This document shows, one piece after another, positions 1 through 64,000 of a stretch of DNA of 64,000 nucleotides. The first letter of the stretch is position 1. Each line of letters opens with the position of its first letter. Location: the IMG/VR virus record IMGVR_UViG_3300023179_000042, positions 1-64,000 of that record; one strand, written 5' to 3'. The DNA comes from a virus. The notes under the pieces were generated by a model. That model was not told the DNA's origin. It did not search any database and saw only the letters and a list, made by a program, of their open reading frames with translations. The position numbers were made by a program, and so were the translations under genes.

Positions 1-3000
1 GGAGTACCTGTGGTAACCTGTGCCCATCGTCCATAAGGAGCATTACCGGCAACCATATGACAGGTAACACTTGTTCCGTGATAACCAACCATCCAAACTT
101 GATAATCATTACCTGTATAGTAATAATTATGAAGCTCAATTTTTACCATACCGGATGTTTTCCAATTTACGGTATCTTGGTAGATACGAGCTACTTCAAA
201 ACGTTGAGCCTGTGTTGCGTTAGCTACAAGGTTTCCTGAATAGTATGTGTATAGAGGACCATTAATTAATGGATTAATACTTTGTAAAGATAATGTTCCA
301 CTAACTGTTAGGTTGTTTAATATACTTGTACTGGCAGGATCTACATAATAGTTTGTATTGTCATAGTCATAAAAGATCGGTGACCTCATTGACTGATAAG
401 CAATAGCATAACCTGTGTTTTCTAAAGCGAAGGTTGTATAGCGGGTCGTTGTTCCTGATGGATTGTTATAAAAATATAATGCTCCGCTAGTCGAAAAACG
501 CATGTATGCTTGGCCAAAACTTGTGTTAACTCGAGAAAAATAGTAAGCTGGTACATTACCTGCTTCATTAACAGTATTATCAACGTTAAATCCAAAGCCA
601 GCCCAGTCCCAAGTGTTGCCCGGTTCTGATACCCACGATTGAAGTTGTGCAATGCCGGTGCCTGCTCCGTTATTAGCTGCCGGCAATCGCAATTTCATTG
701 TTGTGGTACCATGCGTACCCTGCATCAGCATACCACCAAACAAGTTTGTAAAACTATTAGGATCTACATAATAAGTAGTGTCGTCCAGGTCGTAGAATAT
801 TGGTGCTCGCAAAGAACTAGCAGCCGACACATTACCAGTGTTTGTTGACCAAAATAGCCTGTTACCGTTGTTGGTTCCTTGCCAGATTGTAAAATGATCA
901 AAGCTGTTTTCAGCAGAATTTACACCACCATCTGTATTAAGAACAATGTGTACACCGCCGTATGATCCAATTTCAACCCAATACTTGCTTCCGTCAGCGT
1001 TAGCATATCCCTGAGCAGGATATCCATTTGCTCGTATATAGGTATTGTAATCACCACTACCACGCCTAAATCCTAAAGTACCATCAAGGTTTAATGCATT
1101 AAACTTACTTGTACTATTAGGATCTGCGTAATAGGTTGTATCGTCTTTGTCATAAAATATCGGAGCTCTATGACTGCCATAGGCTATGCTATTACCGCTG
1201 TTATCTAGAGTCCAGTATACACCACCACTCCAGCCAGTACCGTTAAATTCCCAATATTGTCCGTTCCAGTATTGATTACTGCTAGAGGTGTAAATGCGGC
1301 CTGTCCAACTGTTATAGTTGTTGTTAGAAATGCCCATGTAAAACCCGTTACGGAATGAAGCATTTCCGTTGACATCTAGCACTAGGTTTGTACTATCCCA
1401 AGATGTTGTGTTAAGGGCAAGACGACCAAACTGTGAATTGCCTGCTGGATCGGCATAATAAGAGCTGTTGTTAGCATCATAATATACCGGAGCATACACA
1501 TTACCAGGAAATGTTACGTTTCTGCTATAATCCCAATCAAATAAGTTAGCATATCCGCCATAGCTACCTATAATACTAATATTATTAATATAGGCAGTAT
1601 TTGCGTTAGAGCTTATATGTCTTAAAGTTATTCTTAACCAAGGGCTTGAACCACTGTTGTTACTAATATGTCTTACATAGTGATATCCCGGCCAATCGCT
1701 ACCGCAGTTAACATCATTAATCTGCGTTGTCCATGTGGTACCATCAGCAGAAGTTTCCATGGTAATAGCAATGCTGTTACCTTGTAAACTACTGGCCAAT
1801 ACAATACCATTCCAAAATTTGTATCCCCAACTATTCCAGGTAAATCTAATTCTTTGTTGAGTAGTAGTATTAAGTGTAATTGGGCCGCCAAATCTATTAC
1901 TATTTTTTCCTCTAAAGGCATCATAGAAAGCCGTTGCTGCAGTACTAGACCACGATGTTCCATTGTAGTATTCTGCTGTGTTGGGCATGTAAAATGCTAA
2001 AATGTCTGCGTTTACGCCGTCGCCTAACACAGGACTACCATTAAACAATATCTGTGATTCCGCAGTCATGTTTAACATGCCGTTGCCTACTGTGCCACCG
2101 CTGTCTCTCCAATAAAGGTTACTTAGATTAACTGTGTTAAAGTTTGGACTATCACCAGACTTATAGAAAGGAACATCGTTGGTAAGTTGACTTAAGGCAG
2201 TTAAACTCTGACTGGTCCACATTGTGTACCAGGTTAGGTCTAAGTAATTTCCGCTTGGAGTTACAACTGTACAACTGTTTACCCATGTGCCGTTGGCAAT
2301 AGAAACTTCGTACATACTGCCTTGACCGACCAGTCCTGGCCAGTATGTGTAAAAATCATAGGTGCTTTGATCTACCTGTACAACACGAACTGTTTGTGGA
2401 CCGTTGGTATTGGCACCATATCTATAGGCCTGACCGTCGGCGTAAAACGCTCCGCTTGATCCAGATTGATTACTTGATGCGTTACTGGTTTTAAAATAAA
2501 TTAATGTTGTTTGATTCTGGCTTGCTGCGGCATTATAACCCTGCATACCAGTAATAGTCATTCGTATTGTATAACCTTGTTGTGCTGTATTCCAACGACC
2601 TAGGTATATCCAGCACGGTTGTACACCATTGTTACCGATGGTATATTTGGCAATGGTATTGCCAGCAGTGATATAACCGGCATCGTTAGTAAGTTGGCTA
2701 ACATTGGTTAGGCTACCAGTGGTCCATGCTGGGTATGCTGTAACTGTACTGGTAATATACTGACCTGCTGATGTATTAGCAAATGCTGCAGTACTAAAGA
2801 AACTAATGTTCCAGTTATTAACCCATTGAGTATATGCGTAATTATTATAACCTGCTTGGAAGTCTGTTACAAATACCTGTGGATAACTCCATGTGGTATT
2901 AATTTCGCCAATGAAAATACAATTATAAGTTCCATCGTAGCCAAATCGCACATTTAAACTACCACGATTTCGAGTATTCAAATAGGCAAATGTATTGTAC

Positions 3001-5219
3001 CAAGTTGAGCCGCTGGCATTTTGATAGCCACCACAAGTAATATCAAAACTAGCACCGTCATATGTGTAGACCTTGACGGTCATACGGATCATTGTATCAG
3101 TATAACCTTGGGGTAATCTAATTTTAATAGCACCAGTCTGCGAACTTGCTGTAGCAGCAAATGATCCGCCGCCCGGTACCAGTACGTTTAATGCACTTCC
3201 TGTACCACTATTATCAGCAATGCCGCCGGCTAGTTTAATATATCCACCAGCTACAATTACGTTACCACTAGTATCAAATCTTACAATTTCAGATTGAGCA
3301 GCGCCAATAGAGGCACCTTTTTTCCTAAAAGTAATGTGCCCTGAATAGGCACCGTCGTCAATTACTCTTATGGTGGCACCAGCATTTGCATATCCACCTT
3401 GTGTGGTACTGTAGGTATTAAAATCTAAATCAACGTAAGAACCTACGCCGCCGGTACTATTTTCTAAGGTTATAGCAGTACCGTTGCTGGTTCTCTTAAC
3501 ATGAAGTTGCGACAAAGGTGTTGTTGTACCAATACCAACTAACTTACCTGATGTAACACGCATAGCCTCGGCTACAAGTGCTCCGTTGGCTCTTGTGCCA
3601 ATAATAAATGCACCGGCATTATCGTTATAGTTTGCGTTTTCTTTTACACCGCTGACAATAGCAAAAGTGGCTGTGGTTGTACCTGTAATGATACCGCCAA
3701 GAGCAATACCACCACCTACACCACTTGGGTTTGTTGGTGTTAACGGATTGCTAGAATTGATAACCATGTTGTAGGTTAGGCCAGCGTGTGTTGCTGTGTT
3801 GGCACTACCTAACATTACAAATTTTTCAAAGGCGGCAGTTGTACCAAAACCTAGGTTGCCATTAGGATCTAGTCTTAGTAATTCTGTGTTAGCTTGAGTT
3901 GCCCAAGCAAATGTTGCTCCTGCGGCCGATGGTGTAGATTTAGCACGGAAAATCATACCGTAGGTAGCATTACTAAAAATACTACCAGATAGATAAGCAC
4001 CACCTTGACCAATGGTTACACTACCGCCACTTGCGCCGATACTGTTCCAAACTTCTAGACCAAAGTTACTGTTGCTAACTGTTTGAGTATTAATAGTACC
4101 ACGACCGAGGCTGTCAATGTTAAAAACGCCAAGCCCGGTACCTTCGTTCCAAATACTAAACCCTGTAGTTGAAATATTAGGTATGCCAGCTGTTAGTTGA
4201 TAAATTGCCGGGGTAGCAGCATCGTTGACTAATCGAACAGCAGGTGTTGTTCCTGGAGCATAGATTTCTAAATATCTTCCCGGGGCAGGAGTTGTAATGT
4301 TTACCCCTGTTGTACCTGTACCAATGCCAATGTTGCCCGATGTGTCCGCAGTAAAAACATCGAGAGTGTCGTTGTATCTTATATACCAGTTATTATTACT
4401 AGCATTGTTAACATAAGTTTGCCATAAATCTGTTGAATCAATTCTGTAGTTTATACCGGCCTGTTTAGTTGTCGAACCACTGCCGTTTGAAACTGTTAAT
4501 TGTTTTTTGCTGTCGGCAGTAATGTGCAATGGAAATAGAGGAGTACTTTGTCTTACACCAACATTGCCACCATTGGCATTAATAAGGGTATTTGTATTTG
4601 TTGCGGTGTTTACAAATAACGCTCCGCTGGTTGCTTGAATGTTTCCAGAAAATGCACCGTTATAAAATAAATCTATGTAACCGCCGGTAGCACTATCAAT
4701 TTTTTGTCCGCCGGACATGTCTAAACGATAGCTCGGGTTTGGAACACCAAGACCAAAATTGCCTGTGCTTGGTTGATATGTAATACCCGTTGGCGCAGAC
4801 ACTTGTAAGTTTACATTGCCTGAACTTGTGCTGACAAAAACAAGATATTGAGTAGTTGCGCTGGTGTTATTATTAGTTACTGAAATAGGAACAGATCCGG
4901 CAAATGTACCATAAATGCTGCCGCCTACCCTTAGATCTCGCCCAATGCCTACCCCACCGGATATAGTTAAAGCACCTGTAGTAGTTGATGTAGAATTTAA
5001 TGTGCTTGGAACACTTACAACCGTATTTGTAACAGTGTTTGCTAGAGCTAATAATGTTCCGGCCGCGCCAGCAAATTGTACCGTGCCACCGTTAGCTGGA
5101 AGTGCTGTTAGTGTAATTGTACCGGATGTATTAGCATTAGCACCTGTAAAGTCGATTTTTGGATCATTTGCCTGCCCAATATTAGGTGTAATAACTATAT
5201 TCTTATCGGTAAGAGCCAT
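1..5219 (-). CDS. Giant tail fibre / adhesin protein, 3' end cut off by the window edge
   Basis: Reading the minus strand from the ATG at 5219 gives a frame that stays open to base 1 (1739 full codons), so the gene continues past the window. The N-terminus (MALTDKNIVITPNIG) resembles the start of large fibre proteins of marine T4-like phages, from memory. One GGVGIG-type module like those of the neighbouring fibres follows near residue 75. The middle is Gly/Thr/Ser/Asn-rich beta-type sequence. The C-terminal third has at least four copies of a motif of the form A-P-I-F-Y-D-x-D-x-T-x-Y-Y-x-D-P, near residues 1240, 1350, 1470 and 1610. An AGGA ribosome-binding site lies about 12 nt before the ATG. 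It is the last gene visible in the minus-strand fibre block, 44 nt after the 3124-aa gene. A virion adhesin role is inferred from composition and context; the receptor is unknown. Confidence 0.85.
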   Translation of the reverse strand, partial: MALTDKNIVITPNIGQANDPKIDFTGANANTSGTITLTALPANGGTVQFAGAAGTLLALANTVTNTVVSVPSTLNSTSTTTGALTISGGVGIGRDLRVGGSIYGTFAGSVPISVTNNNTSATTQYLVFVSTSSGNVNLQVSAPTGITYQPSTGNFGLGVPNPSYRLDMSGGQKIDSATGGYIDLFYNGAFSGNIQATSGALFVNTATNTNTLINANGGNVGVRQSTPLFPLHITADSKKQLTVSNGSGSTTKQAGINYRIDSTDLWQTYVNNASNNNWYIRYNDTLDVFTADTSGNIGIGTGTTGVNITTPAPGRYLEIYAPGTTPAVRLVNDAATPAIYQLTAGIPNISTTGFSIWNEGTGLGVFNIDSLGRGTINTQTVSNSNFGLEVWNSIGASGGSVTIGQGGAYLSGSIFSNATYGMIFRAKSTPSAAGATFAWATQANTELLRLDPNGNLGFGTTAAFEKFVMLGSANTATHAGLTYNMVINSSNPLTPTNPSGVGGGIALGGIITGTTTATFAIVSGVKENANYNDNAGAFIIGTRANGALVAEAMRVTSGKLVGIGTTTPLSQLHVKRTSNGTAITLENSTGGVGSYVDLDFNTYSTTQGGYANAGATIRVIDDGAYSGHITFRKKGASIGAAQSEIVRFDTSGNVIVAGGYIKLAGGIADNSGTGSALNVLVPGGGSFAATASSQTGAIKIRLPQGYTDTMIRMTVKVYTYDGASFDITCGGYQNASGSTWYNTFAYLNTRNRGSLNVRFGYDGTYNCIFIGEINTTWSYPQVFVTDFQAGYNNYAYTQWVNNWNISFFSTAAFANTSAGQYITSTVTAYPAWTTGSLTNVSQLTNDAGYITAGNTIAKYTIGNNGVQPCWIYLGRWNTAQQGYTIRMTITGMQGYNAAASQNQTTLIYFKTSNASSNQSGSSGAFYADGQAYRYGANTNGPQTVRVVQVDQSTYDFYTYWPGLVGQGSMYEVSIANGTWVNSCTVVTPSGNYLDLTWYTMWTSQSLTALSQLTNDVPFYKSGDSPNFNTVNLSNLYWRDSGGTVGNGMLNMTAESQILFNGSPVLGDGVNADILAFYMPNTAEYYNGTSWSSTAATAFYDAFRGKNSNRFGGPITLNTTTQQRIRFTWNSWGYKFWNGIVLASSLQGNSIAITMETSADGTTWTTQINDVNCGSDWPGYHYVRHISNNSGSSPWLRITLRHISSNANTAYINNISIIGSYGGYANLFDWDYSRNVTFPGNVYAPVYYDANNSSYYADPAGNSQFGRLALNTTSWDSTNLVLDVNGNASFRNGFYMGISNNNYNSWTGRIYTSSSNQYWNGQYWEFNGTGWSGGVYWTLDNSGNSIAYGSHRAPIFYDKDDTTYYADPNSTSKFNALNLDGTLGFRRGSGDYNTYIRANGYPAQGYANADGSKYWVEIGSYGGVHIVLNTDGGVNSAENSFDHFTIWQGTNNGNRLFWSTNTGNVSAASSLRAPIFYDLDDTTYYVDPNSFTNLFGGMLMQGTHGTTTMKLRLPAANNGAGTGIAQLQSWVSEPGNTWDWAGFGFNVDNTVNEAGNVPAYYFSRVNTSFGQAYMRFSTSGALYFYNNPSGTTTRYTTFALENTGYAIAYQSMRSPIFYDYDNTNYYVDPASTSILNNLTVSGTLSLQSINPLINGPLYTYYSGNLVANATQAQRFEVARIYQDTVNWKTSGMVKIELHNYYYTGNDYQVWMVGYHGTSVTCHMVAGNAPYGRWAQVTTGT

Positions 5220-5263
5220 CGTGAAAAGTCCTGTGAACCAAAGTTAACAATATTTAGCCAATC

Positions 5264-8200
5264 TTATTTAGGTAGCTCAGCAACCAGTTTTTCAACATCG
5301 GCTCTTTCGCCCCATACTGTATAGAAACAATCAATGGCCTTGCCAAATAAGTTATCATTGCCAATAAACACACAGTTATCTTCGATCTTATCTACATAAA
5401 GTTTCTGATGTCGTCCGACTGGAGTTAGTGTAACTGTAATAGATTCTGGATCAACTAGTTTTGTCCAATATTCCGGAAGTTCGATAACAAAATTATCTTT
5501 TAGTCTGCCACGAACATAAACGCCATTTTCCGGTCCTTCTAGACTTCCATAGCGTAGCCAATGAGTTGGGCGAGTTGGGTGATCAATTACGAAAGATTTA
5601 GTTGTGGCAGCAAAGCTACCGTTGACTTGTAATGTGTAGCTAGGATTAGTTGTACCTATACCAACATAACCAGTTTTGAGTACACTTAACCATTCGCTAC
5701 CACCAGATGTTAAAGCCAGTCGTCCAGATGTGGTTACTGGATACAACTGCCATTGTACGTTACCACTATAGTCTAATATCAGACCTGCGTTAGAACCACC
5801 TGTTCCACTACCTTGAGTAAACAAGTATGTTCCAGCACTAACACTACCATTGGAACTAATATTTCCGCCAACAACTAAATCTCTTCCAATGCCAACACCG
5901 CCGCCAACTTGTAACGCACCGGTGTTTGTGCTAGTAGCATTAGTTGTATTGTAGGTACTGATAATATCATCAGTCTTAACAAATGTTGTTGTAACTGTGG
6001 TATACTGAATTGTTAATTGAGCAGCAGTAATTGTACCATTAACATTAAGGTCGCCGCCGATCCCAACGCCGCCAGAAACTATTAAAGCACCGGTTGTAGT
6101 TGATGTACTAGCAGTAGCATTGGTAATTGTAACAGCATTATTTGTTGTTGCGCCACGATTAGTTATAGATTGTAATGTAGAGTTGTTATAAACAGTAACA
6201 CTTCCAGTACTAGCAGTAACCACAGTATCAGTGCCGGCAGTAAGAGCTGTTACACCTAAGTTATTAATTGTAAATGAACTTGCTGGGCCAGTGGAAGTTA
6301 ATCCGCTAATACCAATTGCTGTTCCACCAGTTGGAGTAACGCTGGTAACAACACGGTTACTATTATCATAGACAGCATTACCATAAATGTTGTTCTGAAC
6401 ATAAATGGCATTTGTAGTTGTGGCTCCACGGGTGGTAATACTTTGAAGTGTGCTGGTATTCCAAATTGTAATATTACCAGTACTGGTATTAATAGCAGTA
6501 TCTGTTCCAGCTGTAATAACTGTCTTAGTTGCGTAAAGGTTAACAGTAGCAGTGGTAATAATTTCATTACCAAACACATACGAAGTGGTATTAACAAATA
6601 GTGCTCCACCAATTCCAACACCACCGGTGACTATTAAAGCACCGGTTTGTGTCGAACTAGCCGCTGTACTGTTGGTGATGCTAATAGCATTGTTTGTTGT
6701 AGCACCTCGTCCTGATACTGTCTGAAGAGTAGAAGCATCATTAACCGTTACACTTCCAGTATTGGCACTGACCGTTATATCTGTACCAGCGACAACTTGC
6801 TGTACACCCAAGTTAAAGATTGTAAACGAGCTTTGTGTTCCGGCCGAAACTACACCGCCTACACCAATATAAGTTGAACCGCTTGGTACAACACTAGTTA
6901 CAACACGATTGCCCGAATCAAATAATTGGCTAGCATAATGTGGACCAGATCCAATGCCACCCGATACCAAAAGTGCTTGACCTGTACTAGTACTAGCACT
7001 AACACTAGAATTTGTAATGCTTACAGCATTATTAGTTGTAGCACCTCTATTGGTAATTGTTTGTAATGTTGAGTTGTTATAAACAGTAACACTTCCAGTA
7101 CTAGCAGTAACCACAGTATCAGTACCCGCTGCTAGAGCAGTTACACCAAGGTTATTAATTGTAAACGAGGCTGCTGTTCCACCAGATGCCAAGCTGGCAA
7201 TACCGATTGCTGTGCCCCCAGTTGGAGTAACGCTGGTAACAACACGATTACTATTATCATATAAAGCATTAGCATAAAGATTATTGGTAACCGTGGTTAT
7301 ACCAGTGATTCTTACCCCACCGCTAACATCAAGAGCTGCAATTGGTGTGCCAGTTCCAATACCATGAAAACCTGTTTGAGGGATATATGTAAGACCAGTT
7401 GGTCCATCTGTCTTAATCTGAGCATAGCTACCAGTTGTGCTAACAAAAGTTACAAAATGAACAGCACTACTTGTTGTATCATTTGTAATTAACACACTTG
7501 TTGCTGAGCTTGTGGCGCCGGCAATTAAACCGTTAATTGTTCCGCCTACCCACAGATCACCGCGAATACCTACACCGCCTGCTACTTGAATAGCGCCAGT
7601 TAATGTCGACGAAGCTGTAGTTACATTGGTAATTGTAAGGATGCCAGTTAGTCTTGCTCCGCCAGTAATGTCTAATGGATAAATTGGGCTAGATTGATTA
7701 ATACCGACATTACCACCAAAGTAGTTTATAGCTGAGCCTCCGGCATAGAAGTTATATCTTCCAGATCCGGCACTGATGTTACTCTGGAAACCTGATACAT
7801 TATTGCTGGTAATGTTACTAGGATCTTCAGCTCTAAAACCTACATGGTTATTAAATGTTGTAGTGGCACCGGCATTTTTGCTTGGATTGCCACTTACATA
7901 TCCGTACCAGTTTGAAATGCTGCCAGCAGCACTAGCACCTAAATCTATACGGCTGTAATGGCCATACATATTAGTGTAGGCTGTATTGTTATTCAATACA
8001 GGTATTAAATTTACACCGTAATATTGTGTTACTGCTACACTCGGTGTAAGAGTATAGGATCCATTTAACCAATAAGCTGTAGAATTACTCGGAGTACTTG
8101 TGGCTCCACTTACATCAATAAACAATCCATTTGGATTACTATAGGTACCATTAAAATTTAATGGTGTGTTAGCCGTACTACCTAAATTAACACCATTGTT

Positions 8201-11200
8201 CAGAGATACTTGGTTAGTAGTTGAAGCACCTCTATTGGTAATTGTTTGTAGAGTCGAATTGTTGTAAACAACGACACTACCGGTGCTAGCAGTTACAACA
8301 GTATCAGTACCTGCGGTAATTGTTTGAACACCAAGGTTGGTTAAGGTAACATTACCTGTGGTATTGCTTACGCCAATGTAAGTGGATCCGTTTACACTCA
8401 GCACACCTGAGTTAGAAATTGTTACAGCACCTGTGCTGGCACTGACTGTAATACCTGTACCAGCAACTGCACTAGTAACACCTAAGTTATTAATTGTAAA
8501 TGATGCCGATGGCCCACTAGATGTTAAACTAGCAATGCCAATTGCTGTTCCACCAGTTGGTGTTACTGTGGTTACAACACGATTGTTGCCGTCAAATAAT
8601 CTTACACCATAAATGTCAGCGGCACCAATGCCTCCACTAACAATTAATGCTCCAGTTGTAGTTGAAGACGCTGGAGAAGTATTTGTAATATTAATAGCAT
8701 TAGTGGTTGTAGCACCTCTATTGGTAATTGTTTGTAGTGTACCGGTATTCCAAATTGTAATATTACCAGTACTGGTATTAACAGCAGTATCAGTTCCAGC
8801 TGTAATCACAGTTTTGGTAGCATAAATGTTGATTGTAGCTGTGGTAATAATTTCATTACCAAATACAAACGAGGTAGTTCCTACATATAACGCTCCGCCA
8901 ATTCCTACTCCACCACTGACAGTAAGTGCTCCAGAACCAGTAGACAAACTAGCAGTTTGATTAATAATGCTAATAGCATTAGTGGTTGTAGCACCTCTGC
9001 CTGAAACAGTTTGTAATGTTGAAGCATCGTTAACTGTTACACTTCCAGTATTGGCACTAACTGTTATATCTGTGCCGGCAACAACTTGTTGAACACCAAG
9101 GTTAGTAATTGTTACACTACCAGTATTAGCATTTACACCAATGTAAGTTGACCCATTTACTGTGGTTACACCGGTATTAAATATTGCAAAACTTGTTTGT
9201 GTTCCGGTACTTACAAGGCTACCAATGTTAATATATGTTGATCCGCTTGGAACGACACTGGTTACTACACGATTATTATTATCGTAAACCGCATTACCGT
9301 AGAGGTTATTTTGAACATAAACAGCATTTGTAGTTGTAGCACCTCTATTGGTAATTGTCTGTAGTGTACTGATGTTCCAAATTGTTACATTACCTGTACT
9401 GGTATTAACAGCCGTATCAGTTCCAGCAAATATAAATGTTTGGTTAGCATATTCGTTAACTGTGGCAGTGGTTAATATCTGTGCGCCAGCAACAAAAGAT
9501 GTTGTGTTTACATACAATGCGCCACCAATACCAACACCTCCGCCGACTACAACAGCACCAGTTTGTGTGCTTGAACTTGGTGTTGTATTAGCAACAGTAA
9601 GTGTTCCGCTAGAATAGGTCAAATTAGAACTAAAAGTAGTTTGACCTACTCCAGATTGATATGGAATTTGTCCGGCGGCGCCACCAGCAAGGTTCGTAGC
9701 AGTTGTAATTGATCCGCTAATAGTTCCAAATATAGTACCACCAACATATAAATTACCACCAACACCAACACCACCAACTACGGTCAATGCTCCTGTTTGT
9801 GTACTACTGCTGGCTGTTGTATTTGTTAAAATAATACCGCCGGTTCTAAAAATACCATATGTACCAGACACTGTACTTGTGTTATCTTCGACCCCGGCAC
9901 TGATCCAATCTAAATATCCAGTACCATTATCTCTGCCTAAGAAACCGTTTTGATCTTGTGTGTCGTAGTAATGGAATCTTAAACCAACATCTTTGCCATC
10001 ATTAACTGACCAAGTATTGCCATTGCCTGTTGGATAATGTAATTCAAGAATATTATCGGTGTAGACAGTGTTTGTACTAAACACATAGGTAGTAGTACCA
10101 TTAAAGATAACATTATTAGAAAATACTGCTGGGCCAGTGACATATAGGCTAGAACCAATGCCAACACCACCTGCTACATATAGAGAATTAGCGGCAACAG
10201 TGGTTGTGCTGGCAGTCACATTGGTAATTGTTACTGCTTGGTTAGTAGTTGAACCTCTGCCTGTTACACTTTGAAGTGTTGCGTTACCGTAAACTGTTAT
10301 AGTACCGGTGCTGGCTGTAACAACTGTGTCTGTTCCAGCTGTAATAGTTTGAACGCCAAGGTTGTGTATTGTAAAACTACTCTGAGTTCCGGCCGAAATT
10401 AAACTGCCAATACCAATGTAAGTTGAACCACTTGGTACAACACTGGTAACAACTCGGTTATTATTGTCGTAGACAGCATTACCATAGATGTTATTTTGAA
10501 CATAGACAGCATTGGTTGTTGTGGCTCCTCGACCTGTTACAGTCTGAAGAGTGCTGGTATTCCAAATATAAATTGTACCAGTGTTGGCACTAACTGCTGT
10601 ATCTGTGCCAGCATAGATTACTGTTTGATTAGAAAATTGGTTAACTGTGGCACTGGTTAGTACCTGTAGGCCGTTGGCATAAAGATTTCCGCCAAAATAA
10701 CCATTTCCACCAACTCCAATACCGCCGGTAACAACCAATGCGCCGTTTGTAGTTGCAGTGCTATTAGTTGCGCTGGTAATTGTAATTGCTTGATTAGTTA
10801 CAGCACCACGAGCTGTAACTGTTTGAAGTGTAGCGGTTCCATTTATAGTTACAGTTCCTGTACTGGCCGATACAGAGATATCGTCACCAGCTGTGACACT
10901 TTGAACACCTAAATTAAAAATAGTAAAAGAACTTTGTGTACCAGTCGAAACTACACTGCCTACTCCGATATAAGTTGAGCCACTAGGAACAACACCGGTT
11001 ACTACGCGATTATTATTGTCATATACAGCATTACCAAATATGTTATTTTGAACATAGACAGCATTGGTAGTGGTAGCTCCGCGGCCAGTTACAGATTGTA
11101 ATGTACTGGTGTTCCAGACAGTAATATTACCGGTGCTGGTATTAACTGCAGTATCTGTTCCGGCAAATACTGATGTTTTGTTAGCAAAGGTATTAATTGT

Positions 11201-14200
11201 AGCACTGGTAACAATTTGATCGTTACCGATATAACCATTGCCGCCAATATATAAATTGCCACCAATGCCTACGCCGCCGGTAACAGTTAAAGCGCCTGTA
11301 TTAGTGCTGGTACTATTAGTGGTGCCTACGACTTGAAGATTGGTAATGGTAGCAATGGCCGATTTTAGAGCACCATTAATGATGCCGCCGACCCACAAAT
11401 CCTGCCCAATACCTACGCCGTATGTTACAACTAATGCTCCGTTATTAGGCGCTGTACTATTTGTTGTATTTGTTAATGTTATTACATTATTTGAACTAGC
11501 ACCACGGCTGGTAATAGTCTGAAGTGTGCTTGTATTCCAAATAGTTACGGCACCAGTGCTGGTACTTACAGCGGTATCTGTTCCTGCTGTAATATTAGAC
11601 ACACCATATGTACCTAGCGTAGCTACGGTTATAACACGACTATTACTATCGTATAGCTGATTAGCATATAAGGCGCCACCTACACCTACACCACCAGCAA
11701 CAACCAAAGCACCAGTTTGAGTTGAACTTGCAGCTGTTGTAGGAACTACCGTTAATGCTGTACCGGTACCGTATAACAGTTCAAAACTATTAATCAGTAA
11801 TCGTAGTACACCATTGTAGTTAGTGAACAAAATTGGTTTGCCCGCAGTATTGGTAATTTGAAGAGCTGATGTATTGCTGCCTAAATTATCAAGGACCAAA
11901 CTTGGTATAACGCTAGGATATGTTGAAGTTGTGTTTACATATATAGTAGTTTGATCGCCAATTGTAACTGTACCACCAACTCCAATACCACCAGTTACAA
12001 TCAATGCTCCACTGTTAACATCAGTGCTTGGAGTAGCGTTGGCCAATCTTATTTGACCAGCCACATACATGTTTCTTAAAACACCGACACCGCCACTAAC
12101 AATTAAAGCACCTGTGTCGGTACTAAAACTATTGGTGCCATTAGTTAATGTAATAACCTGATTGGTTGTAGCACCTCTGCTGGTTACAGTTTGTAATGTT
12201 GAATTATTGTAAACAGTTACCAATCCAATGTTAGCGGTAACCACAGTATCTGTTCCAGCAGTCAATGATGTAACAGCATAGTTACTTAATGTATTAACCG
12301 TAACAATTTTACTGTCGCCAATCCATCCTTCATTACTTAGGTATAGAAATTTACTACCAATGCCACCGTTTACAAGTTGAATTGAATTATTAGCAACAGT
12401 TGAAGTGCTATAGTTATTTGAATTAGAAATTACGCTATTAGCGTAGACTGTGCTCCATGGTACAGAAACTGATCCAAGATTATTACCAGTTGATAGTGAA
12501 ACTATTCCACCCGACGATTGCCAATTGCCGGGTGTTCCGCCATCGTAGATCCATTGAGCGAATGTTGACCCATTTGGCCCAATTTCAATACCTGCTCCAG
12601 CGGCAAAACTTGCAGTATTGGTAAGGGTGGCCAAATTAATAACTTTGGTACCAATGTCAACTTCATTACTGTTAATGTAGGTAACAGTTCCGTTAACAGT
12701 TAAATTACCGCCAACGGTTAATCCACCACCGATGGTAGCAGTTCCGCTTACATTAATACCACCGGCAAAGTTTTGTGTTCCGGTATTTGCCGCCAATGTC
12801 GCTGTAGTAACAATTTCAGCACCATTGATGTAACTAGTCTGACCAATGTTTGCTGACCCGGTTACAGTTAAATTTCCATTTACTACAGTGCTACTAGATG
12901 CCGGAGAAATGTTAATATTTCCTGCTGTACTAGAAAGCGCATTACCGCTTAAAGAAAGGTAACCGGTCTGAATGCTAGTTGGCGTAATAATACTATTATT
13001 AACACCGTCGGTAATTATCAACTGATTTGTATTAGTGGTTAATGTTCCGCCGGCGCTGCCAAAAATAATATTTCCAGTACGCTGATTTACATAAAAATAA
13101 TTTCCAACTCTAAAGTCGCCTGATTGATCTACAGTTTGGAAAAATATTTTTCCTCCGTTAGTTTGTGTAACTTCATTGGCCTGGACCGTTAAACTAGCAT
13201 CGTCTGTTAGATCACCCAATGATCCAATGTGACTAAAATTAAAGGCAATCAATTTTAAATCTGTACCAGTTCCATTAGCAATAACGCCTTTATTACCAAA
13301 ACAAGCAGCACTGCCAATACATCTTAATTCAGCACCAAATTGATGATAATCAGCTAAAAGAATACTTGTAGCGGTAGCAGGATTTAATCCGGTTGAATAT
13401 ACATTTTGTGTGCTTGTTGAAGCGTCTTCTGCCGTTTGGAATCCCCATGACGGTCCACTGATATAAACATAATCAGAGGTAGCACTTGAAATAACACCTG
13501 TTGCCAGTGTTGTTCCAGTTGAGCTTTTATAAACTAATGTATCACCTACCGTAAATGTTCCAGACACGCCGCCAAGTCTAATTCTGGTTTTGCCAACGCC
13601 GCCATAACCACTAGCGCCGTATTGAGCATCGATGGCCTTATTAGCAAAATAAAAGAAACCATTTAAAAGTTCTGCTCTGGCACCGTTGGTCATATACATA
13701 CCAGTTGCATTTGGAACAATAAAGGTTACTTCGTTCCACAACATAGCAGGTTCAAGGCTTGTTGGGTCTAGGACGCTGGCATCAATGTAAGCACCATGAC
13801 CGGCATCCCCGGCAGCATATCCATATGGATCAGCTACTGTAGAAGTAGAGCCGTATGTAATTACAGAGACCCGTTCAATATACGGTGATCGTGTTGTAAT
13901 TTTTGCGCCGGAGGCAAATTTAAAAGCATATCCAGGTTTAAAAAATCCGCTTAATGTCAAGTCTCCAATAAAAGTTTCACCGTTTAATAACAAAGCATCG
14001 TTATTTTTTGTTATTGTCGTTGGCTGAATTGTAACTTCTCTTAGACCAGCACCACGTAAACTTACTCCTTGCGGAACAGTCAAAGGAAATATTTCAGTGT
14101 AGGTTCCTGGATCAACAAATACTGTGTCGCCGGATTGAGCCACAGATAAAGCATGTTTAACTGTAGCAAAAGCGCTTATTTGTCTGCGGCCATCATTTGA

Positions 14201-14638
14201 ATTACTGGCATGACTAGCATCCGATACATACCAGACATTACCGTCGTAGTTTAATAAATTATAACCATTTGCAATAACTGTATTGGCTACAGTTAAGGTA
14301 TTGCTAATTGTTATTGGATTGTTGGTTATAGAACCGCGGTCGGTAACACTTTGGAGTGTACTTGTGTTCCAGACAGTGACAATGCCTGTAGTTGTATTAA
14401 TTGCTGTATCTGTGCCGGCATAAATTTTAGTAACAACACCGCCGGTGATATTGGTAGCAGATGTAACAACACCATAAATTAGTCCGCCTACATAAAGGTC
14501 TTGACCAACGCCAAGACCGCCGGCAACAACAACATCGCCGGTTGTAGTACTATTTGCATTTACACCGCCGTTGACAATTAACTTCGAGTCAACTGTTGCT
14601 GTTCCATAGATTCGGGTGCCGCTTTTGAGTTTTGCCAT
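5264..14638 (-). CDS. Giant repeat-built tail fibre protein, 3124 aa
   Basis: Probable virion adhesin. Residues about 130-480 look like a right-handed beta-helix/pectin-lyase fold (motifs GTYTEIFPLTVPQGVSLRGAG and a GGKIFF..DQSGDFRVG module). The rest alternates two short modules many times: one containing TGALxVxGGVGIGGxLYVGG (about 17 copies by eye) and one containing AGTDTAVNTSTGNITIWNT. A different domain closes the protein (last ~110 residues, with LRYGSLEGPENGVYVRGRL); similar C-termini are familiar from structural proteins of marine T4-like phages. T4's own long fibre subunit gp37 is about 1026 aa, so this is roughly three times longer. A late-promoter match (ATAAATA) lies 20 nt before the ATG. 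Closest relatives in the window are the 1388-aa protein and the edge gene. Fibre function is inferred; the host receptor is unknown. Confidence 0.88.
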   Translation of the reverse strand: MAKLKSGTRIYGTATVDSKLIVNGGVNANSTTTGDVVVAGGLGVGQDLYVGGLIYGVVTSATNITGGVVTKIYAGTDTAINTTTGIVTVWNTSTLQSVTDRGSITNNPITISNTLTVANTVIANGYNLLNYDGNVWYVSDASHASNSNDGRRQISAFATVKHALSVAQSGDTVFVDPGTYTEIFPLTVPQGVSLRGAGLREVTIQPTTITKNNDALLLNGETFIGDLTLSGFFKPGYAFKFASGAKITTRSPYIERVSVITYGSTSTVADPYGYAAGDAGHGAYIDASVLDPTSLEPAMLWNEVTFIVPNATGMYMTNGARAELLNGFFYFANKAIDAQYGASGYGGVGKTRIRLGGVSGTFTVGDTLVYKSSTGTTLATGVISSATSDYVYISGPSWGFQTAEDASTSTQNVYSTGLNPATATSILLADYHQFGAELRCIGSAACFGNKGVIANGTGTDLKLIAFNFSHIGSLGDLTDDASLTVQANEVTQTNGGKIFFQTVDQSGDFRVGNYFYVNQRTGNIIFGSAGGTLTTNTNQLIITDGVNNSIITPTSIQTGYLSLSGNALSSTAGNINISPASSSTVVNGNLTVTGSANIGQTSYINGAEIVTTATLAANTGTQNFAGGINVSGTATIGGGLTVGGNLTVNGTVTYINSNEVDIGTKVINLATLTNTASFAAGAGIEIGPNGSTFAQWIYDGGTPGNWQSSGGIVSLSTGNNLGSVSVPWSTVYANSVISNSNNYSTSTVANNSIQLVNGGIGSKFLYLSNEGWIGDSKIVTVNTLSNYAVTSLTAGTDTVVTANIGLVTVYNNSTLQTVTSRGATTNQVITLTNGTNSFSTDTGALIVSGGVGVLRNMYVAGQIRLANATPSTDVNSGALIVTGGIGVGGTVTIGDQTTIYVNTTSTYPSVIPSLVLDNLGSNTSALQITNTAGKPILFTNYNGVLRLLINSFELLYGTGTALTVVPTTAASSTQTGALVVAGGVGVGGALYANQLYDSNSRVITVATLGTYGVSNITAGTDTAVSTSTGAVTIWNTSTLQTITSRGASSNNVITLTNTTNSTAPNNGALVVTYGVGIGQDLWVGGIINGALKSAIATITNLQVVGTTNSTSTNTGALTVTGGVGIGGNLYIGGNGYIGNDQIVTSATINTFANKTSVFAGTDTAVNTSTGNITVWNTSTLQSVTGRGATTTNAVYVQNNIFGNAVYDNNNRVVTGVVPSGSTYIGVGSVVSTGTQSSFTIFNLGVQSVTAGDDISVSASTGTVTINGTATLQTVTARGAVTNQAITITSATNSTATTNGALVVTGGIGVGGNGYFGGNLYANGLQVLTSATVNQFSNQTVIYAGTDTAVSANTGTIYIWNTSTLQTVTGRGATTTNAVYVQNNIYGNAVYDNNNRVVTSVVPSGSTYIGIGSLISAGTQSSFTIHNLGVQTITAGTDTVVTASTGTITVYGNATLQSVTGRGSTTNQAVTITNVTASTTTVAANSLYVAGGVGIGSSLYVTGPAVFSNNVIFNGTTTYVFSTNTVYTDNILELHYPTGNGNTWSVNDGKDVGLRFHYYDTQDQNGFLGRDNGTGYLDWISAGVEDNTSTVSGTYGIFRTGGIILTNTTASSSTQTGALTVVGGVGVGGNLYVGGTIFGTISGSITTATNLAGGAAGQIPYQSGVGQTTFSSNLTYSSGTLTVANTTPSSSTQTGAVVVGGGVGIGGALYVNTTSFVAGAQILTTATVNEYANQTFIFAGTDTAVNTSTGNVTIWNISTLQTITNRGATTTNAVYVQNNLYGNAVYDNNNRVVTSVVPSGSTYINIGSLVSTGTQTSFAIFNTGVTTVNGSTYIGVNANTGSVTITNLGVQQVVAGTDITVSANTGSVTVNDASTLQTVSGRGATTTNAISIINQTASLSTGSGALTVSGGVGIGGALYVGTTSFVFGNEIITTATINIYATKTVITAGTDTAVNTSTGNITIWNTGTLQTITNRGATTTNAINITNTSPASSTTTGALIVSGGIGAADIYGVRLFDGNNRVVTTVTPTGGTAIGIASLTSSGPSASFTINNLGVTSAVAGTGITVSASTGAVTISNSGVLSVNGSTYIGVSNTTGNVTLTNLGVQTITAGTDTVVTASTGSVVVYNNSTLQTITNRGASTTNQVSLNNGVNLGSTANTPLNFNGTYSNPNGLFIDVSGATSTPSNSTAYWLNGSYTLTPSVAVTQYYGVNLIPVLNNNTAYTNMYGHYSRIDLGASAAGSISNWYGYVSGNPSKNAGATTTFNNHVGFRAEDPSNITSNNVSGFQSNISAGSGRYNFYAGGSAINYFGGNVGINQSSPIYPLDITGGARLTGILTITNVTTASSTLTGAIQVAGGVGIRGDLWVGGTINGLIAGATSSATSVLITNDTTSSAVHFVTFVSTTGSYAQIKTDGPTGLTYIPQTGFHGIGTGTPIAALDVSGGVRITGITTVTNNLYANALYDNSNRVVTSVTPTGGTAIGIASLASGGTAASFTINNLGVTALAAGTDTVVTASTGSVTVYNNSTLQTITNRGATTNNAVSITNSSVSASTSTGQALLVSGGIGSGPHYASQLFDSGNRVVTSVVPSGSTYIGVGGVVSAGTQSSFTIFNLGVQQVVAGTDITVSANTGSVTVNDASTLQTVSGRGATTNNAISITNSTAASSTQTGALIVTGGVGIGGALFVNTTSYVFGNEIITTATVNLYATKTVITAGTDTAINTSTGNITIWNTSTLQSITTRGATTTNAIYVQNNIYGNAVYDNSNRVVTSVTPTGGTAIGISGLTSTGPASSFTINNLGVTALTAGTDTVVTASTGSVTVYNNSTLQSITNRGATTNNAVTITNATASTSTTTGALIVSGGVGIGGDLNVNGTITAAQLTIQYTTVTTTFVKTDDIISTYNTTNATSTNTGALQVGGGVGIGRDLVVGGNISSNGSVSAGTYLFTQGSGTGGSNAGLILDYSGNVQWQLYPVTTSGRLALTSGGSEWLSVLKTGYVGIGTTNPSYTLQVNGSFAATTKSFVIDHPTRPTHWLRYGSLEGPENGVYVRGRLKDNFVIELPEYWTKLVDPESITVTLTPVGRHQKLYVDKIEDNCVFIGNDNLFGKAIDCFYTVWGERADVEKLVAELPK

Positions 14639-14658
14639 GTTTTATAACCAATATTGAG

Positions 14659-14665
14659 TATTTAT
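14659..14665 (-). promoter_or_regulatory. T4-type late promoter match (ATAAATA) before the 3124-aa fibre gene
   Basis: The minus strand reads CAAATAAATACTC here. ATAAATA is the core of the T4 late promoter octamer TATAAATA, which gp55-bound RNA polymerase recognises. It lies in the 48-nt gap between the small gene ending at 14687 and the ATG at 14638, leaving 20 nt to the ATG. The same AATAAATACTC string precedes the 3398-aa gene. Confidence 0.6.
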
Positions 14666-14686
14666 TTGATTCTAAATATTAAGGTT

Positions 14687-14908
14687 TTATGGCAAGATTG
14701 GATCAATTTCGTTAATTTCTTCTTGGACTTGAAGTACTGAGCTGTTTTTATTTGCTCGCATGGCAACAGGAATGCTTGTAACTTCATCAAATTCACCAGC
14801 AAATGTATTGTCTTTTGTAAATGACACAGATGATTGTGTTACCTCGTCAAATTCGCCTGTAATTAATAAGGTTCCTGTTTTTGTTAATCTAATGTTGGTA
14901 CTTGGCAT
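14687..14908 (-). CDS. Small fibre-associated protein with duplicated EFDEVT motif, 73 aa
   Basis: I read the start as the ATG at 14908 (MPSTNIRLTKTGTLLITGEF); an upstream in-frame ATG at 14926 would overlap the end of the 1388-aa gene. The protein contains GEFDEVT twice, about 23 residues apart, each followed by short beta-strand-like sequence, suggesting a duplicated strand-turn unit. It sits 4 nt after the upstream fibre gene and before the 3124-aa gene, so it is co-transcribed with fibres. Small proteins of this type occur in the fibre regions of marine T4-like phages, but I know of no assigned function. Structural partner or fibre-chaperone roles are both possible. Confidence 0.6.
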   Translation of the reverse strand: MPSTNIRLTKTGTLLITGEFDEVTQSSVSFTKDNTFAGEFDEVTSIPVAMRANKNSSVLQVQEEINEIDPILP

Positions 14909-14912
14909 AATA

Positions 14913-17900
14913 TTAATTGAAAACAAAATCTACACTTTGAGTAGAAGTATTATAGAACATGGTAAAAAATGTACTGAAATTTAAATTATTTCCAACTGTA
15001 ACATTTCCACCTGCGTTTATTGCTCCGTCTACTGACAAAGCATTTGAAGTAGAATTTTGAATATGGACTGAATTAGTAGTTGTTAATCCCCTATCAGTAA
15101 CGCTTTGAAGAGTGCTAGTTACATTTACTGTTACAGATCCTGTAGTATTGCTTAAATTAATATCAGTGCCGCTGTTAAGACTTGTAACACCAATATTTGT
15201 AATAGTGATATTACCACTATTAGTATTAACTGCTATACCAGATCCAGCATAGATAAATGTTTGATTGGCATATTCATTAACAGTAGCAGTAGTTAAAATT
15301 TGTGCGCCATTTACATAAGATGTATTAGCGACATAAAGTGTTCCGCCAATACCTACACCACCAGCAACAATTAATGCTCCTGTTTGCGTATTTGTAGCAG
15401 AAGTTGCGTTAGTTATTGAAATTGCTTGATTGGTTGTGGCACCGCGGCTGGTTACACTTTGAAGATTGCTTGTATTCCAAATTGTAATATTGCCAGTGCT
15501 GGTGTTAACTGCTGTGTCAGTACCAGCAGTAATTGTTGTTTTGTTGGCGTATAAGTTTACGGTAGCACTAGTTACTAAAATATTTCCATTTGCGTAACCA
15601 TTGCCGCCAATCCATAAATCGCCACCTATGCCGACACCACCAGCAACGACTAATGCTCCGGTTTCGGTATTTGAACTTGCCGTAGTATTTGTTAATACAA
15701 TTCCGCCAGTTTTAAACTGTCCGTAAGTACCTTTAAATGTACTTGTTCCATCTTCAATTCCAGAACTGTACCATTCAAGCCATTGACTGTCGCTTGCCAA
15801 GACCAATCCAGCATTGGTATCGTTGGCCAAATAACGGTTATAATAGTGGAACCTGAATCCTATATCTTTGCCGTCATCGGCATTCCATGTATTACCGGGA
15901 GTAGTTGGATAATGTAATTCTAAAATGTTATCTGTATAAACAGTATTAGTACTGAATACATAAGTAGCAGTACCATTAAACAATACATTATCAGTGAATA
16001 CAGCAGGACCTGTTACATACAAACTTGATCCAATTCCAACACCACCAGCAATATAAAGGGCATTAGCAGATAAAGTTGAAGTGCTTGATGCTATATTTGT
16101 AATAGCGATTGCGCGATCAGTTGTAGAACCTCTACTGGTTACAGTTTGGAGTGTACTTGTATTCCAGACTACAACAGCACCTGTACTAGTGTTTATTGCT
16201 GTGTCTGTTCCAGCGGCAATCGTACTGACACCATAAGTTCCTAATGTTGCTTGTGTTACAACACGGCTACCGTTATCATACAATTCGGTAGCATACAAAC
16301 TCCCTCCAACGCCAACACCGCCAGAAACAATTAATGCTCCAGAATATGTATTAGAAGCATTAGTTAAGTTTGTTAACGAGAGAGCATTATTTGTTGTAGC
16401 GCCTCTATTGGTTACACTTTGGAATGTTGAGTTGTTGTAAACAGTTACACTACCAGTGTTTGATGTTACTACTGTGTCGGTACCAGCATATAATGCCTGT
16501 ACACCAATATTAGTAATTGTAATATTACCTGTGTTTGTATTGACACTTATACCTGTTCCGGCAGTAATTACTGTTTTATTGGCATAAAGATTTACAGTAG
16601 CACTAGTTACAATTTCACTACCAAAAATAAACGAAGTTGTGTTTACATATAGGGCACCGCCAATGCCAACTCCGCCATCAACAATTAATGCTCCTGTTTG
16701 TGTGCTTGTAGCAGAAGTTGTGTTGGTTATTAAAATTGCCCGATCGGTAATAGAGCCTCTAGCAGTTACCGTTTGAAGTGTGCTAGTATTCCAAATTGTA
16801 ATATTACCGGTGCTGGTATTAACTGCTGTATCAGTGCCAGCGGTAATTGTTGTTTGATTGGCAAATTGATTAACTGTTGCTGTTGTAAGTGCTAGAGCTC
16901 CGCCAATCGTAACAGTTCCGCCAACATTTAAATTTTTACCAATGCCTACGCCGCCGTCGACTACCAATGTTCCGTTAGTAGTTGAGGTGCTGTCGGTGCC
17001 ATTGGTTAAGTAAATTATATTTGTAGACGAATTACCGGTATCTGTTACACTTTGGAATGTACTGATATTCCAAATTGTAATATCACCTGTGCTGGTGTTA
17101 ACCGCTGTTCCAGTTCCGGCAAAAATTCGTGTTTTACTTGCGTATTGGTTAACTGTTGCTGTGGTTAAAACCAATGATCCACTGGAATAGGCGTTACCGC
17201 CTATCCACAAATCTTGTCCAATACCTACTCCGCCTGTAACAGTAAGAGCACCGGTGTCTGTCCCAGTGGAATTTGTCGATGTGGTTATTGTAACATTGCT
17301 GGCAAAAGTGCTGGTGCCGCCTACACTTAAACTATTTGTAACAGTGGCATTTCCAGAAACTGTAATGTACTGAGTGTTTAAAAATGTTGAAAAGAAATTG
17401 CTAACTGTTCCAACATTGGCTGTAAAGGTATTAAGGCCTGCGGCTCCGGACACTGACAGATTGTTAAGATCTGTTTGTCCCAAGACCGTTAAGTTTGTAA
17501 CTGTGGTATCGCCACCAGTTAAATTTCCAACTTGTGTTAGACCATTGATAACAATGGTAGCAAATGTACTCGATCCAACAACATTGACATTATATAATGT
17601 TAAACCTGTTTCAGTGTTTAGTATAACAAGACTATTAATTGTTGCTGTCTGGGCAACATTTAAATTTCCGCCAATCCAGACATCTTTACCGACACCTACT
17701 CCACCTACAACCTGCAATGCTCCTGTATTCGTGCTTAAGGCATTAGTCGACGATGTGACATTTACGTTTGGAGTACTAAAAGTATTTGTATCCGGATCGT
17801 AAATTAAATTATTGCTAAAGGTAGTTTGACCGGCAGCTTGTTGATAAGGAATTTGGCCCTTAGTTCCGTATCTAATATTTGTAGCTGTACCAGCATAGTC

Positions 17901-19079
17901 AACTGTAATAAAAGAAGTATTGCCCCAATAGGCAGAAGATCCGTTACTAATTAAAACTTGGCCTGGTATACCCGCTGATAAACTTGTTAATTTTCCATTA
18001 ACGGAAATTAAAACACGACCAGATGTTAAATTCCTGGCATATAGGTCGCTGGCATTAACAGATGTACCTGCATACAATGCTTCGCCGATACCGACTCCGC
18101 CGACAACAGTTAACGCACCTGATACTGTATTTGTAGCTGAAGTTGAATTCCAGACTTTAATATTACCAATATCAAAGCCCGAATAGCTGCCTTGAGTGGT
18201 ATAATCTATATTTGGTATGTCAACAAAACCAGCGTCTATGTTGTCTCTTATTACAAATCGGCCAGTTTGATTACTACGACCAACAAACATATGATTGTCG
18301 CCGATGTCGTAATAATGAATTACAAAACCTTTATTAAGTCCATCGGCGCCGCCTAATGGAGTGTTTCCGGGTCCAGAACCAATATCAATAACTGGATCTT
18401 GAATTACAGTACTGGTAGAATCAATAAAAGTTTGTGTACCTTGTACACGAAGATTTCCAGTAATTAAAGCGTCGCCACCTACCAACAAGTCTTTGGTAAT
18501 ACCTACACCGCCTAGTGTAAAAATGCTATTTGAAGCTGTAGCAACTAGGCTACTAGCGGTACTAGCAACATAGAGATTATCACCAACATAAATTCCGCCA
18601 ACTGTGACAATTGATCCATCGCCACCGGGGCCAGCAGCAGTCGATTTTGAAAATAAAACACTGCTTTGAATTATTAAATTACTTGAACTAGTAACTATTA
18701 AAGAACCGTAAAAAGTACTTGTGCCGTAAAAAGTACTGGTATTATTAATTACAAGATCGCCAGCCTCTAATAGGCCAGTGACACCTAATGTAGAAAAATT
18801 AATTGCTCCACTTACATTAAGGTCACCGTCAATAGTTACATCTTGTGTAAATGTTGCCGTGCTTAAAACAGTTAAATTATTTGTAAATGTGCTAGGACCA
18901 TAAATTAAAACTGGTCCGTGTATAGTGGCAGTTGTGCCAATGATTAAATTTTTGGCAACAGCTAGGCCGCCGTTAAATTGACCGGCGCCGTCGTTGTTTG
19001 TTGAACTGGTAACTACTGCTGTGCCTTGGACTTCAAGACCTTCACCAATTACAAAATCTGGTTTAATAGATCCGGCCAT
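14913..19079 (-). CDS. Repeat-built tail fibre protein, 1388 aa
   Basis: It is built of the same modules as the 3124-aa protein: repeated TGALTVVGGVGIGEALYAG-type and AGTDTAVNTSTGNITIWNT-type units throughout. It also has a segment near residues 1025-1100 (VYTDNILELHYPT, then FRFHYYN) that is close to a segment of the 3124-aa protein (VYTDNILELHYPT, FHYYDTQDQN), a sign of duplication or module exchange. The start MAGSIKPDFVIGEGLEVQGT follows a CAGGAATAAACA ribosome-binding region, 12 nt after the 385-aa gene. It lacks the GSLEGPENGVYVRG closing domain of its larger paralogue. A beta-rich virion fibre role is inferred. Confidence 0.85.
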   Translation of the reverse strand: MAGSIKPDFVIGEGLEVQGTAVVTSSTNNDGAGQFNGGLAVAKNLIIGTTATIHGPVLIYGPSTFTNNLTVLSTATFTQDVTIDGDLNVSGAINFSTLGVTGLLEAGDLVINNTSTFYGTSTFYGSLIVTSSSNLIIQSSVLFSKSTAAGPGGDGSIVTVGGIYVGDNLYVASTASSLVATASNSIFTLGGVGITKDLLVGGDALITGNLRVQGTQTFIDSTSTVIQDPVIDIGSGPGNTPLGGADGLNKGFVIHYYDIGDNHMFVGRSNQTGRFVIRDNIDAGFVDIPNIDYTTQGSYSGFDIGNIKVWNSTSATNTVSGALTVVGGVGIGEALYAGTSVNASDLYARNLTSGRVLISVNGKLTSLSAGIPGQVLISNGSSAYWGNTSFITVDYAGTATNIRYGTKGQIPYQQAAGQTTFSNNLIYDPDTNTFSTPNVNVTSSTNALSTNTGALQVVGGVGVGKDVWIGGNLNVAQTATINSLVILNTETGLTLYNVNVVGSSTFATIVINGLTQVGNLTGGDTTVTNLTVLGQTDLNNLSVSGAAGLNTFTANVGTVSNFFSTFLNTQYITVSGNATVTNSLSVGGTSTFASNVTITTSTNSTGTDTGALTVTGGVGIGQDLWIGGNAYSSGSLVLTTATVNQYASKTRIFAGTGTAVNTSTGDITIWNISTFQSVTDTGNSSTNIIYLTNGTDSTSTTNGTLVVDGGVGIGKNLNVGGTVTIGGALALTTATVNQFANQTTITAGTDTAVNTSTGNITIWNTSTLQTVTARGSITDRAILITNTTSATSTQTGALIVDGGVGIGGALYVNTTSFIFGSEIVTSATVNLYANKTVITAGTGISVNTNTGNITITNIGVQALYAGTDTVVTSNTGSVTVYNNSTFQSVTNRGATTNNALSLTNLTNASNTYSGALIVSGGVGVGGSLYATELYDNGSRVVTQATLGTYGVSTIAAGTDTAINTSTGAVVVWNTSTLQTVTSRGSTTDRAIAITNIASSTSTLSANALYIAGGVGIGSSLYVTGPAVFTDNVLFNGTATYVFSTNTVYTDNILELHYPTTPGNTWNADDGKDIGFRFHYYNRYLANDTNAGLVLASDSQWLEWYSSGIEDGTSTFKGTYGQFKTGGIVLTNTTASSNTETGALVVAGGVGIGGDLWIGGNGYANGNILVTSATVNLYANKTTITAGTDTAVNTSTGNITIWNTSNLQSVTSRGATTNQAISITNATSATNTQTGALIVAGGVGIGGTLYVANTSYVNGAQILTTATVNEYANQTFIYAGSGIAVNTNSGNITITNIGVTSLNSGTDINLSNTTGSVTVNVTSTLQSVTDRGLTTTNSVHIQNSTSNALSVDGAINAGGNVTVGNNLNFSTFFTMFYNTSTQSVDFVFN

Positions 19080-19091
19080 TGTTTATTCCTG

Positions 19092-20249
19092 TTAAGGCAC
19101 CATTGAAATTCTTAATACACTTATTACTTTATCGGTTGCTTGATTTGCTGTGAATAATAAGCGTACTACGTCAGAACCCCCTACATTATTAATATCAGCA
19201 GAAAAGTCTCCTAACCAATTACCATTACCTTTACTTGAGATTTTTCCGTACTCTGTGAGATAAACTGTTCCAGTATTCGTTGCCAACAACATAATTTCTT
19301 CGGACTGAAAATTGGCACCAGCGCCTGTGCCTTCGTCAATTTGAATTAGATACTTAGCGGCTCTGAAATCTGTAAGATTGTATTGATCAACAACTGTAGC
19401 TGATTGACTTGAAACTGTTGTCTTAGTACTGTCTATGCTAGCATCTTTAATTTGTACGCTTTCAGCTGTTACTTTACCCCAAGCATTAACATCACCGCCA
19501 ATTCCAACACCTCCTTTGACTGTCAAAGCACCAGTGGAAGTGCTTGTTGAACTTGCGGTATTTGTAATATTAATTCTATTTGTGGTAGTAAATCCACGAC
19601 CAGTTACAGTTTGAAGTGTGGAAACATCATTTACTCTAATATAGTTTGTGCCTGTAACAAAACTAATTGTAATGTCTTGACCGGCGCTTATAACCGCACC
19701 AAATGTTGCTGTTGTTAATACAGGATTGCCTTGAGCATATAAAGAACCGCCGATCCATAAATCGCCGGCGATGCCAACACCGCCACCTACAACTAAAGCA
19801 CCTGTAGTGGTGCTTGTTGCATTAGTTGTTCCTGAAATTACAAGGCTGTTAAGTGTGTTAGCAAATGTCGCCGTTGTCCCATTACTTACAAGAATACTTC
19901 CAGTTGTTCCTATTCCAATAAATTTTGTAACACCGGGCGCAGCTTGATATAATACAGATCCTGTTGAACCGCCACGCACGTTATCTGTAGACGTTGATAA
20001 CGACGCTACACCCGGGCCAACTAAATTACCACCAACAAACAGATCTCCACTAATAATAGTACCGCCAGTTACCTGTAATGATGATGTACTGGTACTTGTT
20101 ATAACAATAGCAGTAGAAGTAACTTCGCCAAATGTTTTATTTGGATCATTATATTTGATCCAGGCAGATCCTGTCCATTGCCAGGTAATTGTACCGATGG
20201 TATATTTGTCTCCTGGGTTTGGATTTGGTGGAAAGTTTAATAATGCCAT
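19092..20249 (-). CDS. Tail fibre-like structural protein, 385 aa
   Basis: The N-terminus MALLNFPPNPNPGDKYTIG resembles a widespread phage fibre opening (residues 1-40, with WQWTGSAWIKY). Two copies of the GGVGIGG module used by the larger fibres occupy the middle. The C-terminal domain (residues about 285-385: FRAAKYLIQI, EEIMLLATNTGTVYLTEYG, LGDFSADI) resembles C-terminal beta domains of marine T4-like phage structural proteins. The gene lies between the 676-aa and 1388-aa fibre genes with gaps of about 11 nt on each side, so all are translated from one message. It could be a short fibre or an adaptor joining a larger fibre to the tail; I cannot separate these. Confidence 0.8.
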   Translation of the reverse strand: MALLNFPPNPNPGDKYTIGTITWQWTGSAWIKYNDPNKTFGEVTSTAIVITSTSTSSLQVTGGTIISGDLFVGGNLVGPGVASLSTSTDNVRGGSTGSVLYQAAPGVTKFIGIGTTGSILVSNGTTATFANTLNSLVISGTTNATSTTTGALVVGGGVGIAGDLWIGGSLYAQGNPVLTTATFGAVISAGQDITISFVTGTNYIRVNDVSTLQTVTGRGFTTTNRINITNTASSTSTSTGALTVKGGVGIGGDVNAWGKVTAESVQIKDASIDSTKTTVSSQSATVVDQYNLTDFRAAKYLIQIDEGTGAGANFQSEEIMLLATNTGTVYLTEYGKISSKGNGNWLGDFSADINNVGGSDVVRLLFTANQATDKVISVLRISMVP

Positions 20250-20260
20250 AGTTTATCTCT

Positions 20261-22291
20261 TTAAAATCCTGTTAATTGTAACCAAAACTTTGATCCGCCG
20301 TCGTCAATCCACTGAAGTTCAACTCCGTATGTTGGGTCGATCCAAAAATCTCCTACTCGTGGATTAGCAGGACTTGTGGTGCTCACCGTAATTATTGGAG
20401 TATATACTAAATTATTTTCAGAAGGATTGCCGCTAACCGGGCTGTAAATTCCTTTGGCCACATAAGCTCCACCGGCAATCTGAACAGACTGCACATTTGT
20501 TGTTCCGGTAGATGTGTTGCTTAGTGTACTTGTTACTGTCAATTGCGGCGCTGTTACAACACCTGTTGCGCCATTAAATGATAATGTAGAGGTGCTTAAA
20601 ATTCTACTATCACTACCGATATATTGTGTTAGGCCAAAATAATAAGTTTGATTAGTGGCTGTATCAATAATTAAAAATGTACTGGTTGTTCCTAAGCCAC
20701 TTGCTCCAGGACCAACAATTCTTCCGCCGACATATAAATCTTGACCAATACCGACACCGCCTGCTACAACAATGTCGCCGGTAGTGGTAGATGTTGAATT
20801 AGTTGAGCTTGTAAATATGGCCTGCCCGGTAACTGTTAAATTGGTTGTGGTGATTTGATTAGCGGCGATGCCACCTTGTCCTGCTCCGCCGACGCCGCCA
20901 ACAGTTAGACTGCCTCCAATATTTAAATTTCCACCAATACCAACGCCACCTGTAACAGTAAGAGCACCGGTTGTAGTCGATGTAGATTCTGTGCCGTTGG
21001 TAAATCTGCCAAGGCCTGCTACTCCTAAATTACCAACAATGTTTGTAATACCGCCAATAAACAAATTATCGCTTATGCCAACACCACCGTTAACAACCAA
21101 CGATCCTTCGTACGGACTTAATGTATTTGTACCGTCGCCAACTTTAAGGTCGGTAGTGATAAATGTAGTTCCTGTTCCGTCATAGTAAAAAATAGAACCA
21201 ATGTTTACTTGATTATCAACGCCGTCTTGTAGGTATGTACCGTGTATAGAAATATTGTTGTTACCGCGAGTCATGTAGTTGGCCACGTTATGGCCAATAA
21301 ACACATTACCGCTTCCTGTGGTTAGCGCAGTTCCGGCGTGATCACCAAAAAAGAAATTTTGGTCGCCATCGATTAAATTACAGCCGGCTTCGGTACCTAA
21401 GGCAAAATTACTGCTTCTTAGTAATACTCTGGTAACAGTTCCGTCGCTTACATATGGAGTAAAACTGGTGCCGTCAATTTGCTCATTTAAAATATCGTCA
21501 GCATATAAAACAAAATTATCTTCGTCAACAAAATCTACATAATAATATGCATCATTAATCTCTGTTGTTCCAACGATTCCTGTGATGTTTACATAAGTTC
21601 CGGTAGTAAATCCATGACCGGGTGCTGTTACAGTAACGGTACTTCCAAGTGTAACATTGGTAATTGTGTTGATGTAGGTTAACGGAGTAGTTCCAACTTT
21701 GGCCAATGCGTGATCGCCAATAGCAATGCTATTTGTTACAAATGTTCCGCTATATAGAGCATAACTTCCAATGGCTATGTTTTTATTTGAAGTTGTTAGA
21801 CCGTAGCGTAGAGCACTACGACCAATAACAATAGTATTTTGACCTTCAGCAAAATCATTTGGAGTAGGTTGAGCATCAGCAGTAATAACAATGTTATTAT
21901 AACCTTTAAATCCTTGACCAATAGTTAATCCGTTAACAATAATATCATCTCGGACATACATATTACGGTCAATGCCCACACCACCGAGAACAACAAAAGC
22001 TCCGCTAGTTGTACCCGTAGATACATTTGTTCTTGAAACAACAACGTGTGCTGTACCTGTACCAGTTAAAACTAAATTTGTGTTTGTTAAATTAACAAAC
22101 ATTTCACCTTTGTAATGAACAATATTACCTAAACTATTAGTGGTTGTTGTAATAAATTTGTTATTGGTGCTAATTGTATAACCAGTAGTTTGATCAAAGT
22201 CAGGTGGAAACTGTGGCTGACTTTGATTCAGCTGAATATAGGTATTGCTACCTCCTGATCTTAGTGTTTGTCCACTTAATAACTTTGGCAT
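20261..22291 (-). CDS. Tail fibre-like structural protein, 676 aa
   Basis: The N-terminal part contains a GGVGIDRNMYV module followed by an Asn/Gly/Ile-rich beta-solenoid-like stretch (residues about 130-380: NIAIGSYALYSGT, NSIAIGDHALA, NFALGTEAGCN, NFFFGDHAG, NVFIGHNVA). Such xxAIGxxAL repeats are typical of trimeric surface adhesin head domains and of phage fibre shafts. The second half returns to GGVGIGGNLNIGG modules. It closes with a short aromatic segment (GDFWIDPTYGVELQWIDDGG). It belongs to the continuous minus-strand fibre operon. The combination suggests a trimeric shaft; trimerisation and location on the virion are inferred only. Confidence 0.82.
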   Translation of the reverse strand: MPKLLSGQTLRSGGSNTYIQLNQSQPQFPPDFDQTTGYTISTNNKFITTTTNSLGNIVHYKGEMFVNLTNTNLVLTGTGTAHVVVSRTNVSTGTTSGAFVVLGGVGIDRNMYVRDDIIVNGLTIGQGFKGYNNIVITADAQPTPNDFAEGQNTIVIGRSALRYGLTTSNKNIAIGSYALYSGTFVTNSIAIGDHALAKVGTTPLTYINTITNVTLGSTVTVTAPGHGFTTGTYVNITGIVGTTEINDAYYYVDFVDEDNFVLYADDILNEQIDGTSFTPYVSDGTVTRVLLRSSNFALGTEAGCNLIDGDQNFFFGDHAGTALTTGSGNVFIGHNVANYMTRGNNNISIHGTYLQDGVDNQVNIGSIFYYDGTGTTFITTDLKVGDGTNTLSPYEGSLVVNGGVGISDNLFIGGITNIVGNLGVAGLGRFTNGTESTSTTTGALTVTGGVGIGGNLNIGGSLTVGGVGGAGQGGIAANQITTTNLTVTGQAIFTSSTNSTSTTTGDIVVAGGVGIGQDLYVGGRIVGPGASGLGTTSTFLIIDTATNQTYYFGLTQYIGSDSRILSTSTLSFNGATGVVTAPQLTVTSTLSNTSTGTTNVQSVQIAGGAYVAKGIYSPVSGNPSENNLVYTPIITVSTTSPANPRVGDFWIDPTYGVELQWIDDGGSKFWLQLTGF

Positions 22292-22309
22292 AATTACTCT
22301 CTATATATT

Positions 22310-22699
22310 TTACTGGTTAGCTGATTCAAGAATACTCAATGTAATCTGCATACTCGAACTTGTGCTCGAATAGCATCTAACACTGTCTAACTCTTCGATA
22401 ATTAATTTTCCTGTTATAGGATTAAATGCGTCATTGGTTGGTACTCCAAAATCTTTTACAAGATAGGTATCAAAATTTCCAGGTTGAGCACCATTGCCTT
22501 GAGCATCAGCTAACACCTGCCTATTTCTATGATGTATAAAAGTTACATTCTGCGTTGATGTCGAATAATTAGCAATTTGTGCCATTAGCACAATAGCTGT
22601 GGTTCCGACGGGAGCAGTATATACAGTAGCAGATGTGCCAGTGTTAGTCTGTAAATTTGCTGTTTTTGTCTTAAACGTGTTTAATGGAATCAATGCCAT
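22310..22699 (-). CDS. Small virion-associated protein, 129 aa
   Basis: A compact beta-rich protein (TGTSATVYTAPVGTTAIVLMAQ; VKDFGVPTNDAFNPITGKLI; DSVRCYSSTSSSMQITLSIL). I recognise the general pattern from small conserved proteins encoded among structural genes of marine T4-like phages, where no function is assigned. It lies 12 nt downstream of the 3398-aa gene with a clear AAGGA ribosome-binding site (minus strand AAAAAGGAAATATTATG), and 18 nt before the 676-aa gene. A head-fibre, decoration or fibre-capping protein would fit its size and fold type; none is proven. Confidence 0.7.
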   Translation of the reverse strand: MALIPLNTFKTKTANLQTNTGTSATVYTAPVGTTAIVLMAQIANYSTSTQNVTFIHHRNRQVLADAQGNGAQPGNFDTYLVKDFGVPTNDAFNPITGKLIIEELDSVRCYSSTSSSMQITLSILESANQ

Positions 22700-22711
22700 A
22701 ATATTTCCTTT

Positions 22712-25700
22712 TTATACTCCGCCGCCCTCAATCGCTAAGATGAACGGAGTCAAATTAGCAAATAGCGATTTAGTAAATGTTCTACCACTTAGTACACCAG
22801 TGGCTTGACTAATTACCAATCCCGGACCAATACGGAAGTCACCGTTTTGGTCGGTGCTGGTAAAGAATACCTTACCACCGCTTAATTGTACAGTTTCTTT
22901 TCCTTGTACAGGATCGGCATAACCTACCTGCGGTAAAGCACCATATGTAATACCTGCTCCGACATATTCAAATACATAACCAGAAGCACTAATATATGAA
23001 CGCTGATAGAAGTTAACCAAACAGCTATCTGGGAATAGGTCTGTTCTTCTTACATTTTCACCAAGTTGTACTAGATGATGTGTTCCGTTCCTTGACCAGT
23101 AGCTTAATCCGTTCATCACGCTATTGTAGCGTCCTCCTGATTCGAGGTCATAAATTAATCTTCTTAGTAGTAATTTAACATCTCGTCGGCATTTATCATC
23201 GTCGTAAGTGAACGAACGAGTAAAGTTAACATCAATAAATGTAATGACATTTTCTATCAGTGTTGCTCTATTTGCCTGTAGTGCTGCTACAGCTACCTGA
23301 ACAGTTGGAGCGGTCCATGTTATATCTGGATTAACCAGTGTTGGTAAGTTATCAAGATTTCCAGCTGTAATAGCATTAATTGTAATGTTCAATAAGCCGT
23401 CAAGTAAAGTAGCTTCAAGTGTTGAAGCGTAAGCACCACCTGTATCTTGACTTATAGTATTTCCAGGTGATACAGTTACAGGAACTCCCTGAACAACCTG
23501 CTGGACAACAATTGACAATCTTTGATAAGCTTCAACAGTTTGTGAAGATTCGCCTGGAATTGTACTAACTGCGAATGAAAAATATGCCTTAGCACAATTT
23601 AAACTAGCAGAGTTTCCGCCGTAGAGTACATCATAACATAAAGCATCAATAATGTAACCTACATCTCTGGAACACTTTGCCGAATCATAAGTAAATCCGT
23701 TAAAGTCCCCAATATCGCCATCAATCTGAGCTTGAATCCAATTGATAATTTCTTCTTGAATAAATGCTTTATTTGCTATAAGTTGATCTTTTGCGTAGAT
23801 AACATTAGTGTTAGTTGTTACCGGATCAGTAAATGTTACCAGTGACGGATCATTTCCTTCAATGATGCTGTTTAATTCGACATACGAAGTAGTAGCTCTA
23901 TTTTTTGCTACAGTACTTGCAGTCATAATTTCTTCAGATCTATTTTTTAAGTAACGGTATGCTTCTAGTGTTTGAGGCAATTCGTTAGCAATAACAACTT
24001 GAGAACTGGCTATCCCTCGTCGATAAGCATTACCACAAGTAATAGCATTAAAATTAGTACCTAATGCCGAATCATAAGAAATACCATCAATTATATAACC
24101 AGTATCTCTACGACAAATATTTCTATCATAGCTAAATCCACCGGCAAAAGTATTGTCAATATAATCAATAGTATCATTGACAATTGTATCTTGATCTGCT
24201 TCAAGTTGAATTACAGCATTTTGAAGGCCAGCTGCTGCCCAGGTAATATCTGGGTAAACAACAGCTGGCAACCCGGTCAACGATCCTGCTTCAATTACAT
24301 CTGTAATTGTTTGAACAAGTGTATCTAAAGTTGATGCTTCTGTAGCACTAGCAAACGATCCTTCTAAACTTTGAGTGTATGTATTGCCACTAGATCTAGT
24401 TACAATTTGTCCTCGAATAATTTGTTGAGCAATTGTGCTCAAATGGTTATACGCGGCAACAGTTTGTGAAGATTCGCCTGGAATAGTACTTACGGCAAAT
24501 GTAAAGTATGCTCGGGCACAAATATCAGTTGCGCTGTTTCCACCATAAAGTATATCGTAGCAAAGAGCATCTACAATAAACCCAACATCTCTAAAGCATT
24601 TTTCTTCACTATAAGTAAAGCTTCTCCAAATGCCTAGCCCGCTATCAATTTGATCTTGTATCCATCCAGTAACTTCTGCTTGAATAAATGTTTTATTTGT
24701 TTGAAGTTGATCTTTAGCATTAAGTTCGTTAGCATTACCGCCAGTTGGATTTGTAAATGTAACAGTTGGAATATTACCGCTGTCAATAATTTCAATTAAA
24801 TTATCGTAAGCAGTATTAGCTCTATCAACGGCTGTATTATCAATATTTAAAGAAATGGCAGATTGATCTTTAATAAATCTTATGGCTTCTAATGTCTGAA
24901 CCAATTCAGTTGAAGTAACCATCTGACTTGATGGAATACCTCTGCGATATGCTAATCCCGATGCTACTGTATTATAGTTTGTACCAAGAACCACATCGTA
25001 TATTGTACCGGTAATAATGTAATTACTATCTCTGCGGCAAATATTTCGATCATAATCAAACGGTGTTTGGTTATTTGTAACTTGTACATAAGCACTAACT
25101 TCAGAAGCTAAGAAATCTAGGTTGGCTTCAATTAAAGTGATAGCACTTCCTGCTCCTTGCGGAATAGTACCTGTTTTGGTTCTTAAAGAACTTGGGAACA
25201 ATGCTTCAGCTTCGGCACTTGTAGTTGGTTCGCCAATAATACGATTAGTTTCACTAAATCTTAGATCAATAAATGGTGCTGCTTGCCCGCCACCTGTAAC
25301 CAATGGTTTAAACACCTGCGGAGTTATAGTTGGGAATACTAATTCTTGATATAATCCTAGCTCGGCAGATACATCACGATTAGCTATCACCAAATCAGTT
25401 AAGGTATTCAAATATTGAATAGCCGCTATGTGAGCCGCAACTTGATCAGTTACAGTATTTGCCAACGATAAAATATTTGTTCCGGTATTTCTTGGATTAT
25501 CTGCAACGGTACTGCTTAATACTGTGTAATAAGCCTTGCCGCAGAAATACAAATTATAAAAATTTGGATTGGTTGGGTCTCCACCACCGGAAGTCAAAGG
25601 TGTATTTAAAGTAACGGTTTTGTAGCTTACATCAGTTACAAATGTTGATCCTGTTGTGACTATTTCAACCCCGTCGCCGCCTTTGGTACTGTTATTAATA

Positions 25701-28700
25701 TCGCGTATATAGATATAATCACCAATATTGATACCGTCTGTGTCGCTGACAGTTATTGTTATAGAACCTGTAGTTAGAGTACCTGTATTTGGAGCAGCAT
25801 TTAAGAAGTAAGGTAAGTTTTGTTCATTGGTGTGACCTTCGTCGGGCTCAACTTCCATAATTAAGGAAATATGAGGTCTATCAATTGTATCAGGTAAGAA
25901 AACCTGAACCTGAGCATTATTTGGCCAGAAACCATTTGGATAGTACTGGTCTAGACCATTTGGTCCGGGACTCTTAGGATAGGCAACGTAAGGTGGGTTA
26001 TAAATTGTACCACTAAACGCACGTTTACCAAAACCTTTAGCCTGTAAACAAATATCTCCAAAGTTGGCGTTACTGTTAACAATAGAAGCGATACCACCGT
26101 TATCAACTTGTACACCAATTGAGCAGAAAATTGTGAACACAGAAACTAGCTGAGCATAACCGTTATTGGTAATTTTAACTCCGTGTCCACCTTGAGTAAC
26201 CTGTGTAAAGGCGTCATAAACAAACGATTGAATTGGACTACGATCGCTAATATTTGCGCCGTCAACAAGACTACCACCCATACCACCAATTGGGTCAATC
26301 TTACGACCGTTCCAAGTGCTCGTACTGCCTGAGTACTCATAGCTTAGTTGTTCAACTTGTTGATCATTTAACGGGTAAGTCGGAACTTCTCCTAGATATA
26401 TCACTGAGTCGACACCAAAACCAACTGTAGAAGTGTTAATACCAACCCTATAAACATCTTGGTCAAGTTTAACCACACTTGTAACTCTTGGAGGAATTCT
26501 TACATCGTCGGCTAATTGTCCGGTGGCTGCGTAAATCGATCCTCCTTGATAGAGAGGAGGAACTACCGGAAGTCCGTTTTCAATAATATTTGTAATAATA
26601 AAAAAGTTACGGCGTATTGCCTGGCGAGGCATATAATCACCACCATATTGGAAATATGGATTAATAACTTGTTTCACAGTTGTGCCGGTAATTACATCTA
26701 CTGGTTCATTACCTACAATTTTTAGAGCAATATCTCTAGCATAATTTAATGCCAATGTAGTTGTTGATTCTTGTCCAGCAACATGATTATAACCTTCATT
26801 CCAGTACGATACGCCAGCTTCGATGGATTTGCTATTGCCTCCGACAAGTATGTCTTGGCTGACCGCATCAATAATTAATCCAGTATCTCTGTAGCATAAC
26901 TCTTCGTTGTACTGGAAAGAATTTGGATTGTACTTAGCATCAATATATTCAATTACTTCAGCTTTTAAGAACTCTGTATTGGCTTTTAAAATTTCATAAG
27001 CATTGTATACATTTGTTAAAGTCGAAGCTGTTAGTGAAATTGGACTCAAAGGTGCTGCTACCGTTGGACCATTATTGATAATATTGGTCAATGTAGCTAG
27101 TAGTCTAATAACTTCTGCTCCTTCTGCTGCCGATGCTGGTGTAATTGAAGTATTTTGTTTATAGACAGTTTGGTAAGTAGCAGTAACAACAATATTTTGT
27201 ACAACTTGACTTGCTAATGCTGCTAATCGATTAAACGCATCGATGGTTTGCGGAATTTCAGTTGGTATTGCTGATTGATTACCATCTACTCCGTAATAAT
27301 ATAGACCGCTTTGTACAGCTTGTTTATTACCACCGTGAATTAAGTCAAAAGAAATACTGTCAATTATATAACCAACATCTCTAGCACAGGTGCTGGTGCT
27401 ATAAACAAAACCGGGTAATGTGGTTTGAATATAAGCATTAATTTCATCTGCTAGGTATTGTTTATTAGCTGCTAAAAGAGCTACAGCATTGTATACTCCA
27501 GTCAAGTTGCTTGCTTCACCATTGGCTTCAATTCTATCGGTCCATCCTAGTGTATCGCCTTCAAGGATACCAATTAAAACATCAAAATCTTTTGAGATAA
27601 ATGCTGCTTCATCGATTGTAGCTGCTTCTAAAGTTGTTACCTGTATTGTTGCTGTTTGGTATCTTGGTACCAAATCAACAGTTGGAGTAATGTTTTGAAT
27701 AACTTTAACAGCAGTATCTTTTAGATATTTTACAGCTGAAATTGTTTGATTAATTTCTTCTTTAATAATTGGAGTAATATAATCGCTTTGATTCCAATAT
27801 TGAATACCAGCAAACGTTGTTTGACTTGTACCTGTAGTTGGATATAATAAATCTAACGAAACAGCTTCAAGTACACGACCAATATCACGAGCACATTTTA
27901 CTTCACTATATGGAAATTGTTTTTGCGACAAGTTCCAATTGATGTAGTTAATTGTTTGTTGCTGAATAAACTGTCTGTTAGCCTGCATTAAAGTTTCAGC
28001 ACTAACAAAGGCCGCATCAGGACCTGGGCTTACATAGATCTTAGGAGCAGCATCTGTACCATTGCTAATGATGTTTGTAATGATATTAAAATTATTATTA
28101 ATATTTCTTACTGTTGTTTCACCATTAGTTAGTACAGTATTAATTACCTGTTGATATGTTGCTCTATTGCCAAGTAAATTTGGACACACCTCATTTTTAA
28201 CAACTTTTTGGCACAGATAATTTAAGTAATCTATAGCACTTACTGTTTGAGTTTCTTGGCCGGCAATGGCGCTGACCGCACCATTATAATATGCCAAACC
28301 AGATTGAACAGATTTTTCATTTCCGCCAAATGTTGTATCGTATGATACATTTTCAACTAAAATACCAACATCTCTAAAGCACTTAGCTTTGTTATATGTA
28401 AATGTGCTTAATGTAGCATCAAGATAGGCTATTACCTCAGCAACAATAAATGTTCTATTGGCTTTTATAATATTATAAGCATGACCGACCATTTGATCGG
28501 CGTTTACATCAAGATTAATAGGTTCTTGATCAGGGGCTGCGCTTGGACCATTTCTTATAATACTTGTGATTATATCAATTTTTTGTGAAATGGCTTCAAT
28601 TTCGTAGTCAGTGGCAGGAAGTAAAGAAGTATCTTGAGGCACAACTGTTCTTGTTACCGGCACAGGTTGCGATTTCAATACTGAAACCATCAACTCTCTA

Positions 28701-31700
28701 ATGTAATTGTAAGCGGCTGTTGTAGCAGGAATTTCTTTACCTATGGATAATGTTGATTCATCACTATATCCAAAATAGTAAGCACCAGATTTAAAACTCT
28801 GTTTGTTACCACCATGTAGTAAGTCAAAAGCTACACTGTCAATCATGTAACCAAGATCTCTACGGCATTTAGTTTGGTCGTACCAGAATGCTTTAAAGGT
28901 GCCTACATAGGCAAGAACTTCTGCTTGAATAAATGCTCGGTTCGCTGCCAACACTTGAGCTGCCTGCTTTGTAAGCGGGTCAGGTGACATTATTGTAGAA
29001 ATTGGCTGTTTTGGACCAGCAACTGATGGACCGTTTTGAATTATGTCGGCGATATATTCAATTCTGTCAACAGCGTCTGTTACGTCAATTTGACTGCCGC
29101 CGTCTAATATAACTTGTGTTACAGTATTTTGATACAAGGTTGTTGTAATTTGTCGACCTTGAATAATATCTGGTAGCAATCTAGCAATATAATTGTATGC
29201 TTCAACAGTCTGAGGAATTTCATTTGCTACTGCTGTTGATGTTGAATTATATCCATAATAGTAAACACCACTTTGGATAGCCTGTTTATTTCCGCCGTAC
29301 AATAAATCAAAGCTAACGCTGTCAATCATATAACCAACATCTCGAGCGCAAGTTTCTTTATCGTATTCAAAACCAGCATTTTTTGTTGCTTCTACATAAG
29401 CAACGGCTTCGGTCTCAATATAATATTTGTTGGCCTGAAGTAATTCAAAAGCATTTACAATCGATGCTGTAGTACTTGGAACAATTCCATTAGGAATAAT
29501 TTGATTGGTAATACCTACTGTACCTGTATTTAAAATTCCTAAAATTAAATCAAATTCGGCGGCAATGGTATCCTGCTCGGTTGTAGTTCCTACTTGTAAA
29601 CTTGTTCTTTGTGTAACTGTAGATTGATATCTTGTGCCAGTTAAATCTGAAAGAATTACTTTTTGTGCTAGGCTTTTTACATAAGCAATAGCATTAGTAG
29701 TTGTTGTAATTTCACTGCCGATAGCGCCTACATAATTATTTTGATTCCAATATTGCAAACCAGCAAATGTAGATTGACTCTTTCCAGCAAACAGTAAATC
29801 TTGAACTACCGAGTCAACAATTAATCCAGTATCTCTGTAACATTTTCCGGCATCATAGATAAATGGATCTAGACCACTGTTAATATAGCTTATTGTTTGC
29901 TCAATTAGTGTTCCTTTGGCATCAACTAAAGTGTTAAAGGCAGTAACATAATTGGTTACTGTGCTAGCATCACCATTGGAAACTAAAGCATTGGTAAACC
30001 ATTCCTGGAATGATCCGTCATTTACTGTCAACGACGATGTATTAAGTATATTAACAATATCGGTAAATCTGTCAGTTACAATTTGACCAAAGGTTCCATT
30101 TGTAGCCGCAGTAACAGTACTCGCAGCAATTGTTTTGATATAATTGATAGCAGCAGTTGTTGTGGTTAATTCATTTTGAATATCACCGGTGTAATTTTTT
30201 TGACTCCAGTACTGAAGACCTGAAAATACACTTTCGCTGGTGCTGTTATATAGTAAGTCAATGGCCAGCCCGTCGACAATTAAACCTGTGTCTCGAGCAC
30301 ACTTAGTATGATCAAACTTAAATTGAGCATAGGTATTGTCAATATACAATATCATGCTAGCAATTAAACTAGTCTGAGCTGAGGTTAACGCATTAAATGA
30401 ATTTTGAATGCCGGCTGTAGCCCATGAAATACTTGGCAATGATGCGCTTGGTAGACTGTTCAAATTGCCAGCTGTAATAGCATCTGTAATAATTGAAATT
30501 AAAGATTGGCATTGGGTTGACAACACTCCACTTGATACATATATACCTAGGTCTTGTGTAATAGTTACACCAGGAGAAGCAATAATTAAATTACCTAATA
30601 CAACATTAGCAACTACTGATTTTAAATGATTAAAGGCGGCAACAGTGGCAGTTTCTTCTCCCGGAATCTGGCTAGTGGCTCCAACAAAATAAGCACGAGC
30701 ACATGCTAGTACAGATGTGTTACTACCATACAAAATATCATAACAAAGAGCATCAACAATGTAACCTACATCTCTTGCACATTTAACAGAATCATATGTA
30801 AATCCGTTATTAAACGGAGCATAGTTACCGTCAATTTGACTTTGAATCCATTGTGTTATTTCTTGCTTAATAAATTCTTTGTTGGCAATAAGTTGATTTT
30901 TTGCAGCAACATTGTAAGATTGAATGTCTGTGCCTTGTGGATCTGTAAAATATAATGCTGATGGACTATCGCCAGATAAAATATTTTCAATTTCAGCATA
31001 ACCTGCTTTAGCACGATTTACAGCAACAGTATTGCCTGCCATAATTTCTGCTGATTGATTTTTTAAATATTCAATAGCAGCAATAGTTTGAATATATTCT
31101 GTTGATGTAACCGCTTGACTACTGGTATTACCTCGTTGATAAGCATTACCAGCTGTAACACTGTTATAGTTTGTACCTAAGGCAGCATCATATCTTACTG
31201 CGTCAACAATAAAATTAGCATCTCTAATACATGTTTCTGTATTGTAGGTAAATGTTCCTCGATTAAAGGTCTGCTCAACAAATTCTACAACTTGTTCTTG
31301 TAAAAATGGTTTATTGGCCAATAAAAGTGTTCTGGCATTAAAGAAGTCGGCAGTTTGGATACCGTAGTTGATATACATGCCTTGCTCGGGAACACCTTGA
31401 GTCATTGTTAAAATGATACTTGATGTATTTGGTTCCCAATCACCTAGACCAACTGCTTTAGGCACTTGAACTGTAGCAGCAGGTAGGAACATTGTTCCGT
31501 CAATTAACCAAGGACCATTTTGATTTGTACAGTTTTGAATATATGGTGAGTGAAATAGGTCAATTCTATCAGCACCCGTCTTAGTAGGAAACGCTGTTGC
31601 GTATGCTCCGCGGTTTAGATCGGGTCTGTAAGAACCTTGTAACAGACCACTTCTACCATTGGTCATCTGCATGAACGCAAGATAGCAACCAGAGTTAACA

Positions 31701-32908
31701 TGGAACAAGTCTTGAGTTTTATTAATTGGTTCAATACTGGTTGTACGAAGATCACTTCCCATTACAGAAGTGTAAGGTTTCATCTCAATTGGATTATCTT
31801 CTAGGTAATGTCCGGCACGAACTCGAATTTGTGTTCCTGGTTGGTATAACGGAGATTTAACAGCACCGCTGACCGTACGGCAAGCACGGCTTGGATCTTC
31901 CGAGGCACCGTCGTTGGTATCATCGCCGTCCATAGTAACCCATAAAACATTTGTTACAACCGGAGCGGTACCAATTGGCTTACGACCGTTTTTAACTCTT
32001 AGGTCACCAACTATTTCAGTAGTAGGATAACCATCTGAGCCGCCTGCTCCTGGGGCAATTCTAATACCGCTATCATTGTTTGTTAATAACTTTGTATAAA
32101 CATTATCTAGATAGGCATTTAAAAAGCTAGTCTGAGTATCACCAATAGCATAAGTACTACCAGTTGAGGCATAGATATTTGTAGCAGTGGTATCACCGCC
32201 AATATTGACATTTCCTACAATGCCTGCGCCGCCGTCGACAATTAAAGCACCTGTGTCGGTACTTACACTTTGAGTTGTTGCAGCAATAACAACTTTATCA
32301 ACAGTTAAAATACCTCGAGCAGGATTATATATCAATCCAGAAAAAGTGTTTGTAGCATGAACTGTACCAGTATTATCACTATATAGGTAGCTACCTACAT
32401 AGGTAGTGGTACTTGTATTATAAACTTGTACTCTGTTAGTAAAAACTGGATAAAAAACAGCATCGGTATTATTTGGTTGTACAATGGCCTGTACCGAAGT
32501 AGTAGCTTCGGCAACACGGCCATAAATGAATCCACCGACATTTAGATCTTTTTCAATACCAACACCGCCAGGAACATAGACAGCACCTATTACACGATTA
32601 TCAAATTGGTCGTAAATGCCTTCGGGCGGAGGAAATACTCCTTGCGTGCCAGTGCTAACTGTTGGATTGCCGACATTAGGAGCATTTAATTTAATACTTA
32701 TAGAAGAAGTATTGTAGTAATTTTTATTGGCCTCAAGACTACCACTTACTGTTTCGTTTCCAAAAACTCGAAGATTCCGTGAGACATCAAGAGCACCAAT
32801 GACATCAACATAAGGAGCATTGATAGCTATTCCACCATTGGGGCTAGCTATTTGTACCTTGCCACTACCTGTGTTGGTTGTTCTTGATCCTTTTACTCTT
32901 ATTGCCAT
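22712..32908 (-). CDS. Giant virion structural protein with 15 Cys-Arg-Asp repeats, 3398 aa
   Basis: Apparent order: GGVGIEKDLNVGG-type fibre module (1-300); beta-helix region (about 310-540, with WVTMDGDDTNDGASEDPSRA and RVRAGHYLEDNPIEM); ten copies of a repeat (about 550-2090); a second beta-helix-like region (about 2100-2400, VKITNNGYAQLVSVFTIFCS and VQVDNGGIASIVNSNANFGD); five more repeats (about 2450-3270); and a closing GGKVFF..DQNGDFRIGPG module. Each repeat is about 190 residues and carries F-x-Y-x4-C-x-R-D-x-G-x-I-x-D-x4-D-x3-G-x-N, then predicted helices (PQTVEAYNYI; ANRAFIQAEV). Family resemblance to giant structural proteins of marine T4-like phages is from memory. The gene has an ATAAATA late-promoter match 18 nt before its ATG and heads the fibre operon. 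Attachment role inferred. Confidence 0.85.
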   Translation of the reverse strand: MAIRVKGSRTTNTGSGKVQIASPNGGIAINAPYVDVIGALDVSRNLRVFGNETVSGSLEANKNYYNTSSISIKLNAPNVGNPTVSTGTQGVFPPPEGIYDQFDNRVIGAVYVPGGVGIEKDLNVGGFIYGRVAEATTSVQAIVQPNNTDAVFYPVFTNRVQVYNTSTTTYVGSYLYSDNTGTVHATNTFSGLIYNPARGILTVDKVVIAATTQSVSTDTGALIVDGGAGIVGNVNIGGDTTATNIYASTGSTYAIGDTQTSFLNAYLDNVYTKLLTNNDSGIRIAPGAGGSDGYPTTEIVGDLRVKNGRKPIGTAPVVTNVLWVTMDGDDTNDGASEDPSRACRTVSGAVKSPLYQPGTQIRVRAGHYLEDNPIEMKPYTSVMGSDLRTTSIEPINKTQDLFHVNSGCYLAFMQMTNGRSGLLQGSYRPDLNRGAYATAFPTKTGADRIDLFHSPYIQNCTNQNGPWLIDGTMFLPAATVQVPKAVGLGDWEPNTSSIILTMTQGVPEQGMYINYGIQTADFFNARTLLLANKPFLQEQVVEFVEQTFNRGTFTYNTETCIRDANFIVDAVRYDAALGTNYNSVTAGNAYQRGNTSSQAVTSTEYIQTIAAIEYLKNQSAEIMAGNTVAVNRAKAGYAEIENILSGDSPSALYFTDPQGTDIQSYNVAAKNQLIANKEFIKQEITQWIQSQIDGNYAPFNNGFTYDSVKCARDVGYIVDALCYDILYGSNTSVLACARAYFVGATSQIPGEETATVAAFNHLKSVVANVVLGNLIIASPGVTITQDLGIYVSSGVLSTQCQSLISIITDAITAGNLNSLPSASLPSISWATAGIQNSFNALTSAQTSLIASMILYIDNTYAQFKFDHTKCARDTGLIVDGLAIDLLYNSTSESVFSGLQYWSQKNYTGDIQNELTTTTAAINYIKTIAASTVTAATNGTFGQIVTDRFTDIVNILNTSSLTVNDGSFQEWFTNALVSNGDASTVTNYVTAFNTLVDAKGTLIEQTISYINSGLDPFIYDAGKCYRDTGLIVDSVVQDLLFAGKSQSTFAGLQYWNQNNYVGAIGSEITTTTNAIAYVKSLAQKVILSDLTGTRYQSTVTQRTSLQVGTTTEQDTIAAEFDLILGILNTGTVGITNQIIPNGIVPSTTASIVNAFELLQANKYYIETEAVAYVEATKNAGFEYDKETCARDVGYMIDSVSFDLLYGGNKQAIQSGVYYYGYNSTSTAVANEIPQTVEAYNYIARLLPDIIQGRQITTTLYQNTVTQVILDGGSQIDVTDAVDRIEYIADIIQNGPSVAGPKQPISTIMSPDPLTKQAAQVLAANRAFIQAEVLAYVGTFKAFWYDQTKCRRDLGYMIDSVAFDLLHGGNKQSFKSGAYYFGYSDESTLSIGKEIPATTAAYNYIRELMVSVLKSQPVPVTRTVVPQDTSLLPATDYEIEAISQKIDIITSIIRNGPSAAPDQEPINLDVNADQMVGHAYNIIKANRTFIVAEVIAYLDATLSTFTYNKAKCFRDVGILVENVSYDTTFGGNEKSVQSGLAYYNGAVSAIAGQETQTVSAIDYLNYLCQKVVKNEVCPNLLGNRATYQQVINTVLTNGETTVRNINNNFNIITNIISNGTDAAPKIYVSPGPDAAFVSAETLMQANRQFIQQQTINYINWNLSQKQFPYSEVKCARDIGRVLEAVSLDLLYPTTGTSQTTFAGIQYWNQSDYITPIIKEEINQTISAVKYLKDTAVKVIQNITPTVDLVPRYQTATIQVTTLEAATIDEAAFISKDFDVLIGILEGDTLGWTDRIEANGEASNLTGVYNAVALLAANKQYLADEINAYIQTTLPGFVYSTSTCARDVGYIIDSISFDLIHGGNKQAVQSGLYYYGVDGNQSAIPTEIPQTIDAFNRLAALASQVVQNIVVTATYQTVYKQNTSITPASAAEGAEVIRLLATLTNIINNGPTVAAPLSPISLTASTLTNVYNAYEILKANTEFLKAEVIEYIDAKYNPNSFQYNEELCYRDTGLIIDAVSQDILVGGNSKSIEAGVSYWNEGYNHVAGQESTTTLALNYARDIALKIVGNEPVDVITGTTVKQVINPYFQYGGDYMPRQAIRRNFFIITNIIENGLPVVPPLYQGGSIYAATGQLADDVRIPPRVTSVVKLDQDVYRVGINTSTVGFGVDSVIYLGEVPTYPLNDQQVEQLSYEYSGSTSTWNGRKIDPIGGMGGSLVDGANISDRSPIQSFVYDAFTQVTQGGHGVKITNNGYAQLVSVFTIFCSIGVQVDNGGIASIVNSNANFGDICLQAKGFGKRAFSGTIYNPPYVAYPKSPGPNGLDQYYPNGFWPNNAQVQVFLPDTIDRPHISLIMEVEPDEGHTNEQNLPYFLNAAPNTGTLTTGSITITVSDTDGINIGDYIYIRDINNSTKGGDGVEIVTTGSTFVTDVSYKTVTLNTPLTSGGGDPTNPNFYNLYFCGKAYYTVLSSTVADNPRNTGTNILSLANTVTDQVAAHIAAIQYLNTLTDLVIANRDVSAELGLYQELVFPTITPQVFKPLVTGGGQAAPFIDLRFSETNRIIGEPTTSAEAEALFPSSLRTKTGTIPQGAGSAITLIEANLDFLASEVSAYVQVTNNQTPFDYDRNICRRDSNYIITGTIYDVVLGTNYNTVASGLAYRRGIPSSQMVTSTELVQTLEAIRFIKDQSAISLNIDNTAVDRANTAYDNLIEIIDSGNIPTVTFTNPTGGNANELNAKDQLQTNKTFIQAEVTGWIQDQIDSGLGIWRSFTYSEEKCFRDVGFIVDALCYDILYGGNSATDICARAYFTFAVSTIPGESSQTVAAYNHLSTIAQQIIRGQIVTRSSGNTYTQSLEGSFASATEASTLDTLVQTITDVIEAGSLTGLPAVVYPDITWAAAGLQNAVIQLEADQDTIVNDTIDYIDNTFAGGFSYDRNICRRDTGYIIDGISYDSALGTNFNAITCGNAYRRGIASSQVVIANELPQTLEAYRYLKNRSEEIMTASTVAKNRATTSYVELNSIIEGNDPSLVTFTDPVTTNTNVIYAKDQLIANKAFIQEEIINWIQAQIDGDIGDFNGFTYDSAKCSRDVGYIIDALCYDVLYGGNSASLNCAKAYFSFAVSTIPGESSQTVEAYQRLSIVVQQVVQGVPVTVSPGNTISQDTGGAYASTLEATLLDGLLNITINAITAGNLDNLPTLVNPDITWTAPTVQVAVAALQANRATLIENVITFIDVNFTRSFTYDDDKCRRDVKLLLRRLIYDLESGGRYNSVMNGLSYWSRNGTHHLVQLGENVRRTDLFPDSCLVNFYQRSYISASGYVFEYVGAGITYGALPQVGYADPVQGKETVQLSGGKVFFTSTDQNGDFRIGPGLVISQATGVLSGRTFTKSLFANLTPFILAIEGGGV

Positions 32909-32926
32909 TTTTCCAATCCTTTAGAG

Positions 32927-32933
32927 TATTTAT
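32927..32933 (-). promoter_or_regulatory. T4-type late promoter match (ATAAATA) before the 3398-aa gene
   Basis: The minus strand reads CCAATAAATACTCTAAAGG in the gap between the 168-aa gene and the giant gene. The distance from ATAAATA to the ATG at 32908 is 18 nt, almost the same as at the 3124-aa gene and at gp6. An AAAGGA ribosome-binding site follows. Confidence 0.6.
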
Positions 32934-32938
32934 TGGTT

Positions 32939-33445
32939 TTAGTGGATTCGAACTTCGATGCCTCTGATGAACATTCCATCTCTATGAGGAAAGTGAGGAT
33001 GCGATTGAAATCTCATTAATAATCCAAAGCTACTGTTAATATCTTGCTGACTAATTGTTTCTAAACCCCAAAGATCCGTTGAACTGCCGTAAGTTTTGAT
33101 AGGATCTAGATTTAAGGTGGCTTTGTTTTCGCTAACAACTTGATCATTGATAACAAGTTGAACTGTTTCATCTGTGACACGCCCTCGCCTGTCTGTCGTT
33201 AAAACAACTTCAATTCCATTTATAGTATCAGGAATAGAAGAAAAATCAAATCCTTGAACTTTAAGATAATATGTTTTATTTCTTAGATCTGTTTTTGGAC
33301 TTCGTGCTAGGTGTGACAGTACTCCTTGTGTACCTATTTTTACTTGACTGTTAAATTTTGTTTCATCCCACCGAATATGTACGCTTTCACCGCCTTCTTC
33401 AGCATATTGATAAAATGTGGTTGGAAATTTTGAAACCATAGTCAT
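32939..33445 (-). CDS. Predicted virion structural protein, 168 aa
   Basis: Beta-rich protein with no membrane segment or catalytic motif that I can see (LRNKTYYLKVQGFDFSSIPD; GIEVVLTTDRRGRVTDETVQ; DGMFIRGIEVRIH). The alternation of strands, and the run naming a reference plane of the protein (IEVVLTT, ETVQLVIN), suggest a jelly-roll or carbohydrate-binding-like sandwich. Two in-frame ATGs compete (33445 and 33439); neither has a strong Shine-Dalgarno sequence. It is separated by a bidirectional terminator from the 229-aa gene upstream and precedes the 3398-aa gene, so it begins the fibre block. A fibre-linked or neck/whisker protein is plausible; the function is unassigned. Confidence 0.65.
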   Translation of the reverse strand: MTMVSKFPTTFYQYAEEGGESVHIRWDETKFNSQVKIGTQGVLSHLARSPKTDLRNKTYYLKVQGFDFSSIPDTINGIEVVLTTDRRGRVTDETVQLVINDQVVSENKATLNLDPIKTYGSSTDLWGLETISQQDINSSFGLLMRFQSHPHFPHRDGMFIRGIEVRIH

Positions 33446-33483
33446 ACCAATATTTACCTAAACTATAAAGTGCGTATTCATTG

Positions 33484-33509
33484 AAAAAGGCCCCGAAGAG
33501 CCTTTTTTT
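33484..33509. terminator. Bidirectional rho-independent terminator
   Basis: An 8-bp stem AAAAAGGC / GCCTTTTT (33484-33491 with 33500-33507) encloses the loop CCCGAAGA. The flanking A and T runs make it work in either orientation. It separates the head module (229-aa gene ending at 33525) from the fibre block. Confidence 0.8.
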
Positions 33510-33524
33510 CATTACTAATATAAA

Positions 33525-34214
33525 TTAAGTATTAGCCAAGGTAACAACAGTACCGGTAGCCGATGCTAAAGTCCAGCCTGTTTGTACGCCATCGCTAACT
33601 AAGTAAGCAGTAGACATTGAACGTCGTTTAACTCTTACTTTATGAGCTGTTAGTTTAGTCACCCAGTATGTGCTTCCGTTATAATCCGTAGCAATGATAT
33701 TCATTGTTCCAGGAATCAATGTATTGGTAGCAGTTAATTTACACTGGCCAGTTCCGTCGGCATTCTGAACTAGGTATCGACGACTTGATTCTTGTTTAAT
33801 AATATCGCCACCAGTGCGACTTTGAGAAGCACTTGGTAGATATGAACTCAACGACAATGCATTTTGTCTATTAGACGTTAAAGTGATTGTAAATGTAGCA
33901 GTTGTACCTGTTGTGCCACCTGTAACTGTTGCGGTAGGTGCTGATGTGTAACCAGATCCAGCTGTTAACAAAGTAACAGTTGCTACCTGACCAAATGCGT
34001 TGGTTGTTACTCGACCAGTAGGGGCAGCTCCACCAGTAATATTAGGTGCTGTAAAAGTTAGACCAATAGTTGTAGAAGTAGTATATAAAGTACCGGTGTT
34101 ATTTTTAGCAATTGTGGCTACACCTTCGCCGCCAACACCGCTACCTTGACTTACACTACCGTAGTCAGGTAAATTTAAGTTACCAAAAAATTTCTTTTTA
34201 ATCGGACGTCCCAT
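33525..34214 (-). CDS. Capsid-neighbourhood protein of unknown function, 229 aa
   Basis: The N-terminus MGRPIKKKFFGNLN is basic. It is followed by Gly/Ser-rich sequence, then a repeat-like region (GRVTTNAFGQVATVTLLTAG; GSGYTSAPTATVTGG) of the kind seen in several phage and giant-virus surface proteins. The C-terminal half reads RRYLVQNADGTGQCKLTATN and STYWVTKLTAHKVRVKRRSM. Proteins with this opening recur beside the capsid gene in marine T4-like phages, from memory, so capsid decoration or head completion is a reasonable guess but not established. A strong AAAGGAG ribosome-binding site precedes the ATG. It sits between two terminators, so it is probably transcribed partly on its own, from a structured leader at 34215-34300. 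Confidence 0.72.
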   Translation of the reverse strand: MGRPIKKKFFGNLNLPDYGSVSQGSGVGGEGVATIAKNNTGTLYTTSTTIGLTFTAPNITGGAAPTGRVTTNAFGQVATVTLLTAGSGYTSAPTATVTGGTTGTTATFTITLTSNRQNALSLSSYLPSASQSRTGGDIIKQESSRRYLVQNADGTGQCKLTATNTLIPGTMNIIATDYNGSTYWVTKLTAHKVRVKRRSMSTAYLVSDGVQTGWTLASATGTVVTLANT

Positions 34215-34300
34215 TTTGTTTCTCCTTTAAAATAAACTAGCAGATTCTATCTGCTACGCGGCGGGGACCGCATAATATAAACATAGATACTTTATTTAAC
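34215..34300 (-). promoter_or_regulatory. Structured 5' leader of the 229-aa gene
   Basis: Between the gp23 terminator and the ATG at 34214 there are two compact hairpins: 34238-34256 (8-bp stem TAGCAGAT/ATCTGCTA, 3-nt loop) and 34261-34271 (GCGG/CCGC, loop GGA). A TTAAATAA string near 34291-34298 on the minus strand resembles the late promoter but is not an exact match. The hairpins could stabilise the message or act as a processing site. Confidence 0.4.
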
Positions 34301-34323
34301 AAAAAACCCGCCGAAGCGGGTTT
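34300..34323 (-). terminator. Rho-independent terminator after gp23
   Basis: On the minus strand: AAACCCGC, loop TTCG, GCGGGTTT, followed by further T residues (TTTTTTG overall). It is an 8-bp stem closed by a stable UUCG tetraloop with a U-tract, 32 nt downstream of the gp23 stop. Classic intrinsic terminator for the highly expressed capsid gene. Confidence 0.9.
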
Positions 34324-34354
34324 GATGTTTGCTTTTTTAGGCAAGTTCCTCTGA

Positions 34355-35536
34355 TTAAGAGAAGCTTACGTTTGCGCTAGTAATAGCAACCTTGCCTAGG
34401 TAGTCAGCAGCGTTACCTAGAGAACTAGCTGTGTTGCTTAGTTCAATGTATCCGTAACGTGTTAAGAAACCAACTACTGGTTCAAAGGTTGTTGGGTCTA
34501 GAACAACACCAGAGCTCATTAGAGGAATATATGGGCAATAGAACGCAGCTGCATCAGCTTCGCTAGAACCCTTATAACCAATAAGAACTTGGCTGCTATC
34601 AAAGCCAGAATCGGCTAGATAGCTGTCAACATAGATTCTCATGGCGCCATTTAGTGTACCGACAAACTTGGTATTTGTTGGGGCTTCAAATGTACCTTCT
34701 GTTGTACGAGCAAATGCGCTTGTAGTAGCAGACTGAAGAATTGTTAGAGCTTGGTTAGAAACAACAGCCCAGTTACCAGCACCACGACGTGTACGCTGAG
34801 CAATCAAGTTGCTTACGCGGTTCATCTGGATGGCTAGAGCAGCGTGCTCATCACCAACGAATGTGGCTGTACCAGAAACTAGAGACTGGTCATATGTCTG
34901 CTCAACGCTAGCTAGACCACGGAGGCTGATAAGGATTTCTTGGTCGATTTCAGCTGTGATTTCTTGTGCTAGAGCAGCCATAATTTCTGCTTCAATATCA
35001 ATACCTTGTTGAGCTTGAGCATCTTGAGCAGCTTCGAATGTCCAGCGAGCAGATAACTTACGGCTCTTGGCTTCAACAGTCTGTTTCAAGATCTGGATGC
35101 TCATACGCTTTCCAGGCTGACCTTCCATAGCGGCTGTTGTGTTAGCCTTTGGACTTGTTGTGCTGTCATTGTTACCAGAATAACCAGCAGCAACCTTGAA
35201 TGGGCTTAGTGCTTCTTCACCAGCAATTACATTGTCTCCGCTATCAGCATAGCGAACACGCAAAGTGTGGATTTGAGCAACTGGGCCTGTCATTGGTTGA
35301 ACACCAACGATTTCGTTAGCAATAACGGTAGGCATTACACGGCGAATTACTGGAAGAATTACGCGGTTTAATGTTGCTACGTTACCGGCACTTGTAGCTC
35401 CTGCTGTGGCGCTTTCAACCAAGTGACGACGAGTGTTTTCTAGGCAGATGCCCATGGACGCACGACGGTTACCTTGTAGGCCTTCAAGCAGAGCATCTTT
35501 GGTCTCTGACCATCTTTCATTTAAAAGTTGTGACAT
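34355..35536 (-). CDS. 23: Major capsid protein precursor (gp23)
   Basis: HK97-fold capsid shell subunit of T4-like phages. The sequence LLNERWSETKDALLEGLQG, then RRHLVESATAG, LPVIRRVMPTVIANEIVGVQ and MTGPVAQIHTLRVRY matches the gp23 family. At 393 aa it is shorter than T4 gp23 (521 aa), as in other marine T4-like phages. A likely gp21 cleavage site (consensus L/I-x-E) is L-V-E at residues 39-41, which would remove a 41-residue propeptide after assembly. The gene follows gp22 by 21 nt, has an AAGGAG ribosome-binding site and ends in a strong terminator. Context (20-21-22-23 in T4 order) supports the call. Confidence 0.97.
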   Translation of the reverse strand: MSQLLNERWSETKDALLEGLQGNRRASMGICLENTRRHLVESATAGATSAGNVATLNRVILPVIRRVMPTVIANEIVGVQPMTGPVAQIHTLRVRYADSGDNVIAGEEALSPFKVAAGYSGNNDSTTSPKANTTAAMEGQPGKRMSIQILKQTVEAKSRKLSARWTFEAAQDAQAQQGIDIEAEIMAALAQEITAEIDQEILISLRGLASVEQTYDQSLVSGTATFVGDEHAALAIQMNRVSNLIAQRTRRGAGNWAVVSNQALTILQSATTSAFARTTEGTFEAPTNTKFVGTLNGAMRIYVDSYLADSGFDSSQVLIGYKGSSEADAAAFYCPYIPLMSSGVVLDPTTFEPVVGFLTRYGYIELSNTASSLGNAADYLGKVAITSANVSFS

Positions 35537-35557
35537 TTTAGTTTGTCTCCTTGAATA

Positions 35558-36646
35558 TTATTTTGTTAATCCCGCCAACTTACGGATATCAACAATATTG
35601 TCTAAGCCTACCTCTGGCTTTGCTTCACGATCGCCAGTAACTACGGCACCTTCGGTTAACACGGTTTTCTTGCTAACTTTCTTGTCACCTTCCATTACTG
35701 CGGGTAGGTATTTCTCAAAAGATTCATTTAGTTTCTGTGTTGGAACGGATTCCAAAAGATCCTTCATGATGTCTCTCTTGTCAGCACTCAATGGTGCTAA
35801 CATTTCTGCCATTACAGACTTACGCTCCATTAGGTCTTTGGTAACGCGAATTTCGCGCTGTGCAGACTCTACCAATGTTGCTTTTTCAGCAATAGCTTGT
35901 TTTGCTTCAGATAATTCTTGCTCTTTTTTAGAAATAATCTTTAACAATTTACTTGTTTCGGATTTTTCATTTAGGAATGAAGCGCTGAACTCTTGGGCAA
36001 ATGCTTCATAAATGCGACGACCAAAATCATTGTTACGGCTGTTTTCAATGTCTTCTTTTAACTGACGAATTTCAGTTGTAAGTTTCTTTGTAACAGCAGT
36101 TTCAACAACCTTAGCACTACGCTTAATAAATGACTGTTTAATATCTTCAAATTTGCTCTTGGCTTCACGAACTAGCTTAACTTTAGTTGCAGCTAGGTCC
36201 TTTTTGTCTTGGGCAAATTCGTTGATCTCTTTGGCTAGAGCATGAACTACAAACTGCTCTAGCTTGTTGAAATTCTCACTGACTTTCTTACGATCGTTTT
36301 GGAATTCAACAAGCTCTTTTCCTAACTGCTTGATAACAAATCCTTCTAGCTTTTTACCGTCTTGCGCCATACGGGCTGCGTATTGTGCTTGGGCTTCGAC
36401 TAGAGCTTTTTTGTCTTCGTGCAATTCGGACATCTCTACGGCCAATCTGTCGCTTAACATCTTGTCGATTGCCTCAACCATAACAGTTTTGTCATGATTG
36501 TATTTTTGGGCAAATTCTTCACGAAGTTCTGCGGCTACTTGGTCGCGATTCTCTTGTAGTTTAGCAGCCAAGGCAGATTCTAATTCAGAACTTAGATCTT
36601 CTGAAATAGCACCGCTTTCTACTAATTTTTTGAATGCGTCCAACAT
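35558..36646 (-). CDS. 22: Prohead scaffold core protein (gp22)
   Basis: Main internal scaffold around which the gp23 shell assembles, later digested by gp21. The 362-aa sequence is almost entirely helical and charged, with long coiled-coil stretches (residues about 25-310, rich in K, E and A) and no beta-rich domain, as expected of the family. Motifs include MLDAFKKLVESGAISEDLSS at the N-terminus and LAPLSADKRDIMKDLLESV near residue 290. T4 gp22 is 269 aa, so this version is longer. It lies between gp21 (16-nt gap) and gp23 with a CGAGGAG ribosome-binding site. Confidence 0.92.
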   Translation of the reverse strand: MLDAFKKLVESGAISEDLSSELESALAAKLQENRDQVAAELREEFAQKYNHDKTVMVEAIDKMLSDRLAVEMSELHEDKKALVEAQAQYAARMAQDGKKLEGFVIKQLGKELVEFQNDRKKVSENFNKLEQFVVHALAKEINEFAQDKKDLAATKVKLVREAKSKFEDIKQSFIKRSAKVVETAVTKKLTTEIRQLKEDIENSRNNDFGRRIYEAFAQEFSASFLNEKSETSKLLKIISKKEQELSEAKQAIAEKATLVESAQREIRVTKDLMERKSVMAEMLAPLSADKRDIMKDLLESVPTQKLNESFEKYLPAVMEGDKKVSKKTVLTEGAVVTGDREAKPEVGLDNIVDIRKLAGLTK

Positions 36647-36662
36647 CTATTTCTCCTCGGGC

Positions 36663-37292
36663 TTATTTTAGACCTTTAATAATTGAAAGAAGTGATTCCT
36701 TCAGATATTTTTGGGCCTTTGGATCTTCTTTTACTTCTTGCGCTACCTGTAATGCCTTATACCCTCTACGAGTATTCATAAGATGCTCGTAAACAGGTGT
36801 AGGATAAGCTCCCGGTGCGCTAGGCTGGGCAACTACATCTACCGTAATAATTTCAAAATCGGATACATGGCCGTTCATGTCGTTAACGTTTCCGCTACCA
36901 CGACTACTAACACCAAGTTTTACACCGCTTTCGAGCATAGTACGAACCAAATTGCCCATTGGTGTAGGAAGAATTTTCATCTTCCCATAACCGTTTGGAC
37001 CGTCCATCCACATTTGAGTAATCATATGGGATACACGATCCAAATTAACTTTTAAATCTTCTGGATGATCAACTTCACCTAACACGCTGTAACCATTTTG
37101 GATTTGATCGTTTAGTGTTTTCACAGCACGCTCAATTTCGTCTACAGGATAGATGCGTTGATTTGCGTTGCGAACACCACCTTGAATTGCAATTCCTTTA
37201 AGATAAAGATTTTTTCCATCTTTATCATCAGACTCAAGCATAACTTGAGCCTGATCAAAACTTAGTGTTTCGCGTAGGTAAGAATATTTCAT
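36663..37292 (-). CDS. 21: Prohead maturation protease (gp21)
   Basis: Serine-type protease that cuts scaffold and capsid propeptides during head maturation. Length 209 aa matches T4 gp21 (212 aa). Visible catalytic-type motifs are GEVDHP with His76, GVSSRGSG with Ser129/Ser130, and IITVDVVAQPSAPG with Asp152, the H-S-D arrangement of herpesvirus-like phage prohead proteases. The N-terminal strand LYLKGIAIQGGVRNANQRIY is also typical. It lies between the acidic core protein (13-nt gap) and gp22. The ribosome-binding site is weak (GAGAATCTGG). Confidence 0.95.
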   Translation of the reverse strand: MKYSYLRETLSFDQAQVMLESDDKDGKNLYLKGIAIQGGVRNANQRIYPVDEIERAVKTLNDQIQNGYSVLGEVDHPEDLKVNLDRVSHMITQMWMDGPNGYGKMKILPTPMGNLVRTMLESGVKLGVSSRGSGNVNDMNGHVSDFEIITVDVVAQPSAPGAYPTPVYEHLMNTRRGYKALQVAQEVKEDPKAQKYLKESLLSIIKGLK

Positions 37293-37305
37293 CCAGATTC
37301 TCTAA

Positions 37306-38322
37306 TTACAATTTCTTGATTAGAGGGCCATCGTTACGAACGCTGGTTTGACCGGCCTTATCACCTGTACCAGAACCTACTGGACCTGGACCAGAACCTT
37401 TCTTCTCAGCACCGTGACCACCGGCTACTTTGCTTAGTGTCTTAACACCACTCTTAACGCCGTCTACATTGTGTAGACCTTTGGCAAACTTCTCACCAGA
37501 CTCAGGATTTACGCCTTTGCTTGGCTTGTTTGGGCTTGTGCCTGTGTTGCTGCCGCCTTCACCAGTAGCACCTTGTACTAGGTTCTTAGCGTTAGCGCCG
37601 CTCTGTGGCTTGCCACCAGGTTCTTTGTTAACAACACTCTTGCCTTCTGTAGAACCAGGCATTTTGTCACCTGTGTTAGCGCCTACAATTTGACCTTGTG
37701 TTTTTTGGCTGTTCTTTTCCCAGTCGTTACCAACTGTTTCACGGTATTCACGAGTGATACGCTTTTTGCTTTCCATTGCTGGTTGGCCCATCATTTCCAT
37801 CTCGTCTTCGCCGTCTTCTTCACCTTCTTCATCGCCAAACTCGGCGTAACCGGCTTCGGAACCTTGAGCTTTTTCTAGTTCAGCAAAAGCAGCTTCTAAT
37901 TCTTGAATAGCATTCTTGATATCAAAAATTGCCTGTTCTTCACCACCTTCTGCGTCGTCAGTAGCACCGATGTCTGCACCGAAATCGTCTGTAGCGTCAC
38001 CACCCATATCGTCTTCTTCGTCGTCACCGTCCATCATGTATGAATCTTCTAGATCCACACTTTCGTCGGCTTCTTCATCAGAAGACTCATCTAATTCTTC
38101 ATCGTCAGCAGACTCTTCCATTTCTTCATCGTCAGCAGACTCTTCCATTTCTTCATCGTCAGCAGACTCTTCCATTTCTTCATCGTCAGCTGCTTCTTCA
38201 GCAATTAGGGTTTCATAAATTTCGCGAGACTTTTCTACAACGATCTCATGGAAAAGCTCGTTGGCCTTTTCATGCTCTTCGTTCACAAGATAGTCTAGCA
38301 ATTGTTCAAATTTTGTTGACAT
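37306..38322 (-). CDS. Acidic prohead-core protein in the gp67/gp68 position, 338 aa
   Basis: I choose the ATG at 38322 (MSTKFEQLLDYLVNEEHEKA) because a strong AAGGAG site lies about 10 nt upstream of it; the in-frame ATG at 38352 would place that site inside the coding region. Residues 44-80 are four 9-residue acidic repeats (DDEEMEESA type), followed by more Asp/Glu-rich sequence, a helical segment (IKNAIQELEAAFAELEKAQG) and a Gly/Lys/Ser-rich disordered tail. It sits between the 81-aa gene and gp21, where T4 has core proteins gp67 and gp68. A scaffold or internal head protein role fits position and acidity; sequence identity with gp67/68 is not apparent to me. Confidence 0.75.
   Translation of the reverse strand: MSTKFEQLLDYLVNEEHEKANELFHEIVVEKSREIYETLIAEEAADDEEMEESADDEEMEESADDEEMEESADDEELDESSDEEADESVDLEDSYMMDGDDEEDDMGGDATDDFGADIGATDDAEGGEEQAIFDIKNAIQELEAAFAELEKAQGSEAGYAEFGDEEGEEDGEDEMEMMGQPAMESKKRITREYRETVGNDWEKNSQKTQGQIVGANTGDKMPGSTEGKSVVNKEPGGKPQSGANAKNLVQGATGEGGSNTGTSPNKPSKGVNPESGEKFAKGLHNVDGVKSGVKTLSKVAGGHGAEKKGSGPGPVGSGTGDKAGQTSVRNDGPLIKKL
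38080..38190 (-). repeat. Tandem 27-nt repeats encoding DDEEMEESA
   Basis: Three near-identical copies plus one diverged copy of a 27-nt unit, in frame, encode acidic nonapeptides (residues 44-80 of the 338-aa core protein). In-frame unit length means copy number can change without breaking the gene. Confidence 0.8.
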
Positions 38323-38508
38323 TTGCGTAATTCTCCTTATGGTTACAGGCAAAGTTTTGTGTTATGTATTTACAGAACTGGGAGAATTCATGCGCGAAAT
38401 AGGCGAAAAACAGTCAGTTTTCGCCTAAAAGATTTAGGATTGCCCTAAATTTTTTAACTTTTTGTCTAAAATATTTAAGTTTTAGATCTAGAAAGTTATA
38501 TTATCAGT
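38323..38508 (-). promoter_or_regulatory. Intergenic region with two hairpins before the acidic core gene
   Basis: There is no gene in this 186-nt gap. It holds a 7-bp hairpin (ATTTAGG/CCTAAAT, 38432-38450) followed on the minus strand by CTTTT, a weak terminator candidate after the 81-aa gene. It also holds a 10-bp hairpin (38400-38427, stem TAGGCGAAAA/TTTTCGCCTA). A TGTAAATA string at 38374-38367 is one base off the late promoter and lies 44 nt before the ATG at 38322. Together they suggest termination followed by a new late start for the 21-22-23 operon. Confidence 0.5.
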
Positions 38509-38754
38509 TTAAGCAGGAGCCGCTTCAGCAGGCGGAGCGGCATACATCTTTCGAATTAATGCTAATTCTGCCTTGCGTTCTTTATCATGTGATTCGCCGG
38601 CCCTACGAATTTCATTTATCATTGCCAAGGTAACACGAGTTTTTCTTACATCTTTACGACGCAAGATACTAGTGTCATTTTGGCTCAAATAAGAATCATC
38701 TTCTTGTGGGCCAAGACTTTTACTGTCAAAATAAATGAATTCTCTTAATAGCAT
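38509..38754 (-). CDS. Small conserved protein in the gp67 position, 81 aa
   Basis: A helical, charged protein (YFDSKSLGPQEDDSYLSQND; RKDVRKTRVTLAMINEIRRA; AELALIRKMYAAPPAEAAPA). Its size equals T4 gp67 (80 aa), and it lies directly after gp20, as gp67 does in T4. Small proteins with this RKDxRKTRxTL pattern recur at this place in marine T4-like phages, from memory. A prohead core role is a positional inference. The start ATG is 8 nt after the gp20 stop. The ATAAATA that spans that stop codon is probably too close (5 nt) to the ATG to act as its promoter. Confidence 0.75.
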   Translation of the reverse strand: MLLREFIYFDSKSLGPQEDDSYLSQNDTSILRRKDVRKTRVTLAMINEIRRAGESHDKERKAELALIRKMYAAPPAEAAPA

Positions 38755-38762
38755 ATCTATAT

Positions 38763-40481
38763 TTATGCTGCCGGAGCTTCAGTTGGGGTTGGACTAGCAC
38801 CACCCGGGGAAGCAGGCGCAACTTCTTCGCCAGCGGCGCCGGGCTCTGGAGGTGCTGTTAAATTATTAATATCACTGCCCATTCCGTTAGCAGTTACACC
38901 AACACCTCTTAGTTCAGCACTTGGATTTAAATTGCTGTCTAAATCCGTATTTTCTTCGCGCCATAACTTTTCGTTTTCAGCAACTTCTTCAGCAGTTAGA
39001 CCTAAGAAGCGTTTTAAAGCAAAACGCTTGCTAACCATTGGAATTGCTGCCATGGTGTTAAATGTATTAACACGAGCTGTATCCATTTCTGCTTGACGGT
39101 AACTGGCAAAATTTTGAGGTGGATTGAATTTTAAATCAAACAAATTGTCATCAATGTTGATACCTTTGTTTCTCATGTAGCGTTTAAATTCATCATCAAA
39201 CTGCTCATTAATTAGACTTTGTAAACGCTCACAGTACTTGTTAAATCGTAATTCCTGTATGTAGGCTGTTCCAACTCGACCATCATTAAAGTTGCTTCCT
39301 CCGTCGTCAGATCCAGTAGGGAGATAAGAGCTAGGAATGCGTAAAGCCCTAAACAGCTTATTAGTAAAATACTTAAGATCATCAATTTCTCCTAAGTTCT
39401 GACCGCCTTGTAAAATTTCAACTTTACTGCCTCGGCCTTCAGCTGTCTGTGGAAAGAAATAATCTTCGTTGATACTTAACGGATTATAACTTGAATCAAT
39501 AACTGTTTGACTGCCACCGGTGGTGCTAGGAATGCGGCGCTGATTTACTTCGTTTTTAACACGCTCAACAAAACTCATAGCTAAGTGACTGGGCATATTA
39601 CCTACATCAATGTAAAATACACGACGCTCTGGTGCCCGTTGTACACGATAGATAATAATGCTATCTTCAAGTAATTCTTTTTGTTTGAATACCTTAAAAA
39701 TACTTTCCATTAGGCTATTACCAAATGGATAGTTGTTGTCAATACCTTCACTCATGCTAATATGAATAACATGACGAGCATCAATCACATATTGATTTTG
39801 TTGTTGACTAAATCTGCTGCCAGTTGTACTTGTAGGAAATGCGCCAACCATACCGCGGCTTCCGCCGGCGCCGCCTTGTCCGGTTCCATAAGCGCCGCCA
39901 AATGTGCTACCGCCGCCTTGTAGGTTACTAGGTTGAATAGCAGTTGTGTTTAGTGCTTCTAAATTAGGATTAAAATCACGAATAAAATATTGTTCAGGAG
40001 CCTTGCCATCACTTTCGTTAACAATAATTTTGTCCACTTTAGCAGGATCAATGTACATCCATTTTTGTGTTTCTGGGTCGCGTACAAAAAATACATCGCC
40101 ATATTTTAGTGCGTTTCTAACAATTTTAAAAATACGCTTTTCAAATTTGTTGATCTTACACCATTGTTGTAGGTATTTTTTAATAATACTGATTTCACTT
40201 CCAGTGGCCTGATCCTTAAAGAAAATCTGAAAAGGTGTTCTGTTTTCTTCGTTAATTTGTGTACAAAATTCAGCAAGAATGTCCAAAGCAGCATTAACTT
40301 CGCTGTCCGTGTCCATTGTGTCATACTGGCCATAACGCTCTAGTCTATTAGGATGCCCGGCATAGACATCAGGAAGATAGCTTGAATAATTTGTGCGTAC
40401 AGGATTTGCACGGCCGCTACCACTGATTAGGCTGGTAGAACCGCTTGTGTTAACAGGTGTAAAATATTTTTTCCAGCTCAT
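38763..40481 (-). CDS. 20: Portal vertex protein (gp20)
   Basis: Forms the dodecameric portal through which DNA is packaged and to which the tail joins. The 572-aa protein (T4: 524 aa) shows the family pattern: RLERYGQYDTMDTDSEVNAA, ALDILAEFCTQ, KFEKRIFKIVRNALKYGDVF, RVQRAPERRVFYIDVGNMP and a long helical stem with IPSSYLPTGSDDGG. A Gly/Ser-rich insert sits near residues 190-220 (GGGSTFGGAYGTGQGGAGGS), and the C-terminus is Pro/Ala-rich. It starts 3 nt after the upstream tape-measure candidate and leads the 67/68-21-22-23 order. Confidence 0.97.
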   Translation of the reverse strand: MSWKKYFTPVNTSGSTSLISGSGRANPVRTNYSSYLPDVYAGHPNRLERYGQYDTMDTDSEVNAALDILAEFCTQINEENRTPFQIFFKDQATGSEISIIKKYLQQWCKINKFEKRIFKIVRNALKYGDVFFVRDPETQKWMYIDPAKVDKIIVNESDGKAPEQYFIRDFNPNLEALNTTAIQPSNLQGGGSTFGGAYGTGQGGAGGSRGMVGAFPTSTTGSRFSQQQNQYVIDARHVIHISMSEGIDNNYPFGNSLMESIFKVFKQKELLEDSIIIYRVQRAPERRVFYIDVGNMPSHLAMSFVERVKNEVNQRRIPSTTGGSQTVIDSSYNPLSINEDYFFPQTAEGRGSKVEILQGGQNLGEIDDLKYFTNKLFRALRIPSSYLPTGSDDGGSNFNDGRVGTAYIQELRFNKYCERLQSLINEQFDDEFKRYMRNKGINIDDNLFDLKFNPPQNFASYRQAEMDTARVNTFNTMAAIPMVSKRFALKRFLGLTAEEVAENEKLWREENTDLDSNLNPSAELRGVGVTANGMGSDINNLTAPPEPGAAGEEVAPASPGGASPTPTEAPAA

Positions 40482-40484
40482 ATA

Positions 40485-42806
40485 TTAGGGTGTTTGAAAC
40501 AAGTTACCATTTAAAGATTTAATCGCTTCTAAATTTCTCTTGGTAAAATCAGCGGTTTCCTTGGTATTTCTGGCCACTTCTGACATAAGTGTATTTAACT
40601 GTGCTATCTCTTTAAGAAGCTTTTCTTCGTGGACATTGTTATCTTCTTCTTCCTCAATTATGGTTTCATCAGCGGATTCTTGCTTTTCGTCTGATGCTTT
40701 TGCGTCTGAGTTAGCTTTGGCCATGTCTCTAGCCAAATTAGTTCCGTCAAGAGCCAACGCAGCGGCTGTCCCAAAGCCTGGAATAAGGCTAGCAATGCCA
40801 CTAGCACCAGCAATACCAGCTCCGAGAAAATCTCCACCTTTAACTCGTTGATAGGCATCATAGGCACCAAACGCAAGACCAACCCCGGGTAAGACTTTGG
40901 CTGCTGTTTTAGCAGCTCCGGCTTTTACTGCACCTGCGGCTGTGGTTTTTGCAGCTGCTTCGGCGGCGGCTTTTTCGGCGGCTTTTTTTGCAGCTGCTTC
41001 AGCGGCGGCTTTTTCGGCGGCTGCGGCCTGGGCAGAAACTCGACGACCTGTTTCGGTATCTACAAAATACTTTTTACCGCGCTTATCTATTTTTTCTTCA
41101 ATTTTCGGTTTTGGTGGTGTCTTGCCAGGAGGGCCACCGCTGCCAGGAGGGCCACCGCTGCCAGGAGGGCCGCCTTGCGGACCACCTGCGCCGGGCAAAC
41201 CTTTCTTACCAAGTTCACCGATAGTTCCTAGCAGTCTATTAGCCACACCTCTTACAGATCTGTAGGCTAGTACTGCAGCTGCTATAGCACCAACGCCTAA
41301 TACAAGACCCTTTTGCCATCCTTCTAACCCGTTAAATAATGCTGTTACTTTTTGAACTGCCTCGGCCATTTTGCCTAACGCATCGACCATCTTATCTAAC
41401 GCAGGACTAACGGTGCTATAAATTGTAGCACCAAGATCTTGCATTGCTTTTTCAACATTGGCCATTTTGGCAGCTTGCGAGTTTTCTCTTTTTTCTCTGT
41501 CTTCTAAAATTTTCTTTTCTCTAGCGGCAAACGCTTCTGCGGTTGTTAGTCCTGCTATTTGATCTTGTGCTACACCGGCTACTAATGGACCAACTTTACC
41601 AAGTAAATCTTGATTAGCAGAAAAAGTAGATTCTGAAATATTATCAACACCTTCTTGCATTGCTAGACTGACTTTAGCCTGTGCTTTTTTAAATTGTTCA
41701 CTATCAGTGCCAAACTCTTGTCCTGCCCGATGCATTTCTCTCATAGCTTCTTGGACACCGGGGGCTAGCGAAGCAGTAGCTCTTCCTTGTTCAGTAATTA
41801 CTTCTCTATTTTGAGCCATGGCTAAAGCCATATCAACACCGGCTGTTCCTAACTTTTCTTGCATAAACATTAGTGTTGATTTAAAAGCAGCTCGCTGTTC
41901 GGGCGGCATTCTAGCAAGAGTAAGCTGGGCATCAGCTGACATTTTTTCTACTTTATTTTTTTCTGCTAATTCTTCTCTACTTTTTCCTGTAATAGCAGCT
42001 AGTCTATCTAACTCAATTAGGTAATTGGCCGCCCCCTTGTTTAACGATTCTTGTTGTTCTTTAGTTTTTTTTCCGCCTACGCTAAGACCGGATACATAAC
42101 TTGCTATTGCATTAGCAGCTTCTTGTCCGCTATATCCTAATGCTCTAATTGTATTTCCAGCATCGCTATTTCTTATAGATAATGCCATTGAGCTAACTTG
42201 TTTGCGACCTTCTTCAACACTACCACCAAAAGTTTTTAAAGTTTCAGAATTTTTTTGAATAAAAGCACTTTGTTCACTTAGTGTCATACCTAATCGCAAA
42301 GCTGTTACTCTCATTTCTGTTAAATTACCAGCAAATGTTCCACCAATTTTTGATATTGATCTATATTGTGCTAGCTCTTCTTCTTTTATCCTAGCAACAG
42401 TAGCAAATGCTCCGACTACCAATCCTGCTACAGGATGAATTTTATCAAAAATACCTTTTAGAGAATCTAATGCTACACTGGCACGACCAGTACCAGCCAT
42501 GAGCTCTTGTCCAAGTGGCTGTAGCGAGCTACCCCAAGATCTAAGTTGTTCAACAACTAATCCGGATCCTACCCAGAGTTTCTTAAAAACACCGGCGCCC
42601 TGAACAGCCTGTTGTCCAACTTGTTCTAAACCAGCATTTGCGGTATCAACTTGAAGACCACTTTTTGCAACCATCCTCTTGAGTTGATCAAGATTTTGTT
42701 TGTTAGCTGCCATTGACGATTGAAGTAGCAATCGTAAGGTTGCTTCAGTAGCCGCGTTATTAAGCTCTACTCGTTCATTACCAATGTTACCAAAGACTTC
42801 AGCCAT
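40485..42806 (-). CDS. Candidate tail tape-measure protein, 773 aa
   Basis: Long, mostly helical protein with a hydrophobic segment near residues 490-510 (GLVLGVGAIAAAVLAY), then three GGPPGS collagen-like repeats (near 545), an Ala/Lys/Glu helix-repeat segment (570-640), a second small hydrophobic region (GAGIAGASGIASLIPGFG) and a coiled-coil end. This helix plus hydrophobic-patch architecture is typical of tape-measure proteins, which set tail length (gp29 in T4). It lies immediately before gp20 (3-nt gap), where T4 has the tail tube gene 19. The assignment is by architecture, not sequence match; an internal head protein or membrane-active ejection protein is the alternative. Confidence 0.6.
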   Translation of the reverse strand: MAEVFGNIGNERVELNNAATEATLRLLLQSSMAANKQNLDQLKRMVAKSGLQVDTANAGLEQVGQQAVQGAGVFKKLWVGSGLVVEQLRSWGSSLQPLGQELMAGTGRASVALDSLKGIFDKIHPVAGLVVGAFATVARIKEEELAQYRSISKIGGTFAGNLTEMRVTALRLGMTLSEQSAFIQKNSETLKTFGGSVEEGRKQVSSMALSIRNSDAGNTIRALGYSGQEAANAIASYVSGLSVGGKKTKEQQESLNKGAANYLIELDRLAAITGKSREELAEKNKVEKMSADAQLTLARMPPEQRAAFKSTLMFMQEKLGTAGVDMALAMAQNREVITEQGRATASLAPGVQEAMREMHRAGQEFGTDSEQFKKAQAKVSLAMQEGVDNISESTFSANQDLLGKVGPLVAGVAQDQIAGLTTAEAFAAREKKILEDREKRENSQAAKMANVEKAMQDLGATIYSTVSPALDKMVDALGKMAEAVQKVTALFNGLEGWQKGLVLGVGAIAAAVLAYRSVRGVANRLLGTIGELGKKGLPGAGGPQGGPPGSGGPPGSGGPPGKTPPKPKIEEKIDKRGKKYFVDTETGRRVSAQAAAAEKAAAEAAAKKAAEKAAAEAAAKTTAAGAVKAGAAKTAAKVLPGVGLAFGAYDAYQRVKGGDFLGAGIAGASGIASLIPGFGTAAALALDGTNLARDMAKANSDAKASDEKQESADETIIEEEEDNNVHEEKLLKEIAQLNTLMSEVARNTKETADFTKRNLEAIKSLNGNLFQTP

Positions 42807-42829
42807 ATTTTAAGCCAATAATGTATGTA

Positions 42830-42837
42830 TATAAATA
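42830..42837 (+). promoter_or_regulatory. Exact T4 late promoter octamer TATAAATA before gp26
   Basis: TATAAATA lies 43 nt upstream of the gp26 ATG, in the divergent gap between the tape-measure candidate (minus) and gp26 (plus). It is an exact match to the T4 late consensus. Confidence 0.7.
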
Positions 42838-42861
42838 ATAGATCAAATAATAATCTTATAT

Positions 42862-42868
42862 TATTTAT
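42862..42868 (-). promoter_or_regulatory. Late promoter match ATAAATA facing the tape-measure candidate and gp20
   Basis: The minus strand reads CCAATAAATAATATAAG, 55 nt upstream of the ATG at 42806. With 42830-42837 it makes a pair of divergent late promoters that overlap head to head in one short gap. Confidence 0.5.
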
Positions 42869-42880
42869 TGGAGACAATTT

Positions 42881-43747
42881 ATGGACCAACCCCAAGCATC
42901 GGTAAATCCCTTACTAAATTACATGCGACAACCAAAAATTTACATCACACTTCCTAGTAATGGCGAGTATTGGCCCGAAGGAAGTTTGGTAAAAACCGAA
43001 ACTAACGAATATCCAGTCTACAGTATGACTGCCAGAGATGAGTTGATTCTTCAGATCCCCGACGCCCTAATGAACGGGCAAGGTGTAGTTGATATGATAC
43101 AGAGCTGTGTTCCTAACATTAAAAATGCCTGGGACGCGCCAAGCATCGACATTGATCTAATTTTAATTGCTATTAGATTAGCTACTTTTGGTGACAAATA
43201 CACAGTTCCTTTAAACTTTTCTGACGATCTTGATATGGAGTATCAAGTAAGTTTAACGGATATTATTCAAACCTTGGCATCGTCAATTAAATGGAATCCA
43301 ATTATTCCAATTAACGATCAATTAACTATCTATGTTAAACCTTTATCATATCGTGATATTACTAAAATGACTATTGCTGGTATGGAAACTCAAAAAATAA
43401 TGGACATAGTGGCAGATGAAAGTCTAAACGAAGAAGATAAGGTTAACCTGTTTAAAGAAAGTCTAGGCAAATTAACAGCTATTACATTGGGCACTGTTCA
43501 GGCATCTATCTACAAAGTTGATACTCCTAATGGAAGTACAACAGATAAAAATCATATTGATGAATTTGTTAACAATATTGACAAGGAAATTTTTAACCAA
43601 GTTCAACAGCACTTGGAAATGTTAAAAGATATCAATGCTTTGAAACCGATTAAGATTCCTGTATCTGATGAAATGCGAGAAAAAGGCTACGAAGGCGAAT
43701 TTGTCGAAGTACCTATTCAATTTGATCCATCAAATTTTTTCGCCTAA
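42881..43747 (+). CDS. 26: Baseplate hub/assembly protein gp26 family
   Basis: Motifs MRQPKIYITLPSNGEYWPEG, EYPVYSMTARDELILQIPDA and VVDMIQSCVPNIKNAW match the T4 baseplate gp26 family. At 288 aa it is longer than T4 gp26 (208 aa). In T4 the protein acts in assembly of the central baseplate hub. The start ATG follows a TTGGAGACA ribosome-binding site and an exact TATAAATA promoter. The reading frame ends AAT TTT TTC GCC TAA. That end contains a canonical -1 slippery heptamer, and a second frame without a convincing start continues for 77 codons, so a longer frameshift product is likely (see next entry). Confidence 0.85.
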   Translation: MDQPQASVNPLLNYMRQPKIYITLPSNGEYWPEGSLVKTETNEYPVYSMTARDELILQIPDALMNGQGVVDMIQSCVPNIKNAWDAPSIDIDLILIAIRLATFGDKYTVPLNFSDDLDMEYQVSLTDIIQTLASSIKWNPIIPINDQLTIYVKPLSYRDITKMTIAGMETQKIMDIVADESLNEEDKVNLFKESLGKLTAITLGTVQASIYKVDTPNGSTTDKNHIDEFVNNIDKEIFNQVQQHLEMLKDINALKPIKIPVSDEMREKGYEGEFVEVPIQFDPSNFFA

Positions 43748-43778
43748 GGCTTTTGTATCTTGACCCCGAAGCGGTCAA
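43732..43778 (+). promoter_or_regulatory. Candidate -1 ribosomal frameshift site (slippery heptamer plus hairpin)
   Basis: In the gp26 frame, 43732-43738 reads A AAT TTT, a canonical X XXY YYZ slippery sequence; U UUU UUC overlaps it at 43735-43741. The gp26 stop TAA follows at 43745-43747. A perfect 6-bp hairpin (TTGACC/GGTCAA, loop CCGAAGC) lies at 43760-43778, about 20 nt downstream, rather farther than the usual 5-9 nt spacer. A tiny GCC-TAA-GGC hairpin sits at 43742-43750. Confidence 0.55.
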
Positions 43779-43971
43779 ATCAATGATTGAAAAATTTGAA
43801 AAAGATACAAAAGCCATTAAAGAAGAATTATTTAAAATGTGTTGGTACCTGAGAGGCGGACTCAGTTATACCGAAGCTTTAAATTTAAGTTTTGAAGAAC
43901 GGCAAATTATTGGCAAGATAATTGAAAACAACCTTGAGATAACCAAGGAAACCGGACAACCGTTCTTTTAA
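43753..43971 (+). CDS. Short baseplate-assembly frame downstream of gp26, probably a -1 frameshift extension
   Basis: Encodes YLDPEAVKSMIEKFEKDTKA, LFKMCWYLRGGLSYTEALNL and IIENNLEITKETGQPFF, a small helical sequence that I recognise as recurring after gp26 in marine T4-like phages. The frame is -1 relative to gp26. It has no good independent start: the TTG at 43753 has only a weak AAGG upstream, and the first ATG (43783) has no Shine-Dalgarno. Entered through the slippery site at 43732-43738 it would extend gp26 to about 363 aa. Phages often make tail-assembly chaperones as such frameshift pairs, so a gp26-fused chaperone domain is the likely product. TTG-initiated separate translation is the alternative. 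Confidence 0.7.
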   Translation: MYLDPEAVKSMIEKFEKDTKAIKEELFKMCWYLRGGLSYTEALNLSFEERQIIGKIIENNLEITKETGQPFF

Positions 43972-43972
43972 T

Positions 43973-44713
43973 TTATCTAGAAATTAATTTGCTCAAATAG
44001 ACTACACGATCGTATTCTTCGTTGTAGCCTCGAACAAGGTTAGGATTATCATCTTCTGGCGGAGTCACTGCTGGAGCAGCAGGTTTAGCACTTGGTTTTT
44101 TGCTCTTTGTTGGCTTGACCGCACTTGCTGCATCTGCTGGAGGCACAGCCGGAGTTGTAGCTGTACTTGCGGCTGGAGCAGCGGTAGTTGCCGCCGGCTG
44201 TGCTGAAATAGCATCTAATTTATCTTTGGCATAGGCTACTACATTTTGTCGATCTCTACTTCTAACTTTTTGTACACTTGCCACAGCTTGATCAACTTCT
44301 TGTTTGGCCTGACCGGCAGCAACACGATTGCTAGCTGCTGTTACTCCGGTAGCAGCTGGCGCCGAAACTCCACTAGCGGAACCAGTTGGTGCTCCAGTAC
44401 CACTCAATGAACTTGCTGGCGCAGTACCACCAGCTGTAGCACCTGAAGCGGAACCAGTTGGTGCTCCAGTACCACTCAATGAACTTGCTGGCGCAGTACC
44501 ACCAGCTGTAGCACCTGAAGCGGAACCAGTTGACGCGGCAGGAGCTGTTTGGGCACTATCATCCCAACTACCCTTGGCATCTTGGTAACCTTTTTTAACA
44601 TCTCTTCCAAATGCTTTTAGGCCACCAACTACGTGTCCAGCTGTTTTGCCAATAACTGAACCTAGACCTTCGTCTATAGTTTCTTCAAGTACAATAATTT
44701 CATTGATTTTCAT
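43973..44713 (-). CDS. Ala/Pro/Ser-rich protein with conserved ends, 246 aa
   Basis: The start is taken as the ATG at 44713 (MKINEIIVLEETIDEGLGSV), 27 nt after an exact TATAAATA promoter; a TTG five codons upstream is unlikely. The N-terminal 45 residues (a short helix, then GKTAGHVVGGLKAFGRDVKK) and the C-terminal end (VRGYNEEYDRVVYLSKLISR) look conserved. The centre is low-complexity Ala/Thr/Ser/Pro sequence with an exact 24-residue tandem repeat. Small proteins with a MKINEII start are common in marine T4-like phages, but I know of no function. It converges with the gp26 extension gene with only 1 nt between stop codons and no terminator. Confidence 0.7.
   Translation of the reverse strand: MKINEIIVLEETIDEGLGSVIGKTAGHVVGGLKAFGRDVKKGYQDAKGSWDDSAQTAPAASTGSASGATAGGTAPASSLSGTGAPTGSASGATAGGTAPASSLSGTGAPTGSASGVSAPAATGVTAASNRVAAGQAKQEVDQAVASVQKVRSRDRQNVVAYAKDKLDAISAQPAATTAAPAASTATTPAVPPADAASAVKPTKSKKPSAKPAAPAVTPPEDDNPNLVRGYNEEYDRVVYLSKLISR
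44376..44519 (-). repeat. Exact 72-nt tandem duplication in the 246-aa gene
   Basis: Two full copies of a 72-nt unit (44376-44447 and 44448-44519) plus the start of a third encode a 24-residue Gly/Ala/Ser/Thr/Pro unit beginning GSASGATAGG. The copies look identical at the nucleotide level, pointing to a recent duplication or ongoing slippage. Confidence 0.85.
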
Positions 44714-44740
44714 AGTCTTATCCAAAAAAATGATTAAAGT

Positions 44741-44748
44741 TATTTATA
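44741..44748 (-). promoter_or_regulatory. Exact T4 late promoter octamer TATAAATA before the 246-aa gene
   Basis: The minus strand reads CTTATAAATAACTTT, 27 nt before the ATG at 44713. It lies immediately downstream of the 44756-44774 hairpin, so the structured region upstream is separate from this transcript. Confidence 0.7.
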
Positions 44749-44749
44749 A

Positions 44750-45174
44750 GGATTAAGGTGAACTTTGTTCACCTGCCCTTTCGCTTGTCGCTCATGGCAA
44801 ATTTACATCGAAGATGTTTAAGTATCATCTAGATTAAGTGGTCACACTTTGCCCGCACAGGGCAAAGATTTCTGGGCATCATCTGAGTTGCACAGTCACA
44901 TAGCGTTAGAGCATTACAGTGGCGGTTGACCGGTACCACGAGCTCAGTCTTTATTCAACGGCAGGAGCATACAAATACGCTATCATTCATATGTCCGTTA
45001 GGGAATTACCCTTCTTTTTGCCTATTCATTCCTCTTCAAACAACCAAATCGCAGGTCTTAGTTAGCGATCCTCATCCTTTCGGGTAGTGGTTGAGTACTC
45101 TTAGCGGCGAGAGATTTCCGTCCCTGCGACCCGAGGTCCAGGTTTAGAGCACACGAACTTGGCCTGTGCGAGCC
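44750..45174 (-). ncRNA. Unassigned GC-rich structured region, candidate non-coding RNA (~420 nt)
   Basis: No reading frame explains this stretch, and it is much richer in G and C than its surroundings (36 of 60 bases at 45121-45180). It contains many helices: AGGTGAAC/GTTCACCT (44756-44774); CTTTGCCC/GGGCAAAG, loop GCACA (44847-44867); ACATC/GATGT (44805-44817); AGGG/CCCT (45000-45012); GCACA/TGTGC (45169-45165 with 45153-45149); GACC/GGTC (45138-45128); and AACGG/CCGTT around a GCGTA/TATGC hairpin (44967-44999). A long-range 7-bp helix, TCGCAGG (45129-45123) with CCTGCGA (45055-45049), encloses a branched domain. Flanking genes are on the minus strand, so I assume that strand. It begins right at the stop of the GIY-YIG gene. 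It matches no RNA class I can recognise. Confidence 0.5.
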
Positions 45175-45609
45175 TTAACCGTTTAATTTGCCTTTGATGT
45201 GTGAGCCATGGACACGGCACTGGATATGGCCGTTGTAATATTCATCTGATTCTAAGACTTGGTGTCTAAATTGCTCTCTTGCCTCAATATAACTACATTC
45301 TGCTTTAGATTTACAGTAGTAGAGTATTTCTCGTTTAAAATTATCTTTGCCTAATTTATTAATATCTTCTGTTAGATTAGGACTGGACCCATAATATTCC
45401 TGCCAGTCACTGTCTATTTTGCTACGAATTTTTTTCTTTTTCTTGTTGCCGTTTTTTAACTTTACTGTTTTGTAGGTTGTTTTACTAAATTTTGCTAATT
45501 TTTTGCCTATGTATTTTTTATTATTTGAAATATTTGTTATGATGTAGACAAACCCTACACAATCTTCGGGTAGTGCCTCAACTAAAGAATTTTGATAAAA
45601 CCAAGACAT
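45175..45609 (-). CDS. GIY-YIG nuclease-like protein, 144 aa
   Basis: Shows the GIY-YIG signature in variant form: VYI at residues 21-23 (in GFVYIITNISNN) and YIG at 33-35 (KKYIGKK), followed by a Lys-rich insert (50-62), DWQEYYGSSPNLTEDI (68-83) and a conserved-looking helix SYIEAREQ with Glu109 as candidate metal ligand. Family members include the Seg and intron-encoded homing endonucleases of T4; many phage homologues are uncharacterised. It overlaps the upstream gene by a TAATG stop-start junction, which suggests a settled operon member rather than a recent insertion. Its stop codon abuts the structured region. Homing, repair or RNA-related roles are possible; I see no second DNA-binding domain. 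Confidence 0.75.
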   Translation of the reverse strand: MSWFYQNSLVEALPEDCVGFVYIITNISNNKKYIGKKLAKFSKTTYKTVKLKNGNKKKKKIRSKIDSDWQEYYGSSPNLTEDINKLGKDNFKREILYYCKSKAECSYIEAREQFRHQVLESDEYYNGHIQCRVHGSHIKGKLNG

Positions 45610-45923
45610 TATGGGTCAACATTTTCGTTCGCACCATTTTTCTTTTTAAATAACTGAGTTCGTTGTAACCGATGTTGTCTTTGTTCTCTTCTTAATCTTT
45701 TTAATTCTTTCTCACCGTGTAATTTTGTCAAATATGCTTCTCTAATACTAACCATCATTTCTTTTTCAAGCTCGCGCATTTCTTTTAGCATACGCCGACA
45801 ATCTGTACTAGATATTTCACTTACATTGGTTAAAAAAGTCGTGTGTCTGTTATAGTAGTTTACTATTAAAGAAACAAATTTGTGATATTGTTCCTTATAA
45901 TTTTCAAGATGTTGATTAGACAT
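45609..45923 (-). CDS. Hypothetical helical protein, 104 aa
   Basis: Start taken as the ATG at 45923 (MSNQHLENYKEQYHKFVSLI), which overlaps the last 8 nt of gp46; an in-frame TTG two codons earlier is less likely. The protein is predicted helical throughout and ends in a strongly basic segment (HGEKELKRLRREQRQHRLQR, then TQLFKKKNG). It is translationally coupled on both sides: ATG overlap with gp46 upstream and TAATG overlap with the GIY-YIG gene downstream. Position suggests a role with the gp46/47 recombination nuclease or nucleic-acid binding, but I do not recognise the family. Confidence 0.7.
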   Translation of the reverse strand: MSNQHLENYKEQYHKFVSLIVNYYNRHTTFLTNVSEISSTDCRRMLKEMRELEKEMMVSIREAYLTKLHGEKELKRLRREQRQHRLQRTQLFKKKNGANENVDP

Positions 45924-47691
45924 AGTCAATATCGTTACTATAATTGGTAAAACCGTTTTCTTTTATAACTTTCAATACATTGTTAACACGGCCAACCAAT
46001 TCGTCCTTGTGCGATATTAAGTATATATTCTTATGTCGTTCTCTGGCCATTTTCTTTAGGACCGCAAGCCCTGCTTCGACACCAGCAGCATCCATTCCGG
46101 AGTCCATAAGCTCATCAACAAACAACAAATTAATACTTTGGTAAAGTCCTTCCCAAACATCTCTAAAGGCAAAACTTAGACTTAGTATTAATCTGTTTCT
46201 CTCACCTCTTGACAAATTGTCAAAATCTAAATCTTGTCCAAGTTGTGTGATTTCAACATTTAAGTCGTTTTGGAAAACAACTCTATGCGGTAGTCCGAGC
46301 TTGTCAATGTAGTATCCAAGTCGCTTGTTTAAATAGGTTAAATTTTGATCAATAATTTTCTTACGAATAAAGCTATCTTTATTGGTTAAAAGTTTGTGTA
46401 AAAATTCTTGATGATCTTTTAGTTTGGTAAGTTCGTTAACAGTATCCCAACTGATTTCTTGAATAGCTGTAGTCTTAAGTTCATCAATTTGTTCATTAAA
46501 GGGATTTTTTTCTTCTGCTTTAGATATTAGAGTTTTTTCCAAATTTTCTAAATTGTTCTTGTGCCCTAGTGCTTCGGCTTCTGTATCGTAGTAGGTGTTA
46601 GGACGAGCAGGCATATCACCACTACCGATTTCGTCAACAATCTTTTTAAGATCCGAGGTTACTTTATTGAAATATGTTTCAGCCTCGAGCAAGTTTTTAA
46701 CGGCCGTTCCTGACATTTCTTCGTGCTTATGATCGTGTAATGCTTGCTCGCAGGCAGGGCATGTTTTATTTTTTAATTGGTCAACTTCTCGCATGTACTT
46801 GTCGCGGGTTTTTTGAGCCTGCGTAGCTGCGCTTTCTAATGTAGCTTTTTGTTTGTTGAGGCTTCGGGTCTTGTTGTCGTATTCAAGCCAGGCTTTTAAA
46901 TCTAGATGTGCCTGGAGTTCTGCTTCTATATCAACATTTTCTAAATTAACAATAGCACGACCGAGATTTTCTAATTCTTGTTGATGTTTTTGATCCCAGG
47001 CATTACTTTTTAATTGAAGACTATCAATACTTCGTTGAATATTATCATTAGCAGTTTTAATACCTTGTATTTTGAAATCTTCTTGGCTAATAAGATCTTT
47101 AGTTTCTTTAATTAGAACCTTAAGGTTTTCTGCCTTTTCACTTAGTAAGGTAATACCAAGAAGCTGTTCAATGATTTCTCGCTGATCAGCAGCCCTCATT
47201 GACAAAAAAGGCTCAGTGTAAGTATTAAGGGCTACAAGGTGCTTGAACATAGTATGTGTCATTTCGAGCATTTGTTCAATACTTTTTTGTGTTTCTCGAC
47301 TGTCGCCCTGGCTATCATCCTCTTCTTTGCTATCTTTTAACTGCTGATTATTAACGAATAACTTAAGAATATTGGGTTTACGACCACGCTCAATACGATA
47401 GATATTATTATTTTTTTCAAACTCAACGGTGACTAACATGTGCTTCCCGTTAATCTTGTTGATAAGATTTTCTTTTTTAATATTGGTTAAGGCCTGCCCA
47501 TATAGGGCGTAGCTTAGTGCGTTGGCAATGGTAGTCTTACCGGTGCCGTTTCTGCTACCTGTATCGTCGCCACCGAGATCGAGGTTAGCACCAAGAACCA
47601 GCGTTAAATGTGAGCGGTCAAAATCTACAGCCTGAGTTTGGTTGCCTACGCTCAAAAAGTTTTTTACGGTTAATGTCTTTATTTTAAACAT
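45916..47691 (-). CDS. 46: Recombination nuclease subunit gp46 (Rad50/SbcC-like ATPase)
   Basis: ATPase partner of gp47; together they resect DNA ends for recombination-dependent replication and host DNA breakdown. Walker A is GSRNGTGKTT (residues 45-54). Long coiled-coil arms flank a zinc hook C-P-A-C near residue 310. The ABC signature LSRGERNRL (near 495) and Walker B LLFVDELMDS (near 525) complete the ATPase. Length 591 aa against 560 in T4. The start is the ATG at 47691, which overlaps the gp47 TGA stop (TGATG), so the two are translationally coupled. All motifs appear intact. Confidence 0.97.
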   Translation of the reverse strand: MFKIKTLTVKNFLSVGNQTQAVDFDRSHLTLVLGANLDLGGDDTGSRNGTGKTTIANALSYALYGQALTNIKKENLINKINGKHMLVTVEFEKNNNIYRIERGRKPNILKLFVNNQQLKDSKEEDDSQGDSRETQKSIEQMLEMTHTMFKHLVALNTYTEPFLSMRAADQREIIEQLLGITLLSEKAENLKVLIKETKDLISQEDFKIQGIKTANDNIQRSIDSLQLKSNAWDQKHQQELENLGRAIVNLENVDIEAELQAHLDLKAWLEYDNKTRSLNKQKATLESAATQAQKTRDKYMREVDQLKNKTCPACEQALHDHKHEEMSGTAVKNLLEAETYFNKVTSDLKKIVDEIGSGDMPARPNTYYDTEAEALGHKNNLENLEKTLISKAEEKNPFNEQIDELKTTAIQEISWDTVNELTKLKDHQEFLHKLLTNKDSFIRKKIIDQNLTYLNKRLGYYIDKLGLPHRVVFQNDLNVEITQLGQDLDFDNLSRGERNRLILSLSFAFRDVWEGLYQSINLLFVDELMDSGMDAAGVEAGLAVLKKMARERHKNIYLISHKDELVGRVNNVLKVIKENGFTNYSNDIDYV

Positions 47692-48704
47692 CAAATATTT
47701 CTATAAATGTCAAGAAGTATATTTTTTTCAAATTGTTCTGATTCAATGTTAACTAATTGTTCACTTACAATTTGATCTACACTTTCAAATTTTTGATCAG
47801 GATTGTCTTCAACAATTCCTTCGAGATTGATTTTATCTTGTATAAGACTAATTTCTCTGATGTCAAAGCGACCAGTGAAGTCTTCTTTGATAAAATTGGC
47901 TTCTTCGAAGCTAATATCAATATCGAGATTAACTTTTAAGTGCATTTTACTTTTCATTACTTCAGCTTCTCGATCGATTAAGTCGGAAAGTTTTATTGTT
48001 CTGTATTTTGGACAGTTATCCCAATCGATAAATCTTGGCTTTCCGCCCCATTCCATTACCATCATTCCGCGCTGATCGTCCCAGGTATCGGCAAAATTAT
48101 GCGGAAAGGCATTGCCGATGTACCAAACACGCCCTTTATTTTGGCGCTTGTGAAAATGCCCGCTAAAGATATATTCTTGATTGGTAAAGTGATCTGCTTG
48201 AAGCTCGCCGTGGTCGGGCATTTGTACCATAGCATTCATCATGAACTGTGGTAGTTCAAAATGTCCAAACATGTACTTACTGTTTATCTTGCCAATTTCT
48301 TTCCATTCGTCACCTACCAACCACGGTACTAAAGCCACATCGTCTATGACGGTAACATCTTCGACTACAGTGACGCCTGGGATATGCCTACCAAAAATAC
48401 TAGAATGGATATCGCGCTTGTCCTTAAAAAACAAATCGTGATTACCAGGAAACCAGAAAAACTGGTTAAATGCAGCTCCGAGCTTTTCAAGGCACCTAAT
48501 GCTTGAATCAAGAGTTACAAGATTTAGGCTATTGCGATTGTGGCTCCAATCGCCTAAAAATATGCCTGTGTCACAATTTTCTTTTTGTGCCTGCTCAATA
48601 AACCAATCTACAAACTCTTCGCAGTCTTTCAAGTGTGTAGCTGAGTTTCCTTTGAGTCCAAAATGTATGTCAGTAAAACAAGCAACCTTTTTAAACAAGG
48701 CCAT
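47691..48704 (-). CDS. 47: Recombination nuclease subunit gp47 (Mre11/SbcD-like)
   Basis: Metallophosphoesterase nuclease subunit. Metal-binding motifs are in order: TDIHFG (Asp12, His14), GDWSHN (Asp52), PGNHD (Asn88, His89) and GHFHKR near residue 185. Length 337 aa matches T4 gp47 (339 aa). I use the ATG at 48704 (MALFKKVACFTDIHFG) because an AGGAG site lies just upstream; the TTG at 48722 would put that site inside the gene. The TGA stop overlaps the gp46 start. Directly upstream is a TATAAT element and a palindrome at 48734-48755, fitting early or middle expression rather than late. Confidence 0.97.
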   Translation of the reverse strand: MALFKKVACFTDIHFGLKGNSATHLKDCEEFVDWFIEQAQKENCDTGIFLGDWSHNRNSLNLVTLDSSIRCLEKLGAAFNQFFWFPGNHDLFFKDKRDIHSSIFGRHIPGVTVVEDVTVIDDVALVPWLVGDEWKEIGKINSKYMFGHFELPQFMMNAMVQMPDHGELQADHFTNQEYIFSGHFHKRQNKGRVWYIGNAFPHNFADTWDDQRGMMVMEWGGKPRFIDWDNCPKYRTIKLSDLIDREAEVMKSKMHLKVNLDIDISFEEANFIKEDFTGRFDIREISLIQDKINLEGIVEDNPDQKFESVDQIVSEQLVNIESEQFEKNILLDIYRNI

Positions 48705-48733
48705 ATAATATTCTCCTGTCAAGAGTGTAACAG

Positions 48734-48755
48734 ATTATATACTTGACAGTCAAGT
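48734..48755 (-). promoter_or_regulatory. Candidate promoter with adjoining palindrome before gp47-gp46
   Basis: The minus strand has TATAAT at 48739-48734, about 30 nt before the gp47 ATG. Immediately upstream is a perfect odd palindrome ACTTGACAGTCAAGT (48741-48755, 7 bp each side of one base). No -35 box stands at the right distance, so the palindrome may be an activator site of the middle-promoter kind or an operator. It overlaps the gp55 stop codon. Confidence 0.45.
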
Positions 48756-49670
48756 TTCTTCGGCCTCTTCTTCGCCGGATTCGATTTCGTCAGGCGTATC
48801 TTCAGACTTAGGCATTCTAAAGTTTTTGTATAGTTCGGCTTGTCTAGCAGTCTCTTCTGCGTACTCTTGTTGATTTTGTCTAGTAAGACTTGGCGTTAAT
48901 CCATTCTGCTCTAGCAAGTCATCTCTAATATTTTGACTTTTCTTTTCGACATTTAGAATGCGAGTAAAGCTGTTTGTGACTGCCGCAGTATAATAGGCAA
49001 ATGGATTATCTGACTTTGATTCGTCAAACTGTAGACCAATTTGACTTAATTGTAGTATTGCCTGCCCCTTCATCTCGTCGATATAGGTATAACCACGCCA
49101 GTTACTACGCTGAGCATAACGCTCACTTAACTTGATAAACATCTTACCTAAGTTTTCAGTAATGCGACCGTGATCCTTGCTAAACTTACCAGTCTTAATT
49201 CCGCCCTGCCAATGACTTTTACCTACACAGACTAATTCATTGGTTTCATTAAACTTCCAATGTTGAAATGGGGGAAAATTAACTCTGTCATGTGCGTCAG
49301 AAGTACTTTTAACAGTTTTCTTTCTACCAGGAGCAGCCGGTATATGATCAAATGTCATTATACGAATGACAATATCAGTTTTAGCAATTGTTTTGTAATC
49401 TGGCGTAACATCGAGCAATTTTGTTTTTTTATCGCCCGTGGCTCTTGCTTGAGCAAAGGCTTCGAGCCCTATTCTCTTAGCACGATTACGCTTTGCCTCT
49501 GCTATTGTTCTTATGTTGATTTTATCTAGGTTAGGAAGAATAATATCGTATTGATGATATTCTGCTTTAACAAAGCTCGAAAATGAACATTTGCTACGAT
49601 GTATTTCTGTTAGCAGGTCTTTATTGTTTAGATATTTTACTTTTCTTGGTGCTGGAAGCAAGGTGGTCAT
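48750..49670 (-). CDS. 55: Late-transcription sigma factor gp55 family
   Basis: Phage sigma factor that directs host RNA polymerase to late promoters (TATAAATA). Residues about 172-262 resemble gp55/sigma region 2: LGKMFIKLSERYAQRSNWRG, YTYIDEMKGQAILQLSQIGL, NPFAYYTAAVTNSFTRILNV. At 306 aa it is much longer than T4 gp55 (185 aa); the extra N-terminal ~170 residues are basic (TIAEAKRNRAKRIGLEAFAQ, GRKKTVKS). The acidic C-terminal tail (ESGEEEAEET) lacks an obvious hydrophobic sliding-clamp-binding end like that of T4 gp55. It has a sigma70-like promoter and lies upstream of gp47 in the same orientation. Confidence 0.85.
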   Translation of the reverse strand: MTTLLPAPRKVKYLNNKDLLTEIHRSKCSFSSFVKAEYHQYDIILPNLDKINIRTIAEAKRNRAKRIGLEAFAQARATGDKKTKLLDVTPDYKTIAKTDIVIRIMTFDHIPAAPGRKKTVKSTSDAHDRVNFPPFQHWKFNETNELVCVGKSHWQGGIKTGKFSKDHGRITENLGKMFIKLSERYAQRSNWRGYTYIDEMKGQAILQLSQIGLQFDESKSDNPFAYYTAAVTNSFTRILNVEKKSQNIRDDLLEQNGLTPSLTRQNQQEYAEETARQAELYKNFRMPKSEDTPDEIESGEEEAEET

Positions 49671-49698
49671 ATTATTGTGGTTATTCCTTTTTGTTGTT

Positions 49699-49726
49699 AT
49701 TTTACAACAAATGTAGCGTTTGTCAA
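49699..49726 (-). promoter_or_regulatory. Sigma70-like promoter before gp55
   Basis: On the minus strand: TTGACA (49726-49721), 16-nt spacer, TAAAAT (49704-49699), 28 nt before the ATG at 49670. The -35 is a perfect consensus and the -10 differs at one position. It suits early expression by host polymerase before gp55 exists. Confidence 0.65.
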
Positions 49727-49749
49727 CCGAAGATATTAAACTAGTAGTT

Positions 49750-49767
49750 TATTTATTGGTTAAATAC
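49750..49767. promoter_or_regulatory. Late promoter-like elements in the gp55/baseplate divergent gap
   Basis: Minus strand: ATAAATA at 49756-49750, facing gp55 but 79 nt from its ATG. Plus strand: TTAAATAC at 49760-49767, one mismatch from the late octamer and 17 nt from the ATG at 49785, the same distance as at other late genes here. The plus-strand element probably drives the baseplate operon. Confidence 0.45.
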
Positions 49768-49784
49768 GGATATAGGATATTAAA

Positions 49785-50903
49785 ATGGCCGATGACGCAC
49801 TACTAGAAAGTTTACAACAACAGAAAGACGACCTCACGCAACAGGCGCAAACTCAGATTGGAAATTATTTAGATGCCAAGAGTAACCTCTCGTCAATTTT
49901 AAATAGTAACGGCTCTGAGGAAGAAATTGCCAGTGCTGATCAGGCAGTAGCTGATGCTAAAGCCTTGGTTGATGAAACTAAAGATCAGATCAAACAAGTA
50001 GATCAACAAATTGCCACGACTACAGATCCTCCTGTAACAAATTTATCAGAATCTGAAGTTGAAGCAGCCTTACGGCAGCAAACCAGCGAAGTAGTTGGTG
50101 ATAATCAATTGCCATCACTGGGATCATTAGCCAACGGCGCTATAAATGCCGTAAAATCGGCTGTAGGCGGTGCACTTGGAGGTGCTGCTGGATTGTTTGG
50201 CAAAGTGTTGTTTGGTGCCATTAAACCAAATGTCAATCCAGGTGCTGTAAATTTTTACAATGTAAACGGCGATTTAATTCAAAAAGATACCAGGGTTAAA
50301 ATACAAGTACCAGATCAATACTGGTCAGATATAACTGCTGGTCCTTTTGATGAACTGGTGCTTAATAAAGGTATTATATTCCCCTACACTCCGGCTATAA
50401 GCTATGAAAACAAGGCTGAGTATACACCGGTAAACCCTGTACACAGTAATTTTACACAATATTTTTATAAAAACAGTTCAGTAAGTCCTATAAGAATTTC
50501 AGGAAAGTTTACCGTTCAAAACGATCGAGATGCTGCAGTATACCTGTCAACTGTTCATCTATTAAAAGCTCTTACTAAAATGCGTTCTGGAGGATTAAAG
50601 GTAGACGCTTTAAGCGGAAGTCCACCGCCGGTCTGTAGATTGTTTGCCTATGGCCTGTTAATGATAGAAAATGTTCCAATAGTAATTAATTCATTTCAGC
50701 TTGAGTTGCCAGACAATGTTGATTATTATACATTAGGAAAGTCGTCAGGATCTGCTTATTCAATTTACGAAACTAACGCTGTACCTATTATTTCGACAAT
50801 TACCTTAAATTGCTATCCAATTTATAGTAGGAACGAAATGCAAAAATTTAATGTTAAAGATTTTGTAGGCAGCACAAATTCACGCAAGTCAGGATATCTA
50901 TAA
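49785..50903 (+). CDS. Baseplate-operon structural protein, 372 aa
   Basis: Residues 1-90 form a Gln/Asp/Ala-rich coiled coil; a Gly/Ala-rich hydrophobic patch follows (AINAVKSAVGGALGGAAGLF, about 120-140). The folded C-terminal part has IIFPYTPAISYENKAEYTPV, HSNFTQYFYKNSSVSPIRIS and LELPDNVDYYTLGKSSGSAY. Proteins with the IIFPYTPxIS pattern recur in the baseplate region of marine T4-like phages; I cannot tie this to a specific T4 gene product (a hub or tail-tube-initiator role is possible). It is first in the plus-strand baseplate operon, and its stop lies 1 nt before the gp53 ATG. Confidence 0.75.
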   Translation: MADDALLESLQQQKDDLTQQAQTQIGNYLDAKSNLSSILNSNGSEEEIASADQAVADAKALVDETKDQIKQVDQQIATTTDPPVTNLSESEVEAALRQQTSEVVGDNQLPSLGSLANGAINAVKSAVGGALGGAAGLFGKVLFGAIKPNVNPGAVNFYNVNGDLIQKDTRVKIQVPDQYWSDITAGPFDELVLNKGIIFPYTPAISYENKAEYTPVNPVHSNFTQYFYKNSSVSPIRISGKFTVQNDRDAAVYLSTVHLLKALTKMRSGGLKVDALSGSPPPVCRLFAYGLLMIENVPIVINSFQLELPDNVDYYTLGKSSGSAYSIYETNAVPIISTITLNCYPIYSRNEMQKFNVKDFVGSTNSRKSGYL

Positions 50904-50904
50904 A

Positions 50905-51204
50905 ATGTCAGCGTATTCAAAAAATAGTCCTTATTTTACTACAGACCAATCTAAAGGGTATCTAGATGTAATCACCTTTAGGGATTTTCCTGGTGAGGAT
51001 GATGATATACTGTTTACATTAACTAAAAATTATGAATACAGGCCCGACCTCTTGGCCTACGACTTATATGGTGATGTAGGGTTGTGGTGGGTATTTTCTG
51101 TAAGGAACAAGGGGTTTATAAAAGATCCGATCTTTGATATGAAAAATGGTATTCAACTATATTTGCCTAAGCTAACAACAATAAAATCTGCCTTAGGAAT
51201 TTAA
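50905..51204 (+). CDS. 53: Baseplate wedge protein gp53 family
   Basis: The sequence YEYRPDLLAYDLYGDVGLWW, VFSVRNKGFIKDPIFDMKNG and IQLYLP carries the pattern of the gp53 baseplate wedge/LysM-like family, which bridges wedges around the hub in T4. At 99 aa it is about half the length of T4 gp53 (196 aa), the usual compact form in marine relatives. Gaps of 1 nt to genes on both sides and an AGGA ribosome-binding site inside the upstream gene show tight translational coupling. Confidence 0.88.
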   Translation: MSAYSKNSPYFTTDQSKGYLDVITFRDFPGEDDDILFTLTKNYEYRPDLLAYDLYGDVGLWWVFSVRNKGFIKDPIFDMKNGIQLYLPKLTTIKSALGI

Positions 51205-51205
51205 A

Positions 51206-54200
51206 ATGCCTAATCTAACTCCGCAACAGATCGAACGAATAAGTGCAGCAACAGCCAATGTAACAACTGGTTCAACTGTGGCCAATTATGCTCAAAAGCC
51301 TGTTGTTTTAGGTAGCAATCAATCTAATGTGTTAAATGGATATCGATCGTATACCTATGTTTTTACTATGGCGGCTCTAAAGCCAAAGTATCTACAGGAT
51401 CCAAATCTTCTAAGAGAAAGCGAGCTTGAGCTGGTAATATTAAGAAGTGGTGGCAAGGGCACAGCAGGAATTTCTACCTCCGATAATCAACAAGGCATAT
51501 CTGATGCTCAGAAAAATTACGATGCTGAAGCAACAAATCAATCTGCTACAACAGAATCTATTGCCAGGGCAAAAACAAAATTAGATAACGCAAAAAAGAT
51601 TTTTAATCAGGCCTCTAGCGTTATTCCGGGATTCAATAAGTCAAGCCCTGGACGATTTGATATGTTTATTTCAAATGTTGAAATTGACTCCATTTTTGGT
51701 TTTACAGAGCAGTCTTCAGTTTCTTTGCCTAATAACTTTAGATTTGAAGTAACAGAGCCATACAGTATCAATGGTTTTTTAGAAGCACTACATACTGCAG
51801 CTATTGCCGCCGGCTATCCGAGCTATACTCAAGCGGTGTTTCTGTTAAAGGTTGAATTTATCGGGTATCCTGACAATAAGGATATTTCAGAGCCTGAATA
51901 TATTCCTAATACAGAAAGATATTTTCCTTTTAGATTTTCTGGCGTAGATGTTGAAATTACAGAAAAAGGCACAGTGTATAGATGTACCGGCACACCCTTT
52001 AACGAGAGAGCTGCTTTTGGACATTCGGGCAAATTAAAAAAACCTGTTAATATGGTAGGATCGACTGTAGGTGAAATACTCAAAGACCTTATGGTTAAGT
52101 TAACAGAACAACAAAAGGTAGCAGATCAAGAGTCAAAAGAAAATACAGCTAGCTCGAATAGACACGATACTTTTGAAATTAAATTTCCTATCTGGGGTCC
52201 AAATGGTTGGGATTTTTCTCAGGAAAACGAAATAGCTAAAACTAATCTTATAGATCAATTAAAAGACCCGGCAATTTATAAATTTGATAATCCTGCTAGT
52301 ACCAATAAACCGACAGCGTATCAACCAAGAGGACAAAAAAATCCAACACCACAGCAACAGGCAAAAAATCCAGAATCTTCAAAATATACTCCAGGATCAG
52401 GGACTAGTAAACCTCAAATACAATTTAATGAAAATGCTACAGTTGTTAACATTATAGCTGCCATTATAAGAGACAGTAATTATACAAAAGATCTGCTTGA
52501 ACATCTAGAACAAAAAGTTGATCAGTACGGCTATGTTGATTATTTTTTAGTTACGGCGCAGGCTACCTATAGCGATGTTTTTGATACTGTTACTAGACGA
52601 AATTATCAAAATATAACTTATATAGTTACACCATATAAAGTACATTATAAAAGAATTCCTGGGTACGGTGCTATTCCAATATCAGAAGCAAAACTAAAAT
52701 TGTTAGCTCTTAGAGAATATAATTATGTATACACAGGAAAAAATACCGATGTATTAAATTTCAAATTAAATTTTAATAATTTATTTTTTGAAGCTGTGCC
52801 GTTGGCACAAGGTAACACTGATCAACCTAATAAAAAATACGGCATCGGACCTGCCGGAACACTGGATGTAAAAGTGTCAGGAGATAACAAACAGGCTATT
52901 GTTAACAGTGAATTAGGCACTCCACCGGTGTATGTTGAAACGGATGCGTCAGCAGTACAACCTGATGGCGGCATGGGCAATAGAAGACAAGACGATCCGT
53001 ATGCTGCTCTGGCACGATCTATGCACAAGGCAATTGTTGATTCTAATTCCAGTATGCTAACCGGCGATATAGAAATTATAGGTGATCCCCTTTATTTGGT
53101 AACTGGTGGTATAGGAAATTATAATCCTGCTCCTGGAGCTAATTTTAGTCTAACTAAAAATGGAGAGGCAAATCATACCTATAGAGAAATTGTAATAGCA
53201 ATTAACTTTAGAAATCCGGTTGATGTTGGCGCAGACGGTTTTATTGAATTTGATCCAAACAGAGTGGCCTGGAGCGGCGTGTATAGGGTAACACAGGTCA
53301 AGCACACCTTTAATGATGGTATTTTTAAACAAAGTCTTAAGTTAATTAGGATTCCAGGTCAGGTTCTTGGGGAAGAAAAAACAGCAGAATCTATTGCTGC
53401 CAAATATAAACTTAAACCAAAAATTTCAGACATAGAAACTCCACAAACAACTGTAGGTGTTGATGCTGGAAGACCTACTGCGGTGAATTTATTTTCACAA
53501 TTACAAAGAGGATTACCTAGTTTAGGGTTGCCAGGGGCATTAAGTAATTTTACAGGAGCAGTAGGCGGCCTTGGAGGAACAGTGTCAGGTCTACTTAATC
53601 AGGTAAGCGGCGCTGTTACAAGTGGCATAGGTAAATTAACATCAGCCGCCGGTGCTTTTGGCGGCGCGATTCCTGGTGGAGTTGATCAGTTAGCATCGGG
53701 TATACGACTACAGGCATCGGGTCTTGTTAATTTTGCCCAGCAAAATTTAGGAATTGCTGCTGTTGTGAATCAGGTAGCTAATACTGTTGAAACAAATTTT
53801 CCTGTTACACAGGCCGCTGCTCAATTAGCAAGCGGCATTGTTTCAAAAGCTAGTTCAATTGTGAATAGTGTTGCTGTTCCTGGGTCGGGAATTGGCGCAG
53901 GAGCATCTGTATTAATCGACGCCGCTGCATCTGTTGTGCCTAGTACTAACGGAACAATTACTGCTCAGGATATAAAACTATCTCCTGCCCAGTTACCTAC
54001 TAGCATTTCGGCATTAGGCACAGCCGCTCAAGATCTTGCCGGAACTCAAATAGCAAATGTTGCAGCACTTGGATCTCAAGCAGCTTCTCTTGCCGGTGGT
54101 ATCGGCTCAAAACTTTCTGGATTGATAAGCGGAAGTAGTACGGATCCTACAGGGTTGGCCAGCGGACTAGGTATTAATGTATCGTCACTTTCGGGATTAA

Positions 54201-54790
54201 GTGCCGGACTTCAAAGTAAGGTGCTAGGCGAGGTTGGTAATATTGCTAAAAGTATTCCAACCAATGTTGACCTAGGACAGGCAGTATCACAGGGACTAGT
54301 ACTAGATTTTATTAGCAAAGATAAATTTGCTAATATTCCTGCTACCGCACCTTTTATTAAAGCTCCTAATGCTGAAATTAGTGTAACAGATTTAAAAACA
54401 ATTGCCTCAGCAGGTCCGGCCGCATTGGCAAGATCATTTGGAGTATCTGATATAAGTAAAGTTTCGTCGAGCCTGTTGCCCGATGATTCGGGATCTCTAT
54501 TGTCTGCTGGTCTGTCTTCACTGAATGCTGGATTAAAAAATCCTTTTACTGGATTGTCTACAAATTTAAATTCAACAGATGTATCTGCTTTTAAAGATAA
54601 ATTAGGATCGGCAGCAAGTCAGTTGTCAGGATTAACCGGTAAAGCAGGCTCAGTTGAAGGTAATTTAAGTTCACTATACTCATTAGCAGGCGGCAGCAGT
54701 GATCAACTTAATTTAGCAAAAAGTGTTACATCTAATTTTGGAAGTTTATCAAGTGATAGTAGTCCTTTAAAAAAGTTATTTGGTGGATAA
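51206..54790 (+). CDS. Large baseplate hub-like structural protein, 1194 aa
   Basis: N-terminal domain NVLNGYRSYTYVFTMAALKP and LELVILRSGGKG, a middle with FPFRFSGVDVEITEKGTVYR, and a domain near residues 620-720 with GDIEIIGDPLYLVTGGIGNY and WSGVYRVTQVKHTFNDGIFK, patterns familiar from large baseplate proteins of marine T4-like phages. The last ~420 residues are Gly/Ala/Ser/Leu-rich low complexity (GAFGGAIPGGVDQLASGIRL). It lies between gp53 and gp5, where a gp27-like hub partner of gp5 would be expected, but I see no direct gp27 match. Hub assignment is by position; the low-complexity tail may be flexible or tape-like. Confidence 0.75.
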   Translation: MPNLTPQQIERISAATANVTTGSTVANYAQKPVVLGSNQSNVLNGYRSYTYVFTMAALKPKYLQDPNLLRESELELVILRSGGKGTAGISTSDNQQGISDAQKNYDAEATNQSATTESIARAKTKLDNAKKIFNQASSVIPGFNKSSPGRFDMFISNVEIDSIFGFTEQSSVSLPNNFRFEVTEPYSINGFLEALHTAAIAAGYPSYTQAVFLLKVEFIGYPDNKDISEPEYIPNTERYFPFRFSGVDVEITEKGTVYRCTGTPFNERAAFGHSGKLKKPVNMVGSTVGEILKDLMVKLTEQQKVADQESKENTASSNRHDTFEIKFPIWGPNGWDFSQENEIAKTNLIDQLKDPAIYKFDNPASTNKPTAYQPRGQKNPTPQQQAKNPESSKYTPGSGTSKPQIQFNENATVVNIIAAIIRDSNYTKDLLEHLEQKVDQYGYVDYFLVTAQATYSDVFDTVTRRNYQNITYIVTPYKVHYKRIPGYGAIPISEAKLKLLALREYNYVYTGKNTDVLNFKLNFNNLFFEAVPLAQGNTDQPNKKYGIGPAGTLDVKVSGDNKQAIVNSELGTPPVYVETDASAVQPDGGMGNRRQDDPYAALARSMHKAIVDSNSSMLTGDIEIIGDPLYLVTGGIGNYNPAPGANFSLTKNGEANHTYREIVIAINFRNPVDVGADGFIEFDPNRVAWSGVYRVTQVKHTFNDGIFKQSLKLIRIPGQVLGEEKTAESIAAKYKLKPKISDIETPQTTVGVDAGRPTAVNLFSQLQRGLPSLGLPGALSNFTGAVGGLGGTVSGLLNQVSGAVTSGIGKLTSAAGAFGGAIPGGVDQLASGIRLQASGLVNFAQQNLGIAAVVNQVANTVETNFPVTQAAAQLASGIVSKASSIVNSVAVPGSGIGAGASVLIDAAASVVPSTNGTITAQDIKLSPAQLPTSISALGTAAQDLAGTQIANVAALGSQAASLAGGIGSKLSGLISGSSTDPTGLASGLGINVSSLSGLSAGLQSKVLGEVGNIAKSIPTNVDLGQAVSQGLVLDFISKDKFANIPATAPFIKAPNAEISVTDLKTIASAGPAALARSFGVSDISKVSSSLLPDDSGSLLSAGLSSLNAGLKNPFTGLSTNLNSTDVSAFKDKLGSAASQLSGLTGKAGSVEGNLSSLYSLAGGSSDQLNLAKSVTSNFGSLSSDSSPLKKLFGG

Positions 54791-54796
54791 TGTAAT

Positions 54797-57115
54797 ATGT
54801 CTGGTTTTGAAAGAAGAAGAAAAGGTAAACTTGGGTCTCCTGGGCCCTTTTTAGCCGAGGTGACTAACCACTTAGATCCAACTTATATGGGCGGTCTAGA
54901 AGTTTCTTTAATTAAAGGCCTGCCTAACAAGGTAACACTTCAGGCAGATACCTACATTGTTCAATACCTTTCTCCTTTTTATGGAGCAACGTCTGCTAGA
55001 TTTGAAGGTACGAATGCTAGCGATTTTAACGATGTACAAAAAAGCTACGGTTTTTGGATGGTTCCACCTGATGTCGGAACTACAGTCATGGTAATCTTTA
55101 TCGACGGAGATCCTAACCAAGGATATTGGATAGGCTGCGTTGCTGATGTATTTCAGAATCATATGGTTCCTGGCATACCTGCTACAAATAGTTTAAGTAT
55201 GACCCAGGAGCAAAAACAAAAATATGGGAGCGAGTTTTTACCATCAGCTGAATTTTTAAAAGGTGTTGCTAGAGATATAATTGTAAGTGACAAAATTACT
55301 AAACCAGTTCACCCATTTGCTGATAGGTTATTGGCTCAAGGTTTAATACTGGATACGGTTCGAGGAGTAACTTCAAGTGGTGCTCGCAGAGAAGTTCCTA
55401 GTCAAGTATTCGGAATTAGCACACCGGGCCCGCTTGATACAAGTCCGAATGCTAAAAAAGGTAACATCGGTTATGGTGGCGATAAGTCGCAACAGTTTCC
55501 TGTTAGCAGACTGGGCGGCAGCACTTTTGTTATGGATGACGGAGATATTAATGGTCAAAACGAATTAGTGCGAATAAGGACTAGAACAGGGCATCAAATA
55601 CTTTTTCATAATAGTCAAGATCTAATATACATCGCTAACAGCAAAGGAACCGCTTGGATTGAATTAACTAGTAATGGCAAAATAGATATCTATGCTAAAG
55701 ATAGTGTTAGCATTCATACAGAAAATGATTTTAACTTTAGAGCAGATAGAGATATTAATATGGAAGCCGGCCGAAATATTAATATAAGAACTATAAAAGG
55801 TAATATGGAAACAAATATTACCGGCTACTATAATTTAATTATTGATGATTATGCTAAGATTGCTATTAAAAATAATAAAGATGAGACCATAGGGCAATCA
55901 TTAAAAATTAATGTTGGGCAAGATGCTAACCTACATGTTTCGTCAGATATTAAATTAACTACGGATGGAAATTTTAATGTATCAAGTGCTAAATCTAACA
56001 ATCTAACTGCCGGTGGAACTACAAATATTAAATCTGGCGGCGATCATATCGAAACAGCTTCTAATATACACATGAATGGCCCGGCCGCTGGCACGGCAAC
56101 AAAAGCCTCTGATGCTCAAGTTGCTCCTCTTTTACCTATATATTCATTGCCCAATAGATCGCCAACAGCAGGATGGATAAATGGCAACTTTTATAAAACA
56201 GATGATATCAAAAGCATCATGCAAAGAGTACCAACGCATGAACCATGGGAACAACATGAAAATGTTAACCCGCCGAGGTTTTCACCAGAAGCCACGGACG
56301 CCTCTCTTCAAAGCCGGGCCGAGTCTAGTATACCTCCTAATCCTAATTCCGGAATACAACAACCGGCTAATTCTGCCGAAGTGATTCCGGGAACATGTGA
56401 TCCAAAATATGCCAAGGATATTAACAATCCAGCAAGCCAATCTGGTATAAGTGCTTTAAAAGATGCCTGTGCTTCGTTAGGAATTACTTCTCCTATAGCC
56501 ATAGCTAGTATTTTAGGTATTGCTGGTGGAGAAAGTCGCTGGCGTGTAGTAACTGAAAACTTTAATTATAAACCGGATAGGTTATTACAGGTTTTTCCTA
56601 GTGTGTTTAAAGGTGATACTGCGCTAGCTCAAAAATATGCCGGTAACCCAAATAACAGCTTGCCAGAATTTTTATATGGATATCAGACAAGTAAAGGCCA
56701 AGGCCTTGGTAATACTCAACCTGGTGACGGAGCAAAGTATGTCGGTCGAGGTTTTATTCAATTAACTGGTCGTGGCAATTACACCAGATATAGTAAATTA
56801 CTCTATGATAAAGGTGTAATAGATACTGCTAGCTATCTAGTTGATTATCCTGATAAACTTAACGATCTAAGAATAGCTGCTTTGGCCAGTGTAATATATT
56901 TTATTGATCGGGTAAAAGTATCACAAACCGATCCTGGATATTTTGAGGCAGCTTGTCGTGCCGTAGGTTATAATACCCCCGATATCCATGCTACTAAAAA
57001 AGGATTTTATGAATGCTTTTTGGGCCAGTTAACAGGTGGTATTGTAAGTTCCGGGTCGGGCGGTATCGTAACAACCAGTGATGGTAAACCTGTAAAAACT
57101 GGGTCAGGTGGGTAA
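54797..57115 (+). CDS. 5: Baseplate hub spike gp5 with C-terminal GH19-like lytic domain
   Basis: Central spike protein that punctures the outer membrane and digests peptidoglycan. Residues about 10-125 form the gp5 OB-fold (FLAEVTNHLDPTYMGGLEVS; GYWIGCV). Residues about 305-420 are a run of short beta-helix repeats (DINMEAGRNINIRTIKGNME; GDHIETASNIHMNG). In T4 the lysozyme lies between OB-fold and helix and is of T4-lysozyme type. Here a different enzyme follows the helix, at about 545-745: ILGIAGGESRW (Glu579 as probable catalytic acid) and KYVGRGFIQLTGRGNYTRY, the hallmark of GH19 chitinase/endolysin domains. The start overlaps closely with the upstream stop (6 nt). Confidence 0.9.
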   Translation: MSGFERRRKGKLGSPGPFLAEVTNHLDPTYMGGLEVSLIKGLPNKVTLQADTYIVQYLSPFYGATSARFEGTNASDFNDVQKSYGFWMVPPDVGTTVMVIFIDGDPNQGYWIGCVADVFQNHMVPGIPATNSLSMTQEQKQKYGSEFLPSAEFLKGVARDIIVSDKITKPVHPFADRLLAQGLILDTVRGVTSSGARREVPSQVFGISTPGPLDTSPNAKKGNIGYGGDKSQQFPVSRLGGSTFVMDDGDINGQNELVRIRTRTGHQILFHNSQDLIYIANSKGTAWIELTSNGKIDIYAKDSVSIHTENDFNFRADRDINMEAGRNINIRTIKGNMETNITGYYNLIIDDYAKIAIKNNKDETIGQSLKINVGQDANLHVSSDIKLTTDGNFNVSSAKSNNLTAGGTTNIKSGGDHIETASNIHMNGPAAGTATKASDAQVAPLLPIYSLPNRSPTAGWINGNFYKTDDIKSIMQRVPTHEPWEQHENVNPPRFSPEATDASLQSRAESSIPPNPNSGIQQPANSAEVIPGTCDPKYAKDINNPASQSGISALKDACASLGITSPIAIASILGIAGGESRWRVVTENFNYKPDRLLQVFPSVFKGDTALAQKYAGNPNNSLPEFLYGYQTSKGQGLGNTQPGDGAKYVGRGFIQLTGRGNYTRYSKLLYDKGVIDTASYLVDYPDKLNDLRIAALASVIYFIDRVKVSQTDPGYFEAACRAVGYNTPDIHATKKGFYECFLGQLTGGIVSSGSGGIVTTSDGKPVKTGSGG

Positions 57116-57127
57116 AATAAATACATT

Positions 57128-57562
57128 ATGCCATACAAGAATATTGAAATAGGAAACCCAAGTACCGTTCTACAACGAGCCCTTCAAACTTCTCAGTTTT
57201 ATAAAGGGTTTAGTTCGGCTCCAGATGTCCCAGGGTCAAAATTGTTTGATTTTGATCTGATCAAACAAGATTTGTTTAATCACTTCAATACACGCAAAGG
57301 CGAGAGAGTAATGAATCCAGCCTTTGGCACAATTATTTGGGATCTCCTTATGGAACCGATGACTGACGATGTAAGGAACGCCCTAAGAGATGATATTAGT
57401 AGAATTTGTAATAGTGACCCTAGAATCACTCCAATACAGATTAATATGATAGAACGAGAAAATGGTTATCTTCTTGAGTTAACTTTATTGTTGAATGGAA
57501 CAGATCAGTCTACACAACTTGTTTTAGCGTTTGATCAAAAAATTGGCCTTAGTATGCAATAA
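57128..57562 (+). CDS. 25: Baseplate wedge protein gp25
   Basis: Matches the gp25/GPW family that forms the inner wedge and seeds the sheath. Residues 38-80 hold the family core: DLIKQDLFNHFNTRKGERVM, NPAFGTIIWDLLMEPMTDDV. The following strand pair (ITPIQINMIERENGYLLELT) is typical too. At 144 aa it is close to T4 gp25 (132 aa). It sits between gp5 and gp6, the common marine T4-like order. An ATAAATA string at 57117-57123 is only 4 nt from the ATG, so it is more likely a chance match than its promoter. Confidence 0.93.
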   Translation: MPYKNIEIGNPSTVLQRALQTSQFYKGFSSAPDVPGSKLFDFDLIKQDLFNHFNTRKGERVMNPAFGTIIWDLLMEPMTDDVRNALRDDISRICNSDPRITPIQINMIERENGYLLELTLLLNGTDQSTQLVLAFDQKIGLSMQ

Positions 57563-57583
57563 AATACCTACATTATTTTTCAA

Positions 57584-57590
57584 ATAAATA
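57584..57590 (+). promoter_or_regulatory. Late promoter match ATAAATA before gp6
   Basis: The plus strand reads TTCAAATAAATATTG, 19 nt before the gp6 ATG at 57610, in a 47-nt gap that has no clear Shine-Dalgarno. The spacing equals that at the giant fibre genes. Confidence 0.6.
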
Positions 57591-57609
57591 TTGAAACCGA
57601 TAAACAATT

Positions 57610-60600
57610 ATGATTCCATCAACAAATAGCAAACTTTTAGTGGCCGAAGATTGGAAAAAGATCTATTCCAGCTATCGTAATGCTGACTTTAAAAGTTATG
57701 ATTTTGAAACAATTAGAAGAACTATGATACAATATCTTCGGGAAAATTATCCCGAAGACTTTAATGACTTCGTTGAAAGCAGCGAATATATTGCTCTAAT
57801 CGATCTTATTGCTTATCTTGGTCAAAATTTAAGTTTTAGAATTGATTTAAATGCTAGAGAAAATTTTCTAGAAACTGCTGAGCGTCGAGATAGCATTCTT
57901 CGATTGGCACAGCTTATAAGCTACAGCCCAAAAAGAAATTTACCAGCTTCGGGATTTTTAAAGATATCTGCTGTTTCAACAACAGACTCTGTAATTGATG
58001 CTAACAATATTAATTTGGCAAATACAACAATTTTGTGGAACGACCCTACCAATACTAATTGGTATAATCAGTTCAACAGCATTTTGAATAGTGCAATGCC
58101 TAGCACCTATGTATTTGGCAAGCCATTTGATAGATCCACTATTGAAGGTGTTTTAACAGAACAATATAGAATTAATAGTGCTAACACAGATGTACCAGTT
58201 TACAGTTTTGTAAAAAATATCAATGGTACAAGTATGAATTTTGAGCTTGTGAGTTCAACATTTTCTGGACAAAATTATGTCTACGAGGAAGCACCTCGCC
58301 CAGGAAATAGTTTTAGCATATTATATAGAAACGATAATCAAGGGTCTGGCAGTTCAAGGACTGGATTCTTTGTTCATTTTAGACAAGGTTCTCTTGGCAT
58401 GGCCTCGTTTTCAATTAACACGCCTGTGCCTAATGAAATTATTGGAATTAATACTCCGGGCATTAACAACAATGATGTGTGGTTATGGCAGCTATCATCA
58501 AATAAAAATTTTACAACACTTTGGTCTAAAACATCAAGTATTGTAGGAAACAATGTTGTTTACAACAGTTTATATAATAGTCAAAGAAATATCTATAGCG
58601 TTACATCACGAGACCAGGATCAGATTGATTTAAATTTTTCTGATGGAAGTTTTGGTAATTTACCTAAGGGCGATTTTAGATTAATGTATCGTGTAAGTAA
58701 CGGATTAACTTACACTATAAAGCCTGAACAGTTGTCAGGTATTACAATCGATATTCCTTATTATAATAAGTTAAATCAGCTGCACACATTATCGTTAACT
58801 TTAAATTTATACTATACGGTTACAAATAGTTCAGGAGCAGAAAGTAACGATGATATAAAGAGAAAAGCACCACAGGCATATTATCTTCAGAATAGAATGA
58901 TTACTGCTGAGGATTATAATATTGCCCCTTTAACTTTAGGTAATGATATTCTTAAAGTAAAAAGTGTGAACCGTGTATCGACGGGGATTAGTAAGTATTT
59001 TGACCTGACCGATGTTAGTGGAAAATACGGAAGTACAAATATTTTTGCCACAGACGGTGCCCTTTATAAAAATACCCATAGAGAATCTTTTGAGTTTGAA
59101 TTTGCAAATAGAAATGAAGTTTATTCGATAATAAAATCTCAACTTGAGCCAATATTAAAAGCTCAAAATATGAATTCATTTTATCTTGACAAATATCCAA
59201 GACCTGAATTAACTTATCTAAATGTTGCCTGGAAACAAGTTAACAATTTATCTGGATCTAGTAGAGGATATTTTTATAATACAATATCTGAAACTCCTCA
59301 GTCTGTAGCCGGATTTATAGATAATAACTTAACCTATGTTGCTCCTGGAGCCCTTGTAAAATTTATTACACCGTCAGGATATTTTTCAAAAGAAGGTGGC
59401 TTAGTTGCTAATCAATCGCAAACTTCAAAAAAATATATATGGTCTAAGGTCGTTCAAGTTATTGGTGATGGTAGTAATTCGGGGGTTGGAATGTTGGACG
59501 ATGGCACCGGCCCGATTATATTCAGTGATGTGATTCCGTCCGGAGCGATTCCTGTTGAGGTAATTCCTAAATTTAATAATATTTTTACATATAGCTTCGA
59601 AACTGAATTGGTTAACCTATGCTTGTCTCAGAAAAATTTTGGATTGTCTATAGATAGAACATCAAGGCAGTGGTATATAATAAGTGATACAAACTTAGAT
59701 GTAATTAATCCATTTAGTTTTAACTACCAAGGCGATACTACAAATGCTTCAAAGGATGGAAGCTGGCTCATAGCATTTACCTGGACAGGAAATAATTATA
59801 AGGTCATTTATAGACTAACCGATTATATTTTTGAAAGTCTACAACAAACTGGTTTTTATGTTGATCCAAATAATATAAGCTACGACTATGCTTCAGACAC
59901 AGTTATAAAAGACAAAATTTCTGTCCTGTCAATAAACACATCTGTGACCCCGACATCGGCAGTGAATACTTCGACATTTGGAAGTTTAGGCATAGACTAT
60001 AATTGGCAAATTGATTCTGATATTGTTGAACCCGACGGTTATGTTGAACCTAAAAAAGTAAAAGTTAGTTTTTATGATTACAACAATCTAGGTCAAATTT
60101 CAGATCCTGATACTTTTAATAATATTGTAGAACCAAATTCATTAAATTCAGAAACTGGATACAAAGATAAATTTGTTTATTTTTATAGACTTAACAACGG
60201 ACTTCGTTATGTTGTTACAAGTACAAATATTACAGCATATCCGAATGAGGACCTTGTTCAAGAGACTCCTGCTGATGGTGATTTATTTTATTTTTATGAC
60301 AGTGATAAAAATGTTGTAAAATATTATTCTACAAGTTCTTTAGCAAAAACAAATAATCCTTGGGTCTATACTCCAACGTATTTTGCCTATCCCGGAAGAA
60401 CAAATTTAAAGTTCCAATACATTCATAACAGCGGAGAAAACAGAAGAATTGATCCAGGCAAGAGTAATATTATGGACTTGTACATATTGACTTCTCAATA
60501 TGACAGTGACTTTAGATCGTGGCTAAATTCTGGTAGTGGTTCTGCTCCATTAGCCCCTACTAGTCAAAGCCTTGATCAAAATTTTGGCGATAGGCTTAAC

Positions 60601-61035
60601 TCTATTAAGGCTATCGGCGATGAAATTATTTTTCAGCCGGCCAAATATAAAATCTTGTTTGGTTCTAAAGCAAATGTAAATCTTAGAGCAACCTTTAAAG
60701 CAGTGAGAAACTCAACTATACCAACAAGCGATAATGATTTAAAAGTTAAAATTTTGTCTGCCATAAATGAATTTTTTAGTTTAGAAAATTGGGATTTTGG
60801 CCAAACATTTAATTTTTCTGAACTTTCGACCTATGTTATGAATTTGTTAACACCTCAGATCACTAATTTTGTTCTTGTTCCTAAAACAAATACATTTGGA
60901 AATTTATATGAAATTACCTGCTTATCAAATGAAATTTTTATAAGCGGTGCTACCGTGTCTGACATTGAAATCATTGACGCGATTACAGCTTCACAATTGG
61001 GCATAACAAGTGTTTTAACGAATACCGGAATTTAA
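57610..61035 (+). CDS. 6: Baseplate wedge protein gp6, enlarged
   Basis: The N-terminus (LVAEDWKKIYSSYRNADFKS, RENYPEDFNDFVESSEYIAL, IDLIAYLGQNLSFRIDLNAR, ENFLETAERRDSILRLAQLI) is diagnostic of gp6/baseplate-J-like wedge proteins, which form the iris ring of the baseplate. The C-terminal 130 residues (PAKYKILFGSKANVNLRATF, LSAINEFFSLENWDFGQTFN) close in the usual gp6/BppU style. At 1141 aa it is almost twice T4 gp6 (660 aa); the extra sequence lies in the middle, about residues 520-1000, and is beta-rich. The stop is followed after 1 nt by the next ATG. The intact start and end show a genuine insertion or expansion rather than a fusion. Confidence 0.9.
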   Translation: MIPSTNSKLLVAEDWKKIYSSYRNADFKSYDFETIRRTMIQYLRENYPEDFNDFVESSEYIALIDLIAYLGQNLSFRIDLNARENFLETAERRDSILRLAQLISYSPKRNLPASGFLKISAVSTTDSVIDANNINLANTTILWNDPTNTNWYNQFNSILNSAMPSTYVFGKPFDRSTIEGVLTEQYRINSANTDVPVYSFVKNINGTSMNFELVSSTFSGQNYVYEEAPRPGNSFSILYRNDNQGSGSSRTGFFVHFRQGSLGMASFSINTPVPNEIIGINTPGINNNDVWLWQLSSNKNFTTLWSKTSSIVGNNVVYNSLYNSQRNIYSVTSRDQDQIDLNFSDGSFGNLPKGDFRLMYRVSNGLTYTIKPEQLSGITIDIPYYNKLNQLHTLSLTLNLYYTVTNSSGAESNDDIKRKAPQAYYLQNRMITAEDYNIAPLTLGNDILKVKSVNRVSTGISKYFDLTDVSGKYGSTNIFATDGALYKNTHRESFEFEFANRNEVYSIIKSQLEPILKAQNMNSFYLDKYPRPELTYLNVAWKQVNNLSGSSRGYFYNTISETPQSVAGFIDNNLTYVAPGALVKFITPSGYFSKEGGLVANQSQTSKKYIWSKVVQVIGDGSNSGVGMLDDGTGPIIFSDVIPSGAIPVEVIPKFNNIFTYSFETELVNLCLSQKNFGLSIDRTSRQWYIISDTNLDVINPFSFNYQGDTTNASKDGSWLIAFTWTGNNYKVIYRLTDYIFESLQQTGFYVDPNNISYDYASDTVIKDKISVLSINTSVTPTSAVNTSTFGSLGIDYNWQIDSDIVEPDGYVEPKKVKVSFYDYNNLGQISDPDTFNNIVEPNSLNSETGYKDKFVYFYRLNNGLRYVVTSTNITAYPNEDLVQETPADGDLFYFYDSDKNVVKYYSTSSLAKTNNPWVYTPTYFAYPGRTNLKFQYIHNSGENRRIDPGKSNIMDLYILTSQYDSDFRSWLNSGSGSAPLAPTSQSLDQNFGDRLNSIKAIGDEIIFQPAKYKILFGSKANVNLRATFKAVRNSTIPTSDNDLKVKILSAINEFFSLENWDFGQTFNFSELSTYVMNLLTPQITNFVLVPKTNTFGNLYEITCLSNEIFISGATVSDIEIIDAITASQLGITSVLTNTGI

Positions 61036-61036
61036 T

Positions 61037-64000
61037 ATGGCAAAAAATATAAAATCGGTAAATTTACTTCCTGAAACACACAGAACAGATAAAAATTCTA
61101 GATTTTTATCTAGTACCGTTGATCAACTTATACAAAAACCCGAACTAGAAAGAATAAATGGCTTTATTGGAACAAAAGACACACCGACCTACAATTCTTC
61201 TAATGACATTTATATTAGCGAAAGTACTCAAATCAGGCAGAATTATAATCTCGAGCCTGCCCTGGTAACATATAGTACTGCCGGTTCAGTGGTCAATGTT
61301 GTCGCCATAGATGATTTAACCAACGAAATAAATTTTAGAGGCGGTATCACAGATAATTTTGATAGGATTTATAAGCCAAAATACTATGCTTACGATCCAT
61401 TTGTTGACTGGGATAAGTTAGTAAATTTCCAAGAATATTTTTGGTTAGTTACCGGTCCCCAGACAATAGAAATAACCGGCAGACCTAAAAATACAACTAG
61501 CACATATACTGTTGAAGTTGAAAACAGTCAGTTTGTTTTTACACCTTCTGGCATGTCCGACTCAATTTTGACACTATATCGAGGTAATACCTATAATTTT
61601 GAAAACCTAACCGAACAAAATTTTTATGTAAAATTTACAGCCTCGCCTGGTAATACTGATTTATATCCAGTAAATGTGGTATCAAATGGAACCTCGACTG
61701 GAATTGTAAAATTAATTGTTGATGTTAATACTCCGTCTGTGCTGTATTGCGGTGGCAATGACAAAACATTACTTTGCAAAATTGTTGTTAAAGATTCGAG
61801 AGAAGATTCAACGATTGATATTGAAAAAGATATCTTAGGTAAAAAAAGCTATCTTTCGGGTAACGGAATAGCTCTTTCAAACGGCATGAAAATTAAATTT
61901 GGAGGAACGGTATTACCTGAGAAGTACAGAGATAATGAATATATTGTTGAAGGGGTCGGGGAGTTTATACGATTGGTTGACTATAAGGATCTAATTCCAC
62001 AGTCGGTAATTGCTTCAAACTTTGATGATAACTTTGATGCCAATCCTTTTGATGAGTATCCCTTTGATAATTTTAAAAATTTACCTATTAATCCCGAATA
62101 TCTCACCATTAATAGAGCCAGTAGGGATTTAAACCCTTGGTCAAGGTATAATAGATGGTTCCATAAAGATATTATAACAATCAGTGCTGAGTTTAATAAC
62201 ATGGAGCCAGAGTATCCTAGTAATCTGAGAGCTCAACGACCAATTATTGAATTTAAACCTAATCTTCAACTTTATAACTTTGGAAATATTGCTATTCCAA
62301 ATGTCGATCTTATTGATTTTGTTACCACTGATCCTCTAGGACAAAGAGAAAATACACGAGGATTGTTTGTTGACGGTCGTCGATTAAACGAAGGTATGAC
62401 TGTAATTTTTGCAGCTGCCAAAGATGACGATGTAAGAAATAAAGTTTTTAGAGCAACTTATTTTCAAAGAAGAAAAGCTCGCCGACTGAATTTAGAACCT
62501 ATCCAAGATGTAATTGAAAATAATTGTGTGAGTATTAATTATGGAACAAGAGCTGGCGGTAGATGCTACCACTATGATGGATCTAATTGGAAAAGTTCTC
62601 AAAATCATACCAGATTAAATCAAGCACCATTGTTTGATCTTTTTGATAAAGACGGAAAAAGTTATAGTGATAAAACTTATTACTATTCAAATTTTGCTGG
62701 TAACAGAGTTTTTAGTTACAAACGAGGGTCTGGCACCTCTGATTCTGTATTAGGTTTTCCTTTAAGTTATAGAAATTTAAATGGTGTAGGCAGTTATTTG
62801 TTTAGGAATTATTTTATGAATGATTCCTTTACATTATCATCTGGCGAATATGATACAACATCTACAAGTTTCTCTACCGCTATTACATTTTTAAAGAAAA
62901 ATGATGAAAAAGGCGACCAGTTAGTAAATGTTTGGAGAGATAAAGAAGATTATCAGATTCCGGTATATCAATTACAATCATATCTATCTGGAACATCTAC
63001 AGTTGAGATTAATTCAGTAAAGTTAAACAACAATATAAGTTTTGAAATTGAAGCCTATAACGATGAAAAAATAATTCCAAAGTCTGATTATAATATACTA
63101 TCATCTGGCACAAACTATACTGTAAATTTTAATAATACTGTTACATCAAATGTTCTGTTAAAAATTTTTACAGATGCTCCTATTGTAGGCAACGGTTATT
63201 ATGAAACACCGTTAAATTTAACAAATAATCCTCTTAACGGAAATATTACTGATTTAACCTTAAGTGAAATTAGCGATCATGTTGGTACTATGGTTAATAG
63301 AGATACTTCATGGTCGGGAATTTTTCCAGGCACAAGTAATCTTCGCGATTTGCCGGGTATAGCAAAGTACGGAACAAGGTTAATTTCTAATTATAATCCT
63401 ATTACTTTTGCTCAATTATTTTTAGGTAGTCCGTACTATAGTGTTGAAAGTGCTATAAAACAAACAGCCAAAGATTACGAAGAGTTTAAAAATAATTTTC
63501 TTACATTAGTTGCTACTCATCCTGATCAGAATTCTCCAGTTAGTGCTGTAGATACTATTCTTAAGAGTATGGTTGCCAATATAAGCAAAGGAAGTGCCTA
63601 TCATAATTCTGATATGATTCCGTTTGGATCTCATAGAGTTAGACAATTCACAGTGTTAAGCTCAAGAAGAACAGATTATCCAATTTCACTTGATTATAAC
63701 CCGTCTAAATTGAGTAACCAGGCAGTACTAGTATATATTAATGGAGTTCAGGGTTGGCTAGGCAGAGATTATATATTCTTAGATGATCAAAATGCCGTAC
63801 GAATTATTACGCCAATTGTCGCAAACGACACTATTGAAATTAGAGAATATACAGATACCTCGGGTTGTTATTGTCCACAAACGCCGTCAAAATTAGGTTT
63901 ATACCCAGCATTCCGCCCAAGAAAATATTTTGATGATTCGTATATTGATAGACCAAGAAATGTTATAATTGGACACGACGGTAGTAAGATGATTGCCTAT
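61037..64000 (+). CDS. Giant baseplate-associated structural protein in the gp7 position, 3' end cut off
   Basis: From the ATG at 61037 the frame stays open to the window end (988 codons), so the gene is at least that long. The start MAKNIKSVNLLPETHRTDKN is followed by FLSSTVDQLIQKPELERING, YEAYDP-like sequence (KYYAYDPFVDWDKLVNFQEY) and GGRCYHYDGSNWKSSQNHTR, patterns I recognise from very large structural proteins placed after gp6 in marine T4-like phages. T4 has gp7 (1032 aa, wedge initiator) there, and length and position agree, but sequence homology to gp7 is not evident to me. GGA before the ATG and a 1-nt gap to gp6 show coupling. Confidence 0.82.
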   Translation, partial: MAKNIKSVNLLPETHRTDKNSRFLSSTVDQLIQKPELERINGFIGTKDTPTYNSSNDIYISESTQIRQNYNLEPALVTYSTAGSVVNVVAIDDLTNEINFRGGITDNFDRIYKPKYYAYDPFVDWDKLVNFQEYFWLVTGPQTIEITGRPKNTTSTYTVEVENSQFVFTPSGMSDSILTLYRGNTYNFENLTEQNFYVKFTASPGNTDLYPVNVVSNGTSTGIVKLIVDVNTPSVLYCGGNDKTLLCKIVVKDSREDSTIDIEKDILGKKSYLSGNGIALSNGMKIKFGGTVLPEKYRDNEYIVEGVGEFIRLVDYKDLIPQSVIASNFDDNFDANPFDEYPFDNFKNLPINPEYLTINRASRDLNPWSRYNRWFHKDIITISAEFNNMEPEYPSNLRAQRPIIEFKPNLQLYNFGNIAIPNVDLIDFVTTDPLGQRENTRGLFVDGRRLNEGMTVIFAAAKDDDVRNKVFRATYFQRRKARRLNLEPIQDVIENNCVSINYGTRAGGRCYHYDGSNWKSSQNHTRLNQAPLFDLFDKDGKSYSDKTYYYSNFAGNRVFSYKRGSGTSDSVLGFPLSYRNLNGVGSYLFRNYFMNDSFTLSSGEYDTTSTSFSTAITFLKKNDEKGDQLVNVWRDKEDYQIPVYQLQSYLSGTSTVEINSVKLNNNISFEIEAYNDEKIIPKSDYNILSSGTNYTVNFNNTVTSNVLLKIFTDAPIVGNGYYETPLNLTNNPLNGNITDLTLSEISDHVGTMVNRDTSWSGIFPGTSNLRDLPGIAKYGTRLISNYNPITFAQLFLGSPYYSVESAIKQTAKDYEEFKNNFLTLVATHPDQNSPVSAVDTILKSMVANISKGSAYHNSDMIPFGSHRVRQFTVLSSRRTDYPISLDYNPSKLSNQAVLVYINGVQGWLGRDYIFLDDQNAVRIITPIVANDTIEIREYTDTSGCYCPQTPSKLGLYPAFRPRKYFDDSYIDRPRNVIIGHDGSKMIAY

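What the first reader, a model, noticed from the sequence alone, without database searches (positions are those of the whole stretch)
44750..45174. Unrecognised structured RNA candidate (~420 nt) next to a GIY-YIG gene
Seen: a 420-nt stretch without a gene, distinctly more GC-rich than its flanks, packed with perfect helices, including a 7-bp long-range helix (45129-45123 with 45055-45049) around a branched domain and an 8-bp hairpin at its end (44756-44774). Known: phages carry several large ornate RNAs, and GIY-YIG enzymes often travel with self-splicing introns. I compared it by eye with tmRNA, RNase P RNA, SRP RNA, T-box and group I/II intron cores and found no convincing match. Inference: a novel non-coding RNA or ribozyme, possibly functionally paired with the GIY-YIG protein.
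Basis: partly seen in the sequence, partly recalled or inferred. Interest (0 to 1): 0.8.

Follow-up and report, generated by a model that had tools for sequence, protein, structure and literature searches.

The report
Large phage RNA with twin words
The stretch encodes a real ~425-nt knotted RNA of large T4-like freshwater phages; only its first third was in the RNA databases, and its unlisted last part carries two short words about 55 nt apart that stay letter-for-letter identical while they change between phages.

Summary
In detail: the region encodes a structured RNA on the minus strand, about 45182-44756. It is not unrecognised. Its 5' third (45174-45038) is a full-length Rfam hit, RF01718 Polynucleobacter-1 (120.8 bits, E 1e-25), described in 2010, function unknown. 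Rfam holds only the beginning. 72 of 74 phage contigs fetched by the 5' motif alone carry the next ~300 nt; the other two end too early. A tree-based covariation test on 117 sequences supports helices over the full length and three pseudoknots outside the Rfam model; one uses the end of the GIY-YIG (SegE) gene. The RNA occurs once per phage in a fixed order (gp46, SegE, RNA, baseplate) and persists in two loci without SegE. Some relatives carry a different large RNA there, absent from Rfam. Mobile elements in bacterial MAGs carry a third version. All three share an odd feature: two 7-12-nt words about 55 nt apart that drift between phages but stay identical within each RNA (170 of 172 loci). 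No third copy or complement was found. Best explanation: a trans-acting phage RNA presenting the same word twice to one partner (inferred).

The parts
44756..45182 (-). full-length structured RNA (5' end ~45182, 3' end at terminal hairpin)
   Evidence: conserved length and covariation across 117 non-redundant loci
45038..45174 (-). 5' domain = Rfam RF01718 Polynucleobacter-1 RNA
   Evidence: cmscan 120.8 bits, E 1.1e-25, model 1-141/141
45104..45182 (-). pseudoknot PKa: 45182-45178 (end of segE) with 45108-45104 (loop of hairpin P3)
   Evidence: column pairs 23/102 and 25/100 significant; 90% canonical; not in the Rfam model
45149..45169 (-). helix P1
   Evidence: two significant covarying pairs, 98% canonical
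45123..45142 (-). hairpin P2 (CCUGGACC..GGUC-CAGG)
   Evidence: in RF01718; pair 70/76 significant
45041..45093 (-). helices P4 (45093-45088/45046-45041) and P5 (45070-45065/45052-45047)
   Evidence: 96% canonical, covarying
44964..44996 (-). long hairpin P6
   Evidence: 12 of 13 pairs show double changes, 92.5% canonical
44900..44983 (-). pseudoknot PKb: AUAGCGU of the P6 loop region (44983-44977) with ACGCUAU (44906-44900)
   Evidence: 97% canonical; GCGU/ACGC to GUGU/ACAC compensations
44909..44959 (-). pseudoknotted domain: PKc 44959-44955/44929-44925, P9 44945-44942/44912-44909, P10 44939-44935/44923-44919
   Evidence: helices 97.2, 99.3 and 100% paired; 0 of 500 shuffles reach the covariation score; slides drop to 37-53%
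44877..44888 (-). twin word copy 1: ACUC-AGAUGAU-G (word 44884-44878)
   Evidence: letter-identical parallel coevolution with copy 2
44823..44834 (-). twin word copy 2: AUCU-AGAUGAU-A (word 44830-44824)
   Evidence: as copy 1; the only two places in the window with this motif
44846..44868 (-). hairpin P11 between the twin words (CUUUGCCC..GGGCAAAG)
   Evidence: conserved in type 1; other strong hairpins hold the same place in the sister RNAs
44756..44774 (-). terminal hairpin AGGUGAAC..GUUCACCU
   Evidence: pair 450/457 significant; no U-tract after it
44741..44748 (-). TATAAATA, T4-type late-promoter motif for the next gene
   Evidence: only minus-strand TATAAATA near the RNA; the motif class lies just 3' of the RNA in most of 117 loci, hardly ever upstream
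45175..45609 (-). SegE-family GIY-YIG endonuclease directly upstream
   Evidence: PF19835 E 3.5e-33

Best explanation
A large structured non-coding RNA of T4-like phages. Shown: an RNA-level structure on the minus strand with three pseudoknots, a fixed single-copy locus, a shared 3' module (word, strong hairpin, same word) that also occurs in two other large RNAs, and strict identity of the two words. Inferred: it is read together with the gp46-SegE operon, released with its 5' end at the SegE stop codon and its 3' end at the terminal hairpin just before the late promoter of the next gene, and works in trans. The 5' and central domains form a pseudoknotted body; the 3' module holds out the same short word twice, so that two identical sites of one partner (a dimeric protein, or two copies of an RNA outside the phage) bind side by side. 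Because the partner's specificity shifts between lineages, both words must change together.
For: RF01718 hit. 72 of 74 contigs found by the 5' motif carry the 3' domain. Covariation over the full length with tree-based nulls, confirmed for the 3' domain by the count of structure pairs. RNA rather than DNA: 87.6% of cells pair on the minus strand against 80.7% on the complement, with 908 G-U cells. No long ORF; the same place in 99 of 106 testable loci with both SegE and gp46; one copy in each of 20 large records. Twin words: 170 of 172 loci identical; changes at the word positions fall on the same branch in 24/24, 7/7, 9/9 and 8/8 cases (one further change in copy 2 only) although the flanking CUC/UCU never changes; the feature recurs in two other RNA types. 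Late-promoter motif just 3' of the RNA, and upstream of it in all 9 mobile elements scored.
Against: No transcript was seen. No U-tract follows the terminal hairpin and no clear promoter precedes the RNA, so the ends are guesses. Energy alone is not unusual. No partner was identified: no third copy or complement of the words within the RNA, in flanks, or at conserved sites of ten phage records. R-scape itself was not available; the test was a re-implementation. The homology of type 2 outside the 5' domain and twin module rests on inspection: the type-1 3' model does not hit it.
Confidence: 0.5

Rival explanations
1. Cis-acting element: a 3' untranslated structure that protects or regulates the SegE message, or a leader of the downstream virion gene.
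For: Lies directly after the SegE stop and before a gene; PKa uses the last SegE codons.
Against: The downstream gene has its own late-promoter motif after the RNA and varies widely; the RNA survives without SegE in L035 and L087 and with extra ORFs in between; type 2 stands beside quite different genes. About 425 nt with three pseudoknots is more than stability needs.
Confidence: 0.18
2. Guide RNA for the neighbouring GIY-YIG nuclease: SegE binds the RNA and the twin words pair with DNA targets, for example the empty locus of rival phages.
For: Both RNA types of the phages lie next to SegE; the words are short, variable and duplicated.
Against: Type 2 elements and two phage loci have no SegE next to the RNA; the named phages with SegE that were inspected have no such RNA-sized gap behind it; part of each word is constant in type 1 (AU-R-A); no matching target found in the phages. 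Types 1 and 3 share one locus, so the association is not independent.
Confidence: 0.08
3. Ribozyme: a self-processing or recombining RNA whose twin words mark two reaction sites (CUC|word, UCU|word).
For: Complex pseudoknotted fold; CUC/UCU before the words resemble 5' exon ends of group I introns (recalled resemblance, not a test).
Against: No group I/II or other ribozyme match up to E 5; several type 3 variants lack CUC/UCU (L304, L307, L379).
Confidence: 0.08
4. The twin words are kept equal by a copying mechanism (short-tract conversion or template switching at the hairpin), not by function.
For: Direct repeats flank a strong hairpin, a known trigger of template switching (general knowledge).
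Against: Fixed differences on both sides of the word (CUC vs UCU in all 131 distinct pairs; mostly G vs A after it) are not homogenised, and the word keeps a consensus within each type.
Confidence: 0.1

Closest known systems
Polynucleobacter-1 RNA (Rfam RF01718; Weinberg et al. 2010, PMC2864571)
   Same: 45174-45038 matches the whole 141-position model at 120.8 bits; 20 of 20 large phage records and 6 of 6 MAG genomes tested carry it.
   Different: The family stops at the first third; it lacks PKa, the central and 3' domains, the twin words and the phage locus.
GOLLD and ROOL (large ornate phage/prophage RNAs; PMC12286853)
   Same: Large, pseudoknotted, carried by phages or mobile elements, function unknown.
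   Different: No sequence or structure match in Rfam; not beside tRNA genes (none found in the window); twin-word module.
ICP1 ~800-nt abundant non-coding transcript and PLE IIR transcript (PMC7567579)
   Same: Precedent for long non-coding RNAs in a large lytic phage and in its satellite.
   Different: Sequence not compared here; different phages and hosts.
TIGR-Tas tigRNA and IS110 bridge RNA (from memory)
   Same: Two short recognition segments held by one structured RNA.
   Different: Theirs read different sequences; here the two words are identical. No Tas or IS110 gene was seen next to it.

Membership tests
RF01718 Polynucleobacter-1 | covariance model above gathering score (37 bits), full length | tested here: met
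   120.8 bits, 1-141/141
RF01718 Polynucleobacter-1 | RNA limited to the ~141-nt motif | tested here: not met
   3' domain follows in 72 of 74 contigs; the other two end too early
GOLLD / ROOL | Rfam model match | tested here: not met
   no hit at gathering or E<=5
GOLLD / ROOL | homo-oligomeric RNA-only complex | not testable with these tools
   needs native gel or cryo-EM
group I / group II intron | Rfam core match | tested here: not met
   none up to E 5
group I / group II intron | interrupts a gene or exon | tested here: not met
   lies between two intact ORFs
tmRNA / tRNA | ARAGORN detection | tested here: not met
   0 genes
RNA-guided nuclease system with GIY-YIG protein | nuclease always adjacent to the RNA | tested here: not met
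   L035, L087 and type 2 elements lack SegE
RNA-guided nuclease system with GIY-YIG protein | guide matches a target sequence | tested here: inconclusive
   no match at conserved sites of ten phage records; host DNA not tested

The most novel reading that the evidence does not exclude
A class of phage and mobile-element RNAs defined by a twin-word module: two identical but freely changing 7-12-nt words flanking a hairpin, attached to at least three different large RNA bodies and read by one common partner, in effect a dual recognition RNA with interchangeable specificity used by T4-like phages and perhaps by their satellites.
Probability: 0.25. Interest if true: 0.85.

Novelty: new variant of a known kind. 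Interest (0 to 1): 0.62.

Why it matters
A 2010 orphan RNA motif turns out to be the front end of a much larger phage RNA at a fixed place in large T4-like phages, with an unlisted sister RNA at the same site. That gives the motif a context and a testable length. Two segments that coevolve in parallel, not as complements, are unusual and point to a concrete experiment: change one word, the other, or both.

Tried and rejected
Group I/II intron, RNase P, tmRNA, riboswitch: no Rfam match up to E 5. Named phages: no blastn match to the RNA, and SegE relatives in Melnitz, S-SRM01 and ACP17 show no such gap behind the gene (the Variovorax record has no annotation). A third strand or guide target for the twin words: none in the RNA or within 1.5 kb, none in the window, only the two copies in contigs up to 64 kb for an 11-nt word, and only the twins themselves covary among homologous sites of ten phage records. 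Ribosomal hopping, considered because the word is followed by UAA/UGA in type 1: rejected, since spacing shifts frame and type 2 has no stop there. Codon reading of the words: rejected (parallel silent changes). Wrong turns: one search searched plasmids with wrong L192 coordinates and hit a transporter gene; redone without a match. L190, L191 and L193 are chance hits of the pattern. A type 2 pattern found nothing in IMG/VR.

Full report
What is there. The stretch 44750-45174 lies between a SegE-family GIY-YIG gene (45609-45175, PF19835) and a minus-strand gene starting at 44725. It holds no ORF above 53 aa. Rfam gives one strong answer: RF01718 Polynucleobacter-1 at 45174-45038 on the minus strand, full length, 120.8 bits, E 1.1e-25. 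That family was listed in 2010 from Burkholderiales and fresh-water samples without a function (PMC2864571); I found no other paper naming it.

The known motif is only the beginning. A DNA pattern for the most conserved part of RF01718 returned 74 IMG/VR contigs, all genuine by inspection. The alignment stays conserved for about 300 nt beyond the Rfam model. I built a covariance model of the 3' part: 72 of the 74 contigs, chosen without knowledge of the 3' part, carry it, and the two misses (L025, L033) end 140-181 nt after the motif. RF01718 is present once in each of 20 large phage records tested.

Structure. On 117 non-redundant full-length sequences I re-implemented an R-scape-like test (APC-corrected G statistic; null alignments made by redistributing parsimony changes over a FastTree tree). 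25 column pairs were significant, 17 of them complementary and spread over the whole length. They define P1-P11 and three pseudoknots absent from the Rfam model: PKa joins 45182-45178, which is the end of the segE reading frame, to the P3 loop; PKb joins the P6 loop to 44906-44900; PKc crosses P9 and P10. For the 3' domain, the count of structure pairs gave 91.1% pairing, 99 cells with double changes against 31 in shuffles, and 37-53% pairing when slid. The minus strand pairs better than its complement (87.6 vs 80.7%) because of 908 G-U cells, so this is RNA, not a DNA structure.

Place. In 99 of 106 type 1 loci with enough sequence, gp46 (SbcC-like) and SegE lie upstream; a T4 baseplate gene lies downstream in 81 of 85. 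Two loci keep the RNA without SegE, which a PDDEXK/RusA-like gene replaces (L035, L087); in others an SGNH-like ORF (named by eye) or a second GIY-YIG gene lies between. A late-promoter-like (n)TAAATA(A/T) lies just 3' of the RNA in most loci and hardly ever in the 1.5 kb before it.

Two sister RNAs. From the SegE side, 60 of 70 testable relatives carry this RNA; at least eight of the rest carry a different large RNA in the same place. A pattern for it returned 90 IMG/VR loci. Rfam has nothing for it up to E 1 in four loci; a weaker covariation test supports helices (5 complementary significant pairs), and its gene order is the same. In MAGs assigned to Burkholderiales, Nitrospira and Syntrophobacter, RF01718 hits of 67-104 bits lie beside a DUF6641 gene and, in most, tyrosine recombinases, in longer RNAs. 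They are sporadic (5 of 399 and 2 of 401 genomes). In nine of nine scored, a TAAATA box lies 106-119 nt before the core motif; these are homologues, so the nine are not independent. My inference, not shown, is an integrative element or satellite that uses a T4-like phage's late transcription.

The odd feature. In the 3' module of all three RNAs the same word occurs twice, about 50-60 nt apart, on either side of a strong hairpin: ACUC-word and AUCU-word. In type 1 the words agree in 170 of 172 loci, although the word takes six or more forms. On the tree, changes at the word positions occur in both copies on the same branch in 24 of 24 (one more in copy 2 alone), 7 of 7, 9 of 9 and 8 of 8 cases. 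The columns are significant but not complementary. The flanking CUC/UCU keeps a fixed difference and the base after the word mostly does, which speaks against gene conversion. In type 3 the word runs from ACAUGAA to GGUUAAUGUAA and AUCAUCAAGU, again identical within each RNA (51 of 58 found automatically, the rest by inspection). In type 2, five of seven pairs agree in the first seven positions and two differ at the first base. I looked for a third copy or complement in the RNA, its flanks, the window, contigs up to 64 kb, and homologous sites of ten phage records, and found none. So the constraint is between the two words or comes from a partner outside the sampled phage DNA. A limit of this negative: a 7-nt complement occurs often by chance and non-coding regions align poorly, so a short, weakly conserved partner site in the phage could have been missed.

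Judgement. The RNA is real (about 0.97). That it is a discrete trans-acting RNA is likely but inferred. That the words face one common partner is the simplest reading of the coupling, at roughly even odds against all rivals together. I file the 5' part as RF01718 and the whole as a longer, previously unlisted form of it.

Noticed in passing
34212-34295, minus strand: Full-length Rfam hit RF02980 freshwater-2 RNA (61.8 bits) in the leader of a gene starting MGRPIKKKFFGNLNLP; a second known orphan RNA in the same phage.
   Followed up: no
43973-44725: Ala/Pro/Ser-rich protein with long near-identical tandem repeats and N-terminus MKINEII; downstream genes at this site vary from about 190 to 720 aa between phages.
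   Followed up: no
L220, L226, L258, L285, L292 and L299-L388: Sister large RNA (type 3) at the same locus, without Rfam match, seen in at least 90 viral contigs.
   Followed up: partly
L213-L216, L204-L208, L189, L192, L194-L197: Element in bacterial MAGs with DUF6641, tyrosine recombinases, an AAA ATPase in some, and the RNA behind a TAAATA box; possibly a satellite of T4-like phages.
   Followed up: partly
L035, L087, L033, L066, L106, L137, L151: Gene swaps or insertions between SegE and the RNA (PDDEXK/RusA-like, SGNH-like by eye, second GIY-YIG), suggesting a hot spot for gene gain.
   Followed up: partly
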